In this document: in pieces, positions 1 through 51,399 of the stretch
How the letters are laid out: each line of letters begins with the position of its first letter
Numbering within the stretch: the stretch's first letter is position 1
Notes under the pieces: generated by a model
The model's input: only the letters and a program-made list of their open reading frames with translations
The model's database searches: none
What the model was told of the DNA's origin: nothing
Source: Bacteroidia bacterium
GTDB taxonomy: Bacteria > Bacteroidota > Bacteroidia > Bacteroidales > UBA932
Direction: 5' to 3'
Assembly: GCA_030537315.1 (NCBI GenBank)
Contig: JAUNNZ010000011.1
Span: 1 to 51,399 of the forward strand
Length of the DNA stretch: 51,399 bases
Position numbers and translations under genes: made by a program

Positions 1-87
1 ATTAAATATTAACAATTTATAAACCGTTGCGTTCAAGTTAACGCATCACTACTAAAAGTAAAACAGAAACAAAACAAAATTAAAGAT

Positions 88-1800
88 ATGAAAACTCTCA
101 AGACTATCATCTTTGCGTTCGCGGCACTTCTCGCGACGGTTGCGTGCACCAAGGAAGCGAATCCGAAAGAAAGCGTCCCGTCAGTACCCGGGACGATAGA
201 AGTCAGCGTCTCCGCCCTCATAGGAGACCTCGCCCCGTCGGAGGGGACAAAGGCGACAATGTCACCGGTAATCCGCCTGAACTGGGCGGATGGGGACGTG
301 GTGCTCGCATTCGATGCCACACAAAAGATTGGTGAGCTCACCGTAACCCCTGTCGAAGGCGGTTCAATCGCAAAACTGTCCGGAACAATAAGTACCCCAG
401 CCACAGGCACAACCAAAATCACCCTCGTGTACTCCAACCCTGCAGAAATTGCCCCGGAAATCAACGCCGGTAAAATCACCTTTGACCTTAGCACCCAGGG
501 CGCAGAAGCAAATAAGCTCGTGGTGTATTCTACGCTTGATTACGAAGAAGGCCTGACAAGCATCACCGACAAGATAGTGCCGTTCAAGTTCGCGACCTCC
601 CTTATGAGGGTGACGGTCACGGGAATGGCGGATGCGGACATCGACCATGCCATCGTCAGCAACGTGAACACCGTGTGTGAGCTGACTGTCTCAGCTGATG
701 CGGAGCCGGCTGTCGCAGGCACCACCTCGGGCACTATCATCAGAACCACTGGCTTCACCAGGTCAAATGACGGACGCGCCGTGTTCAACGTAAGCGTCGC
801 GGCAGAGGAAGAGAATACAGGAAGGAAACTCACCATCAAGCAGGGGACTCTGATCTACGGCTCAGATCTTATGTCGACGGCAATTGACGCAGGCACGTCC
901 ATCATCTCCGTCTATGCCCTGACAGAGCAGACGGGTTCAATGGGCAAGATCAACGGCCACGACTATGTCTATGTCGCCGGCAAGAAATGGGCGACCCAGA
1001 ACCTTACCATTTCCAGAAACACTCAAACCTCGGGCGACGCCCTTTGGAAACCGAATGGCTCATCAACTGTAAATGTCCCCAGAACCACCACCACCGGAGA
1101 GAAAATAGTAATCGGCGATTACTTCCAGTGGGGAGCGTATCCGGGATACTGCGGAGACGCCACCGCCGCCGACCAGGGTCTGCTGATTTATGAATCCTTC
1201 ACAAATGACGGTTCAAGCGGTTCTTTCTCGTTCAAATCGGACAACAAATTCAACAGCAAGAATACCGCACCATATGGAGGTTCACCTTACACCAGATACA
1301 ATGATAGAGACAAGACCTACAGGTCGAATCTCGACATCAGCGACGACGTCGCCCGCACTCTCTGGGGGGACACCTGGCGTATGCCTACATCGCAGGAGTT
1401 TATCGAGCTCTGCGCTGCGTGCTTCGTCGAGTGGGATGCTACGAACAAAGGCTTGCTGTTCTATGCTCCAAAAGATGCCGCCGACAAGGGCCTCTTGAAA
1501 TTGTCAGAAAGTAGTTGGAAGCAAATTACAGAAACAGCTACATCTTATGAGACAACAGCGAAGACCGCAACGGTAGGAACATATACCGCCACCGACGCTC
1601 TGTTGTTCTTCCCTGCTGCTGGCGGCGGCTTCAATGGTACTCTCAGCAGTGCGGGTACGTACGGCTACTACTGGTCAGGTACTCTCGGCTCTGTCAATGC
1701 AGACGGCGCGTACGACTTGCGCTTCGACGGTGGCAGTGTCGATCCGCAGTGCAGCAGCGTCCGTTACTTCGGCTTCTCCGTGCGTCCCCTCTCAGATTAA
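88..1800 (+). CDS. Surface lipoprotein, fimbrillin-like N-terminal part and FISUMP/C-type-lectin-like C-terminal domain
   Basis: A 570-residue secreted lipoprotein. The signal peptide ends in a lipobox with the lipidated Cys at residue 20, followed by a charged TKEANPKE stretch of the kind that can direct lipoproteins to the Bacteroidota surface. Residues about 40-280 have the SEGTKAT...LNWADGD pattern of fimbrillin-like beta proteins. From about residue 288 (GHDYVYVAGKKWATQNL) to the end is a FISUMP-type domain, with WRMPTSQEFIEL near residue 431 and the terminal WSGT...GFSVRP motif. This fold is related to C-type lectins. Between WSGT and GFSVRP most residues are encoded by codons ending in C or T, as in variable regions made by diversity-generating retroelements (see findings). 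The ligand is unknown; adhesion is inferred. The gene stands alone, and no TAnnTTTG box is visible in the 87 bases upstream. Confidence 0.8.
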   Translation: MKTLKTIIFAFAALLATVACTKEANPKESVPSVPGTIEVSVSALIGDLAPSEGTKATMSPVIRLNWADGDVVLAFDATQKIGELTVTPVEGGSIAKLSGTISTPATGTTKITLVYSNPAEIAPEINAGKITFDLSTQGAEANKLVVYSTLDYEEGLTSITDKIVPFKFATSLMRVTVTGMADADIDHAIVSNVNTVCELTVSADAEPAVAGTTSGTIIRTTGFTRSNDGRAVFNVSVAAEEENTGRKLTIKQGTLIYGSDLMSTAIDAGTSIISVYALTEQTGSMGKINGHDYVYVAGKKWATQNLTISRNTQTSGDALWKPNGSSTVNVPRTTTTGEKIVIGDYFQWGAYPGYCGDATAADQGLLIYESFTNDGSSGSFSFKSDNKFNSKNTAPYGGSPYTRYNDRDKTYRSNLDISDDVARTLWGDTWRMPTSQEFIELCAACFVEWDATNKGLLFYAPKDAADKGLLKLSESSWKQITETATSYETTAKTATVGTYTATDALLFFPAAGGGFNGTLSSAGTYGYYWSGTLGSVNADGAYDLRFDGGSVDPQCSSVRYFGFSVRPLSD

Positions 1801-1808
1801 TAAAAACA

Positions 1809-1849
1809 CAACTTTCCCAAGGCCTCCCAGTGAGGCCTCAGGAAAGTTG
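1809..1849 (+). terminator. Strong hairpin just after the lipoprotein stop codon
   Basis: Arms CAACTTTCC (1809-1817) and GGAAAGTTG (1841-1849) enclose a second stem GGCCTC (1821-1826)/GAGGCC (1832-1837). It begins 8 bases after the stop. There is no T-tract, so it is either a terminator or 3' stabiliser, or the stem-loop often found beside retroelement variable regions. Confidence 0.6.
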
Positions 1850-1863
1850 ACATCTTGAAAAAC

Positions 1864-1912
1864 TCAAAAGCATCATCGCGCCGCCCCCGGGGCGGCGCGT
1901 GGTGACTTTTGA
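1864..1912. repeat. All-GC 11-bp-arm palindrome inside a longer hairpin
   Basis: The core 1877-1899 consists only of G and C: arm CGCGCCGCCCC, one central base, then the exact reverse complement. It is nested in a second pair of arms, TCAAAAG (1864-1870) and CTTTTGA (1906-1912). Termination in either direction is possible because A and T runs flank it. A cruciform is equally possible. Confidence 0.7.
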
Positions 1913-1962
1913 AGGCCTCGGGCTGTCACTGTGTTAAATGAACCAGTTATGCCAGAAAATAT

Positions 1963-2055
1963 TTAGACGTTGAAGAGGAAGTGCATTATGTCGCCGTCCT
2001 GAACGACGTATTCCTTGCCTTCCACACCCATCTTGCCGGCCTCTCGTCCTTCCTC
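1963..2055 (-). pseudogene. ychF: 3' remnant of ychF (redox-regulated ATPase/OBG-like GTPase)
   Basis: The minus strand encodes about 30 residues, including [18 protein letters not shown] and [11 protein letters not shown] followed by TAA. This matches the very conserved C-terminal TGS end of the YchF family (E. coli YchF ends in a similar KDGDVMHFRFNV). Family members are about 365 residues, so over 90% of the gene is absent. The same frame upstream soon meets a stop (near 2095), and no G1-G4 GTPase motifs are present. I infer a leftover of a deletion or rearrangement. A functional ychF presumably lies elsewhere in the genome. Confidence 0.75.
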
Positions 2056-2345
2056 TCTGCCCTGTGCCAGACCCTTTTGAAGATGATATCATCGGAGATG
2101 TCCAGAAACGGGCCGACAGTAACGCCACGATCCATAATAAAACTGTCATTGTTCATAATACGATAAATTTACAACGGCAGCCAATGTAGTGCATCTCAGA
2201 ACAAAGCCAATGAAATCTAAAAAAAAGAAGTCAAGAAATATATCTTTTCGGTGGTTGAAAAATTATTCTTTATGCCGCGAAGTTTGTATCTCTTAATCAC
2301 CTGGAACGGCATAGTACATTTCATGCTACTCAGTGGCCTATTACC

Positions 2346-2379
2346 GTTCTAGGTGAGGCGAAATCGCCTCACCTAGAAC
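2346..2379. repeat. Perfect 16-bp inverted repeat with 2-nt loop
   Basis: Left arm GTTCTAGGTGAGGCGA (2346-2361), loop AA, right arm its exact complement (2364-2379). The first 11 bases of the arm recur alone at 2418-2428. There is no T-tract. Possible roles are a recombination or binding site or a remnant element end; the function is unknown. Confidence 0.75.
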
Positions 2380-2444
2380 AGCGGCCCGCATTCCAGATGG
2401 CTGCAATCAATATTGCTGTTCTAGGTGATTCAGAGATAGTGCGA

Positions 2445-2555
2445 AAGTCTCTGCTTACGGAATGAGCACCGTGTAGGATCTGTGGTTCTTGTTGGTCAGC
2501 TTGCTGTCACGGAGCCACAGATTCGCTTTTTTGAGCTGGTTGTAATTGGTGCCAT
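2445..2555 (-). repeat. 111-bp inverted repeat, copy 1 (tail of the transglycosylase gene)
   Basis: The reverse complement of this stretch equals 9147-9257 at 110 of 111 positions; the difference is at 2526. It carries the last 33 codons of the lytic transglycosylase gene, including the stop, but no upstream part of the gene. With copy 2 it brackets addA, addB and the intact gene as an inverted pair. Confidence 0.9.
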
Positions 2556-2556
2556 C

Positions 2557-2625
2557 CTCGTCGGCGGCACCTCCGTCCCGTTCCGGGGCGAACCCCTCAG
2601 GGGCCTGCAGATAATGGACCCGCTG
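2557..2625 (+). pseudogene. Displaced fragment of an addB gene
   Basis: 69 bases match the reverse complement of 6694-6762 inside addB at 62 positions. Read on the plus strand they give LVGGTSVPFRGEPL and GLQIMDPL, against LVGGTSVPFQGEPL and GLQIMGPL in the intact gene. Three of the seven differences are silent. The piece abuts the 111-bp repeat directly and is out of any gene context. It probably derives from a diverged addB allele rather than a fresh copy of the neighbouring gene. Confidence 0.75.
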
Positions 2626-2680
2626 CCGGCCAGCGCGCAAGTTTCCCTCTGCCAAGCGCAACAACGGCTTAAGTGTCCGC

Positions 2681-5458
2681 CTAGTTACAAACGTGAATTG
2701 ATTTGACCTCAACCACCTCGTCGTCCGGGACATACCAGACAGCGCCCTTGGGTTTATAGCCGAGCTGGCGGTAGAGTTTCATATAGGAGCGCACCTGCCA
2801 GATGTAGGATTCCTTGCGTTCAGCGCCGAACTTGTAATCGAGTACAAACACCTCCTGCCCGTTGAAGATGACGCGGTCCGGACGATGTTCCTGACCGTCC
2901 GTCCCGAATATCGTGACCTCGTCGCGGACATCGGTTGAAGAGAACCACTCCGGATGCGCAAGTATGCGCGCGGTCAGGAGGCTCCTGCTATCCGCATCAA
3001 GATCCGAAGGCAAGTCCTCCGGCGAGCGGACGCCTTCAAGGGCCTTGTGCAGCTCGATGCCCGACAGGCGGGCGGAAGCGGCGGGACCGGCAACGCCGTC
3101 CTCGCCGAAATAATCGGTCGCATCTTCCGACGGAGACAGGCGCCCGTCAAGAGGGAACGAAGGATAGCTTGCCGGGAAGTCCCCGACTTTCTGTCCCTTT
3201 TCCCTTACCATCCGGCTGAAATCGTATGGCTCTCCATAGAACTGGTTCTCAAGACCTCCGCAGAAAGCGTACAGTATCTCCGAGAACCTGCCGTACTCCT
3301 CCCTGCCTTTGGAATATGCCTCGCGGAACTTCTTCGAAGGGGTCTTAGAGATTACGTGGAGACATTTCCCGGCACGGGTCAGGGCAACGTAGAATACGTT
3401 TATGTTGTCAACCTTCTGCAGGAACTCCTCGCGGTCAAGGTCTTTCGCGAACAGGGTCTTCCTGCTGGCTCCGGACGTAAGCGACACCGGATAGTTGCCG
3501 GTTACGACACTGCCGAGAGGTGAATCATCGGCATCCAGATGGCACCATTCGGTGGTTTCCCTGAAGAACCCCACGGTATCGGCGAACGGGAAGATGACAT
3601 AAGGGAACTCAAGGCCCTTCGACTTATGTATCGTCAGTATTCTGATGGAATCGGAATCTTCCGGCGAACCTATGTATGGATTGGCGTCAGCCCAGTGCTT
3701 GAGGAATGCGCGGAGGTTGTTGCCGTTCACATCGACCCATTCGCGCAGGCCGTCCATAAAGGCCTGGATGAACAATGTCTCTCCCTCGAAGGAAGAAGGG
3801 TCATAGTCACGCAGCGAGCGCAGGAGTTTCTCGCAGAGGTCAACCAGAGAATGGTAGCGGTCAGGGAACTCTACCCCGAGCTGATGCGCGAGATAGCTGC
3901 CGACAGTGTTGTCAGGATTCTCGATGGAGCTCAGCAGGGACACAAGACGGCGTACCACGGCCGACGACTTCACAGCAAGGGAATCGTCGGAGATGACGGG
4001 AAGATTATGGTTTATGAGCTCTTCCGCGACAGCGGATCCGTCCGCGTTCTTGCGGACGAGGATGGCGATGTCGCTCCAGCGGGCGCCCGCGTTGCGGGCG
4101 GACTGCACGGACCCGATGACAGCCGCCATCTGGTCATCCGTGAAGGTAACCTGAACGCTGCCTTTCTGCTCTTCACCGGATTTCTTTTCCTGTTTCACAT
4201 CCGCGTAAATCTCTCTCGCGCCTATCACTTCCGCAGCCCGCTTGAAGAAGCGGTTGTTGAAGTCCACCACCATCTGCGAGCTGCGCCAGTTGCACTCCAT
4301 CGGCTCCGGCTTCACGTCCGGGAACGCCTCCTCGACCTCGTGTCCCAGAAGTTCCCAGTCAGAGTTGCGCCAGCGGTAGATGCTCTGCTTGACGTCCCCC
4401 ACTATGAGGCTGCTTGACTCCTTGTCGGGTGCGTTCGCCTCGCTTTCACGGAGCAGAGGCAGGAAATTGTCCCACTGTATGCGGGAGGTGTCCTGGAATT
4501 CGTCCAGGAGGAAATGCTCGAAGCGCACGCCGAGCTTTTCGTAGACGAAAGGTGCGTCCGAGCCGTCGATGATGTCGCGCAGGATGGTGTTGGAATCGTC
4601 CAGCGGCATCACGTTCTTCTCCTTCAGCAGCGCGTCGAATTCCTTGTAGAATTCTCCGGCGAGGCCGAGCGAAAAGACCAGCTTGTCTATGCAGTATGCC
4701 GTGCAATAATAGTCATACGGCTTTTCGAAAAGCAGCGCGAGTTCCGGGTCGTTCTTCTTCGCGGTCTTGTTCGGCTCCTGTATCTTCTCGCCCGGCTCAG
4801 ACTTTATGCCAAAGGCCTCCGCCTTCTTCCTGAAGTCGTCGATGACTGCACGGCAGGACTTGCGGATTTCATCCAGGCGCGCCTTGGAGAACTCGTCGGC
4901 ATCATTCAGGCCGTACTTTTCCTGAAGCTGCCTGTGGCTCTCGCTCTTCAGCAGCTTGCCTATCTCTCCCAGACCGTCGTCAATGACGAACTTCTGCCCC
5001 TGCTCGAGCTTGTCCATCGCGCTTCGGCGCAGCCAGTCGAGAAGGTCTTTCTTCTCGAGGGTCAGTCCGTCGAGGATGCGGTCCATCGATTCCTGGATGA
5101 GGGAGTTGCGGTCAAGTTCTATCTGATAGGACGAGAACTGCCCTATCTCGCGGGAGAATGCCTTGAGGGCCTGCTGGAAGAATTTGTCTATGGTGCTTAC
5201 CGCAAAGGCGCTGTAGTCGTGTAGGATGTTCACGAGGACCTCTCGCGCGCGGGATGCGCGCGGGCCACCCTCCTCCGCCTCCTTCTTGAGGTCGCGGAGG
5301 ATGCGGGACTTCATCTCGGCGGTCGCCTTGTTGGTGAAGGTGACCGCGAGTATGTGGCGGTACGCATACGGATCCCCCGACTGCAGGAGCATATCGATAT
5401 ATGTGTGCGAGAGGGCGTAAGTCTTGCCCGAGCCCGCCGATGCCTTCAGTACTTTCAT
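2681..5458 (-). CDS. addA: AddA/RecB-like helicase-nuclease subunit
   Basis: A 925-residue UvrD/Rep-type (SF1A) helicase with a C-terminal PD-(D/E)XK nuclease. It is one half of a dimeric double-strand-break processing enzyme that resects ends for RecA loading. Visible motifs are Walker A ASAGSGKT at residues 6-13, a Walker B-like LLDEFQDTSR near 317, motif V/VI-like TIHKSKGLEFPYV near 607, and nuclease residues RPD (Asp861) with DYK (Asp874, Lys876). It is shorter than E. coli RecB (about 1180) but typical for Bacteroidota AddA-like proteins. Its ATG overlaps the stop of the upstream addB-like gene as ATGA, so the two are translationally coupled. The 3' end abuts the mosaic region. Confidence 0.88.
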   Translation of the reverse strand: MKVLKASAGSGKTYALSHTYIDMLLQSGDPYAYRHILAVTFTNKATAEMKSRILRDLKKEAEEGGPRASRAREVLVNILHDYSAFAVSTIDKFFQQALKAFSREIGQFSSYQIELDRNSLIQESMDRILDGLTLEKKDLLDWLRRSAMDKLEQGQKFVIDDGLGEIGKLLKSESHRQLQEKYGLNDADEFSKARLDEIRKSCRAVIDDFRKKAEAFGIKSEPGEKIQEPNKTAKKNDPELALLFEKPYDYYCTAYCIDKLVFSLGLAGEFYKEFDALLKEKNVMPLDDSNTILRDIIDGSDAPFVYEKLGVRFEHFLLDEFQDTSRIQWDNFLPLLRESEANAPDKESSSLIVGDVKQSIYRWRNSDWELLGHEVEEAFPDVKPEPMECNWRSSQMVVDFNNRFFKRAAEVIGAREIYADVKQEKKSGEEQKGSVQVTFTDDQMAAVIGSVQSARNAGARWSDIAILVRKNADGSAVAEELINHNLPVISDDSLAVKSSAVVRRLVSLLSSIENPDNTVGSYLAHQLGVEFPDRYHSLVDLCEKLLRSLRDYDPSSFEGETLFIQAFMDGLREWVDVNGNNLRAFLKHWADANPYIGSPEDSDSIRILTIHKSKGLEFPYVIFPFADTVGFFRETTEWCHLDADDSPLGSVVTGNYPVSLTSGASRKTLFAKDLDREEFLQKVDNINVFYVALTRAGKCLHVISKTPSKKFREAYSKGREEYGRFSEILYAFCGGLENQFYGEPYDFSRMVREKGQKVGDFPASYPSFPLDGRLSPSEDATDYFGEDGVAGPAASARLSGIELHKALEGVRSPEDLPSDLDADSRSLLTARILAHPEWFSSTDVRDEVTIFGTDGQEHRPDRVIFNGQEVFVLDYKFGAERKESYIWQVRSYMKLYRQLGYKPKGAVWYVPDDEVVEVKSIHVCN

Positions 5459-8319
5459 CGTCCGCAGATCATTTTGAAGTCACAGTATTCACAGGTCTTC
5501 GTCTCTTCCGTCCGCTTCCACGGTATGGCCGGATCGGCAAGTTCCTTCAGTTTGTCCTCAAGGGCCCTGTCCATCAGTTCGGTGAATTCAGGCACCAGGC
5601 TCACTTCCTCGACCTCCTTCACGAAAAGTCGGGAGGTCTGGTAGATGGAGTTCACGATCTCCTTGCCGGCAAACTGGCGGTCCTTTGCGATGAACCTGTC
5701 GTAAAGGTACAGCTGCAGGGCGATCTTCGGACGGTTCTGCTCCTTGTCGCCGAACAGTTTGTCCACCACCTGCTGCGCATTGGCGGCGGTGATGTTGAAG
5801 TCTTCGTCCGTGACCCTTCCCGTCTTGTAATCGACGATGCGCACCCGGTCGGGCGTGAAGCTGTCCAGGCGGTCGAGGTAGCCGACGAACCTGAACCCTC
5901 CGATATCGTCATGCCTTGATTTCTCGAGCAGATGGATGTGGAACCTGTCCACCCCATATCTGTCCATCAGTTCCCTGTCGCGCTGCAGTACCTTCTTGAC
6001 GTATTCGCAGACGACTTCCTGGAAGATGATGTTGCGGCCTTCGATGTCGAAGGTCTTAAGGGTCTCACGGATCTGGCCCGCAACGGTGTCGCGTATCGCG
6101 GACTCATCCTTGAGAAGCGAGTCTATGTATGATGCGGTGATGTCCGCCTTCCCGTCGTACAGCGCCTTCATCGAATTATGGAACACCGTGCCCAGCATTC
6201 CCGCATCCAGGGACTCCGACACCTCGTCGTTTTCCTTCAGGCCTTCCACCGACCCGTAGTAGAACTTCGCCGGGCAGCTCAGGTAGTTCTGCATCGAGGT
6301 GGCTGAAAGGTGGCCCTCCGCGCGGAGTCTGTCGATCTGCTCCTGCGTCTTCGGGATGCTTCCGTCAAGGTCGCCCCTGCCGATCGGCGCCTTGACGACA
6401 AGGCGGCGGACCGGGAGGCCGAAGTGCAGCTCCAGCTGCTTGATGTATCTGCTTTCCTCGCCTCCGCGAAGACCTTCGGCGCGTGAGTCGAAGAGCATCC
6501 AGACCTTGCCGGCACGCTGGATCATACGGTAGAAGTAGTATGCCCACACGGCATCCTGGTATTCGTAGGTAGGAAGGCCGAAGCCTTTGCGCAGCTCCGG
6601 CGGGATAAATGACGAGCTGACGCTGCGGCGGGGGAACATGCCCTCGTTGCAGCTCAGCAGTATGACGTTTTCGAAGTCGAGGGCGCGAGTCTCCAGCGGC
6701 CCCATTATCTGCAGGCCCTTCAGCGGCTCGCCCTGGAACGGGACGGAGGTGCCGCCGACGAGCTGGGCGAGGAGGCGGAAGTACGTTGCGGGAAGCAACG
6801 GGAGGTCCGCCTTGCGCAAATACCCGACGGTCTGGTGGTAAACGCGGGCGAAGTCAAGTTCCACGGCCATATCGTCCGCTTCCTTGAGTCTGGGGCCGAT
6901 ACAGGTTATGATGTCCTGCTGATAACATTCTATGGCCTGTATGGCCTCGGGAGATGTGCCGGAAGGGTCGGTGACCGCCGGCTTGAAGATGGCTTCCAGC
7001 ACCGGATCGCCGGTGAACTCGGACTGGGGGATGTAGTATTTGACCCCTTTCTTGATATTCCTTACGGTTTCCCTGCCTGCGTCAGTGAGTGCCGACTTGA
7101 AGACGGAGTTGGAGAAGATGGCCCAGACCTGCCTGTGGTAGAAGAACCACCCGCCGTCTTTCTGGCGGAGGTGCATCTGCAGGGCGGCAACGTCGTTCAT
7201 AAGACCCCAGAATTCGCTTTCGCCCATCGGGTAGCCCATCGTGACGTTGAGGTCTGTGATCGACTCCGGGATCGAATTGAGCACAGGCATCAGCAGGCCT
7301 TCGTCGGGCAGCACGATTGCCGTCTCCAAGCCGGGCGTCCCCGCACCCAACCGTTTTAGGATCTCGGGCAGCTGCTTGGCCATACCTATGCTGCTCGGCA
7401 CGCTGAGGACGTTTATCTCGGGGTCGCTGTACCCTTCCGGATCCGGCTTGAACGCCTGCGGGAATCGCACCACGTTGTCGGCCATAAAGAACGAGGACTT
7501 GTTGGCGGGGTCCTTGATCATGGCCGTGCCGTAGTCCCAGCAGAACTGCGCGACACCCGCGTCGCGCATCCTGCCCATCAGCTTCTTCTCGCACTCTGAG
7601 AGCGCGTTCAGGCCAACGAACACGAAGGACGTGCTGTGCGGGAAATGCTCCGCGAGGATGTCGGTCACGGATTCGCTGTCCAGGCGTTCGGCCATCTCGC
7701 GATAGACCTTGCCCTCGTAGCTCAGATGCTTTTCGGTGAGGGCGGCGTTGAAATCGGTGTACAGCCTGTAAAGTATGTCCCAGATCTGGAGGAACTTGAC
7801 CTTGTAGTCCTTTTCGTCCTCACTCTTCAAATCCACCGTCAGGGCCGAGTTCCTGTCGCGGAAATGGTCCAGGAAGCGCTCTATGGCGTCTATCTGCCCC
7901 TGCGAGAGGTATGAGTAGGTGTCCTGTATGCTCTTGAAGTCCGCCACGTTGGCGAAAAGTCCCTCCGCCTTCACCAGATACTTGTCCACATCGTCGAAGT
8001 CAGCGAGGAGTACGTCCCCCCAGAAGATGAAGTCGTCGAGCGGCTCCGGCTTCGGGACCAGCACCTTGTACCGGTCGTAAAGCTCAAGCAGCAGCCGCAC
8101 ACGGTCGGTCGGCTCCTCCGCCGTCAGGCGGTAGAAGAAATCGTTCATCGTGAACATCGCCGGAGCCGTCACCGGCTTCGAGCCGTCCTTGGCCACGCAC
8201 GCGCCCAGCCACTTCCTGAAGAATGACTTTGCGCGTCGGTTCGGGAAGATGAAGCATATATCCCCGATATTTCCCTGCGCGTAATAATGATTTGCTACCT
8301 GTTGCAGAAAAGGAGTCAT
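5455..8319 (-). CDS. addB: AddB-like PD-(D/E)XK nuclease/helicase-fold subunit
   Basis: 954 residues; partner of the downstream AddA-like helicase. The N-terminus (CFIFPNRRAKSFFRKW) has the helicase-like fold but no Walker A lysine motif, as is usual for this Bacteroidota family. The C-terminal nuclease shows GYLDRLD...DYKTG. Four cysteines suit the iron-sulfur staple of AddB: one in YLSCPAKFYYG and three in CEYCDFKMIC (about residues 943, 946, 952). I chose the ATG at 8319 over an upstream TTG because the TTG lies inside the -7 promoter box (8323-8330). That placement predicts transcription starting at the ATG itself, giving a leaderless message. It is divergent from the transglycosylase gene and overlaps addA by 4 bases. 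Confidence 0.86.
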   Translation of the reverse strand: MTPFLQQVANHYYAQGNIGDICFIFPNRRAKSFFRKWLGACVAKDGSKPVTAPAMFTMNDFFYRLTAEEPTDRVRLLLELYDRYKVLVPKPEPLDDFIFWGDVLLADFDDVDKYLVKAEGLFANVADFKSIQDTYSYLSQGQIDAIERFLDHFRDRNSALTVDLKSEDEKDYKVKFLQIWDILYRLYTDFNAALTEKHLSYEGKVYREMAERLDSESVTDILAEHFPHSTSFVFVGLNALSECEKKLMGRMRDAGVAQFCWDYGTAMIKDPANKSSFFMADNVVRFPQAFKPDPEGYSDPEINVLSVPSSIGMAKQLPEILKRLGAGTPGLETAIVLPDEGLLMPVLNSIPESITDLNVTMGYPMGESEFWGLMNDVAALQMHLRQKDGGWFFYHRQVWAIFSNSVFKSALTDAGRETVRNIKKGVKYYIPQSEFTGDPVLEAIFKPAVTDPSGTSPEAIQAIECYQQDIITCIGPRLKEADDMAVELDFARVYHQTVGYLRKADLPLLPATYFRLLAQLVGGTSVPFQGEPLKGLQIMGPLETRALDFENVILLSCNEGMFPRRSVSSSFIPPELRKGFGLPTYEYQDAVWAYYFYRMIQRAGKVWMLFDSRAEGLRGGEESRYIKQLELHFGLPVRRLVVKAPIGRGDLDGSIPKTQEQIDRLRAEGHLSATSMQNYLSCPAKFYYGSVEGLKENDEVSESLDAGMLGTVFHNSMKALYDGKADITASYIDSLLKDESAIRDTVAGQIRETLKTFDIEGRNIIFQEVVCEYVKKVLQRDRELMDRYGVDRFHIHLLEKSRHDDIGGFRFVGYLDRLDSFTPDRVRIVDYKTGRVTDEDFNITAANAQQVVDKLFGDKEQNRPKIALQLYLYDRFIAKDRQFAGKEIVNSIYQTSRLFVKEVEEVSLVPEFTELMDRALEDKLKELADPAIPWKRTEETKTCEYCDFKMICGR

Positions 8320-8322
8320 ATA

Positions 8323-8330
8323 CAAATATA
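8323..8330 (-). promoter_or_regulatory. -7 box of addB-addA
   Basis: TATATTTG on the minus strand, an exact match to the Bacteroidota TAnnTTTG element. The box ends 3 bases before the addB ATG, so the expected start site is the A of that ATG. Confidence 0.75.
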
Positions 8331-8350
8331 CCTAAATAGGACCATTTTAT

Positions 8351-8358
8351 TATATTTG
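8351..8358 (+). promoter_or_regulatory. -7 box of the lytic transglycosylase gene
   Basis: TATATTTG with its last base 5 nt upstream of the A of ATG 8363. It is back-to-back with the addB box, 20 bases apart, and the predicted transcript is leaderless. Confidence 0.75.
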
Positions 8359-8362
8359 TAAT

Positions 8363-9247
8363 ATGAAAAAGTTGTCAACAGCCTCCGCTCTCGCATTATC
8401 ACTGTTCTTGGTAGCAATCCTCCCTGCCGGCGCGCAGACCCTCTTCCAGCCGGAAGAGCTTCACAAGCAGCCGCCGAAGGTCCCGGCATACGCCGTCTTC
8501 GCCGGCGACACCATCCGCTTCGACCGTCAGGATTTCTATGAGAGTATGGACCGCGAGCTCATCGCCTTCACGTATATGCACAGCACCACTCTCCTGATGC
8601 TCAAGCGCGCCCCGCGCTTCTTCGCCCAGGTCGAGCCCATACTGAAGGCAAAAGGAGTTCCAGATGACCTGAAATATCTGATGGTGATAGAGAGCAACCT
8701 CGACCCGACTGCAGTGTCAACGGCCAAGGCCGCAGGCCTGTGGCAGTTCACCAAGGCAACCGCACAGAGATATGGCCTCGAGGTCTCCGACGAGGTCGAC
8801 GAACGCTATCACATAGAGAAGGAGACCGAAGCCGCCTGCAAATATCTCCTTGAGGCGCATGCCAAATACGACGACTGGTTCACCGTCGCCGCCAGCTACA
8901 ACGCCGGTCAGGCCGGCATCTCCAAAAGGCTCGAAAGCCAGCACCAGAGCACCGCTCTTGAACTCTGGCTCCCGGCCGAGACCGCCCGCTATATGTTCCG
9001 CATCATAGCTGCCAAGATGCTTTTCGAGCACCCTGAATCATTCGGCTTCCACATCACCCCCGGCGAAGGCTACCCGTACATCCCGCCAAGGACATCGGTG
9101 ACCATCAGCGACCCGATCCCGGATCTCGCCGACTTCGCCGAAGAACATGGCACCAATTACAACCAGCTCAAAAAGGCGAATCTGTGGCTCCGTGACAGCA
9201 AGCTGACCAACAAGAACCACAGATCCTACACGGTGCTCATTCCGTAA
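8363..9247 (+). CDS. Periplasmic lytic transglycosylase (SLT/MltD-like)
   Basis: 294 residues with a cleavable signal peptide ending ...LPAGAQT. The SLT domain spans roughly residues 95-210 and cleaves the MurNAc-GlcNAc bond of peptidoglycan. The catalytic Glu is residue 110 in VIESNLDP, followed by the family motifs KAAGLWQF and AASYNAGQ. The tail after residue 255 (DFAEEHGTNYNQLKKANLWLRD) resembles the reduced LysM-like end usual in Bacteroidota MltD proteins, so the gene looks complete. The last 33 codons are duplicated in inverted orientation at 2445-2555. Confidence 0.85.
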   Translation: MKKLSTASALALSLFLVAILPAGAQTLFQPEELHKQPPKVPAYAVFAGDTIRFDRQDFYESMDRELIAFTYMHSTTLLMLKRAPRFFAQVEPILKAKGVPDDLKYLMVIESNLDPTAVSTAKAAGLWQFTKATAQRYGLEVSDEVDERYHIEKETEAACKYLLEAHAKYDDWFTVAASYNAGQAGISKRLESQHQSTALELWLPAETARYMFRIIAAKMLFEHPESFGFHITPGEGYPYIPPRTSVTISDPIPDLADFAEEHGTNYNQLKKANLWLRDSKLTNKNHRSYTVLIP

Positions 9248-9257
9248 GCAGAGACTT
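9147..9257 (+). repeat. 111-bp inverted repeat, copy 2 (in the intact gene)
   Basis: Covers the last 33 codons of the transglycosylase gene, its stop and ten following bases. It matches copy 1 at 2445-2555 with one mismatch (at 9176). It is the likely source copy because it is continuous with the intact reading frame. Confidence 0.9.
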
Positions 9258-9384
9258 CGGCCCGTTCTTGGAAATCTCAGACGAAATTATCTCAAAGGCA
9301 ATAGAACCGGGCCTGGAGCAGATCGGGGCGCTCCAGACAATTTGTATTACACTTCAGGGTCACTTTGAATCAATCGTCAAGGAA
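9257..9384 (+). other. Possible gene remnant between the transglycosylase and lolA-like genes
   Basis: The plus-strand frame starting DFGPFLEISDEIISKAI has no ATG and runs only to the lolA-like region. Bases 9257-9298 resemble the minus strand of 2073-2116 (about 80% by eye; GPFLEISDEII against [11 protein letters not shown]), so the same unidentified coding piece occurs beside both copies of the 111-bp repeat. A hairpin with arms CTGGAGC (9313-9319) and GCTCCAG (9330-9336) could end transcription, although it lacks a clear T-tract. Confidence 0.45.
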
Positions 9385-9825
9385 TCACCGCAGGTCGGTG
9401 ACGACCCAGGAGGAGTCGAGCCCGTCGGTGCTGAAGGTGAAATCGGCCGGGTCGGCGAAAGGATGCTGACGGACGTTGGCGATGACGAGCTTTGTGATGT
9501 ATTTCCTGTTCGAGAGGATGTCATCGAGGCCTTCGGCGTATTCGATGTAAACCTCTTTTGACTTCGGGTCGATGGTCCAGCGGGTGCCGCCGTCGCAGTA
9601 GATTTCCACGCCGTTTCCCTTGAGGACATAACAGCCATGCTGGGCTGTGAGGTTGCCGGTGTAGCTTACAGGAACTCCGTTGTCGCCGGTGATGATGCAG
9701 TCGTAGTCGAGGACTACACGGTTGCTTTCGAGAAGTGGAAGCAACGCGTCGATCTTCTCCGTCTGGGCGGATGAAACCAGGCCGAAGGAAAGAAGTGCAA
9801 CCAGTATGGACAGTACTCTTTTCAT
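9385..9825 (-). CDS. LolA-like outer-membrane lipoprotein carrier family protein
   Basis: 146 residues with a signal peptide (MKRVLSILVALLSFGLVSSAQT). The pattern TAQHGCYVLKGNGVEIYCDGGTRW followed by YIEYAEGLDD is that of the LolA/LptA-like half-barrel that carries lipoproteins through the periplasm. It is clearly shorter than classical LolA (about 200), as many Bacteroidota homologues are. It lies 4 bases after ftsK on the same strand, the lolA-ftsK pairing seen widely in bacteria. The role is inferred from fold and context; the substrate is not shown. Confidence 0.7.
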   Translation of the reverse strand: MKRVLSILVALLSFGLVSSAQTEKIDALLPLLESNRVVLDYDCIITGDNGVPVSYTGNLTAQHGCYVLKGNGVEIYCDGGTRWTIDPKSKEVYIEYAEGLDDILSNRKYITKLVIANVRQHPFADPADFTFSTDGLDSSWVVTDLR

Positions 9826-9829
9826 AGGA

Positions 9830-12304
9830 TTATTTCATGAACGCATCAAGTATTTCCTGAAGACTGTTCAAATCCTGTACCAAAACCTGACGAGGCTTGC
9901 TTCCCTCCTGTGGACCGACTATGCCTGCAGACTCGAGCTGGTCCATCACGCGCCCCGCCTTGGCATAGCCCATACCGAGCTTGCGCTGGAGGTCGGAGGT
10001 GGAGCCGCGCTGGCTCAGGACGACCATCTTGGCCGCTTCCTCAAACCTCTCGTCGAGCTTGCTCATGTCGACCATTCCGTTGCCACCGCCGCCTTCTGAT
10101 TCAGGCTCTGCCGGAGACGGCAGATAATATGGCGTGTTGTAGCATTTGCCGTATCCGACCTGGTCTCCGATGAATTCGGTGATCTTGTCGATCTCCTCGC
10201 TGCTGATATAGCCGCACTGGATGCGCTCGGTGTCGATGTCGGCGCTGAAGAGCATGTCGCCCTTGCCTATGAGCTTCTCCGCACCCGGATTGTCGAGTAT
10301 TGTCATGGAGTCCATTCTCGATGCGACGCGGAATGCGATTCGCATAGGGAAGTTGCTCTTGATTATGCCGGATATCACATCTACTGAAGGGCGCTGTGTG
10401 GCGAGGATCACTTGCAGACCTGCGGCGCGGCCCTTCTGGGCGAGGCGTATGATTGAATTGGTGATGCTGCGAGCCGCGGCGCGTGAATCCGATGACGCGC
10501 CGGTTGTCATCGTGAGGTCGGCGTACTCATCGACGACCACAACGAGGTAAGGGAGGAACCTGTGGCCGTGGTCCGGACGCAGGCGGCGCTCCTTGAACTT
10601 GTTGTTGTAGCTCTTGAGGTTGTTGACTCCGGCCTTGCTGAGAAGTTCGTAGCGGTCGTCCATTTCCGTGCAGAGGGAGCGGAGGATCTTTTCGGCGTCC
10701 TTCGGCTTCTTTACGATAGCGGCGGCCTTCTCGTCCTCCTCCGATACGGCATCAGGCAGGACGGCGAGATAATGCTTCAGAAGGTTGGAGTATGAAGAGA
10801 ACTCGACCATCTTCGGATCGATGAAGACGAAACGTAGCTCGGACGGATGCTTTGCGTAGAGAAGTGAGGAGACGATGACGTTGAGGCCGACGGATTTTCC
10901 CTGCTTCGTGGCGCCCGCCACGAGGAGGTGAGGTGCGTCGGCGAGGTCGAAGACCTTGACCTTCTGGGTGATGGTGTAGCCGATTGCGATAGGGAGGTCG
11001 GCCTTGCTCTCGCGGAACGCCTCGTCGTTGAGGAGGGCTTTGAGAGGTACGATGGAAGAGTAGTCGTTGGCCACTTCTATGCCGACGGAGTCGGACAGGG
11101 TCACGACGCGCACGCCCTTCGCATTGAGGGAAAGGGCGATGTCTTCCTGGAGTTTCTTGATGTCGGCGATCTTGACGCCCGGTGCAGGATAAACCTTGTA
11201 CAGGGTGACGGTTGGTCCCACGATGGCCTTTACGTCGTTGATCTGTATCTTGTAGTTGGCGAGGGCCGCACGTATCTTGTTGTTGTTGCGGGTGAGCTCC
11301 TCGTTGGATACTTCGCGGCGGTTGCTTGCGTGGCTCTCGAGAAGGTCGAGAGAAGGGAACTTGTATTTCGGCAAGCCCTCAGGAGGGTCCATACGGTTGT
11401 CGATAGGCTCGAGCTCCTTTTCAGGCTCGGCGTCGAGGCCGGTGTCCTCGACGATCTCGAAGCCGCCCTGCGCGGCTACGGTTTCCTCTGCGTCTGCAAT
11501 CGCCTCTATGTCAGCGATTTCCGCTATGTCTATATCCTCGGTGAGAACCGGGCCGGCTTCAACCGGCTCAGGCTCTTCGGCGGTGATTTCCACAGGTTCC
11601 TCTTCGGATTTCTGCTTATTCTTCTTCTCTTCCTTCGCGCGTTTCTTCTCCTCCTTCTCGCGAAGCTTCTCCTCTTCGGCAAGTCTCTTCGCTTCAGCCT
11701 TCGCCTCGCGCTTCGCGAGCTTCGCCGCCTCTTTCGCCTCCTTCTGCTCCGGGGTCAGGTTGCCCAAAGACGAGAACCAGCGGGTGAAAGGCTTGGACGA
11801 GAAGAACAGGAACGCCAGAATCAGGATGAAAATGAAGATCCCGGTGACGGGGATGCCGAACTGGATGTCCGACCAGTTTATCGCAAACGCGCCGCAACGG
11901 CCGCCGAGGCCGCCCGCGAACATCTCGGTCCAGCCGAAGACCTTGCTGAGATATGCCAGCAGAAGGGATGCTATGAATGCCCCGAAGATGGCGATGAGGG
12001 CCGTCTTTATGAGAGAGACGTGCCATTTCTGGGTGAGAAGCCTGACGGAAACTGCGGTGAGTATGATCAGGAGCGCGAAGCTGCCGAGACCGAACAGGTC
12101 ACAGACAAGCAGCCGCCCGGTCATATGTCCGAGTTTTCCCGCGGCGTTCGCGTACACTTCGGGCATACTCATATCCTCCTGCCAGTGGAACAGGTATGAA
12201 ACGGTGGCAACGAGAATGAATATGGTAAGGGCCGCAACGGCCAGACCGGCTATGCGGACCGCGGAAGCGCGTTCGTCTTCGTCCCAGGATTTCCAGAGTC
12301 TCAT
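9830..12304 (-). CDS. ftsK: DNA translocase FtsK
   Basis: 824 residues. N-terminal membrane segments (about residues 20-180) anchor it at the septum. A Lys/Glu/Ala-rich linker (about 195-300) is followed by the RecA-like motor with Walker A GATKQGKS near residue 466 and Walker B-like VVVVDEYADL. The C-terminal gamma winged helix (QRGSTSDLQRKLGMGYAKAGRVM) reads chromosome polarity sequences. It pumps DNA during division to resolve chromosome dimers. Its start overlaps the upstream DUF4290 gene by 4 bases. Confidence 0.93.
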   Translation of the reverse strand: MRLWKSWDEDERASAVRIAGLAVAALTIFILVATVSYLFHWQEDMSMPEVYANAAGKLGHMTGRLLVCDLFGLGSFALLIILTAVSVRLLTQKWHVSLIKTALIAIFGAFIASLLLAYLSKVFGWTEMFAGGLGGRCGAFAINWSDIQFGIPVTGIFIFILILAFLFFSSKPFTRWFSSLGNLTPEQKEAKEAAKLAKREAKAEAKRLAEEEKLREKEEKKRAKEEKKNKQKSEEEPVEITAEEPEPVEAGPVLTEDIDIAEIADIEAIADAEETVAAQGGFEIVEDTGLDAEPEKELEPIDNRMDPPEGLPKYKFPSLDLLESHASNRREVSNEELTRNNNKIRAALANYKIQINDVKAIVGPTVTLYKVYPAPGVKIADIKKLQEDIALSLNAKGVRVVTLSDSVGIEVANDYSSIVPLKALLNDEAFRESKADLPIAIGYTITQKVKVFDLADAPHLLVAGATKQGKSVGLNVIVSSLLYAKHPSELRFVFIDPKMVEFSSYSNLLKHYLAVLPDAVSEEDEKAAAIVKKPKDAEKILRSLCTEMDDRYELLSKAGVNNLKSYNNKFKERRLRPDHGHRFLPYLVVVVDEYADLTMTTGASSDSRAAARSITNSIIRLAQKGRAAGLQVILATQRPSVDVISGIIKSNFPMRIAFRVASRMDSMTILDNPGAEKLIGKGDMLFSADIDTERIQCGYISSEEIDKITEFIGDQVGYGKCYNTPYYLPSPAEPESEGGGGNGMVDMSKLDERFEEAAKMVVLSQRGSTSDLQRKLGMGYAKAGRVMDQLESAGIVGPQEGSKPRQVLVQDLNSLQEILDAFMK

Positions 12305-12957
12305 TTTTTCTTGAAGCCTTTGCGGTTGTTCTTACGCTGGCGGTTCTTGCCCGCCGCCTGTCCGACGTTGATGCCCATTCCCGGACGGGAGAAGTTGGCG
12401 TCGCCGGAGATTTTGCTGAGGTTGATTCCCTCCGGAACCTTGAGACGGTAGTCGGAGAGCTTCTCGATATCGTTGAAGATGGTCTCGTCCGCCACGCTGT
12501 CCTTGTTCCAGATGAGGTACTGCTGGCGCATATAGATGGCAAGGGAGCGGATCATTTCCGTCTTCACCTCGCCGTCCGGCTCGTCGCAGAGCAGGTTGAT
12601 TATCTTCTCTATGTTGCGTCCGTAGTGGGTGGCCTTGATCTTCGTGCCCTTCATAGGGATGGTCATAGGCTTGGTGGCGAATTCTTCGGCCACCGGGCAA
12701 GGATATGGCGAGTCGATGTCGAGGTCGAATCCGGCGATCATATACAGGTGGTCCCAGAGCTTCTGCTCGAAGTTTTCCTGGGAATGGACCTGGGGATTGA
12801 GGATTTCCATAACCTTGATGATGGCGCGCGCCTGTTCGCTGCGCTTGTTCCTGTCTTCAATGGCGCGGAGCTCCTCCACCATTTTCAGGACGTTGCGTCC
12901 GTATTCCGGCATTGAAAGCTTTTCGCGGCCAGTATTATAATCGAGTCCTTCTATCAT
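12301..12957 (-). CDS. DUF4290 family protein
   Basis: 218 residues, predicted cytoplasmic and mostly helical, opening MIEGLDYNTGREKLSMPEYG as is characteristic of DUF4290, a family I know only from Bacteroidota. The function is not established. The last 25 residues are very basic (KNRQRKNNRKGFKKK), which could bind nucleic acid; that is inference. It is the first gene of a tight unit with ftsK and the lolA-like gene (4-base overlap with ftsK), so a role in division or chromosome handling is plausible but not shown. Confidence 0.8.
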   Translation of the reverse strand: MIEGLDYNTGREKLSMPEYGRNVLKMVEELRAIEDRNKRSEQARAIIKVMEILNPQVHSQENFEQKLWDHLYMIAGFDLDIDSPYPCPVAEEFATKPMTIPMKGTKIKATHYGRNIEKIINLLCDEPDGEVKTEMIRSLAIYMRQQYLIWNKDSVADETIFNDIEKLSDYRLKVPEGINLSKISGDANFSRPGMGINVGQAAGKNRQRKNNRKGFKKK

Positions 12958-12977
12958 AATTCAGTTCGTGTAACCTA

Positions 12978-12985
12978 CAAATATA
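12978..12985 (-). promoter_or_regulatory. -7 box of DUF4290-ftsK-lolA unit
   Basis: TATATTTG on the minus strand, directly after the apbE stop codon, with about 17 bases of predicted leader. It lets this unit be transcribed independently of apbE. Confidence 0.65.
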
Positions 12986-12986
12986 A

Positions 12987-13928
12987 TCAATTTTTGAAAC
13001 CCGGGGAAGTCCACGAGCCGTCAGATGTAATCAGACAGGCTTCCGTGTCCGGAAGGGAAAGGATCAGCGCCTGAGCCTCCTCCGGCCCCACAACCATGCA
13101 GATTGTGGCGAGGGCGTCGGCTTCCGCCGCAGACGGCGCCACGACGGTGGCGCTCAGCAGGTTGTGCGTGACGGGATACCCCGTGCGCGGATCGATGGTA
13201 TGGGCGTATTTCTTCCCGTCCCTTATGTAGAATTTGCGGTAGTTGCCGGATGTGACCACTCCGTGCGGGCGTCCGTCGGAAACCCAGATGCCGCTGAGCG
13301 AGGCGCCGGGAGCCTGGTTGCCGTCGGTCGGCGTGTCTATGCCTATGGCCCAGCCGCGCCCGGAGGCGTTGAGTCCTTCGCAGAAGATCTCTCCTATGTC
13401 CACGAGCATTGCGGTGACGCCCAGTCCGTGCAGGTAATCCGCGATGACGTCGCAGGTGTAGCCCTGCGCGATGGCGTTGAAGTTGAGCTTCCTGCCTGCG
13501 CGGCATTCGTCGAGCGCCTGCGCTATGCGGTCCGGTGACGGGAGCGAATCGGCCGTGAATCCGAATCCCCAGACGTCAAAGAGAGGGGCGGCGGCGACGT
13601 CGAATGCGCCGCCGGACAGATCCCTGTATTTTTCTGCCAGTGCGCACACTTCTGAAAAATACAGGTCAGGCTCGATGTCTTCGCCGGCGTTGCGGCGGCT
13701 CAGAAGGGAATTCCTGTTGTACCCCGACAACGAAAAGTCTATGCGGTTGAGGATGGAGTCTATGTCAGCTGCAATCTGCTGCCGAGGCAGGCCTACACCT
13801 GACAGGTCGGCCTTGACGCTGTATGTCCCGCCCTGCGCGAAGCCGCTGAATTCAACATAACGCGGTTTGCTGCAGCTGGACAGCGATATAAGACATAAAA
13901 TGATGGCGGCGCTTTTGCGGAGAGACAT
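12987..13928 (-). CDS. apbE: FAD:protein FMN transferase (ApbE), lipoprotein
   Basis: 313 residues with a lipobox at Cys19 (SLSSCSKP). ApbE family motifs are visible: FAQGGTYSV near the start, the NFNAIAQGYTCDVIADYL stretch, and HTIDPRTGYPV, which contains the conserved His/Asp/Thr binding region. It transfers FMN from FAD to Thr/Ser of periplasmic or membrane flavoproteins such as the Rnf and Na+-NQR subunits. No such target operon is in the window. It is transcribed from its own promoter. Confidence 0.9.
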   Translation of the reverse strand: MSLRKSAAIILCLISLSSCSKPRYVEFSGFAQGGTYSVKADLSGVGLPRQQIAADIDSILNRIDFSLSGYNRNSLLSRRNAGEDIEPDLYFSEVCALAEKYRDLSGGAFDVAAAPLFDVWGFGFTADSLPSPDRIAQALDECRAGRKLNFNAIAQGYTCDVIADYLHGLGVTAMLVDIGEIFCEGLNASGRGWAIGIDTPTDGNQAPGASLSGIWVSDGRPHGVVTSGNYRKFYIRDGKKYAHTIDPRTGYPVTHNLLSATVVAPSAAEADALATICMVVGPEEAQALILSLPDTEACLITSDGSWTSPGFKN

Positions 13929-13949
13929 TTCGGCAAGCTATTTGTTGTA

Positions 13950-13957
13950 CAAAGTTA
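13950..13957 (-). promoter_or_regulatory. -7 box of apbE
   Basis: TAACTTTG on the minus strand, about 17 bases of leader to the ATG at 13928. A weaker CATATTTG on the plus strand (13981-13988) may serve the divergent lipoprotein gene at 14009. Confidence 0.6.
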
Positions 13958-14008
13958 GTGGATTTTCCCTCAAAAATGCTCATATTTGCAAACTATTAGG
14001 AAGATAAG

Positions 14009-15043
14009 ATGAATAAAAGACTTTTCAATATCCTCTGCATAGCTTTTACCGTATTGTCTCTGGTCTGCTGTAAAAAGGAAGAGAACAATACGACCTCGAA
14101 GTATTTTTCCGGCTATTTCGATATCGATACACCGAGGTTCCTGAACCCCGGTGACGTTATGGTGTTCACCCCTAAGGACATCGCCACGCTTGAGGTCCAG
14201 TCCGGCGACGAAAAACTCCCCGTATCATATTGCGTTTCGAACTCGGCGACCAGCAAGACCGACACCCTCATCAATTCGAAAGGTGAAGTCGTCCTGAATA
14301 AACTTGAGATCACTGCCCCTGACGAAATCGGCAGATACAAGGTGACCTTGAGGGCCGGCGCTACGGGATACACCGCCGCATATGTCGAGTGTGAGTACGA
14401 TGTCGTGATGCCGGGGTGGAATGAAGGAGCTTCGCTTACAAATTTTGAGATTGAAGAAGATCAGGAGATACTGATCGACGAGCGTGACCTCAGCTCATAT
14501 CTGGTCACCCTTGTCGGTGATACCTACTGGATGCGTACGAACCTCCAGTGGGATGGTTTGGGCAAGCCTTGTTACGAGGATGAGGCCTCCGGCCCTGTTT
14601 TCGGAAGATACTACACCCATTCCGAGGCTATGGCTGCCTGCCCTGACGGCTGGTGCCTGCCGTCTGAGGAAGACTGGGTCGGGCTTGCCGAAAACTTCAT
14701 CAACGGCGCTGAACCTTATAGCGACATCCCTGGCATGGCCGGTATCCTGATGGAGAACATTTATTTCAATGACATAGTCCTGTGGGAATTCTGGCCGTCA
14801 GTGACGATCAGCAACACGGCTCATTTCTCCGCCATCCCGACCGGTCGCGCCTCCGTCGTCGAAGGTGATTATTCATTCTATGATTTCGGCAGTTATGCTA
14901 TGTTCTGGACTTCCGACATGAATGGCGATAATGCGGGCGTGCGTTATATCAACGTCAAGAACCCCGACCTCTACTACGCTGAGGTGAATGCCGAGGACAA
15001 TGCCTTCTCTGTCCGTTGCATCAGGAAGGTGGACGGAGAGTAG
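14009..15043 (+). CDS. Lipoprotein with FISUMP-type domain
   Basis: 344 residues. The signal peptide ends in a twin-Cys lipobox (SLVCCKKEENN, residues 20-21). The first half is beta-rich, perhaps Ig-like (residues 30-140). The second half carries FISUMP landmarks: DTYWMRTNLQW, a CPDGWCLPSEEDW motif near residue 212, and the terminal FSVRCIRKVDGE. Unlike the lipoprotein at 88 its final segment is not rich in C/T-ending codons of the retroelement type. It is probably surface exposed; the ligand is unknown. Its 3' end overlaps the convergent comEC-like gene by 23 bases, and its terminator lies inside that gene. Confidence 0.75.
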   Translation: MNKRLFNILCIAFTVLSLVCCKKEENNTTSKYFSGYFDIDTPRFLNPGDVMVFTPKDIATLEVQSGDEKLPVSYCVSNSATSKTDTLINSKGEVVLNKLEITAPDEIGRYKVTLRAGATGYTAAYVECEYDVVMPGWNEGASLTNFEIEEDQEILIDERDLSSYLVTLVGDTYWMRTNLQWDGLGKPCYEDEASGPVFGRYYTHSEAMAACPDGWCLPSEEDWVGLAENFINGAEPYSDIPGMAGILMENIYFNDIVLWEFWPSVTISNTAHFSAIPTGRASVVEGDYSFYDFGSYAMFWTSDMNGDNAGVRYINVKNPDLYYAEVNAEDNAFSVRCIRKVDGE

Positions 15044-16103
15044 AAATCACATCCAAGCAGTATAGAAGGGCCTGGCCGATTGAATCGGTCAGGTTTTTCA
15101 TTGTCTCCGGGCAGCAGCCCGCCGCGCAGAGCGCCAGTGTGGCCAGCCCGCAGAGCATCATCGCGGAGGTGAGCGGCAGCGCCAGCAGGTTGGTCAGGAG
15201 GAAGAACAGCGGGAAGCTGCGGAACCTCAGCCATACCAGGGGCGCCGTGAAGGCCTGGCAGGAAATCGACATGGCCATTGACGTCCAGATGTGTTTAAGC
15301 GGGTTGAAGCGCGCCCCGTCCGGATACCAGGCGTTCATCTTCGGGAACAGGAGATAGATGCCGAGCATCGCGAGGTAGGACAGCTGGAAGCCGATGGAAC
15401 TGATGGCGAGCGGGTGGACCGCCAGCTGTATGGTGAGTGCGGTGCAGTAAATGCTTATATGTGAGCGGCGCCTGCCCGGCTGCAGGCGGCTGACTTCGTT
15501 CAGCAGTATGAAGAGAAAAGCGCGTACCGTTGACGGTGAGGCGCCGGTGAGTATGGTGAATGCGCTGGCTGCGGCGATTGCCGTGACGCTGCGTATGGCG
15601 GTGGCGGTGCGGGAGTGCCCAATGAGGGCCAGCAGTTTTGCGAGCATGCCGTAAACTATGCCGAGGTGAAGGCCGGAGAGGGCGAGGAGGTGGGAGGCGC
15701 CGCTGGCCCGGAAGCTGCCGGTGACGGCCGCGTCCAAACCGTCACGCCTTCCGGTCAGGAAGGCCTTCAGCAGGGCGCTTGTCTGGTCGTGCGGAAATGG
15801 GATGCCGTCAATGAATGCCGCGAAGCGGCCGAGCGTGAGTCCCGGCAGGGAGAACGCTTCTGCGCCGCGCAGCGCGGCGCCGCCGAAGGTTATCACGCCC
15901 AGCGTGAAACTCATCGCGCGGGCGGCCCATTTCCTTTCGCCGACGCCGCAGAAAGCGGCGCAGGCGATCCCCAGGAGGGTGCCGCTGACAAGCGTCGCCC
16001 ACCATAAGATATCTCCATCTCCACCCGGCGGCAGAAAAGCCGCCGCGACAACTCCGGCTGTAAATGGGATTGAAAACGCCACGATTCCTTCCGCCTCGAC
16101 CAT
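15021..16103 (-). CDS. ComEC/Rec2-type competence membrane protein, short form
   Basis: 360 residues from the ATG at 16103, a multi-spanning membrane protein. The competence-domain signature LLALSGLHLGIVYGML and the following TGASPSTVRAFLF identify the ComEC DNA-uptake channel family. Full ComEC proteins in this phylum are often 600-750 residues and may add DUF4131 and metallo-beta-lactamase domains; only the membrane core is present here. Longer upstream starts would intrude on the ackA promoter and coding start, so the internal ATG is preferred. DNA import is inferred from family membership. Confidence 0.75.
   Translation of the reverse strand: MVEAEGIVAFSIPFTAGVVAAAFLPPGGDGDILWWATLVSGTLLGIACAAFCGVGERKWAARAMSFTLGVITFGGAALRGAEAFSLPGLTLGRFAAFIDGIPFPHDQTSALLKAFLTGRRDGLDAAVTGSFRASGASHLLALSGLHLGIVYGMLAKLLALIGHSRTATAIRSVTAIAAASAFTILTGASPSTVRAFLFILLNEVSRLQPGRRRSHISIYCTALTIQLAVHPLAISSIGFQLSYLAMLGIYLLFPKMNAWYPDGARFNPLKHIWTSMAMSISCQAFTAPLVWLRFRSFPLFFLLTNLLALPLTSAMMLCGLATLALCAAGCCPETMKNLTDSIGQALLYCLDVISTLRPPS
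15071..15098 (+). terminator. Rho-independent terminator of the 14009 lipoprotein gene
   Basis: Arms CCTGGCCGAT and ATCGGTCAGG (one G-U pair), loop TGA, then TTTTT. It lies inside the 3' coding part of the convergent comEC-like gene. Confidence 0.75.
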
Positions 16104-16139
16104 TCCAATCAGATTTTTGACAAAATACACATTATTTAG

Positions 16140-16147
16140 TAAATTTG
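16140..16147 (+). promoter_or_regulatory. Promoter of ackA-pta
   Basis: TAAATTTG -7 box with a TTTG at 16116-16119, 20 bases upstream, matching the -33 element. The predicted leader is about 26 bases. Confidence 0.75.
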
Positions 16148-16176
16148 TAGTCTGTTTCGACAACAAAAAATCTATT

Positions 16177-17391
16177 ATGATAGTACTCGTAATCAACTGC
16201 GGAAGTTCTTCTATCAAGTATCAGCTTCTTGATATGAAGAATGACAATGATTTCACCCTTATGGCCAAGGGCATCGTTGAAAAGATCGGCCTCCCTGACT
16301 CAAATATCACACACAAGCCGACAGGCAAGGACAAGATGGAGAAGACCGCTCCGATTCCTGACCACAAGGTCGGAATGAAGTTCGTTCTTGACGCTCTCGT
16401 GGACCCCAAGTACGGTGTCCTCTCGAGCTTTGAGGATATCGACGCCGTGGGCCACCGCATCGTTCAGGGCGCAGACTTCTTTTCAGGAAGTGTACTTGTC
16501 GATGAGGACGTGATGGAGAAGATCGGCATCTGCTGCGACTTCGCCCCGCTTCACAATCCGGCGCACATCCTCGGCATCCGCGCAATGCAGGCTGTCCTGC
16601 CTTCAGTGCCTCAGGTCGCCACCTTTGACACGGCATTCCACCAGACCATGGAAGCTCCGGCCTATATGTACGCTCTCCCTTACGAGTATTATCAGAAATA
16701 CCGCGTACGCCGCTACGGTGCGCACGGCACGTCCCACCTGTATGTAAGCCACCGCGGAGCAGAGTTCGCCGGCCTCGATATAAACAACTCCAGGATAATA
16801 ACCTGCCATATAGGCAACGGATCCTCAGTCACTGCGGTCAGGAACGGAAAGTGCGTTGATACTTCAATGGGATTCACCCCTCTGGAAGGAATGATTATGG
16901 GCACCCGCTGCGGTAACATCGACGCAAGCATTGTTCCTTACATAATGAAGAAGGAGAACCTCACTCCCGACCAGATGACGGAGGTGATGAACAAGAAGAG
17001 CGGTTTCCTCGGCCTTTCAGGCAAAACTTCCGACTGCCGCGATATGTGTGACCTGCGTGCGGCAGGCGATGAGCGCGCCAGGATGGTGCTTGACAAACTC
17101 GTCCTTGACATCACCAAGCTTGTCGGCGGTTTCGTCGCTGAAATGGGCGGCGTCGACCTTATCGTCTTCACTGCGGGCATAGCCGAGAACAACGCCTGGC
17201 TCCGCCGTGACGTCAGCAACAATTTCAAGTATCTCGGCGTCAAGTTCGACGAGGCTTTCAACGATACCGTAAGGGGAGTGGAGGCGATGCTCTCAACTCC
17301 TGATTCTGCGGTCAAGGTTGCGCTCATCCCGACCGACGAGGAACTTATGATTGCACGTGACACAATGCATATCGCTTCAGAACTCAAATAA
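16177..17391 (+). CDS. ackA: Acetate kinase
   Basis: 404 residues. ASKHA-fold kinase that converts acetyl phosphate and ADP to acetate and ATP, the energy-yielding step of acetate fermentation. Signatures are VINCGSSSIKYQLL at the N-terminus (phosphate-binding loop), ATFDTAFHQTM, GAHGTSHLYV and CHIGNGSSV. I chose the ATG at 16177 because it gives the family N-terminus MIVLVINCGSSS and follows the promoter; an open frame continues upstream to 15721 only because the antisense comEC-like gene keeps it open. pta follows after 2 bases. Confidence 0.97.
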   Translation: MIVLVINCGSSSIKYQLLDMKNDNDFTLMAKGIVEKIGLPDSNITHKPTGKDKMEKTAPIPDHKVGMKFVLDALVDPKYGVLSSFEDIDAVGHRIVQGADFFSGSVLVDEDVMEKIGICCDFAPLHNPAHILGIRAMQAVLPSVPQVATFDTAFHQTMEAPAYMYALPYEYYQKYRVRRYGAHGTSHLYVSHRGAEFAGLDINNSRIITCHIGNGSSVTAVRNGKCVDTSMGFTPLEGMIMGTRCGNIDASIVPYIMKKENLTPDQMTEVMNKKSGFLGLSGKTSDCRDMCDLRAAGDERARMVLDKLVLDITKLVGGFVAEMGGVDLIVFTAGIAENNAWLRRDVSNNFKYLGVKFDEAFNDTVRGVEAMLSTPDSAVKVALIPTDEELMIARDTMHIASELK

Positions 17392-17393
17392 TT

Positions 17394-18401
17394 ATGGCAC
17401 TTATCGATCAAATCATCGCGCGCGCCAGATCCAACAGGCAGCGCATCGTGCTCCCCGAATCCCTTGAGGAGCGCACCATCAAGGCCGCCGACAAGGCTAT
17501 CGCCGACGGGCTCGCAGAGATCATTCTTATAGGCAACCGCGACGAGATCCTCGCGTATGCCGCAAAGCTCGGCCTCACGAATATCGATAAGGCCACAATC
17601 ATCGACCCTGCCACTTCAGCCAAGACCGCAGAATATGCAAACCTCCTTTATGAGCTCCGCAAAAACAAGGGTATGACCCCGGAACAGGCAAATGAGCTCG
17701 TGAAGAACCCTCTCTATTTCGGCTGCCTCATCATCAAGAGCGGCGACGCCGACGGACAGATCAGCGGAGCGCTTTCCACCACAGGTGAGACTCTTCGCCC
17801 AGCCCTGCAGATCATAAAGTGCGCTCCCGGCATCAGCTGTGTCAGCGGCGCTATGCTTATGGTCACCCAGACTCCGGAATACGGCGAGGACGGTGTCCTC
17901 GTGATCGGAGACGTCGCGGTAACGCCAATGCCGGATGCAAACCAGCTTGCGCAGATCGCGGTGTGCACGGCACAGACCGCCAAGAGCGTGGCAGGCTTCG
18001 CAGAGCCGCGCGTCGCAATGCTGTCTTTCTCTACCAAGGGTTCTGCAAAGCATGAAGTGGTTGACAAGGTGGTAGAAGCCACCGCTCTCGCAAAGCAGCT
18101 CGACCCGTCACTCAAGATTGACGGCGAACTGCAGGCAGATGCCGCGCTCGTCCCTTCAGTCGGCAGCAAGAAGGCTCCGGGATCGGATATCGCCGGCAAG
18201 GCCAATGTCCTTGTATTCCCTAACCTCGAGGTGGGAAACATCGGATACAAGCTCGTTCAGCGTCTCGGCCGCGCCGATGCCATCGGACCTATCCTTCAGG
18301 GTATCGCGCGTCCGGTCAATGACCTCAGCCGCGGCTGCTCGGTGGATGACATCTACAAGATGGTAGCCATCACCGCCTGTCAGGCGATGGACGCAAAATA
18401 A
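17394..18401 (+). CDS. pta: Phosphate acetyltransferase
   Basis: 335 residues, the short catalytic form of Pta. It interconverts acetyl-CoA and acetyl phosphate and feeds acetate kinase. The PTA_PTB fold shows RQRIVLPESLEERTIKAADKAI at the start and the conserved DGELQADAALVPSV and ANVLVFPNLEVGNIGYKLVQR near the C-terminus. It starts 2 bases after ackA and is surely cotranscribed. Its terminator lies just past the stop, inside the convergent rsmD gene. Confidence 0.97.
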   Translation: MALIDQIIARARSNRQRIVLPESLEERTIKAADKAIADGLAEIILIGNRDEILAYAAKLGLTNIDKATIIDPATSAKTAEYANLLYELRKNKGMTPEQANELVKNPLYFGCLIIKSGDADGQISGALSTTGETLRPALQIIKCAPGISCVSGAMLMVTQTPEYGEDGVLVIGDVAVTPMPDANQLAQIAVCTAQTAKSVAGFAEPRVAMLSFSTKGSAKHEVVDKVVEATALAKQLDPSLKIDGELQADAALVPSVGSKKAPGSDIAGKANVLVFPNLEVGNIGYKLVQRLGRADAIGPILQGIARPVNDLSRGCSVDDIYKMVAITACQAMDAK

Positions 18402-18412
18402 CAAAAGGAAAT

Positions 18413-18943
18413 CTATTCGAAGAAGGAGAAGTGTACGCGACCGTACACTTTTTCTTTTTTAAAGCGGGGATGTGCGGTGAAGGAATGCTCATCGCCGTGC
18501 TCGAGGATGAAGTAGCAGCCGGGATGAAGGATGTCGGCTGCGAACACTTTGTCCGGAATCGTGTCCAGACCATCCAGGGCATAAGGAGGATCTGCGAAGA
18601 TTATATCGAATTTTTCATGACAGATCGGAAGGAAGTCGAAGACGTTGTCGTGGACGGCCGTGACGTTCTTGAGACCGAGGCGGGCGGACTCGCGCTTTAT
18701 GAACGCGGCGTTGTCACGGTTCATTTCAATCGAATATACGCGGGATGCACCGCGTGAAGCGAATTCATAGGCAATGGCGCCTGTGCCTCCGAAGAGGTCA
18801 AGCACCTTCAGGTCTTCGAATTCGTATTCGTTGTTGAGGACGTTGAAAAGCCCTTCACGGGCGAAATCTGTCGTAGGACGGGCACTGTAGCCCATAGGCG
18901 GATTGATGGTCTTGCCTTTCAGGATGCCGCCGATTATCCGCAT
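18413..18943 (-). CDS. rsmD: 16S rRNA (guanine(966)-N(2))-methyltransferase RsmD
   Basis: 176 residues. SAM-dependent methyltransferase of 16S rRNA G966 (E. coli numbering). Motifs are MRIIGGILKGKTI at the N-terminus, RPTTDFAREGLFNVL, the SAM loop DLFGGTGAIAYE, and the catalytic IIFADPPYAL. The length is standard. It overlaps the upstream DUF3822-like gene by 10 bases. The last codons contain the ackA-pta terminator hairpin on the opposite strand. Confidence 0.93.
   Translation of the reverse strand: MRIIGGILKGKTINPPMGYSARPTTDFAREGLFNVLNNEYEFEDLKVLDLFGGTGAIAYEFASRGASRVYSIEMNRDNAAFIKRESARLGLKNVTAVHDNVFDFLPICHEKFDIIFADPPYALDGLDTIPDKVFAADILHPGCYFILEHGDEHSFTAHPRFKKEKVYGRVHFSFFE
18429..18460 (+). 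terminator. Rho-independent terminator of ackA-pta
   Basis: Perfect 9-bp arms AAGTGTACG (18429-18437) and CGTACACTT (18442-18450), 4-base loop, then TTTCTTTTTT. The whole structure lies within the 3' end of rsmD, encoded on the other strand. Confidence 0.85.
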
Positions 18944-19395
18944 AAGTAATCGACTGCTTTGAAATAGCGGTAGAGGGACATTTCGTCCTCTTTGTCGACA
19001 GGAGTTCTCCAGCAGATAGTGGAGACCTCGGGGTTGAGCTGCAGCGATTTCATCGCCAGGAATATGTAATATTCGGCGGTCGTGAAATCCGGCGCGCTGT
19101 ACCAGTTGGCGAGAAGTAGGGACTTGCCCTGGGCTATGGCCAGCGTAAGGATGCCGTCCTTGATGCTGCAGAGGATTTTATTGTATTCCGGGCATTTCGG
19201 GAGGTCGTTCAGGACATGGTAGATCTCCGGATACAAAACGGCACTGTCCCCATCTACGGCATAGATGAGGACAGCATCGTATTGTGGTATTTCTATATGC
19301 TTTACCTGCTGATCTTCCCTCAGTTCGACGACTCCAGCAAGAGTTTCACGTTCTGCTGAAGCATCGAAGAAGTTTGAAGGAACAAGCGTGAACAC
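18934..19395 (-). CDS. DUF3822-like protein, short form
   Basis: 153 residues with a GTG start at 19395. The segment LYPEIYHVLND...AIAQGKSLLLANWYSAPDFTTAEYYIF resembles the DUF3822 family of Bacteroidota, which has an actin/HSP70-like fold and unknown function. Full members are about 250-280 residues, so about 100 residues seem to be missing at the N-terminus and some at the C-terminus. The gene is squeezed between its neighbours: its GTG shares a base with the TAG of the upstream gene, and its end overlaps rsmD by 10 bases. That argues for a genuine compact gene rather than a sequencing error. Confidence 0.6.
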   Translation of the reverse strand: MFTLVPSNFFDASAERETLAGVVELREDQQVKHIEIPQYDAVLIYAVDGDSAVLYPEIYHVLNDLPKCPEYNKILCSIKDGILTLAIAQGKSLLLANWYSAPDFTTAEYYIFLAMKSLQLNPEVSTICWRTPVDKEDEMSLYRYFKAVDYLCG

Positions 19396-20096
19396 TACTC
19401 CCAGTTACCAGCGTTGTTGTTAGGGGTGTCAACAGAACCGACCTGAAGGCCTTCGAATCTGTTCTTGTCGCGGCAGTCAGCGTCGAGGTTGATACGGAGC
19501 TGATTGTCCATACCCTTGCAGAGGAGCTTGTAAGGCATTTTGGCTTCGAAGAGAGGAACAGGAACACCTGATACCATCCTTACGACTGCATTCATGATGA
19601 TAGGCTCGCCTCCTGAGAACGGGATGGTTGCGAGTGAGTCAGCGCAGAAGTCCTCGCGGCTGCGGAAGAGGGTGTCCCTTACAGGGATCTTGGTGACAGC
19701 GGAGAATACGAGGTTCTTGTCGCCCTTGTCGTAGAGAGCCTTGAGCTGGTTGTCAATCTCCTGGCCTTTGCCCTTGAGACCCTTCTTCACCTTCTGGGTG
19801 TGCTCCCATGCGAGGGAGTCGTCCACTGAACCGATCTGCATCACGATGGACATCTCACCGGTCTTATAGTAGTTGATGAGGGAGTCGATGTTGGCTGTGA
19901 ACTTGTTGTTCTCACCTTTGAAAGCGACCTCAAGGGAGCGGATGTCCTTGAGTCTCTGAACGGCTACTGCTTTACGTGCTTCAAGCTGCTTGTTGAAGTT
20001 GACCGGCTTTGTAATGCTGCTGTAGATGGCATAAACCAGACCTACGATAGCGACCAGAAGAACAACTTCGACGATAATCTTTACTGACTTTTTCAT
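19395..20096 (-). CDS. Conserved single-pass membrane protein, function unknown
   Basis: 233 residues. One N-terminal membrane segment (about residues 7-26, IIVEVVLLVAIVGLVYAIY) is followed by an extracytoplasmic part with a coiled-coil-like helix (LEARKAVAVQRLKDIRSLEVAF) that superficially resembles a pseudopilin. No cleavage motif or catalytic residues are recognisable. I believe similar proteins are common in Bacteroidales but cannot name a family. It is first in a unit with the DUF3822-like gene and rsmD. Confidence 0.7.
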   Translation of the reverse strand: MKKSVKIIVEVVLLVAIVGLVYAIYSSITKPVNFNKQLEARKAVAVQRLKDIRSLEVAFKGENNKFTANIDSLINYYKTGEMSIVMQIGSVDDSLAWEHTQKVKKGLKGKGQEIDNQLKALYDKGDKNLVFSAVTKIPVRDTLFRSREDFCADSLATIPFSGGEPIIMNAVVRMVSGVPVPLFEAKMPYKLLCKGMDNQLRINLDADCRDKNRFEGLQVGSVDTPNNNAGNWE

Positions 20097-20128
20097 TTTA
20101 TGTGTTTTTGTTTACTTTCAAAACCCCA

Positions 20129-20136
20129 CAAAGTTA
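20129..20136 (-). promoter_or_regulatory. -7 box of the membrane protein-DUF3822-rsmD unit
   Basis: TAACTTTG on the minus strand, about 29 bases of leader to the ATG at 20096. It is back-to-back with the nrnA promoter. Confidence 0.65.
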
Positions 20137-20168
20137 TGAAAATGATTTATCAAATGCAATATTCTTAC

Positions 20169-20176
20169 TAAATTTG
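20169..20176 (+). promoter_or_regulatory. -7 box of the nrnA operon
   Basis: TAAATTTG; the predicted start is about 10 bases before the ATG at 20191. Confidence 0.7.
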
Positions 20177-20190
20177 CAGCATTATAGAAT

Positions 20191-21249
20191 ATGACTGTGA
20201 ATCGTTTCCCTGAAGATAAAATATTGCGTCTGGACGCTCTCCTGTGCGGTGCCGGGTCCGTTGCGATCATTACGCACACACACCCGGACGGCGATGCCCT
20301 CGGCAGCACCACCGCACTCTGGCATTTCCTTACCGCCTCCCTTGGCAGGAAGGCGCGCATCCTGGTGCCGGACGCCGTAGCCGCAAATCTCGGGTTCATA
20401 GTGGCGGAAGGTTCGCTGACCGACTTTTCCGCCAGTCCGGCAGAAGCTGCCGAATGTGTCGCTTCCGCCGACCTCATCGTCTGCCTTGACCTCAACTCCC
20501 TTTCGCGTTCGGCCGGCGCTGAGCAGGCAGTGCGCGCATCGAAAGCTCCGAAAATCCTGATTGACCATCATCTGAGCCCCGCCTGCGAGGACTTTGACCT
20601 CGTTTTTTCCGAGACTGAGATTTCGTCTGCCAGTGAACTGCTGTACTACATACTCCTGGCCCTGCCGGAGGTGGGCTCGGCTGAAAAGCTTCCGGAGGAA
20701 GCGCGCCGCGCGCTGATGGTCGGAATGACCACCGACACGAACAATTTCGCCAATTCGGTATTCCCGACGACGCTCGCGATGGCGTCGTCGCTGCTCGCCG
20801 CGGGCGTTGACCGCGATGATATTCTTGCGAATCTATACAACAGGTATGGGGAAAACCGTTTTCGTGCGATGGGCGCAGTCCTTTCGGACCTTATGCACAT
20901 CACTCCGGAAGGTGTGGCATATTTCATCATGGACTCGGATTTCTTAAGAAAATATGAAATTTGCGAGGGAGATACGGAAGGTTTTGTAAATTTGCCGCTT
21001 GGAATAGACCGCGTCAAGATGTCGGTCTTCCTCAAGGAAGATGACGGATATTACCGTGTCTCCGTCCGTTCGAAGAAAGGGTGGTCGGCGAATATGCTGG
21101 CACGCAACCATTTCAACGGAGGCGGGCACGAATGCGCGGCCGGAGGCCGGCTCTACTGGCCGAAGGACATTGCAGACCGCAAGGATGCGGCTGAATATTT
21201 GGAAACAGTTACGGCACGGTTTATGTGTAACCGCAAGCCTGAACAATAA
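20191..21249 (+). CDS. nrnA: DHH-family bifunctional oligoribonuclease/PAP phosphatase (NrnA-like)
   Basis: 352 residues. A DHH/DHHA1 phosphoesterase that degrades nanoRNA or cyclic-dinucleotide products and hydrolyses 3'-phosphoadenosine 5'-phosphate. Metal-binding motifs are THPDGDALGS, the LIVCLDLNS Asp, the diagnostic ILIDHHLS, and MVGMTTDTNNF. The C-terminal DHHA1 part has RNHFNGGGHECAAGG, the substrate-binding glycine loop. It heads a five-gene plus-strand run; the next gene begins 10 bases after its stop. Confidence 0.9.
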   Translation: MTVNRFPEDKILRLDALLCGAGSVAIITHTHPDGDALGSTTALWHFLTASLGRKARILVPDAVAANLGFIVAEGSLTDFSASPAEAAECVASADLIVCLDLNSLSRSAGAEQAVRASKAPKILIDHHLSPACEDFDLVFSETEISSASELLYYILLALPEVGSAEKLPEEARRALMVGMTTDTNNFANSVFPTTLAMASSLLAAGVDRDDILANLYNRYGENRFRAMGAVLSDLMHITPEGVAYFIMDSDFLRKYEICEGDTEGFVNLPLGIDRVKMSVFLKEDDGYYRVSVRSKKGWSANMLARNHFNGGGHECAAGGRLYWPKDIADRKDAAEYLETVTARFMCNRKPEQ

Positions 21250-21259
21250 AGAATCGAGA

Positions 21260-22282
21260 ATGAAGAAAGTGATTTTCTGGTTTGCCGCGGCTGCCCTTCT
21301 CCTCAGCGGTTGTGCGAAGGGCGTCAAGACCGGCACCAACGATGCGACCAAAAGATACATAGAGGCATTCGCCCAGACCTATTACCCGACTGCAAAGACC
21401 ACGGCTCTCGGCTCGTATATCATCGAGTCCAAGACCGGCAGCGGCCCTGCCGTCGGCGATGCCGAAACATACCCTTTCGTGTATGTGGACTATTCGGCCT
21501 GGGACCTGGACGGCCAGCTGGTGTATTCGACTGACGTCGATCTGATGAAGAAGACAGGACTCTACAGCGCTTCGACCTATTGCGGCCCTGCTGTCTGGTA
21601 CAGGTTGGACACCAGCCTCCTCGCCGGTCTGGACGAGATCGTATCTTCGATGAATGAAGGCGGTGAGGTGACTGCCCTCATACCGGGATGGCTCGCCACG
21701 AACAACAGATACGACACGGCGCAGGGATATCTCGACAACGTTGACGGAGCCTCGACGTCGGCGATATACAATGTCAAGCTGATCAGCAGGATCAGCGACC
21801 TCGGAAAATGGCAGATCGACAGCATCGGACGCTATCTTTCACATAATTTCCCGTATAAGAGCGTCGCGGACTCCTCGGCCAACGGCATGTACATCATCCC
21901 TGTCGACACTCCTTCACAGGAAACGCATCAGCTTGACTCCACATTCTATGTGAACTATATCGGCAGGCTCCTTGACGGCACCGTCTTCGACACCAACATC
22001 AAGGACACGGCAAAGGTTTACGGCCTTTATTCTTCGTCTAGGACTTACGGCCCGACTTCGGTGAAAGTGTCAAAGTCGAGCGAAAATGAAAATGAGACGA
22101 CGGTGTCTTTCGGTGGCAGCACGCCTATCACGGGATTTGCATTCGCTCTCAAGAAGATTCACAAGAACGAGAAGATCGTCACGATATTCTACTCCAACCA
22201 TGGATATGGCGCCAACTCTACGGGCGGGATACCGGCCTATTCGCCATTGAGATTCGACATAGAGGCGGTGGAAAAGAAATAG
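21260..22282 (+). CDS. FKBP-type peptidyl-prolyl isomerase-like lipoprotein
   Basis: 340 residues with a lipobox at Cys18 (LLLSGCAKG). Two FKBP-like regions are suggested, residues about 40-170 and 210-340. The second has NYIGRLLDGTVFDTN, the typical start of an FKBP fold, and ends FSNHGYGANSTGG-like. Several active-site aromatic positions look altered, so isomerase activity is uncertain; it may act as a periplasmic chaperone. I used the ATG at 21260 because it yields the signal peptide; the open frame upstream overlaps nrnA. Confidence 0.75.
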   Translation: MKKVIFWFAAAALLLSGCAKGVKTGTNDATKRYIEAFAQTYYPTAKTTALGSYIIESKTGSGPAVGDAETYPFVYVDYSAWDLDGQLVYSTDVDLMKKTGLYSASTYCGPAVWYRLDTSLLAGLDEIVSSMNEGGEVTALIPGWLATNNRYDTAQGYLDNVDGASTSAIYNVKLISRISDLGKWQIDSIGRYLSHNFPYKSVADSSANGMYIIPVDTPSQETHQLDSTFYVNYIGRLLDGTVFDTNIKDTAKVYGLYSSSRTYGPTSVKVSKSSENENETTVSFGGSTPITGFAFALKKIHKNEKIVTIFYSNHGYGANSTGGIPAYSPLRFDIEAVEKK

Positions 22283-22289
22283 TGGAGAT

Positions 22290-23687
22290 ATGGCAGCAGG
22301 CGAATTGGCTCCAACTGAGCTTGGTACTCAAAAAATCAGCAAACTGTTGAAGATGTATGCAGTCCCGGGCATTATCGCCCAGACTGCCGCTTCTTTATAT
22401 AACATGGTCGACAGCATCTACATCGGCCATATTCCGGGAGTCGGTTCCGCGGCCATCAGCGGTCTGGCGGTAACCTTCCCGCTGATGAACCTTTCGATAG
22501 CAATCGGCACGCTTGTCGGCGTGGGCGCGATGACTCTCATTTCAGTCCTTCTCGGTCAGAAAAACTATGAAGCCGCGCAGAAGGTTCTCTCGAACGTCCT
22601 GTCGATGAACGTCGCGATAGGTGTACTCTTCACAATCGTGACGCTGGCATTCCTGGATCCGATCCTGAGATTCTTCGGCGCAAGCGATGTCACGCTTCCA
22701 TACGCCAGGGACTATATGGTGATCATCCTTATCGGCAACGCATTCACCCATCTCTATCACGGCTTCAACGGTGTGATACGCTGTTCGGGTCACCCGAAGA
22801 CGGCGATGGGACTGATTCTCTTCACCGTCATATCGAACGCCATACTCGATCCGATATTCATCTTTGCCTTCGGTATGGGCATCAAGGGCGCGGCTCTCGC
22901 CACTGTTCTCTGCCAGATGCTGGCGCTTGTGTACTCGTTGCGGTTCCTCGCCGACAAGAAGCGTTTCCTGCATTTCCCGCGTCCGCTCTTCCAGTTCGAC
23001 AAGCGCATCGCCAAGAAATCCCTTGCGATCGGTGTCGGCCCGTTCATGATGAATACCGCCGCCTGCCTTGTGGCGCTCTTCATCAACCAGCAGCTGGGCA
23101 AATACGGCGGCGACCTCGCCATCGGCGCGTATGGTATAAACAACCGTCTTACGATGCTCTTCGTGATGATATGTATGGGCTTCAACCAGGGACTCCAGCC
23201 TATTGCAGGATATAATTACGGCGCCCGTCAGTACAAGAGGGTCAAGGAGATATTCTTCCTGACGGCGAAGTGGGAGGTGCTCGTCACCTTCACCTGCTTC
23301 CTTGTCGCTGAACTGATACCACGCACCGCGGTCAGCCTGTTCACCAACGATCCGGAGATGGTTGACATGGCGGCCCACGGCCTCCGGATAATGAACTGCG
23401 GCTTCGCCCTGACCGGATTCGGCATGGTGTCATCCAATTTCTTCCAGTGTCTGGGAATGGTGAAGAAATCGATATTCCTGTCCCTTACCAGACAGCTTCT
23501 TTTCCTTCTCCCTGTGCTTTACACGCTGCCTCTGTTCTTCGGACAGAACGGGGTATGGTGGAGCTTCCCTATTTCGGATACTCTCAACATCATCGTCTCG
23601 GCGATACTCATAATCAATATTTTCCGTAAATTTGACAAGCTGGAGGAGGGCGGAGATGCCAGCATCCTCGGCGGCGCAATACAATAA
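22290..23687 (+). CDS. MATE-family efflux transporter
   Basis: 465 residues and twelve predicted membrane helices. It is a Na+- or H+-driven multidrug/toxin exporter of the DinF/NorM superfamily. Family pattern YNMVDSIYIGHIPGVGSAAISG lies in helix 1-2 and GFNQGLQPIAGYNYGA in helix 7. The substrate cannot be told from sequence. It starts 7 bases after the FKBP-like gene and 6 bases before the next gene, so it belongs to the same operon. Confidence 0.9.
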   Translation: MAAGELAPTELGTQKISKLLKMYAVPGIIAQTAASLYNMVDSIYIGHIPGVGSAAISGLAVTFPLMNLSIAIGTLVGVGAMTLISVLLGQKNYEAAQKVLSNVLSMNVAIGVLFTIVTLAFLDPILRFFGASDVTLPYARDYMVIILIGNAFTHLYHGFNGVIRCSGHPKTAMGLILFTVISNAILDPIFIFAFGMGIKGAALATVLCQMLALVYSLRFLADKKRFLHFPRPLFQFDKRIAKKSLAIGVGPFMMNTAACLVALFINQQLGKYGGDLAIGAYGINNRLTMLFVMICMGFNQGLQPIAGYNYGARQYKRVKEIFFLTAKWEVLVTFTCFLVAELIPRTAVSLFTNDPEMVDMAAHGLRIMNCGFALTGFGMVSSNFFQCLGMVKKSIFLSLTRQLLFLLPVLYTLPLFFGQNGVWWSFPISDTLNIIVSAILIINIFRKFDKLEEGGDASILGGAIQ

Positions 23688-23693
23688 CCGGCA

Positions 23694-24299
23694 ATGGAGA
23701 ATCACATAATCATCAACGTAGGACGGCAGTTCGGAAGCGGTGGGAAGAGTGTGGCGGTGTGCCTGGGCGAGAAGCTTGGAATCAAGGTCTATGACAACGA
23801 GCTGCTTTCAGCAGCAGCAGAGCAGAGCGGCTTCAGCCCTGAACTTTTCAGCAGAAGCGACGAGAAGAAACACAATTTCAGCCTCGGCAGCCTGTTCAGC
23901 TCGAACCGGTTCGAGGGCGCTTTTACCCAGAGCGGAATCAGCGAGAGCTCGCTTTTCAAGATTCAAAGCGAGGTCATCCGCGACATTGCCTCCAAAGGGG
24001 ATGCAATCTTCATAGGCCGCGCATCGGACTACGTGCTCCGTGACATGGACTGTCTGGACGTTTTTATCTGCGCACCAGTAGAGGAGCGTAAGAAGAGGGT
24101 GGCTGAGCGTATGGGAATAACTCCGGAAGAAGCCGGGCGCCTGATTGAGAAAAATGACAAGGCCCGCGCCGAATATTATAACTTCTTTACGTTCGGACAT
24201 TGGGGAAAGGCCTCGAATTATGACCTCTGCATAGATTCCTCCATACTTGGAATCGAGGGCACGTCGGATTTCATCATTGATTTTCTAAAGAGGAAATAG
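23694..24299 (+). CDS. Cytidylate kinase-like family protein
   Basis: 201 residues. P-loop NMP kinase fold with Walker A-like GRQFGSGGKSV at residues 11-21, a LID-like RKKRVAERMG region and a KARAEYYNFFT motif. It belongs to the 'cytidylate kinase-like' group, distinct from Cmk. The actual phosphate acceptor is not established. It is flanked within 6 bases by the MATE gene and within 2 bases by the cstA-like gene. Confidence 0.82.
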   Translation: MENHIIINVGRQFGSGGKSVAVCLGEKLGIKVYDNELLSAAAEQSGFSPELFSRSDEKKHNFSLGSLFSSNRFEGAFTQSGISESSLFKIQSEVIRDIASKGDAIFIGRASDYVLRDMDCLDVFICAPVEERKKRVAERMGITPEEAGRLIEKNDKARAEYYNFFTFGHWGKASNYDLCIDSSILGIEGTSDFIIDFLKRK

Positions 24300-24300
24300 G

Positions 24301-25785
24301 ATGTATTCATTTATCATCAGCATTGTAGCCCTGGTTCTGGGCTACATTTTTTATGGCCGTTTTGTGGAAAGGGTTTTCGGTCCCAACCCACGACGGATCA
24401 CTCCTGCCATAGCAAAGGAGGATGGCGTGGATTATGTCCCTATGCCGGCCTGGAAAGTATATATGATCCAGTTCCTGAACATAGCCGGCACAGGCCCTAT
24501 ATTCGGCGCCATAATGGGCGCCAAGTTCGGTCCGTCATGCTATCTCTGGATCGTTTTCGGATGCATCTTTGCCGGAGCCGTCCATGACTATCTAAGCGGT
24601 ATGCTCTCCCTCCGCTATCTGGGAGCATCGCTGCCTACCATGCTTGGACATTATATCGGGGACAAGATGAGGGTTTTCCTCTCTTTCTTCCTGGCTGTCT
24701 TCATGATACTTGTGGGCGCCGTCTTCGTATACAGCCCGGCGTTGATCCTCGGCGACCTTGCGGGGATATTCAGTTCGGAGAGCGCTTCGATAATGTTCTG
24801 GATATTCATCATCTTTGCGTACTACATAGTCGCGACGCTTCTGCCGGTTGACAAGATCATAGGAAAGATTTACCCTCTTTTCGCCTTCGCGCTGATCTTC
24901 ATGGCTCTTGCGATGATGGTGTGCCTGCTTGCCAAGTGGCCTTCCATCCCTGAACTGTGGGACGGCCTGCAGAACAGGGGACCGTCGGTCGGCGTTGAGG
25001 GTCAGAGCATCTTCCCTTGTCTCTTCATAACAGTGGCCTGCGGCGCTGTAAGCGGCTTCCACGCCACCCAGAGCCCGATTATGGCACGCTGCATCAAGAA
25101 TGAACGCTATGGCCGTCCGGTATTCTACGGGTCTATGATCACCGAAGGCATCATCGCACTCATCTGGGCCGCCGTCAGCTCTTATTTCTTCTTTGACGGG
25201 GGAATGGCGGAGTGCGGCGCTACCGGCGCGCAGGCTCCGGAAGTCGTGACTTCCGTCGCGAAGTCCTGGCTCGGCGTCTTCGGCGGAATACTTGCGATAC
25301 TCGGCGTCGTCGCCGCCCCGATCACCAGCGGTGACACCGCTTTCCGCAGCGCGCGAATCATACTTGCCGACTATTTCAAGCTTGACCAGAGGAAAAAGGC
25401 CAACAGGCTTTATGTGAGCATCCCGCTTTTTGCGGGCGCCGCATTGCTCCTCTGGTTCAATATCGCCGACGAAAACGGATTCAACATCATCTGGCGCTAT
25501 TTCGGATGGATGAACCAGACACTGTCATGCTTTACCCTCTGGGCTCTGACAATCTGGCTTACACGACATTCGAAGAAACCGCACTTCCTGGTTTCGCTCA
25601 TCCCGGCCGCCTTCATGACTTCAGTCTGCATCACATACATCTGCATAGACAGGATAGGCTTCCACATCCCGGCATCCTGCACGCCATACATAGCGACCAC
25701 CGTGTTCGTGGCCTGCATCGTGTTCGGAATATATCTGATGAGAAAGAACAAGGACGTTTACGAGACCTTGTACATCAACGACTAA
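24301..25785 (+). CDS. Carbon starvation protein CstA family transporter
   Basis: 494 residues and a polytopic inner-membrane protein. Family motifs are QFLNIAGTGPIFGAIMGA, GAVHDYLSGMLSLR, GAVSGFHATQSP and GDTAFRSARI. E. coli CstA/YjiY proteins (about 700) import peptides or pyruvate; Bacteroidota commonly have this shorter form. Which substrate it takes here is unknown. It is the last gene of the nrnA run and overlaps the convergent mazG by 4 bases. Confidence 0.9.
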   Translation: MYSFIISIVALVLGYIFYGRFVERVFGPNPRRITPAIAKEDGVDYVPMPAWKVYMIQFLNIAGTGPIFGAIMGAKFGPSCYLWIVFGCIFAGAVHDYLSGMLSLRYLGASLPTMLGHYIGDKMRVFLSFFLAVFMILVGAVFVYSPALILGDLAGIFSSESASIMFWIFIIFAYYIVATLLPVDKIIGKIYPLFAFALIFMALAMMVCLLAKWPSIPELWDGLQNRGPSVGVEGQSIFPCLFITVACGAVSGFHATQSPIMARCIKNERYGRPVFYGSMITEGIIALIWAAVSSYFFFDGGMAECGATGAQAPEVVTSVAKSWLGVFGGILAILGVVAAPITSGDTAFRSARIILADYFKLDQRKKANRLYVSIPLFAGAALLLWFNIADENGFNIIWRYFGWMNQTLSCFTLWALTIWLTRHSKKPHFLVSLIPAAFMTSVCITYICIDRIGFHIPASCTPYIATTVFVACIVFGIYLMRKNKDVYETLYIND

Positions 25786-26606
25786 AGGCCCTTGGCCTTG
25801 CCTTCGTCCCATATCGCATCCATCTCCGCCAGAGTAAGGTCCGTGAGGTGGATGCCTTTTTTGAGGGTGTTCTCTTCGAGGTAGGTGAAGCGGCGGCGGA
25901 ACTTGCTGCAGGTGGTGCTGAGCGCCACTTCGGGGTCGATGCCGTAGAGGCGCGCCGCGTTGATCGCGGCGAACATGAGGTCTCCGAATTCTTCTGTCAT
26001 ATGTGACTTGTCTTCCTCCGCGCAGGCCTCCTCGGCCTCGCCGAGCTCTTCGTGGACCTTGTCCCACACGTCCTCGCGCTTCTCCCAGTCAAAACCGCAT
26101 CCGCGTGCCTTTTCCTGCATTGACAGTGCCTTCAGAATGGCCGGCATCGAATCAGGGATGCCGGACATCACTGTCCTGTTTCCGTCCTTCTCCTTTGCCT
26201 TTATCAATTCCCACGTGTCCGCGATCTCCTTCGCCGAAGGCGCTTCGCCGTCAGGCACCAGACTGCCGTCAGGCCGGAATACGTGCGGATGGCGGAACAC
26301 CATCTTGTCGCAGATCCTGTTGATGCTGTCCGCAATGTCGAACGATCCCTCCTCTTCTCCGATGCAGGCATAGAAGACCATGTGGTAGAGCAGGTCGCCG
26401 ATTTCCTTGGCTATGCCCTGGCGGTCGCCTTTCATCACCTCATCGCTGAGCTCATAGACCTCTTCTTCCGTCATGGGGCGGAGTGACTCCATTGTCTGCT
26501 CGGCGTTCCAGGGACATTTTGCGCGGAGCGCGTCCATGGTGTCGAGCAATCTGCCGAAGGCAGCCATCTTCTCTTCTTTTGTGTGCATCGGGATTATTTC
26601 GTACAT
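25782..26606 (-). CDS. mazG: Nucleoside triphosphate pyrophosphohydrolase MazG
   Basis: 274 residues from the ATG at 26606. All-alpha house-cleaning enzyme hydrolysing (d)NTPs to NMP and PPi. It has the tandem MazG architecture, with metal-binding EExxD-type helices EEEVYELSDEV in the first repeat and EELGEAEEA...EEFGDLMFA in the second. CPWNAEQTMESLRPMTEEE is the standard start of the family. Longer upstream starts would run antisense through the CoA-transferase gene, so they are rejected. An internal ATG at 26588 is an alternative. Confidence 0.92.
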   Translation of the reverse strand: MYEIIPMHTKEEKMAAFGRLLDTMDALRAKCPWNAEQTMESLRPMTEEEVYELSDEVMKGDRQGIAKEIGDLLYHMVFYACIGEEEGSFDIADSINRICDKMVFRHPHVFRPDGSLVPDGEAPSAKEIADTWELIKAKEKDGNRTVMSGIPDSMPAILKALSMQEKARGCGFDWEKREDVWDKVHEELGEAEEACAEEDKSHMTEEFGDLMFAAINAARLYGIDPEVALSTTCSKFRRRFTYLEENTLKKGIHLTDLTLAEMDAIWDEGKAKGL

Positions 26607-26609
26607 TTG
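26602..26609 (+). promoter_or_regulatory. -7 box of the CoA-transferase gene
   Basis: TACATTTG, about 20 bases of leader to the ATG at 26634. The box overlaps the first codon of the divergent mazG gene. Confidence 0.6.
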
Positions 26610-26633
26610 TGTCCGCAAAAATAACAAATTATT

Positions 26634-27935
26634 ATGAAGCCAGTCCACTTTGTTTCGGCTGATGAAGCAGTAAGTCATATCCCTTCCCATTGCCATATAC
26701 ATCTCAGCAGTGTGGCCAGCGTGCCGCATTGCCTCATTCAGGCTCTCTGCCGCCGTGCGGATGCGGGTGATGTCACGGACCTGCACTTCCACCATTTTCA
26801 CACCGAAGGCCCGGCGCCGTACAGCGAGCCGCGCTATGAAGGGATTTTCTTCGACCAGGGATTCTTCGTCGGCTCGAACGTTCGTCCGAACGTCAATGCC
26901 GGCTATGCTGACTACCTTCCTGTCCATCTGGGCGAAAGCCAGAAGCTTTACCGCTGCGGCTTCATAAAGCTTGGCGCCGCACTGGTCAATGTATCTCTGC
27001 CTGACGCCAACGGTATGGTCAGCCTTGGCACTTCAGTCGACTGCTCGGTCGCTGCAGTTGAGAGCGCCGATCTCGTGATCGGCGTCGTCAACCCGAACGT
27101 GCCGTATGCCCACGGCGATCTCGTCAGCCTTGACCGCTTCGATTATCTCGTCCAGGATGACGCTCCGCTTGTGACTGCGAATTTTGCCGAGCCAACCCCT
27201 ACCGAAGTCCTCATCGGAAAGAACTGCGCCGCTCTCGTAGAGGACGGAGACTGTATCCAGATGGGTATCGGTGCCCTGCCGAATGCGCTTGCCGCGCAGC
27301 TTGGCGGCCACAAGAATCTGGGCCTTCACACCGAGATGTTCGCCGACGGACTTCTCCGTCTCATCAAGGCTGGTGTCATCAACGGCGCCAACAAGAAGAT
27401 CGACACCGGCAAGGTGGTCGCTTCGTTCCTTCTGGGATCACAGGATGTATATAGTTTCATCAACGACAATCCGGCTGTCCTGATGAAGGACATCAAATAT
27501 ACCAATGACCCTTGGGTGATCTGTCAGAATCCGCACATGAAGGCCATAAATTCCGCCACTGAGGTGGATTTTACCGGCCAGGTGAGCGCCGATTCAATCG
27601 GTACCCGCATCTTCAGCGGCACCGGCGGGCAGCTTGAATTCGTCAAGGGCGCGTCCATGTCCGAAGGCGGAAAGTCCATCATCGCCTTCGCCTCACGCAC
27701 CAACAAGGGCAAGAACAAGATCGTAGCCGAGATCAATCCGGGCGGCGGTATCGTGACCCCTCGCGCCGATGCGCACTGGATGGTCACGGAATACGGCGCG
27801 GTGGATCTTTTTGGCAGGAGCCTCCAGGAGCGTGCAAAGCTTATGATTTCCATCGCTCATCCTGACGATCGCGAAATGCTTGACCGCCAGGCCTTCGAGC
27901 GCTTCGGACCTCATTATCACAACTTCTCCATCTAA
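26634..27935 (+). CDS. Acetyl-CoA hydrolase/transferase family CoA-transferase
   Basis: 433 residues, resembling 4-hydroxybutyrate/butyryl/succinyl-CoA:acetate CoA-transferases. Visible are MGIGALPNALAAQL in the first domain, GLHTEMF with probable catalytic Glu234, and the oxyanion-hole type GTGGQLEF in the second domain. In fermenting Bacteroidales such enzymes exchange CoA between acetate and succinate, propionate or butyrate. The acyl specificity cannot be read by eye. It opens a run with the VTT-domain, tcdA and prfA genes. Confidence 0.87.
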   Translation: MKPVHFVSADEAVSHIPSHCHIHLSSVASVPHCLIQALCRRADAGDVTDLHFHHFHTEGPAPYSEPRYEGIFFDQGFFVGSNVRPNVNAGYADYLPVHLGESQKLYRCGFIKLGAALVNVSLPDANGMVSLGTSVDCSVAAVESADLVIGVVNPNVPYAHGDLVSLDRFDYLVQDDAPLVTANFAEPTPTEVLIGKNCAALVEDGDCIQMGIGALPNALAAQLGGHKNLGLHTEMFADGLLRLIKAGVINGANKKIDTGKVVASFLLGSQDVYSFINDNPAVLMKDIKYTNDPWVICQNPHMKAINSATEVDFTGQVSADSIGTRIFSGTGGQLEFVKGASMSEGGKSIIAFASRTNKGKNKIVAEINPGGGIVTPRADAHWMVTEYGAVDLFGRSLQERAKLMISIAHPDDREMLDRQAFERFGPHYHNFSI

Positions 27936-27946
27936 AGGAACCTCTT

Positions 27947-28378
27947 ATGTTCGGACTGGAGAATCTGGGCCTTCTGGGCCTGTTCATCGGCACATTTCTG
28001 GCCGCCACGGTCGTGCCGTTCAGTTCGGATGCATTGTATGTCGCCATCCTTCTCGCCACCAAGGAACCGGTGGCCTGCCTGGCCGCGGGCACGCTGGGGA
28101 ACTGGCTTGGGGGAGTGACGACGTATTATCTTGGCCGTCTGGCAAAATGGGAATGGCTTGAGAAGACCTTCAAGGTAAAGAGGGAGACCCTTGACAAGCA
28201 GAAGAATCTGATTGACAGGTATGGCGTATGGGTTGCCCTCCTGACATGGGTGCCTTTCGTGGGTGACGTGATCGCCCTCGCCCTCGGCTTCTACAGGTCT
28301 CCGGCCGTATGGTCGCTGCTGCTTATGCTTTTGGGAAAATTGGGTAGATTTGTAATCTGGACTTTGATACTGATTTAG
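27947..28378 (+). CDS. YqaA-like VTT-domain (DedA/SNARE-associated) membrane protein
   Basis: 143 residues with four or so hydrophobic segments. Near the start are VVPFSSDALYVAIL and GTLGNWLGGVTTYYLGR, and near the end VALLTWVPFVGDVIALALGF; this is the VTT/YqaA pattern. Related proteins scramble or transport lipids such as undecaprenyl phosphate; for YqaA itself the function is not established. It is 11 bases downstream of the CoA-transferase gene and 1 base before tcdA. Confidence 0.83.
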   Translation: MFGLENLGLLGLFIGTFLAATVVPFSSDALYVAILLATKEPVACLAAGTLGNWLGGVTTYYLGRLAKWEWLEKTFKVKRETLDKQKNLIDRYGVWVALLTWVPFVGDVIALALGFYRSPAVWSLLLMLLGKLGRFVIWTLILI

Positions 28379-28379
28379 T

Positions 28380-29135
28380 ATGGAAAAATGGCAGGAGAGG
28401 ACTGAAATGCTTCTGGGCGCCGAAGGCGTGGCCAGGCTGGCCTCCGCCAGGGTCGTCGTCGTGGGCGTCGGCGGCGTGGGCGCCGCCGCGGCCGAGATGC
28501 TTGCCCGCGCAGGCGTGGGCCATCTCGTCCTGATCGACTCCGACACCTTCTCCGAGACCAACATCAACCGGCAGCTTCCCGCACTCCGTTCGACAATAGG
28601 AAAATCCAAGGTCGGGACGGTAAAGGCCCGCCTTCTCGATATCAATCCGTCTCTCGATGTGAAAGCAATTGCTGCTTTTTTGGATGAAAGATCAATCGCA
28701 TCGACATTGGACGGAATGGAGCGAAGCGGAAGGTTGCCAGGGGAGAGGTGCTATTTCGTCGTTGATGCGATTGATACACTGAGCCCGAAGATAGCGCTGA
28801 TACAGTATTGCCTGAAAAACGGGATAAAACTGGTCAGTTCGATGGGCAGCGGAGCCAAGCTTGACGCGACAAAAGTCAGGATTGCTGATATCTCGAAGAC
28901 AAAGATGTGCCCGCTCGCACATATGCTGCGCAAGCGGCTGCACCATCTGGGCATAACCACGGGATTCCTTGCGGTATATTCGGAAGAGGCCCCTCGGAAG
29001 GAATCGACCGTGATAGAAGAAAGCCGCAACAAGAAATCACAGGTCGGGACAATCTCATATTTGCCGACCGTGTTCGGCTGCGTCTGTGCGCAGGCCGCGA
29101 TTTCCTACATTGTAGGAATCGAAGGAAATTGCTAA
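28380..29135 (+). CDS. tcdA: tRNA threonylcarbamoyladenosine dehydratase (TcdA/ThiF family)
   Basis: 251 residues. E1-like adenylating enzyme that cyclises t6A37 of tRNA to ct6A using ATP. Nucleotide-binding motif GVGGVGAAAAEML near residue 27, the conserved DSDTFSETNINRQL with catalytic-site Arg, and FVVDAIDTLSPK are present. The length fits TcdA rather than ThiF or MoeB. prfA follows from its own promoter, placed just at the end of this gene. Confidence 0.9.
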   Translation: MEKWQERTEMLLGAEGVARLASARVVVVGVGGVGAAAAEMLARAGVGHLVLIDSDTFSETNINRQLPALRSTIGKSKVGTVKARLLDINPSLDVKAIAAFLDERSIASTLDGMERSGRLPGERCYFVVDAIDTLSPKIALIQYCLKNGIKLVSSMGSGAKLDATKVRIADISKTKMCPLAHMLRKRLHHLGITTGFLAVYSEEAPRKESTVIEESRNKKSQVGTISYLPTVFGCVCAQAAISYIVGIEGNC

Positions 29136-29140
29136 ATTTG
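29133..29140 (+). promoter_or_regulatory. Promoter of prfA
   Basis: TAAATTTG -7 box with TTG at 29110-29112, 20 bases upstream. It overlaps the tcdA stop codon and gives a leader of about 20 bases. Confidence 0.7.
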
Positions 29141-29163
29141 CACGATTGTAATAAAGACGATTT

Positions 29164-30252
29164 ATGGCAGATACTTCTCTCCTCGACAAGGTCCTTGCGC
29201 TTCAGGACAAATTCCAGTCGCTTCAGGACCAGCTCGCAAGCCCCGACGTGATGTCGGATATGAAGAAATACGTCCAGCTCAACAAGGACTACAAGGAACT
29301 CGAGCCGATCATCGCGACAGGCCTTGAGTACAAGAAGGTTGTGGACAACATCGCTTCCGCCAAGGAAGTCCTCGCCACGGAAAAGGACGAGGAACTCCGC
29401 GATATGGCAAAGGAAGAAATCTCCGAACTGGAGGACAGGATCCCTGCCATGGAGCAGAACATAAAACTGCTTCTCATACCTGCAGACCCGGACGATTCCA
29501 AGAACGCTATGGTTGAGATCCGCGGCGGCACCGGCGGTGACGAGGCCGCCATCTTTGCCGGAGACCTCTTCCGCATGTATCAGCATTTCGCCGAATCCCG
29601 CGGCTGGAAACTTGAGGTCACCGACCAGGCCCCGGGCACATCCGGCGGCTACAAGCAGATAGTGTTCAAGCTTTCCGGCAATGACGGAGTCTATGGCGTT
29701 ATGAAATATGAGTCCGGAGTGCACCGCGTACAGCGCGTGCCTCAGACGGAGACCCAGGGCCGCATCCAGACTTCAGCCGCATCCGTTGCGGTGTTCCCTG
29801 AAGCCGGAGAATTCGACGTCGACCTCAGCTGGGATGACATACGTCTCGACCTCTTCTGTTCGTCAGGTCCCGGCGGCCAGGGTGTGAACACCACCTATTC
29901 CGCCGTCCGTCTTACCCATATCCCTTCAGGTCTCGTCGTCCAGTGCCAGGAGGAGCGCTCACAGCTCAAGAACAAGGACCGCGCTTTCGAGGAACTGCGT
30001 ACCCGTCTGTACAACCTCGAGCATCAGAAATATCTTGACGGCATCGCCGCAAAGCGCAAGACCATGGTCTCGACCGGCGACCGCTCGGCAAAGATCCGCA
30101 CCTACAATTATCCGCAGGGCCGCGTGACCGACCACCGCATCAACTGGTCAATGTACAATCTTCCTGTCTTTATGGACGGTGACATCCAGGAGTGCATCGA
30201 GCAGCTCCAGATTGCAGAAAATGCGGAGAGACTCAAGGAAGCCGGCGAATAA
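29164..30252 (+). CDS. prfA: Peptide chain release factor 1
   Basis: 362 residues. Recognises UAA and UAG and triggers peptide release. The universal GGQ is at residues 237-239 (GPGGQGVNT), and the stop-codon tripeptide of the PxT type that marks RF1 rather than RF2 is Pro193-Gln194-Thr195 in [10 protein letters not shown]. The family usually has Ala or Val in the middle position, so Gln is slightly unusual. No programmed frameshift is present, as expected for RF1. Confidence 0.96.
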
Positions 30253-30278
30253 CAAGATCAACCTTTAATAACATTAAT

Positions 30279-30941
30279 ATGAAAAAACTATTGTCAGTAT
30301 TTGTCATTGTTATGACACTTGGCCTTCAGGCTGCAAATGCACAAGGCGAGAACTGGAAGGCAAATGACCTTTCTCTGGGCTATGGCTATGTTACCTTCCC
30401 TCAGCTTTTCCTTTCCAGCACAAGTCTTATCAGCTCTGTCCTTCCGGGCATTGCGGACGGTGTTGACTACAAGATAAACGGAATCAACTTGAAGAGCACC
30501 GGTTCAATAAACCTTGAGTACAACCGCCGTTTCACCAAGGTGTTCTCTCTCGGTCTTGCAGTAGCATATGAGAGTGGCAGTGCGCACGTTGACGGCACGG
30601 GGAGCGCTTTCGGAACCACACAGTCCGGAACCGCCGACATCAGTATGAAGGCTCTCTCCACAATGCTGAATCTCAGGTTCTTCTGGTTCAACAAACCACA
30701 CGTATCGATGTATTCAAAGGTTGCCGGAGGTGCATCATTCATTCTGGATATGGACACCAAGTCATCAGCATCTGAAGTAAAGCAGAAATTTGATGACGCA
30801 CTCGCTTCCGTATCAGTTATGCCTGCAATTCAGGTATCACCTGTCTGCATCGATTTCGGCGGCGAAGCCGTACGCGGTTACGTTGAGCTCGGTATCGGAA
30901 CCCAGGGCTGTGTGCTCGGTGGTGTAAGATACCGTTTCTAG
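30279..30941 (+). CDS. Outer-membrane beta-barrel protein, function unknown
   Basis: 220 residues with signal peptide MKKLLSVFVIVMTLGLQAANAQ and alternating hydrophobic beta strands. The final residues ...GGVRYRF end in Phe, as barrel proteins recognised by BamA do. It suits the OmpW/outer-membrane-protein beta-barrel group of about eight strands. No transport substrate can be inferred. The ATG at 30279 is chosen because it gives the signal peptide. It starts 26 bases after prfA with no clear promoter of its own. Confidence 0.78.
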   Translation: MKKLLSVFVIVMTLGLQAANAQGENWKANDLSLGYGYVTFPQLFLSSTSLISSVLPGIADGVDYKINGINLKSTGSINLEYNRRFTKVFSLGLAVAYESGSAHVDGTGSAFGTTQSGTADISMKALSTMLNLRFFWFNKPHVSMYSKVAGGASFILDMDTKSSASEVKQKFDDALASVSVMPAIQVSPVCIDFGGEAVRGYVELGIGTQGCVLGGVRYRF

Positions 30942-30944
30942 ATA

Positions 30945-32186
30945 CTATATCTTTCTGAAGGCGAGGCAGGCATTGTGGCCGCCGAAGCCGAAAGAAGTGC
31001 AGAGGCCGAGGGAAACTTCGGCCTTTACTGCGTTGTTAGGAGTGTAGCCAAGGTCGCATTCCGGATCCGGCGTGTCAAGGTTGATGGTCGGAGGGATGAT
31101 GCCTTCGCGCAATGCGAAGATGGTCGCGATGGACTCCACAGCGCCTGCAGCGCCGAACATATGGCCGTGCATTGACTTTGTGGAACTGATATGGCACTTG
31201 TATGCGAAGTCGCCCAATGCAAGTTTATATGCCTGGGTTTCCGTGACGTCGTTGAGGTGGGTGCCGGTGCCGTGGGCGTTGATATAAAGGACGTCTGATT
31301 CGGTGAAACCGGCTTCCTTGAGCGCGTCGCTGACGCAGGCCGCCTGTGTGGTGGCGTCGGGTCTTGGTGCGGTGGCGTGGTATGCATCGCAGGTGCTGCC
31401 GTATCCGACGATTTCTGCATATATCTTCGCGCCTCTGGCTTTTGCGTGCTCATATTCTTCGAGAACGAGAATGCCGGAGCCGTTTGCCATAACGAAACCG
31501 CCGCGATTCAGATTGAATGGCAGTGATGCGTGTTTCGGGTCGGTTTCGCGGGTGAGCGCCTTTGCATTCGCGAAGCCGGAAATGCCCATCGGAATCGTGC
31601 AGTTGTCGGCGCCGCCGGCGATGATGGCATCCGCGTAGCCGTGCCTGATGGCGCGGTACGCCTCTCCTATCGAGTGGGTTGACGACGCGCAGGCAGTCAC
31701 GATGTCAATGCAGGAACCCTTGGCTCCGAACTTGATTGCTATCTGGCCTGCGGCCATGTCGCTGATCATCGCAGGGACGAACATAGGTGAAACCCATTGG
31801 CCGCTCGGGTCGTCGATCATCTTCATTACTTCCCGCTCGATGGTGTTGAATCCGCCGATTCCGGAACCTACGTATGTCGCGAGACGGAATGGGTCGATGT
31901 TTTCTCCGGACACAAGACCGGAGTCGTTCACCGCCTGCCAGGCGGAGGCCATGCCGTAGATTGTGAACAGGTCCCACTTCCTGAGGAACTGGCGGTCCAT
32001 GCCGTATTCTTCAGGCTTGAAATCGTGGATCATACCGCCGATCTTCACCGCAAGTTTCTCAACAGGGAAATCGGTGATATAATCGATGCCGCAGACTCCG
32101 TCCACGAGGCTTTTCCAGAAAGTGTTGACATCGTTGCCGATGCAGGAGAGGACTCCGAGACCAGTTACAACTACCCTTTTATCCAT
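30945..32186 (-). CDS. fabF: 3-oxoacyl-[acyl-carrier-protein] synthase II
   Basis: 413 residues from the ATG at 32186 (an upstream TTG is unlikely). Condensing enzyme that elongates fatty acyl-ACP with malonyl-ACP. The Cys-His-His triad is seen in VTACASSTHS, NAHGTGTHLND and KSMHGHMFGAAGAV. The length is normal. No acpP or other fab gene lies beside it in the window; it stands alone on the minus strand and is convergent with the barrel gene, 3 bases apart. Confidence 0.94.
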   Translation of the reverse strand: MDKRVVVTGLGVLSCIGNDVNTFWKSLVDGVCGIDYITDFPVEKLAVKIGGMIHDFKPEEYGMDRQFLRKWDLFTIYGMASAWQAVNDSGLVSGENIDPFRLATYVGSGIGGFNTIEREVMKMIDDPSGQWVSPMFVPAMISDMAAGQIAIKFGAKGSCIDIVTACASSTHSIGEAYRAIRHGYADAIIAGGADNCTIPMGISGFANAKALTRETDPKHASLPFNLNRGGFVMANGSGILVLEEYEHAKARGAKIYAEIVGYGSTCDAYHATAPRPDATTQAACVSDALKEAGFTESDVLYINAHGTGTHLNDVTETQAYKLALGDFAYKCHISSTKSMHGHMFGAAGAVESIATIFALREGIIPPTINLDTPDPECDLGYTPNNAVKAEVSLGLCTSFGFGGHNACLAFRKI

Positions 32187-32208
32187 AGACAAGCAATCAT
32201 ACGATTTA

Positions 32209-32216
32209 CAAAGGTA
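32209..32216 (-). promoter_or_regulatory. -7 box of fabF
   Basis: TACCTTTG on the minus strand, about 19 bases of leader. It is back-to-back with the LytTR gene promoter, the boxes being 12 bases apart. Confidence 0.65.
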
Positions 32217-32228
32217 ATAAAAATATAG

Positions 32229-32252
32229 TATATTTGTAAAACATTTGGAGGT
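32229..32252 (+). promoter_or_regulatory. -7 box and Shine-Dalgarno site of the LytTR regulator gene
   Basis: TATATTTG (32229-32236) is followed by GGAGGT (32247-32252), 6 bases before the ATG at 32259. A strong Shine-Dalgarno sequence is rare in this window, so this gene may be translated more conventionally than its neighbours. Confidence 0.7.
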
Positions 32253-32258
32253 ACCGCA

Positions 32259-33140
32259 ATGTTCTCAATTTACGACCCGTTGCCGAAATATCTCACTGGA
32301 AAATACCAGCTTATGGCCACGGTCACATTCGCGGCCCTCTTTTCGCTGGTGTTCCTTCTCTGCAGCATTCCGTTCGCGCACAACGCCTGGTTCAAGCTGG
32401 GCGAGAACCAGGTGTTCGGATTTACGGTCGCATTCTTCCTGATCGCCCTTGTGCTGGTCATACTCAGCAAAAGGATGATGTATTCGATCAGGAGCACCAA
32501 GTCCCTGACATATCTTCACTATATCGTCTGGTGCGCTCTGGAGATTGTTGTCATCTCACTTCTCTACACGTTCTTTACTGTCGAAGGCGAGGAGATGGGG
32601 ATCATCGATCTTGAAAATATGAGCGTCGGCGCAGTGTTCGGCGATTCCCTGCTCAACTGCCTCGTCGCCCTCGGCGTCCCGTACATCATCGCCGCCCTGT
32701 ATTTTACCCTCGAGGACAAGAACAATACAATCCGTCTGATGAATCTGGGCAATGCTGTTACCGACGTGAATCTTGAACCCCACGAAGAGAAACGGATAAC
32801 CCTTTTCGACAATAACGGCGTCCTGAAGTTCGCCATCAACATAGAGAACCTGTATTTCATCGAGTCGGACGACAATTACATCCAGGTCTGGTACCGTGAC
32901 AGCGCGGGCGAGATGAAGCAGTATATGCTTCGGTGCCGTCTGAAGACCATAGAAGACAGTTTCGCCGACAGCGACCTGGTCCGCTGCCACCGCAAGTACG
33001 TGGTGAATATGGGGAAGGTGAGCCTTCTGACCAGCGAGAAGGACGGCTATTACATTGACCTCGGGATAGAGGGTGTGAACCCGATTCCGATCACGAAAAC
33101 CTACGAGGCGGCAGTGCTCGCCAGATTCAATTCAAGATAG
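32259..33140 (+). CDS. Membrane-anchored LytTR-family transcriptional regulator
   Basis: 293 residues. Four predicted membrane helices lie between about residues 20 and 155, followed by a cytoplasmic LytTR DNA-binding domain (about 190-293: NLYFIESDDNYIQVWYRD...LVRCHRKYVVNMGKVSLL). There is no receiver domain and no histidine kinase beside it, so it is probably a one-component sensor-regulator that acts from the membrane. The target genes are unknown. The DUF4293 gene follows 3 bases later. Confidence 0.83.
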   Translation: MFSIYDPLPKYLTGKYQLMATVTFAALFSLVFLLCSIPFAHNAWFKLGENQVFGFTVAFFLIALVLVILSKRMMYSIRSTKSLTYLHYIVWCALEIVVISLLYTFFTVEGEEMGIIDLENMSVGAVFGDSLLNCLVALGVPYIIAALYFTLEDKNNTIRLMNLGNAVTDVNLEPHEEKRITLFDNNGVLKFAINIENLYFIESDDNYIQVWYRDSAGEMKQYMLRCRLKTIEDSFADSDLVRCHRKYVVNMGKVSLLTSEKDGYYIDLGIEGVNPIPITKTYEAAVLARFNSR

Positions 33141-33143
33141 ACT

Positions 33144-33551
33144 ATGTGGCAAAGAATACAGACACTTTATCTTTTCCTCTCCACGGCCCTGATGGCCTCG
33201 CTCTTCTTCTGTGACAAGGCGGAGGGGATCCCCTTCATCAAGTACGTCCCGTATCTGATTCTCCTGATAATCATAGTGCTTCTGGACTTCCTTGCACTGA
33301 CCACGTACAAGCACAGGATATTCCAGATGCGGACCGCGGTTTTCGCGGCGATTATAACAATCGCGTTCCAGGCCTGGCTCGTCGTTGACTTTTTCGCAAC
33401 GTATCACGACGTGATGTTCCGCGTGCCCGCGGTTTTCCCTATTGTCAGCGTCATACTGAACTTCCTGGCCGCCAGGAATATAATGGCGGATGAACTGATG
33501 GTACGCAGCGCTTCGCGCCTGCGCTCCGCGAAGAGAAACAAAAAGAAATAA
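33144..33551 (+). CDS. DUF4293 family membrane protein
   Basis: 135 residues with four hydrophobic segments, opening MWQRIQTLYLFLSTALMAS, the typical start of DUF4293, a family of Bacteroidota. The C-terminus is basic (RLRSAKRNKKK). The function is unknown. It probably forms a unit with the LytTR regulator and the nucleoside phosphorylase gene. Confidence 0.78.
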   Translation: MWQRIQTLYLFLSTALMASLFFCDKAEGIPFIKYVPYLILLIIIVLLDFLALTTYKHRIFQMRTAVFAAIITIAFQAWLVVDFFATYHDVMFRVPAVFPIVSVILNFLAARNIMADELMVRSASRLRSAKRNKKK

Positions 33552-33569
33552 CCAAAACACCACATAAAA

Positions 33570-34439
33570 ATGAGAATCCCGGAATCAGAACTGATAATCA
33601 ATTCGGATGGATCGATATTCCATCTTCACATAAAGCCTGAGCAGCTCGCAGACATCGTCATACTTGCGGGCGATCCCGGACGCATCGCATTCTTCAAGGA
33701 CTTTATGTCAGAAGTCGAATGCGAGGGCTCTTCACGCGAATTCGTGTGGGCGACGGGCCTTTACAACGGCAAGCGCGTCACGACGCTTTCCACCGGCATC
33801 GGCTGCGACAACATCGACATCGTGATGACTGAGCTTGACGCTCTCGCAAACATAGATTTCAAAACCAGGGAGGTCAGACCGGAGCACCGCAGGCTGACGA
33901 TATTGCGCCTTGGCACCTGCGGCGCAATCCAGCCGGAAATCCCGCTCGGCGGTTTTATCTTCTCGCATATCTCCGTTGGCTGTGACGGACTTCTGAACTG
34001 GTACGAGAACCGCGATTCGATAGCTCTTCTTGACTTTGAGGAAGCCTTCAAGAAGCACGTGAAGTGGAACAAGCATCTCCCGGACCCTTATTTTGTCCGC
34101 GCCAGCGAAAAGCTGATAAAGAAGTTCGAGGATTGCACATACAAGGGTATGACCATTTCCGCGTCAGGCTTCTACGGCCCGCAGGGCCGCGTCGTCCGTC
34201 AGGGACTGGCCATGCCTGACATGCTCGAGGATTTCGAGTCGTTCGAATTCGACGGCTACAAAATCACCAACTTCGAAATGGAGGGCTCGGCTCTGGCCGG
34301 AATGGCGGCGAAACTCGGCCACGATGCCGGCACCGTGTGCTGCGTCATCGCGCACCGTTATCTCAAGGATGCCAACACAAACTACAAGGCCCGTGTAAAG
34401 GGCCTTGTGGAGCTTGTCCTGGAAAGATTGACAGCCTAG
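33570..34439 (+). CDS. Nucleoside phosphorylase (uridine phosphorylase-like, PNP/UDP family)
   Basis: 289 residues. It splits nucleosides with phosphate to a base and ribose-1-phosphate in salvage. Visible are the phosphate-binding ILAGDPGRI and TLSTGIGCDNIDIV, the LRLGTCGAIQPEIPLGGF core, and TNFEMEGSALAGMAAKLG, in which the Met-Glu pair contacts the ribose. Uridine rather than purine specificity is likely from overall similarity but not certain. A 9-bp hairpin (34384-34408) lies within the 3' coding part. Confidence 0.87.
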   Translation: MRIPESELIINSDGSIFHLHIKPEQLADIVILAGDPGRIAFFKDFMSEVECEGSSREFVWATGLYNGKRVTTLSTGIGCDNIDIVMTELDALANIDFKTREVRPEHRRLTILRLGTCGAIQPEIPLGGFIFSHISVGCDGLLNWYENRDSIALLDFEEAFKKHVKWNKHLPDPYFVRASEKLIKKFEDCTYKGMTISASGFYGPQGRVVRQGLAMPDMLEDFESFEFDGYKITNFEMEGSALAGMAAKLGHDAGTVCCVIAHRYLKDANTNYKARVKGLVELVLERLTA

Positions 34440-34440
34440 T

Positions 34441-35394
34441 CTATCTCTTCTCGTAGATTTTCTTATAGTCGCCTGAAGCCCAGACCGGTACTACGATGCC
34501 TCCGTCATCAACGGTGGCGTCGATGTTCCGTTTGGTGCCCTTCACAACGTTGTCTTCAAGGAAATGGATCTCTTCGGGAAGGTTGCGGACCATGGAGTTG
34601 GCGATTTCGTGGCTGTTGCCCGCAAAACGCCATATCTGGTAATTGAAGCCGTTCTGCGCGAGCACTTTCGCGATGGCGTCGGAACCGGCGAAGCGCTGCT
34701 TGAGGAGTGCTATCTGGGTGTATGGCACAATCTTGTCCTCCGTTCCGTGGCAGAGGAAATGAGGGCAAGGTGTCTTCGGGTATCTGATGGCTCCGCTCCT
34801 GGAGTATATCGCGCCTGAGAAGGCGAGCACGCCGGAATAATTGAAGTCCTCCGGAAGAATGCCGGCGATATCGCTGCCGTTGCAGATCTCCCACTCCGCC
34901 TGGAGGGCGGTGATGGCTCCTGCGGAGCTTCCGCTTATGACAAGGCTGGAGGCGTTGATCCCCAGCTGGTCGGCGTTTTCAAGCAGGAACCTGGTTGCCG
35001 CAAACAGATCCTCCACGGCTATCTGTATCGCGTTGTAAAGAAGGTTGGCAGACTTTGCATTGATCCCCATTTCGGTGACGTCCCGGAGACCGAGGCGATA
35101 GTCGATAGCGACCACGCTGTAGCCCGCGTCGGAAAGATATTTGAACCAGTTGGAATTGTATTGCGGCGAGCGGCTGCCTCCCTTGAAGCCGCCTCCGAAA
35201 ATATATATTATCGTCGGCTTGCGTATGCCGTCGATTTCTGTTATGCTGCCCGGGGCCGGGTCGTAAACGTCGAGATACAGGTCTCCCGTTTCCCGTTGGC
35301 AGTAAAGGTAGGTTCCGGATGGCTCGCAGACAGTCTGCGCGAGGCAGACGGATGCAGCGAGGAGAATAATGATTGTGGTAAGTATCCGCTTCAT
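34441..35394 (-). CDS. Secreted alpha/beta hydrolase (esterase/lipase-like)
   Basis: 317 residues with signal peptide MKRILTTIIILLAASVCLAQT. The alpha/beta-hydrolase fold is shown by YIFGGGFKGG (oxyanion hole), nucleophile elbow SGSSAGA, acid in HGTEDKIVPY and catalytic His in GNSHEIAN. It is probably a periplasmic carboxylesterase acting on acyl or acetyl groups; the substrate is unknown. Its ATG shares one base with the TGA of the Clp-N gene upstream, so the two are coupled. The longer open frame to 35808 is antisense noise across that gene. Confidence 0.82.
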   Translation of the reverse strand: MKRILTTIIILLAASVCLAQTVCEPSGTYLYCQRETGDLYLDVYDPAPGSITEIDGIRKPTIIYIFGGGFKGGSRSPQYNSNWFKYLSDAGYSVVAIDYRLGLRDVTEMGINAKSANLLYNAIQIAVEDLFAATRFLLENADQLGINASSLVISGSSAGAITALQAEWEICNGSDIAGILPEDFNYSGVLAFSGAIYSRSGAIRYPKTPCPHFLCHGTEDKIVPYTQIALLKQRFAGSDAIAKVLAQNGFNYQIWRFAGNSHEIANSMVRNLPEEIHFLEDNVVKGTKRNIDATVDDGGIVVPVWASGDYKKIYEKR

Positions 35395-35942
35395 CAGCTG
35401 TAAATGTTTGTGTGGTTGTTCTTTGATCCGAGCAGGTTGGAGAGCTGCTCCCCGAGGGCGCCGGCGATGTCTTCGAATTTCGGAAGGGTTTCCGGGGCGG
35501 TCCCGGCGCAGTTCGCGGCGATGTGTTCGGACAGGTTCTGCGGGGTTATGCTGCTGGTGAGCAGGTAGTCGGCCGTCGCGTTGCCGCTGGTGCGGCTCAG
35601 CGCAAGCAGAAGGTGTACCGGCAGCACTTCCTCGGACCCTGCCTTGAGAGCCTCGAACGCCGACATGCTCAGGATGCCGCGGGCGCCGTTGCTCAGCTTG
35701 ACGCTGGACATTTCGTTGTAAGGGATGGGGGAGTCTTCGAATATGCGCGAGTCGATGAAGGTCTTCAGGGCTGACAGGCTGAGGCCCAGGTCGCTGAGGG
35801 TGCGGCACGCCCCGTTGTCCGCGTGGCGGAGGATCGCCAGCATCAGATGGTCGGCTCCGATGCCCCGCCAGCCGGTGCGCATCGCCTCCTCGCGGGCATA
35901 CTCCGCTATGGTCAGGACATCATCTGAAAAGCGTATCTTCAT
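35394..35942 (-). CDS. Lone Clp N-terminal (Clp repeat) domain protein
   Basis: 182 residues. It contains two Clp-N repeats: KIRFSDDVLTIAEYAREEAMRTG with GADHLMLAILR, then NGARGILSMSAFEALKAGSEEVLPVHLLLAL. This is the adaptor and substrate-binding domain of ClpA/C/B, here without any AAA+ ATPase module. It may act as an adaptor of, or competitor for, a Clp ATPase encoded elsewhere, or be the remnant of a clpC gene. It is divergent from gyrA and coupled to the hydrolase gene downstream. Confidence 0.8.
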   Translation of the reverse strand: MKIRFSDDVLTIAEYAREEAMRTGWRGIGADHLMLAILRHADNGACRTLSDLGLSLSALKTFIDSRIFEDSPIPYNEMSSVKLSNGARGILSMSAFEALKAGSEEVLPVHLLLALSRTSGNATADYLLTSSITPQNLSEHIAANCAGTAPETLPKFEDIAGALGEQLSNLLGSKNNHTNIYS

Positions 35943-35959
35943 GACTTGAATTATCTATA

Positions 35960-35967
35960 CAAAAATA
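35960..35967 (-). promoter_or_regulatory. -7 box of the Clp-N/hydrolase unit
   Basis: TATTTTTG on the minus strand, about 14 bases of leader to the ATG at 35942. Confidence 0.55.
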
Positions 35968-35990
35968 GCAAAATAATCGGAATTTTTGCT

Positions 35991-35998
35991 TAAATTTG
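35991..35998 (+). promoter_or_regulatory. -7 box of gyrA
   Basis: TAAATTTG; the predicted leader to the ATG at 36037 is about 35 bases. Confidence 0.7.
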
Positions 35999-36036
35999 CG
36001 TGTTTATAAGAACAAGTATCCACGAGTTATTTTTAT

Positions 36037-38553
36037 ATGGAAGAAGAAGCAAAGATCGGCTTTATCGAACCCGTTGAAATTGACCACGAAATGAGGACCG
36101 CATACATCGATTATTCGATGTCGGTCATTGTCTCCAGAGCCTTGCCTGACGCGCGTGACGGCTTGAAACCGGTGCAGCGCCGCGTCCTTTTCGGAATGCA
36201 GGGACTGGGCCTCAACTACGGCGGCCAGACCAAGAAGTCGGCCCGTATCGTAGGTGAGGTGCTCGGCAAGTTCCACCCGCACGGTGACTCCAGCGTCTAT
36301 GACGCGATGGCACGTCTCGCGCAGAACTGGAACCAGCGCTATCCGCTCGTATATGGTCAGGGTAACTTCGGATCAATGGACGGTGACCCTGTCGCCGCAA
36401 TGCGATACACCGAGGCCAAACTTGAAAAACTTACGGAAGAGGTTCTTGGAGACCTCGACAAGAATACGGTTGACATGACGCTCAACTTCGATGACTCCAT
36501 CGAAGAGCCTACCGTGCTTCCTACCAAGGCTCCGCTCCTGCTGCTCAACGGCTCCAGCGGTATCGCCGTAGGTATGGCCACCAACATGGCGCCTCACAAT
36601 CTCGGCGAGTGCTGCGATGCGATATGCGCATACATCGACAATCCGGACATCACCGTTGACGGCCTGATGGAATACATCAAGGGACCGGACTTCCCGACCG
36701 GCGGCATCATCATGGGTCGCCAGGGCATCATAGATGCATATACGACCGGCCGCGGCCGTGTCGTCATCCGCGCCAAGGCGGACATCGAGGAGGCCGAGAA
36801 CGGCCGCGAGACCATTGTCGTGACGGAGGTTCCGTACATGGTCAACAAGGCCGAGATGCTCGCACGCATCAGCGAGATGGTCCGCGACAAGAAAATCGAA
36901 GGCATCTCCGAAATACGCGAACTTACCAACCGCGACGGCATCCGCATCGAATTCCTCGTCAAGAAGGAGGCGAATGCGAACGTCGTCCTCAATACCCTCT
37001 TCAAGTTCACTCCGCTGCAGAGCAGCTTCGCGATCAACAACGTCGCGCTCGTCAAGGGACGTCCACGCACGCTTTCCCTCAAGGAAATGCTGGAGGTGTT
37101 CGTGGAATTCCGCCACGAAGTCGTGGTCCGCAGGACCAGATTCGAACTTGACAAGGCCCAGAAGCGCGCCCATATCCTCGAGGGCCTGCTCAAGGCAATC
37201 GACGTGATTGACGAGATCATCGCAATCATCAAGGCCTCCAAGACCGTCGATGATGCCAAGGCGACGCTCATGGCCACCTTCGGCTTCGATGACGTCCAGG
37301 CCGCGGCGATCGTCGAGATGCGTCTGCGCCAGCTCACCGGACTCGAAAAGGACAAGCTCCAGGCAGAATACTCGGATCTCGAGAAATTCATCGCCCGCTG
37401 TCTCGAAATCCTCGCCAGTGACCACGAGCAGCTTGAGATCGTCAAGCAGGAATGCCGTGACCTCAAGGAGAAGTTCGGCGATCCGCGCCGCTCCGAGATC
37501 ACTCTCAGCGCCGAGGAGTTCAACCCTGAAGATTTCTATGCCGACGAGGACGTCGTCATCACGATATCACATCTCGGATATATCAAGCGCACTCCGCTTG
37601 CAGAGTTCCGTACCCAGGCCCGTGGCGGCGTAGGCAAGAAAGCCAGCGCAACCCGCGACGAAGACTTCATAGAGCACATCTACGTGGCCAATATGCACTC
37701 GACCATGCTCTTCTTCACCGACAAGGGTATGTGCTACAGGCTCAAGGTGTTCGAGCTTCCGGAAGGATCGCGCACATCGAAGGGCCGCGCCGTGCAGAAC
37801 CTCCTCTCCATCGAGTCCGAGGACCGCATAAAGACGTATCTCAACGCCAGAAGCATTGAGGATCAGGAATATACCGACAGCCACTATGTGACCCTCATCA
37901 CAAAGCGAGGCGTCATCAAGAAGACGAACCTGACTGAGTATTCCAACAAGCGCAGCCGCAACAAGGGCATCATCGCCATCAACATCCGCGAGGGAGACGA
38001 ACTTCTCGACGCCCTCCTTACAGATGGCACGCACGAGATTATGATCGCAGCCCGCAACGGACGCTGCTGCCGTTTCAATGAAGAGGAAGTCCGCGCTCTC
38101 GGACGCAATTCTTCAGGTGTCAGGGGTATAAACATCGAGGATGACGACGAGGTCATCGGAGCCATCGCCTGCGATGTCAACACGGAGGATGCCGCAGCTC
38201 ATACCGTATTGGTAGTCAGTGAGAACGGCTATGGCAAGAGGTCCGATCCGGATGAGTACAGACTCACATCAAGAGGTGCCAAGGGTGTCAAGACAATCAA
38301 TATCACCGACAAAACTGGCCCGCTTGTTGCAATAAAGAACGTAACGGAAGAAAATGACCTCATGATCATCACCAAGTCGGGACTTACAATCCGTATGACT
38401 GTGGAGGACATCAGAATCGCAGGTCGCGCCACCCAGGGTGTGAAACTCATAAACATCCGCGAGGGAGATGCAATCGCAGCCGTTTCGCCGGTGGCAAAGG
38501 CTGAAGAGACTGAAGATGTGGCTGAGGAAATGACGGAAACCGTAACAGAATGA
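36037..38553 (+). CDS. gyrA: DNA gyrase subunit A
   Basis: 838 residues. Breakage-reunion subunit of gyrase, which introduces negative supercoils with GyrB. The quinolone-resistance region reads [20 protein letters not shown]: Ser85 and Asp89 correspond to E. coli Ser83 and Asp87 and are both wild type. The catalytic Tyr is in VAAMRYTE. A GyrA-box-like QARGGVGKK in the C-terminal beta-pinwheel supports GyrA over ParC. The acidic tail ([16 protein letters not shown]) is usual. gyrB is not in the window. The TPR gene follows 30 bases later. Confidence 0.96.
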
Positions 38554-38583
38554 AATTACAATCAATAATCTAAAGAAACTATT

Positions 38584-39888
38584 ATGAAAAGAATCTTTTT
38601 AGTTTTGGCTCTCGCCGCCACACTTCAGGTGGCTAACGCCCAGAACGCAAAGAGTGTTGCAGCTGCAAAGTCTGCACTTGACAAGGCTGCTGCAGCAGCG
38701 GAAAACCCTAAGCAGAACACCAAGCTTGCCACCTGGCTCAAGTACGGCCAGGCGCTCCTTGACGCTTATGCAGCTCCTTCAGGAAATGTATGGGTAGGTA
38801 TGACCGAGCAGGAAATGACCCTTCTCGGCGGCGCCGAGAAGCCGGGCTCTGAGGAGCAGGTTGTCATTGAAGGCCAGCCTATGCGCAAGCTCTCATATTC
38901 AAACAAGAACGTTTATGTCAACCAGGCAGGCCAGGTCGCTCTGGTGGAGGTGGTCTCTCCTATAATCCCTGACGCTCTCGACAAGGCTCTCGAAGCTTAC
39001 AAGAAGGCAAACGAGCTTGATGCAAGTGCTCAGAAGACAAAGGAGATCAAGGACGCAATCCAGAAGATCGGAACCAGCTATGTGGACGAGGCTTACAATG
39101 CATATACACTGCACAAGGACGCTCTCGCTTCAGAACTTTTCGAGAAGGCATTCAACGCAGTCGGCACAGCCCCTCTCAGCCAGCTTGACACCAACACCCT
39201 CTACAATGCCGGTTTCACAGCATTCAGAGGCCAGGACTACGCTCGCGCAAAGGAGATCTTCACCAAGTGTGTAGAGTACAACTACGTTGGCGACATGGGT
39301 GACATCTACGCAAAACTTGCCACCATCGCTGAGAAGGAAGGCAACGCTGCAGGCGCCAAGGATTATCTCGAGGCAGGCTTCAGCAAGTTCCCTCAGAGCC
39401 AGTCCATTCTCGTTGGTCTCATCAACTACTATATCGGCAGTGGCGAAGACACCAACCGTCTCTTTGAACTTCTCGACAATGCGAAGGCAAATGAGCCTAA
39501 CAACCCTTCTCTCTACTATGTCGAGGGCAATATCCGCAAGCAGCTCGGTCAGGTTGACGAGGCTGCCGCAGCTTACACAAAGTGCGGTGAGATCGCTCCT
39601 GAGTATGAATATGGCTATGTAGGTCTCGGTATTCTCTACTATGACCGTGCAGTCGACATCCAGGACAAGGCAAACGCTGAGCTTGATGACAAGAAATATC
39701 AGGCTTTGATGGCTGACTTCGAGAAGTCTCTCAAGGCTTGCATCGAACCGTTCGAGAAGGCATATGAGATTACTGCAAGCGAAGATACCAAGTCCGGTAT
39801 CGCAGAGTACCTCAAGAACGCCTGCTTCCGCTTCCGCGAGGAAAGCCCTGAGTATCTCGAGAAATACAACAAGTATTCAGGAAAATAG
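38584..39888 (+). CDS. Periplasmic tetratricopeptide-repeat protein
   Basis: 434 residues with signal peptide MKRIFLVLALAATLQVANAQ. Several degenerate TPRs are seen from about residue 130 on, for example TLYNAGFTAFRGQDYARAKEIFTKC, LATIAEKEGNAAGAKDYLEAGF and YYVEGNIRKQLGQVDEAAAAYTKC. It is a probable protein-interaction scaffold in the periplasm. From memory a TPR gene after gyrA is common in Bacteroidales. Codon use is strongly biased, suggesting high expression. No terminator is obvious before the convergent capA-like gene. Confidence 0.83.
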   Translation: MKRIFLVLALAATLQVANAQNAKSVAAAKSALDKAAAAAENPKQNTKLATWLKYGQALLDAYAAPSGNVWVGMTEQEMTLLGGAEKPGSEEQVVIEGQPMRKLSYSNKNVYVNQAGQVALVEVVSPIIPDALDKALEAYKKANELDASAQKTKEIKDAIQKIGTSYVDEAYNAYTLHKDALASELFEKAFNAVGTAPLSQLDTNTLYNAGFTAFRGQDYARAKEIFTKCVEYNYVGDMGDIYAKLATIAEKEGNAAGAKDYLEAGFSKFPQSQSILVGLINYYIGSGEDTNRLFELLDNAKANEPNNPSLYYVEGNIRKQLGQVDEAAAAYTKCGEIAPEYEYGYVGLGILYYDRAVDIQDKANAELDDKKYQALMADFEKSLKACIEPFEKAYEITASEDTKSGIAEYLKNACFRFREESPEYLEKYNKYSGK

Positions 39889-40989
39889 TTAATCTTCGAT
39901 ACCTGTGGCGGCCTTGACGCGCCGCCAGGTGTCCATCATATTATCGAAATCTGAAGGAGTGAGCCAATCGTCACGGCGGTTGGCCCACTCTTTTACGTAG
40001 ATGGTTGCGTATGAATCGGTAAGCATTCCCGGAAGGGTGCACCACATGAAGTCGAGCTGGGGCTCAAGCATGGTCTTTTCTCCGGTAATGCTGTTATGTA
40101 CGAAGCGCAGCGTTACGGCAAGTTCGAGGCGGCTGTTGATGATGCTCATATTGGACACTGCATTGCCGAGGGAATAAAACACGGGCACACCCTTTATGTG
40201 TGTGGTGTCCTGCACTACGTGAGGGTGCCCGCCGACCACGGCGTCGGCGCCTTCATTGACGAAGAACTTTGCCCAGCGGGCCTGCGAGTCACTGTGATTG
40301 AGCTGGTATTCGACGCCCCAGTGCGGAATCGCTATGATAAAGTCGGCGCCCTGCTCCTTTGCCCGTTCGAAGGCGTCGTGGATTTCGCTTTCCTTCAGGT
40401 TGTTGACGACAGGCCACTCTGCGTCGGGGCCGAGATTGTTGCCGTATGTGCAGTTTATGATCGCCAGGTTGATGCCTTTGCGGGAAAGCATAAGAGGATA
40501 GTTGAGCTCGCGCTGGCTCTGGTTGATGGCGCAGCCGGTATAGCTGATTCCGAAAGTTTCGGAAAGTTCGTCGTATATGCCAAGTGTCCTGGCAAGGCCT
40601 TTGCAACCCTTGTCCAGTACGTGATTGTTTGCCGTCAGGAAGACATCGCATCCGCAGTCGTCAGCCATATAGTCCGCGATGTATTCCGGGCTGGAAAAGG
40701 CCGGGTATCCGGTGTACGGAGGACCGGCGAGGGTGAGTTCCATATTGGCGATGAAGATATCGGCCTCACGCATATGGCCTGCGACATTCTTGAAGAATTT
40801 CTTGTGGTCGCGGGGGAATTGCTTGGAGTGCATCATCACGTCGCCGATGATATATACTGAGACCGTGTCGGGAGTGTTCTTTATCGGCTTCGGGAATGGT
40901 ACGCGGTACTTTTCAGACGGCCATTGTGCTGACATTTCCGTGCAGAATGCCAGAAGCAGCAGGACTGATATGAAAAATGACTTGCGCAT
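39889..40989 (-). CDS. CapA-family (PGA_cap) metallophosphatase-like protein
   Basis: 366 residues from the ATG at 40989, with a signal peptide (FFISVLLLLAFCTEMSAQ). The CapA fold is shown by YIIGDVMMHSKQF, NMELTLAG, TANNHVLDKG, IPHWGVEYQ and GGHPHVVQ, which supply the metal ligands. B. anthracis CapA works in poly-gamma-glutamate capsule export. No other capsule gene is near, so the role here is open. A TTG at 41001 is rejected as a start because it lies within the promoter box. Confidence 0.83.
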   Translation of the reverse strand: MRKSFFISVLLLLAFCTEMSAQWPSEKYRVPFPKPIKNTPDTVSVYIIGDVMMHSKQFPRDHKKFFKNVAGHMREADIFIANMELTLAGPPYTGYPAFSSPEYIADYMADDCGCDVFLTANNHVLDKGCKGLARTLGIYDELSETFGISYTGCAINQSQRELNYPLMLSRKGINLAIINCTYGNNLGPDAEWPVVNNLKESEIHDAFERAKEQGADFIIAIPHWGVEYQLNHSDSQARWAKFFVNEGADAVVGGHPHVVQDTTHIKGVPVFYSLGNAVSNMSIINSRLELAVTLRFVHNSITGEKTMLEPQLDFMWCTLPGMLTDSYATIYVKEWANRRDDWLTPSDFDNMMDTWRRVKAATGIED

Positions 40990-40998
40990 TATGGACTG

Positions 40999-41006
40999 CA
41001 AATATA
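40999..41006 (-). promoter_or_regulatory. -7 box of the CapA-like gene
   Basis: TATATTTG on the minus strand, about 6 bases of leader. It is only 10 bases from the divergent SPOR gene box. Confidence 0.7.
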
Positions 41007-41016
41007 AAACTTTTAT

Positions 41017-41024
41017 TAAATTTG
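41017..41024 (+). promoter_or_regulatory. -7 box of the SPOR lipoprotein operon
   Basis: TAAATTTG; the ATG at 41032 is 7 bases past the box, leaving about 4 bases of predicted leader. Confidence 0.7.
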
Positions 41025-41031
41025 CATTTCT

Positions 41032-41553
41032 ATGAAAAAGGCTCTTGTAATACTAGTTTTTGTGTTCACGGTTACTCTAGTAACCGGATGTGACTTCCTT
41101 CGCTCGATAATCGGCCGTCCTACGTCTGATCAGATCGAGGCGAAAAGGGCGATTGTCGAAAAGGCGGAAGGTGCCAGACAGGCTGTCATCGATTCCCTGA
41201 AATCCATTCAGCAGAAAAGTGAAGCAGACTCCCTTGCAGTTCTGGATTCCCTCGCCGGTCTCAACAGCACCATCCTTGAAGGCCGTCAGGTGTCTGATGA
41301 CGTAAAGAGTACCCTGGGCAACCGCTATTACATCATCATCGGCTCGTTCTATACGAAGGAAAATGCCGACAGACTCTGCGCCACCGCGAAGGGAAAGGGT
41401 TACGACGCCAAGCTCATCAACTACAAGAACGGCTTTACCGCAGTCGCCCTGAATCCGTCCGACAGGCTGGTCGACGTCTATGAGTCGCTGGTAAAGATCA
41501 AACAGGAGAAATTCTGTCCGGAAGACGTCTGGATTCTGGATATCAAACGTTAG
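41032..41553 (+). CDS. SPOR-domain lipoprotein
   Basis: 173 residues with a lipobox at Cys20 (TLVTGCDF). A helical Ser/Lys/Ala-rich linker (about 35-95) leads to a C-terminal SPOR domain (NRYYIIIGSFYTKENADRLCATAK...). SPOR domains bind denuded septal peptidoglycan, so it probably localises to the division site. It is 2 bases upstream of the M28-TonB fusion gene, suggesting joint function at the envelope. Confidence 0.82.
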   Translation: MKKALVILVFVFTVTLVTGCDFLRSIIGRPTSDQIEAKRAIVEKAEGARQAVIDSLKSIQQKSEADSLAVLDSLAGLNSTILEGRQVSDDVKSTLGNRYYIIIGSFYTKENADRLCATAKGKGYDAKLINYKNGFTAVALNPSDRLVDVYESLVKIKQEKFCPEDVWILDIKR

Positions 41554-41555
41554 CC

Positions 41556-42884
41556 ATGAAGCGTCTTCTTCTGCCCCTCCTTATGCTGGTCGCCTTCCAG
41601 GCGCAAGCGCAGTACAGGGATGACAGTTACCTCGACCTCTTTGAAAGCGAGACCGTCACCCGCTTGAAGGAGCATGTCGGGTTCCTTTCGTCCGCCGCGA
41701 TGGAAGGGCGCAAGGCCGGTTCCGAGGGCGAACGCGAAGCCGCGATATATGTCACGGATGCTCTCAAGGCCTGTGGCGTGGATGTGCTGTCCGGTTCCGA
41801 AGGGGATTTCTTCGGGATGAAGCAGCAGTCCGGGGATACGCTCACCTCGCGCAACGTCATCGGGTATATCCCGGGATATGATAAGAAGCAGAAAAACAAA
41901 TACATAGTCATAGGCGCGCGCCTCGACAACCTCGGCACGGGCCGTACAACGGTGAACGGCGAGGCCGTCGAGCACACGTACTACGGCGCCAACGGCAACG
42001 CCAGCGGTCTTGCCATGCTGATCGAGCTCGGCCGCCGTCTCGCCACGAACCAGGTGCTCCTGAAGCGCTCTGTCCTTCTGATCGCGTTCGGCTCATCCCT
42101 CGAGATGAATGCCGGCTCATGGTATTTTCTCAACAGGGCGTTCGATGATGCCGAAAACATTGATGCTATGATCAATCTTGATATGCTCGGAACCGCTTCC
42201 AATGGTTTCTATGCATACACGGCATCCAATGCGGAACTCAACAATGTGATAGAAGCGATGAAGAACACGTTGCAGCCAATCCAGCCGCAGGTGGTGGCAA
42301 AGGAGCCTGTAATGTCTGACCACAGGAGCTTCTACGACAAGGAGATCCCGTCAGTGTTCTTCACAACCGGGATGTATCCGGAATACAACAGCAGCAAAGA
42401 TACCGCGTCCATCATCCAGTATGAGGATATGGAGCGCGAGCTGGAATATATCTACAACCTGTCACTCGAACTGGTGAACGGCCGCAAACTTGCCTTCAGG
42501 CCTGATGAGATTCTTGAAAAGAGGCTCTTCGACAGAGAGATCGTGCCTTGGCATGAGTGTGACACCAAGCCTTTGTTCCTCGGCTCCCCGGACCCGAAGA
42601 CTTTCCTTTCGAGGTGGGTTTACGTTTACCTGAAATATCCCGAGGATGCGCTTCGCGAAGGCATTCAGGGCACCGTTCAGGTCGATTTCGTAATCGATGA
42701 AAAAGGAAAGGTATGTGATGCCAGGGTCACCAAGAGCGTGGACCCCGACCTGGACGAGGAGGCGCTCCGCATTGTGAACGCATCGCCTGACTGGAAGCCT
42801 GCGAAGGTGCGCGGGCAGAAGGTCAAGTGCTCGTTGTCGATATACGTCGAATTCAGATTGGAAAAGAGAAAAAACAGAAAATAA
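41556..42884 (+). CDS. M28-like peptidase domain (probably inactive) fused to a TonB C-terminal domain
   Basis: 442 residues with signal peptide [19 protein letters not shown]. Residues about 30-320 have the M28 fold ([39 protein letters not shown]). Residues about 350-440 form a TonB C-terminal domain ([21 protein letters not shown]). Key zinc and catalytic positions are changed: the first His is Arg122, the bridging Asp is Gly147, and the Glu-Glu pair is Ser181-Leu182. Only the Asp in NLDML and the His in SDH remain. I infer a binding protein rather than a protease. There is no N-terminal membrane anchor, so it is not a normal energy transducer. Confidence 0.78.
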
Positions 42885-42886
42885 AA

Positions 42887-45615
<2,729 letters not shown>

Positions 45616-45616
<1 letters not shown>

Positions 45617-46536
45617 TGTTAAACTCGAAGGTAGGACAACTCATCAAGGAATATCTCATCCTCACGCTTGCCTGCTTCATTTTCGGCCTCTCGTGGGAAG
45701 GGTTCATGATTCCGAACGGCATGTCTGCCGGCGGAATGATGGGTCTCTGTACCGTTATCCAGTATGCCACAGGCGGTTTTATTCAGGCTCAGTATTCATA
45801 TTTTGTCCTGAATGCGCTGCTTGTGTTGATCGCAGTGGCCGCAATGGGCATAGGATTCGGTTTCAAGACCATTTACTGCATCGTGATGTCATCCGTCGCG
45901 ATGGGAGTTCTTGAAAAGCTGACCGCGCTTCACTGTATCGACGGGTCCTTCTTCTTTGTCCAGGAGACCGTGCTCATCCCTATTATCGCAGGTGTGCTTG
46001 AAGCGACGGGAATCGGCCTTGTGCTCCGCTATGGAGGCAGCACGGGAGGTACCGACATCGTGGCGCTCATGGTCAACAAATACTGGCCCGTATCGCTCAG
46101 CACGGCATTCCTTGTATCTGACCTTATAGTCTGCTCGCTTCTTCTTTTCCTCCCGGAAAAGTGCTTCTCCGATATGTGCTATGGACTTACCGAGCTCGTC
46201 ACCTTCTCTCTGATGATCGATATGGTTGTGGGCGGTAAGAAATCTTCATATCAGCTGCTGGTGTTCTCGGACAAATATGTCGAGATCGCTGACCATATCA
46301 TAAACAATATGGGCCGCGGCGTGACGGTGCTGAAGGCGCAGGGGTGGTTCACGAAGAGGGACAAGAACGTGCTTCTCATCCTTATCAACCAAAAGGAGTT
46401 CCCTTCTCTTTCAAGGGTTATCAAGGACGTTGATCCGCGGGCATTCATGTCGGTTTCCAAGACCAACAGCGTATATGGCGAGGGCTTTGATGAAATCAAG
46501 ACCGGAGTACGGATAAAAAAGAAGAAGGATGAATAA
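45616..46536 (+). CDS. YitT-family membrane protein (first of a tandem pair)
   Basis: 306 residues. Five or six membrane helices occupy residues 1-200 (YitT/DUF161), with the conserved GGSTGGTDIVALMVNKY. A C-terminal cytoplasmic DUF2179 domain (about 220-300, YVEIADHIINNMGRGVTVLKAQGW) follows. The function is unproven; transport has been proposed for relatives. It shares one base with the leuS stop and overlaps the second copy by 8 bases. Confidence 0.86.
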
Positions 46537-47473
46537 GAAAGCAGTGCTTGTATTCTTGAAAGAGTATGCTCTCATCACTCTGGGAATCCTTCTCTATGTG
46601 CTTGGATGGAGCATTTTTCTTGTGCCTAACAATCTCGTAGGCGGAGGCGTTTCCGGCGCTGCCGCGGTTGTGCAGTATGCGACTCACGGTACCATAAAGA
46701 TAGGCTATACTTACTTTGCTGTCAATGCCGTTCTTCTTGTACTCGCAATGTTCACTCTGGGAAAGAATTTCGGCGGCAAGACCATCTATGCCACTGTCAT
46801 CGCTTCGCTGGGATTGAACCTCTTCCAGGCGATAATCCCTGCAGAGATAACTCAGATACTCGCCGTTGATAACGGAAAACTAATGAGTACGATCATGGGC
46901 GGTATAATGATAGGCATTGGAATCGGAATGTCAATGTCCCAGGGCGGCAGTACCGGCGGTACGGATATCATCGCGCTCATAGTGAACAAATACCGTAATG
47001 TGTCTCCCGGCCGTATGATCCTGATGATGGATGTCGTCATCATCCTGTCATCCATGCTGGTGCCTTCATATACCGCTGCGGGAGACCTTGTTCCATGGCC
47101 TGAAAAAGTCACGACGGTGGTGTATGGTTTCATTCTGGTGGCATTGTGCAGTACGGTGCTGGACTATTATCTGGCCGGCTCCAAGCAGTCTGTGCAGGTT
47201 TTTGTCCTGTCGCGGAAATATGAAGAGATCGCCGATGTGATAACTCACGAGCTGCACAGGGGAGTGACTGTCCTTGACGGCAAGGGCTGGTACACCAAGA
47301 AAAGCACGGAAGTCATAATGGTCATTACCAGAAAAACTGATTTGAACATCCTTCTCCGCAGGATAAAAGTAATTGACCCTGACGCATTCCTGTCAATCAA
47401 TTCCGTTACCGGCGTGTATGGGAAAGGTTTTGACCAGATCAAGGGCAGGACGAAGCGCAAGGCTGACCAATAG
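46529..47473 (+). CDS. YitT-family membrane protein (second of a tandem pair)
   Basis: 314 residues with the same architecture as the preceding gene: GGSTGGTDIIALIVNKY, then DUF2179 with YEEIADVITHELHRGVTVLDGKGW. The two are clearly diverged paralogues from an old duplication. Their overlapping, translationally coupled arrangement fits a heteromeric membrane complex, but that is inference. It is the last gene of the run begun by the SPOR gene. Confidence 0.86.
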   Translation: MNKKAVLVFLKEYALITLGILLYVLGWSIFLVPNNLVGGGVSGAAAVVQYATHGTIKIGYTYFAVNAVLLVLAMFTLGKNFGGKTIYATVIASLGLNLFQAIIPAEITQILAVDNGKLMSTIMGGIMIGIGIGMSMSQGGSTGGTDIIALIVNKYRNVSPGRMILMMDVVIILSSMLVPSYTAAGDLVPWPEKVTTVVYGFILVALCSTVLDYYLAGSKQSVQVFVLSRKYEEIADVITHELHRGVTVLDGKGWYTKKSTEVIMVITRKTDLNILLRRIKVIDPDAFLSINSVTGVYGKGFDQIKGRTKRKADQ

Positions 47474-47506
47474 TTGTTTTTACAAACTTTTTTTTAATAT
47501 CAGGTT

Positions 47507-47544
47507 AGACCCCCTGTCAGACCCCCTGACAATGGGGGCCTTTT
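47507..47544 (+). promoter_or_regulatory. Direct and inverted repeats ahead of the AraC gene promoter
   Basis: AGACCCCCTG occurs at 47507-47516 and again at 47519-47528 (12-bp period). An inverted repeat TGTCAG-N5-CTGACA lies at 47515-47531. A short hairpin CCCCC/GGGGG (47522-47538) with TTTT could also end the yitT operon. The position just upstream of the -7 box (47547) fits an operator or a weak terminator. Confidence 0.5.
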
Positions 47545-47546
47545 CA

Positions 47547-47554
47547 TATATTTG
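47547..47554 (+). promoter_or_regulatory. -7 box of the AraC regulator gene
   Basis: TATATTTG; the ATG at 47573 leaves about 15 bases of leader. It rules out the in-frame codon at 47552 as the start. Confidence 0.7.
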
Positions 47555-47572
47555 TTCAAAAGGTACTATTGT

Positions 47573-48625
47573 ATGAAAAGGTTGATTTGGTCTAAGCATT
47601 ATTGCATCAAGCTGCTCTCAGCCGTGTCGGCTGCTGCATTCCTGTTTGTAAGGTGGTTCGTTTCACGTATGCCTGTCACGGCATTGGATTTCGGCGTGGG
47701 GCTGGCTGCGGCGGATGCCGTGGCATTTCTTCTGCCTGTTCAAGGCGAAGATGTCGATGTGTCGCTGCATTGTGCACTTCCGGGCGCTGCATTGCCGGCG
47801 GCAGCAGCTGTGTTCATTGATAATACGGTAATCATATTGCCGCTCGTTGTTTTGTCACTTGCCTGTGCCCTGGGCATAAGGCTGTTTGCCAAGTACAGGA
47901 ATGTGCGCGACATCTTCCGGCCCGAGCAGGCCTGGCATATGGTTGAGTCTGATGCGCGTTGGCTGTATCTTTTGCTCTATTTTGTTTTCTGCTCGTTCCT
48001 GATCATGGCTGATTCCATCGGGAGTGTTGCTCTGATGCTGGTGATGACCGCATCCCTGGCCGCATTATATGCTGTCCTGCTGCTGCGCTCTTTCCTTGGC
48101 AGCACGGCATTCCTCGACTCGGGGAAAGAGAAGAAGATCAAGAACACGATACGTGGGATGATGCCAGCCGTCACGATACACGATGAATCTGAAGATGAAA
48201 CAGTGAAGATGAACAAACTCTACGAAAAGGTCGTGGCGCTGATGGAAAACAAGAAGCCGTTCCTGGATGATGAATACAGCCTGTCGGATATGGCGGCGTC
48301 GGTATATACCAACAAGTCCTATCTGTCGAAGACCATCAACGTTTTTTCAGGCCGGAATTTCTGTCAGTTTGTCAACTATTACAGGATAATGTACTCTGTG
48401 GAGCTTATGAAGCAGGATCCGCATCTGAGGGTGGCGGAACTGGCATCGATGAGCGGATTCCATACCGTGGTCACGTTCAATATGGCTTTCAAATTGAATA
48501 TGAATCTCACTCCGAGCGAGTTGCTCGCAAAGATCAGGCTGGAGTCCCGGACACGCCCTTCCAGCTGTGGGGTACAGGCGCCAGTATCTCCATTTCAGTC
48601 TTCTTTACAGGATGCAGGAAACTGA
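47573..48625 (+). CDS. Membrane-anchored AraC-family regulator
   Basis: 350 residues. An N-terminal hydrophobic half with about six membrane segments (residues 10-180) is joined to a C-terminal AraC/XylS helix-turn-helix domain (about 215-325). The first helix pair is in SLSDMAASVYTNKSYLSKTINVFSGRNF and the second in RVAELASMSGFHTVVTFNMAFK. No ligand-binding or kinase domain is recognisable, so the membrane part may be the sensor. Signal and targets are unknown. The last 30 residues overlap the convergent rluA-type gene by 92 bases. Confidence 0.78.
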   Translation: MKRLIWSKHYCIKLLSAVSAAAFLFVRWFVSRMPVTALDFGVGLAAADAVAFLLPVQGEDVDVSLHCALPGAALPAAAAVFIDNTVIILPLVVLSLACALGIRLFAKYRNVRDIFRPEQAWHMVESDARWLYLLLYFVFCSFLIMADSIGSVALMLVMTASLAALYAVLLLRSFLGSTAFLDSGKEKKIKNTIRGMMPAVTIHDESEDETVKMNKLYEKVVALMENKKPFLDDEYSLSDMAASVYTNKSYLSKTINVFSGRNFCQFVNYYRIMYSVELMKQDPHLRVAELASMSGFHTVVTFNMAFKLNMNLTPSELLAKIRLESRTRPSSCGVQAPVSPFQSSLQDAGN

Positions 48626-49250
48626 CCTTGCGGGCGTGCAGGCATATGCCGCCATCCGGATTTGAGCGCGGTGCGCCATATTTCAGGTCGCCCTTGATGA
48701 TGCAGCCCAGATGGCTCAACTGGCAGCGGATCTGGTGATGGCGGCCGGTGAGCAGTTCGACTTCCAGCAGATGATAGCGCTCGGTGCTCGTAAGGAACCT
48801 GTAGTTGAGCTTTGCCAGCTTGGCACCTTCGCGCCTGCCGTCGACGACGTATGACTTGTTCTGCTTTTCGTTGCGTGTCATCCAGTCTTCCAGATGGCCT
48901 TCCGCAGGTTCCGGCTTTGCGCAGCAGAGAGCCCAGTATGTTTTATGCACTTCGCCTTCGCGGAACATTGCGGTCAGACGTTCAAGAGCCTTGGACGTCT
49001 TTGCAAGAATGCATATGCCGCTGACCGGCCTGTCAAGTCTGTGGGGAATGCCCATGAATACCTTGCCGGGCTTGCCGTCGCGCTGGGCTATAAAGGCCTT
49101 GTAGGCCTCTGCGAGGCATTCGTCGCCGGTTTTGTCACCCTGGGTTATTTCTCCCACCTTTTTGTTGACAACCATCAGGTGATTGTCTTCGTAGAGTATC
49201 CTTGATTCAAGATCCTGATACTCTTCAGCAGCCAGTTCTCTATATTCCAT
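48534..49250 (-). CDS. RluA-family pseudouridine synthase
   Basis: 238 residues from the ATG at 49250. It isomerises uridine to pseudouridine in rRNA or tRNA. The catalytic Asp73 lies in [28 protein letters not shown] and [17 protein letters not shown] are the other family motifs. There is no S4 domain, so the exact RNA site is not deducible. An ATG at 49277 is rejected because the -7 box lies downstream of it; the predicted mRNA has about 1 base of leader. Confidence 0.88.
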
Positions 49251-49254
49251 AATG

Positions 49255-49262
49255 CAAAGATA
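49255..49262 (-). promoter_or_regulatory. -7 box of the rluA-type gene
   Basis: TATCTTTG on the minus strand, ending 4 bases before the ATG at 49250; a nearly leaderless message is predicted. Confidence 0.65.
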
Positions 49263-49277
49263 GTGACAAATTGTCAC
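49263..49277. promoter_or_regulatory. Operator-like palindrome between rluA-type gene and dnaK
   Basis: GTGACAA-A-TTGTCAC, perfect 7-bp arms around one base, directly touching the -7 box of the rluA-type gene. A short ACAATTGT palindrome follows at 49275-49282. It resembles a dimeric regulator site; the regulator is unknown, and it is not a CIRCE element. Confidence 0.5.
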
Positions 49278-49352
49278 AATTGTTCGAGTGGCACAGGATT
49301 GGTGGAGGTGCTTTCGGAAACATTTTTCAGAAACAACAAAATATCAAATATT

Positions 49353-51272
49353 ATGGGAAAGATTATAGGAATTGACCTCGGCACCACAAACTCCTGTGTA
49401 GCCGTTATGGAAGGCAACCAGCCTACCGTTATCATCAATGACGAAGGTGCTCGCACCACTCCGTCCGTCGTCGGCTTTACCGACAATGGCGAGCGCAAAG
49501 TAGGTTCTCCTGCAAAGCGCCAGGCCATCACCAACCCTCACAACACCATTTTCTCCATCAAGAGATTTATGGGTGAGACCTATGACCAGGTTGACAAGGA
49601 AGTCTCCCGTGTACCTTATAAGGTGGTCCGCGGCGAGAACAACACTCCACGCGTCGATATCAACGGCCGTATGTATTCTCCGCAGGAGATTTCGGCTGTC
49701 ATTCTCCAGAAGATGAAGAAGGTCGCTGAGGACTATCTCCGTCAGGATGTCACTGAGGCTGTCATCACAGTCCCTGCATATTTCTCCGACTCACAGCGTC
49801 AGGCTACAAAGGAAGCCGGCAAGATTGCAGGTCTCGATGTCAAGCGCATCATAAACGAGCCTACAGCCGCAGCTCTCGCTTATGGCCTCGACAAGAAGAA
49901 CAAGAATATGAAGGTCGCAGTCTATGACCTTGGCGGCGGTACCTTCGATATCTCCATCCTTGAGCTTGGTGACGGCGTTTTCGAAGTCAAGTCAACCAAT
50001 GGAGACACCCACCTCGGAGGTGACGATTTCGACCAGGCCATCATCGACTGGCTCGCAAACGAATTCGCTTCCGAGAACGGAGGAATGGACCTCAAGAAGG
50101 ATCCTATGGCCCTCCAGCGCCTTAAGGAGGCCGCCGAGAAGGCTAAGATCGAGCTCTCAAACGCCGCAAGCGCAGAGATCAATCTTCCATACATCACTGC
50201 CGTTGACGGTATGCCTAAGCATCTCGTAAAATCACTCAGCCGCGCCAAGTTCGAGGCTCTCTGCGACGATCTTTTCCGCCGCTCCATCGAGCCTTGCCGC
50301 AAGGCCCTCGAGGATGCCCATCTCCGTGCTTCAGAAATTGACGAAGTTCTCCTCGTCGGCGGTTCAACCCGTATCCCGAAGGTCCAGGAGCTCGTCAAGG
50401 ATTTCTTCGGCAAGGAGCCAAACAAGAGCGTAAACCCTGACGAAGTCGTCGCTATCGGTGCATCAATCCAGGGCGGTGTGCTCGCAGGCGACGTGAAGGA
50501 TGTCCTCCTCCTCGACGTCACTCCGCTTTCACTCGGTATCGAGACCCTCGGCGGCGTTATGACAAAGCTTATCGAAAGCAACACCACCATCCCTGTACAT
50601 AAGGAGCAGGTGTTCTCAACCGCAGCCGACAACCAGCCTTCAGTTGAGATCCGTGTCCTCCAGGGTGAGCGCCCGATGGCAAAGGACAACAAGCAGATCG
50701 GTGTCTTCCATCTCGACGGCATTGCACCTGCACCTCGCGGAATACCTCAGATCGAGGTCAGCTTCGACATCGACACCAACGGTATCCTTTCAGTAAGCGC
50801 GAAGGACAAGTCGACAGGCAAGGAGCAGCACATCCGCATTGAGGCTTCATCTGGTCTTTCAGACGATGAAATCCAGCGTATGCGCGACGAAGCCAAGGCA
50901 AATGAAGAGGCCGACAAGGCAGAGAAGGAAAAGGTTGACAAGATCAACAATGCCGACGCAATGGTCTTCCAGACCGAGAAGAACCTCAAGGAGTACGGCG
51001 ACAAGATTCCTGCAGAGAAGAAGGCTGCCATCGAGTCAGCTTGCGCTGAGCTCAAGAAGGCTGTAGAGGCTAAGGACCTCGCTGCAATCGAGAAATACAA
51101 CGCTGAGCTCGAAGCTGCCTGGCACGCTGCTTCAGAAGATATGGCAAAGGCCGCTCAGGCCGGCCAGGCCGGTCCTCAGGGCCCGCAGGGTGGCTTTGAC
51201 CCTAACGCCGGCCAGGGAGGCCCTCAGGGCGGCCCTCAGCCGGACTATGGCAACACTCCTGACGAGCAGTAA
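49353..51272 (+). CDS. dnaK: Chaperone DnaK (Hsp70)
   Basis: 639 residues. ATP-dependent chaperone. The three Hsp70 signatures are present: [15 protein letters not shown] at the start, [15 protein letters not shown] near residue 190, and [17 protein letters not shown] near residue 334. The linker [15 protein letters not shown] is intact, and the lid ends in a Gly/Gln/Pro-rich tail ([17 protein letters not shown]). The start [10 protein letters not shown] follows 76 bases of leader region with no clear TAnnTTTG box. grpE and dnaJ are not in the window. Its own terminator follows. Confidence 0.97.
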
Positions 51273-51291
51273 TCTACACTGAAATAAATTG

Positions 51292-51328
51292 ATGCTCCCG
51301 CCCTCTCACGAAGGCGGGAGCATTTTTT
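51292..51328 (+). terminator. Rho-independent terminator of dnaK
   Basis: Perfect 11-bp arms ATGCTCCCGCC (51292-51302) and GGCGGGAGCAT (51313-51323), 10-base loop, then a T run. Confidence 0.92.
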
Positions 51329-51344
51329 ATGTCTTGTGCCAAGC

Positions 51345-51373
51345 AAAAAAAGAAGGGGCTCGAAAGCCCCTTC
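51345..51373 (-). terminator. Rho-independent terminator of a minus-strand gene beyond the window
   Basis: Read on the minus strand: arm GAAGGGGCT, 4-base loop, arm AGCCCCTTC, then seven or so T. It implies a convergent gene ending just past 51399. Confidence 0.8.
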
Positions 51374-51399
51374 AATTCATATTGAGTGTCAGATAAGTC

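Follow-up and report, generated by a model that had tools for sequence, protein, structure and literature searches.

A diversity-generating retroelement (DGR) uses a reverse transcriptase (RT) that copies a template RNA and misreads its adenines; the mutated cDNA then replaces the 3′ end of a target gene. The canonical cassette, from BPP-1, is described in the order mtd with its variable region (VR), avd, template (TR) and brt (PMC3240598, PMC6642488). According to the account of BPP-1 hairpins, it is the structure of the stem and not its sequence that matters, and the loops are GRNA (PMC3240598).

Targets have also been described away from a retroelement. In Thiohalocapsa PB-PSB1, VRs are reported that lie far from any RT; for some of them the genome has no matching template (DGR 7), and others are served in trans (PMC10907252). 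Partial DGRs consisting of a target, a VR and cis elements are described in Nanoarchaeota (PMC4372165), and DUF1566 (Lcl_C) proteins, including lipoproteins, are reported as DGR targets (PMC6642488). Given that remote and template-less targets, partial DGRs and DUF1566 or lipoprotein targets appear in these accounts, the system that we describe here is already known in kind. A large survey states that it was unable to detect remote targets (PMC8144416).

We analyzed a window of 51,399 nucleotides, which is all of contig C6 in a Bacteroidales assembly of 1.9 Mb (60 contigs, 82.4% complete). A gene for a predicted lipoprotein has its start codon at base 88, and therefore close to the contig end. 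Judging from sequence comparisons, we put the probability at roughly 0.86 that this gene is a DGR target whose VR was written not from TR0, a template on contig C2 of the same assembly, but from a second template, which we call TR-B and whose sequence would be shared with that of the orthologous target in another species (genome G207). In the mechanism we propose, an RT would copy the template RNA, misreading its adenines, and the mutated cDNA would replace the 3′ end of the lipoprotein gene, with hairpins past the stop codon helping to mark the site. The writer of this VR would be TR-B, distinct from TR0, and TR-B would lie in an unassembled part of the genome or would have been present recently and then lost. 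The relevant features of the window are as follows.

88 to 1800, plus strand: target gene, predicted lipoprotein of 570 aa (ORF; orthologue in G207; Lcl_C match under the cut-off)
1594 to 1796, plus strand: VR, which can be aligned both to TR0 of C2 and to the VR of G207
1651 to 1770, plus strand: VR core of 40 codons, with 14 first-, 12 second- and 0 third-position differences from the G207 orthologue
1771 to 1796, plus strand: invariant 3′ end of the VR, GGCTTCTCCGT...TCAG, identical in the window and G207 and near-identical in TR0
1809 to 1849, plus strand: hairpin 1, about 8 bases past the stop codon, with an outer stem of 9 bp and an inner stem of 7 bp
about 1864 to 1912, plus strand: hairpin 2, holding a perfect G+C-only palindrome (1878 to 1898) and present at the C2 target too
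1963 to 2040, minus strand: remnant of the ychF 3′ end, within a 150-bp stretch (1891 to 2040) with 94% identity to the G207 locus

The reading frame from 88 to 1800 is intact, and the N-terminus of the protein, MKTLKTIIFAFAALLATVAC, is what we take, by eye, to be lipobox-like. The invariant segment at 1771 to 1796 is presumably the place of the IMH (initiation of mutagenic homing) motif. A preliminary description of the window had counted 24 codons ending in C or T among the 29 between WSGT and GFSVRP, and we obtained the same number (window 1684 to 1770, codons 533 to 561). Before this block, 301 of 532 codons have such endings. The bias alone is weak evidence, since 4 of the 504 windows of 29 codons in the rest of the gene also reach at least 24 (maximum 25). 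It is the comparisons with TR0 and the orthologue in G207 that raise the observation above chance.

The comparison with G207 is decisive. This genome belongs to another species (assembly 97% complete), and its orthologue of the window target has 72% identity over the matched part. In a VR core of 43 codons, the two genes have 14 differences at first positions, 12 at second positions and none at third positions (26 vs 0). The full VR block of 66 codons has 17, 16 and 2 differences, and both third-position differences are in its 5′ part. In the gene body, by contrast, the 465 aligned codons have 91, 87 and 124 differences at positions 1, 2 and 3 (178 vs 124). When sites are classed by their base in TR0, which serves as an external reference, 24 of 41 adenine sites have diverged between the two VRs, compared with 2 of 103 others (Fisher P 2.7e-14). 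Thus, when homologous loci are compared, as the preliminary description had suggested, the variation is indeed concentrated at template-adenine sites.

To put these numbers in context, a recB-like gene, the single gene on which the background was calibrated, differs between the window genome and G207 at 365 of 912 third positions (~40%). Relative to this background, the 2 differences at 66 third positions mean that the frame of the VR is far more alike in the two genomes, while its residues are far less alike. The pattern resembles that of TR/VR and VR/VR pairs inside one DGR, which have 0 to 2 third-position differences. Among the same-length pairs listed (those with at most 6 such differences), the other between-genome pairs all involve one locus, G035C138, and have 6 each. 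Given that third positions are unchanged in the core and that the differences are confined to adenine sites, both VRs were probably written from one shared template.

The two targets are also syntenic, as indicated by the 94% identity over window 1891 to 2040. In G207 the target is followed by an insertion and then by ychF (named by eye), the 3′ part of which persists behind the window target. The loci are unusually alike outside the VR as well, both in the gene body (97 of 100 bases at window 901 to 1000) and over the 150 bp downstream. Since parts of the gene body and flanks show this unusual likeness, a recent exchange of the locus is possible.

The insertion between target and ychF in G207 (contig C23, L069:6338-9250) has hipA/hipB-like and transposase-like ORFs (by eye), a duplicate of part of the upstream locus, and a second, truncated VR joined to sequence that comes after hairpin 2. 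In the window, positions 2346 to 2379 form a near-perfect inverted repeat of 34 bases (94% against its own complement). Positions 2445 to 2625 consist of inverted pieces of window 9136-9257 and 6694-6762, 90-97% identical and placed side by side, and are rearranged gene remnants.

A search of the window's own assembly found one RVT_1 match and two VR homologues at E 1e-16 or better, all of them on contig C2. This contig of 4249 bases is a textbook DGR, in the order target-VR, Avd-like, TR0, RT.

265-1839: lipoprotein target, then hairpins
1979-2695: Avd-like ORF (PHROG Avd, E 0.011; MutS_I, E 0.0041, below the cut-off)
about 2800-2993: template TR0
within ORF 2928-4079: RT, whose true start is further inside the ORF

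Of 194 sites compared between the C2 VR and TR0, 21 are mismatched, and all 21 are at TR adenines. The RT is above the Pfam cut-off and matches the PHROG reverse transcriptase family (E 5.5e-97). Its best PDB relative is 8ub7 (E 4e-35), which we take to be the BPP-1 DGR RT complex. The RT has the motifs IGNLTSQ and YVDD, and [ILV]GxxxSQ is a hallmark of DGR RTs. The preliminary description had proposed a DGR variable region with its RT outside the window; a DGR-type RT and a template do sit on another contig of the same assembly. The window target has VR variation confined to template-adenine sites, a DGR-type RT in its assembly and a downstream inverted repeat. C2 is short, its G+C content (50%) is below that of the window (55%), and it could be misbinned.

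The accessory protein of this DGR family (L009:1979-2695, L104:690-1406) has ~238 aa, as opposed to the usual short Avd. It appears fusion-like, with the weak MutS domain I match (E 0.0041) in its N-terminal part and the weak Avd match (E 0.011) in its C-terminal part. We also considered a phage origin of the cassette and rejected it. None of the RT relatives in 104 phage records reaches 60% identity, with 41% the best among those listed, and the best relative in IMG/VR has only 44%.

Relatives of this DGR occur elsewhere in the genus. At E 1e-3, 9 of 101 genus genomes contain VR-like DNA, and at E 1e-8 it is present in 8 of 400, in a genus of more than 400 genomes and with few candidates scored per genome. 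RT relatives at E 1e-10 are present in 14 of 101 genomes, although some are not DGR RTs, and the motif pair [ILVQ]GxxxS[QP] and YxDD occurs at 7 of the 19 RT loci tried. A sibling genome, G084, has one cassette, whose RT is a relative at 80% identity and whose cis VR has 22 adenine mismatches and 1 other. This genome has targets on other contigs, namely C1 (25 adenine and 2 other mismatches) and C35 (19 and 0), as well as a partial one on C53 (7 and 1) and a diverged one on C58 (25 and 20). Since targets on other contigs match the G084 template except at adenines, trans action is supported in the genus. The G084 cassette looks chromosomal, because its contig also has NRPS-like and groEL-like genes (named by eye). 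In another genome, G077 (L018:883-2429), two tandem lipoprotein genes with VR-like C-termini lie head to tail, an arrangement suggestive of target duplication.

It might be supposed that the C2 cassette likewise acts in trans on the window gene, with TR0 as its template, given that both are in the same assembly, that the window gene is related to the C2 target and its VR to the C2 VR, and that the two have both 3′ hairpins in common. We consider this very improbable, because the window VR has 27 adenine and 23 non-adenine mismatches to TR0, with 6 gap columns. Thus, 23 of 50 mismatches are off TR0 adenines, compared with 0 of 21 for the C2 target. The G084 template, TR84, fits no better (30 adenine and 21 other mismatches). 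The preliminary description had anticipated a near-copy of the VR next to an RT gene, differing only at template adenines; TR0 is next to an RT, but its non-adenine differences from the window VR do not agree with that expectation. Where TR0 has AAY codons in the compared stretch (n=16), the window has NNY at all 16 and AAY is kept at 1, while the residue is kept at 24 of the other 32 codons. NNY at every one of these codons is what mutagenesis at the adenines of a diverged template would give, and templates so far apart do exist in the genus, since TR0 and TR84 differ at 29 of 194 sites. The VR might also have arisen with no DGR at all, by ordinary diversifying selection or by gene conversion from silent copies, in a gene family that is multi-copy and variable in the genus and whose gene body is patchily conserved. 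This explanation is hardly credible, as neither process would spare third positions (26 vs 0) and non-adenine sites (24/41 vs 2/103), and the own assembly has no VR-like copies closer to the window VR than those on C2.

A further alternative is that the window gene is a retired target, i.e., that a DGR once wrote it, that the template is gone and that the sequence is now fixed in the lineage. Using the VR as query, we found no template matching it at non-adenine sites in the own assembly (82% complete) or in G207 (97%). An exact pattern of 34 bases that fits both template types has 2 matches in genome_contigs (G207 and G035), both of which are targets, and 0 in viral_contigs; these sets may lack the own genome and consist of contigs from 3 kb upward, and the pattern misses a template with one base changed. 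Moreover, the G207 orthologue has an interrupted hairpin 1, and G207 has several target-like genes, yet no RT of the C2 family at E 1e-5 and only 1 RVT_1 match, which is below the cut-off. These observations make a retired target possible, but we regard it as doubtful, because the VR third positions (2/66 vs 365/912) and the intact reading frame speak against it. With non-adenine sites of the VR so alike, it is unlikely that both lineages lost the template long ago, barring a recent exchange of the locus.

Several candidates in G207 were rejected as sources. A cassette beside the orthologue is not apparent, as none of the ORFs of at least 100 aa in 15 kb is RT-like and the RT search of the genome was negative. 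The sequence at G207:C23:97221-97250, 3 kb downstream, is a truncated VR remnant, and those at C23:200836 and C12:251279 are further target-like gene ends. G207 has at least four such ends (C23 at 94 kb, C23 at 200.8 kb, and two in the 250-kb region of C12; L069, L106, L107, L070). Several targets, including that in the window, lie near contig ends, so it is plausible that a neighboring cassette was lost in assembly.

If TR-B wrote the VR, it may be unassembled, lost or never long resident. A tentative idea is that this template is mobile or shared between species, based on the near-identical non-adenine sites of the VRs despite the ~40% third-position divergence in the recB-like gene, and on a template that is seen in neither assembly, with no RT of the C2 family found in G207. 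If so, targets could persist after their own retroelement has gone, with transient DGRs acting on them. Alternatively, the 3′ ends of targets would themselves be passed between species.

The strong hairpin within 8 bases of the stop codon and the all-GC palindrome, which the preliminary description had reported, are both present (1809-1849 and 1878-1898). None of 100 shuffled versions of the window contained the palindrome. In the own assembly, a search with the whole 3′ block gave forward matches only in the window and at the C2 target, apart from two more matches of 15 bases at chance level (E 0.77). We therefore rejected the idea that the palindrome is a dispersed repeat, as it is only at these two targets in the own assembly. 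An intrinsic terminator seems unlikely as well, since a T-run behind the hairpin was not seen (by eye).

We compared 18 VR-like 3′ regions, and 11 have both arms of the hairpin 1 outer stem; all 9 pairs are present in 10 of these and 8 of 9 in G035C38, with compensatory pair types across loci at two stem positions. The 5′ arm alone is present in 3 of the 18 (G207C23, G084C1 and G084C35), and neither arm in 4 (G035C138, G018C38, G077 and G013). Given that G084 C1 and C35 are clean trans targets without a complete hairpin 1, the hairpin might not be strictly needed, or its loss might be recent. These two loci (L021:274-390 and L024:545-660) have the 5′ arm of hairpin 1 in common and diverge immediately after it. 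The end of their shared block at this arm could reflect biology or an assembly join.

With regard to the protein, the preliminary description had labeled the domain that ends in the variable tail as FISUMP/C-type-lectin-like. The label finds partial support: among 14 aligned homologues, 9 match Lcl_C and 3 match Fib_succ_major (Pfam, E <= 0.01), while the Lcl_C scores of the window protein itself, 16.6 and 19.2 bits, are under the curated Pfam cut-off of 34.9. The family profile has no PDB sequence match up to E 1. We infer that the tail is a C-type-lectin-like, surface-exposed binding domain, and the protein would be a surface adhesin.

Compared with the BPP-1 cassette as described, C2 has the same order and adenine-only TR/VR mismatches, and the window VR similarly lies at the end of its target gene, with a hairpin after it. 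Unlike BPP-1, the window target has no adjoining cassette in the window, and a template matching it was not found in the assembly. The hairpin loops at these loci lack the GRNA tetraloops described for phage DGRs, and a second, larger hairpin follows the first. The reported DUF1566 targets have the same kind of C-terminal domain as 9 of the 14 homologues, although the window protein is itself under the curated cut-off.

The unusual part of our case is the near-identical VR frame in two well-separated species, with the template seen in neither assembly, which hints that a template sequence may be common to different species. It also means that a remote target can be recognized without its template from one orthologue pair, in which first and second positions have changed heavily but third positions have stayed fixed. 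A close parallel is PB-PSB1, where VRs are likewise described as remote from an RT and some of them as lacking a matching template. In PB-PSB1, diversification is reported from population reads, whereas our case is a comparison of two species and concerns lipoproteins of Bacteroidales.
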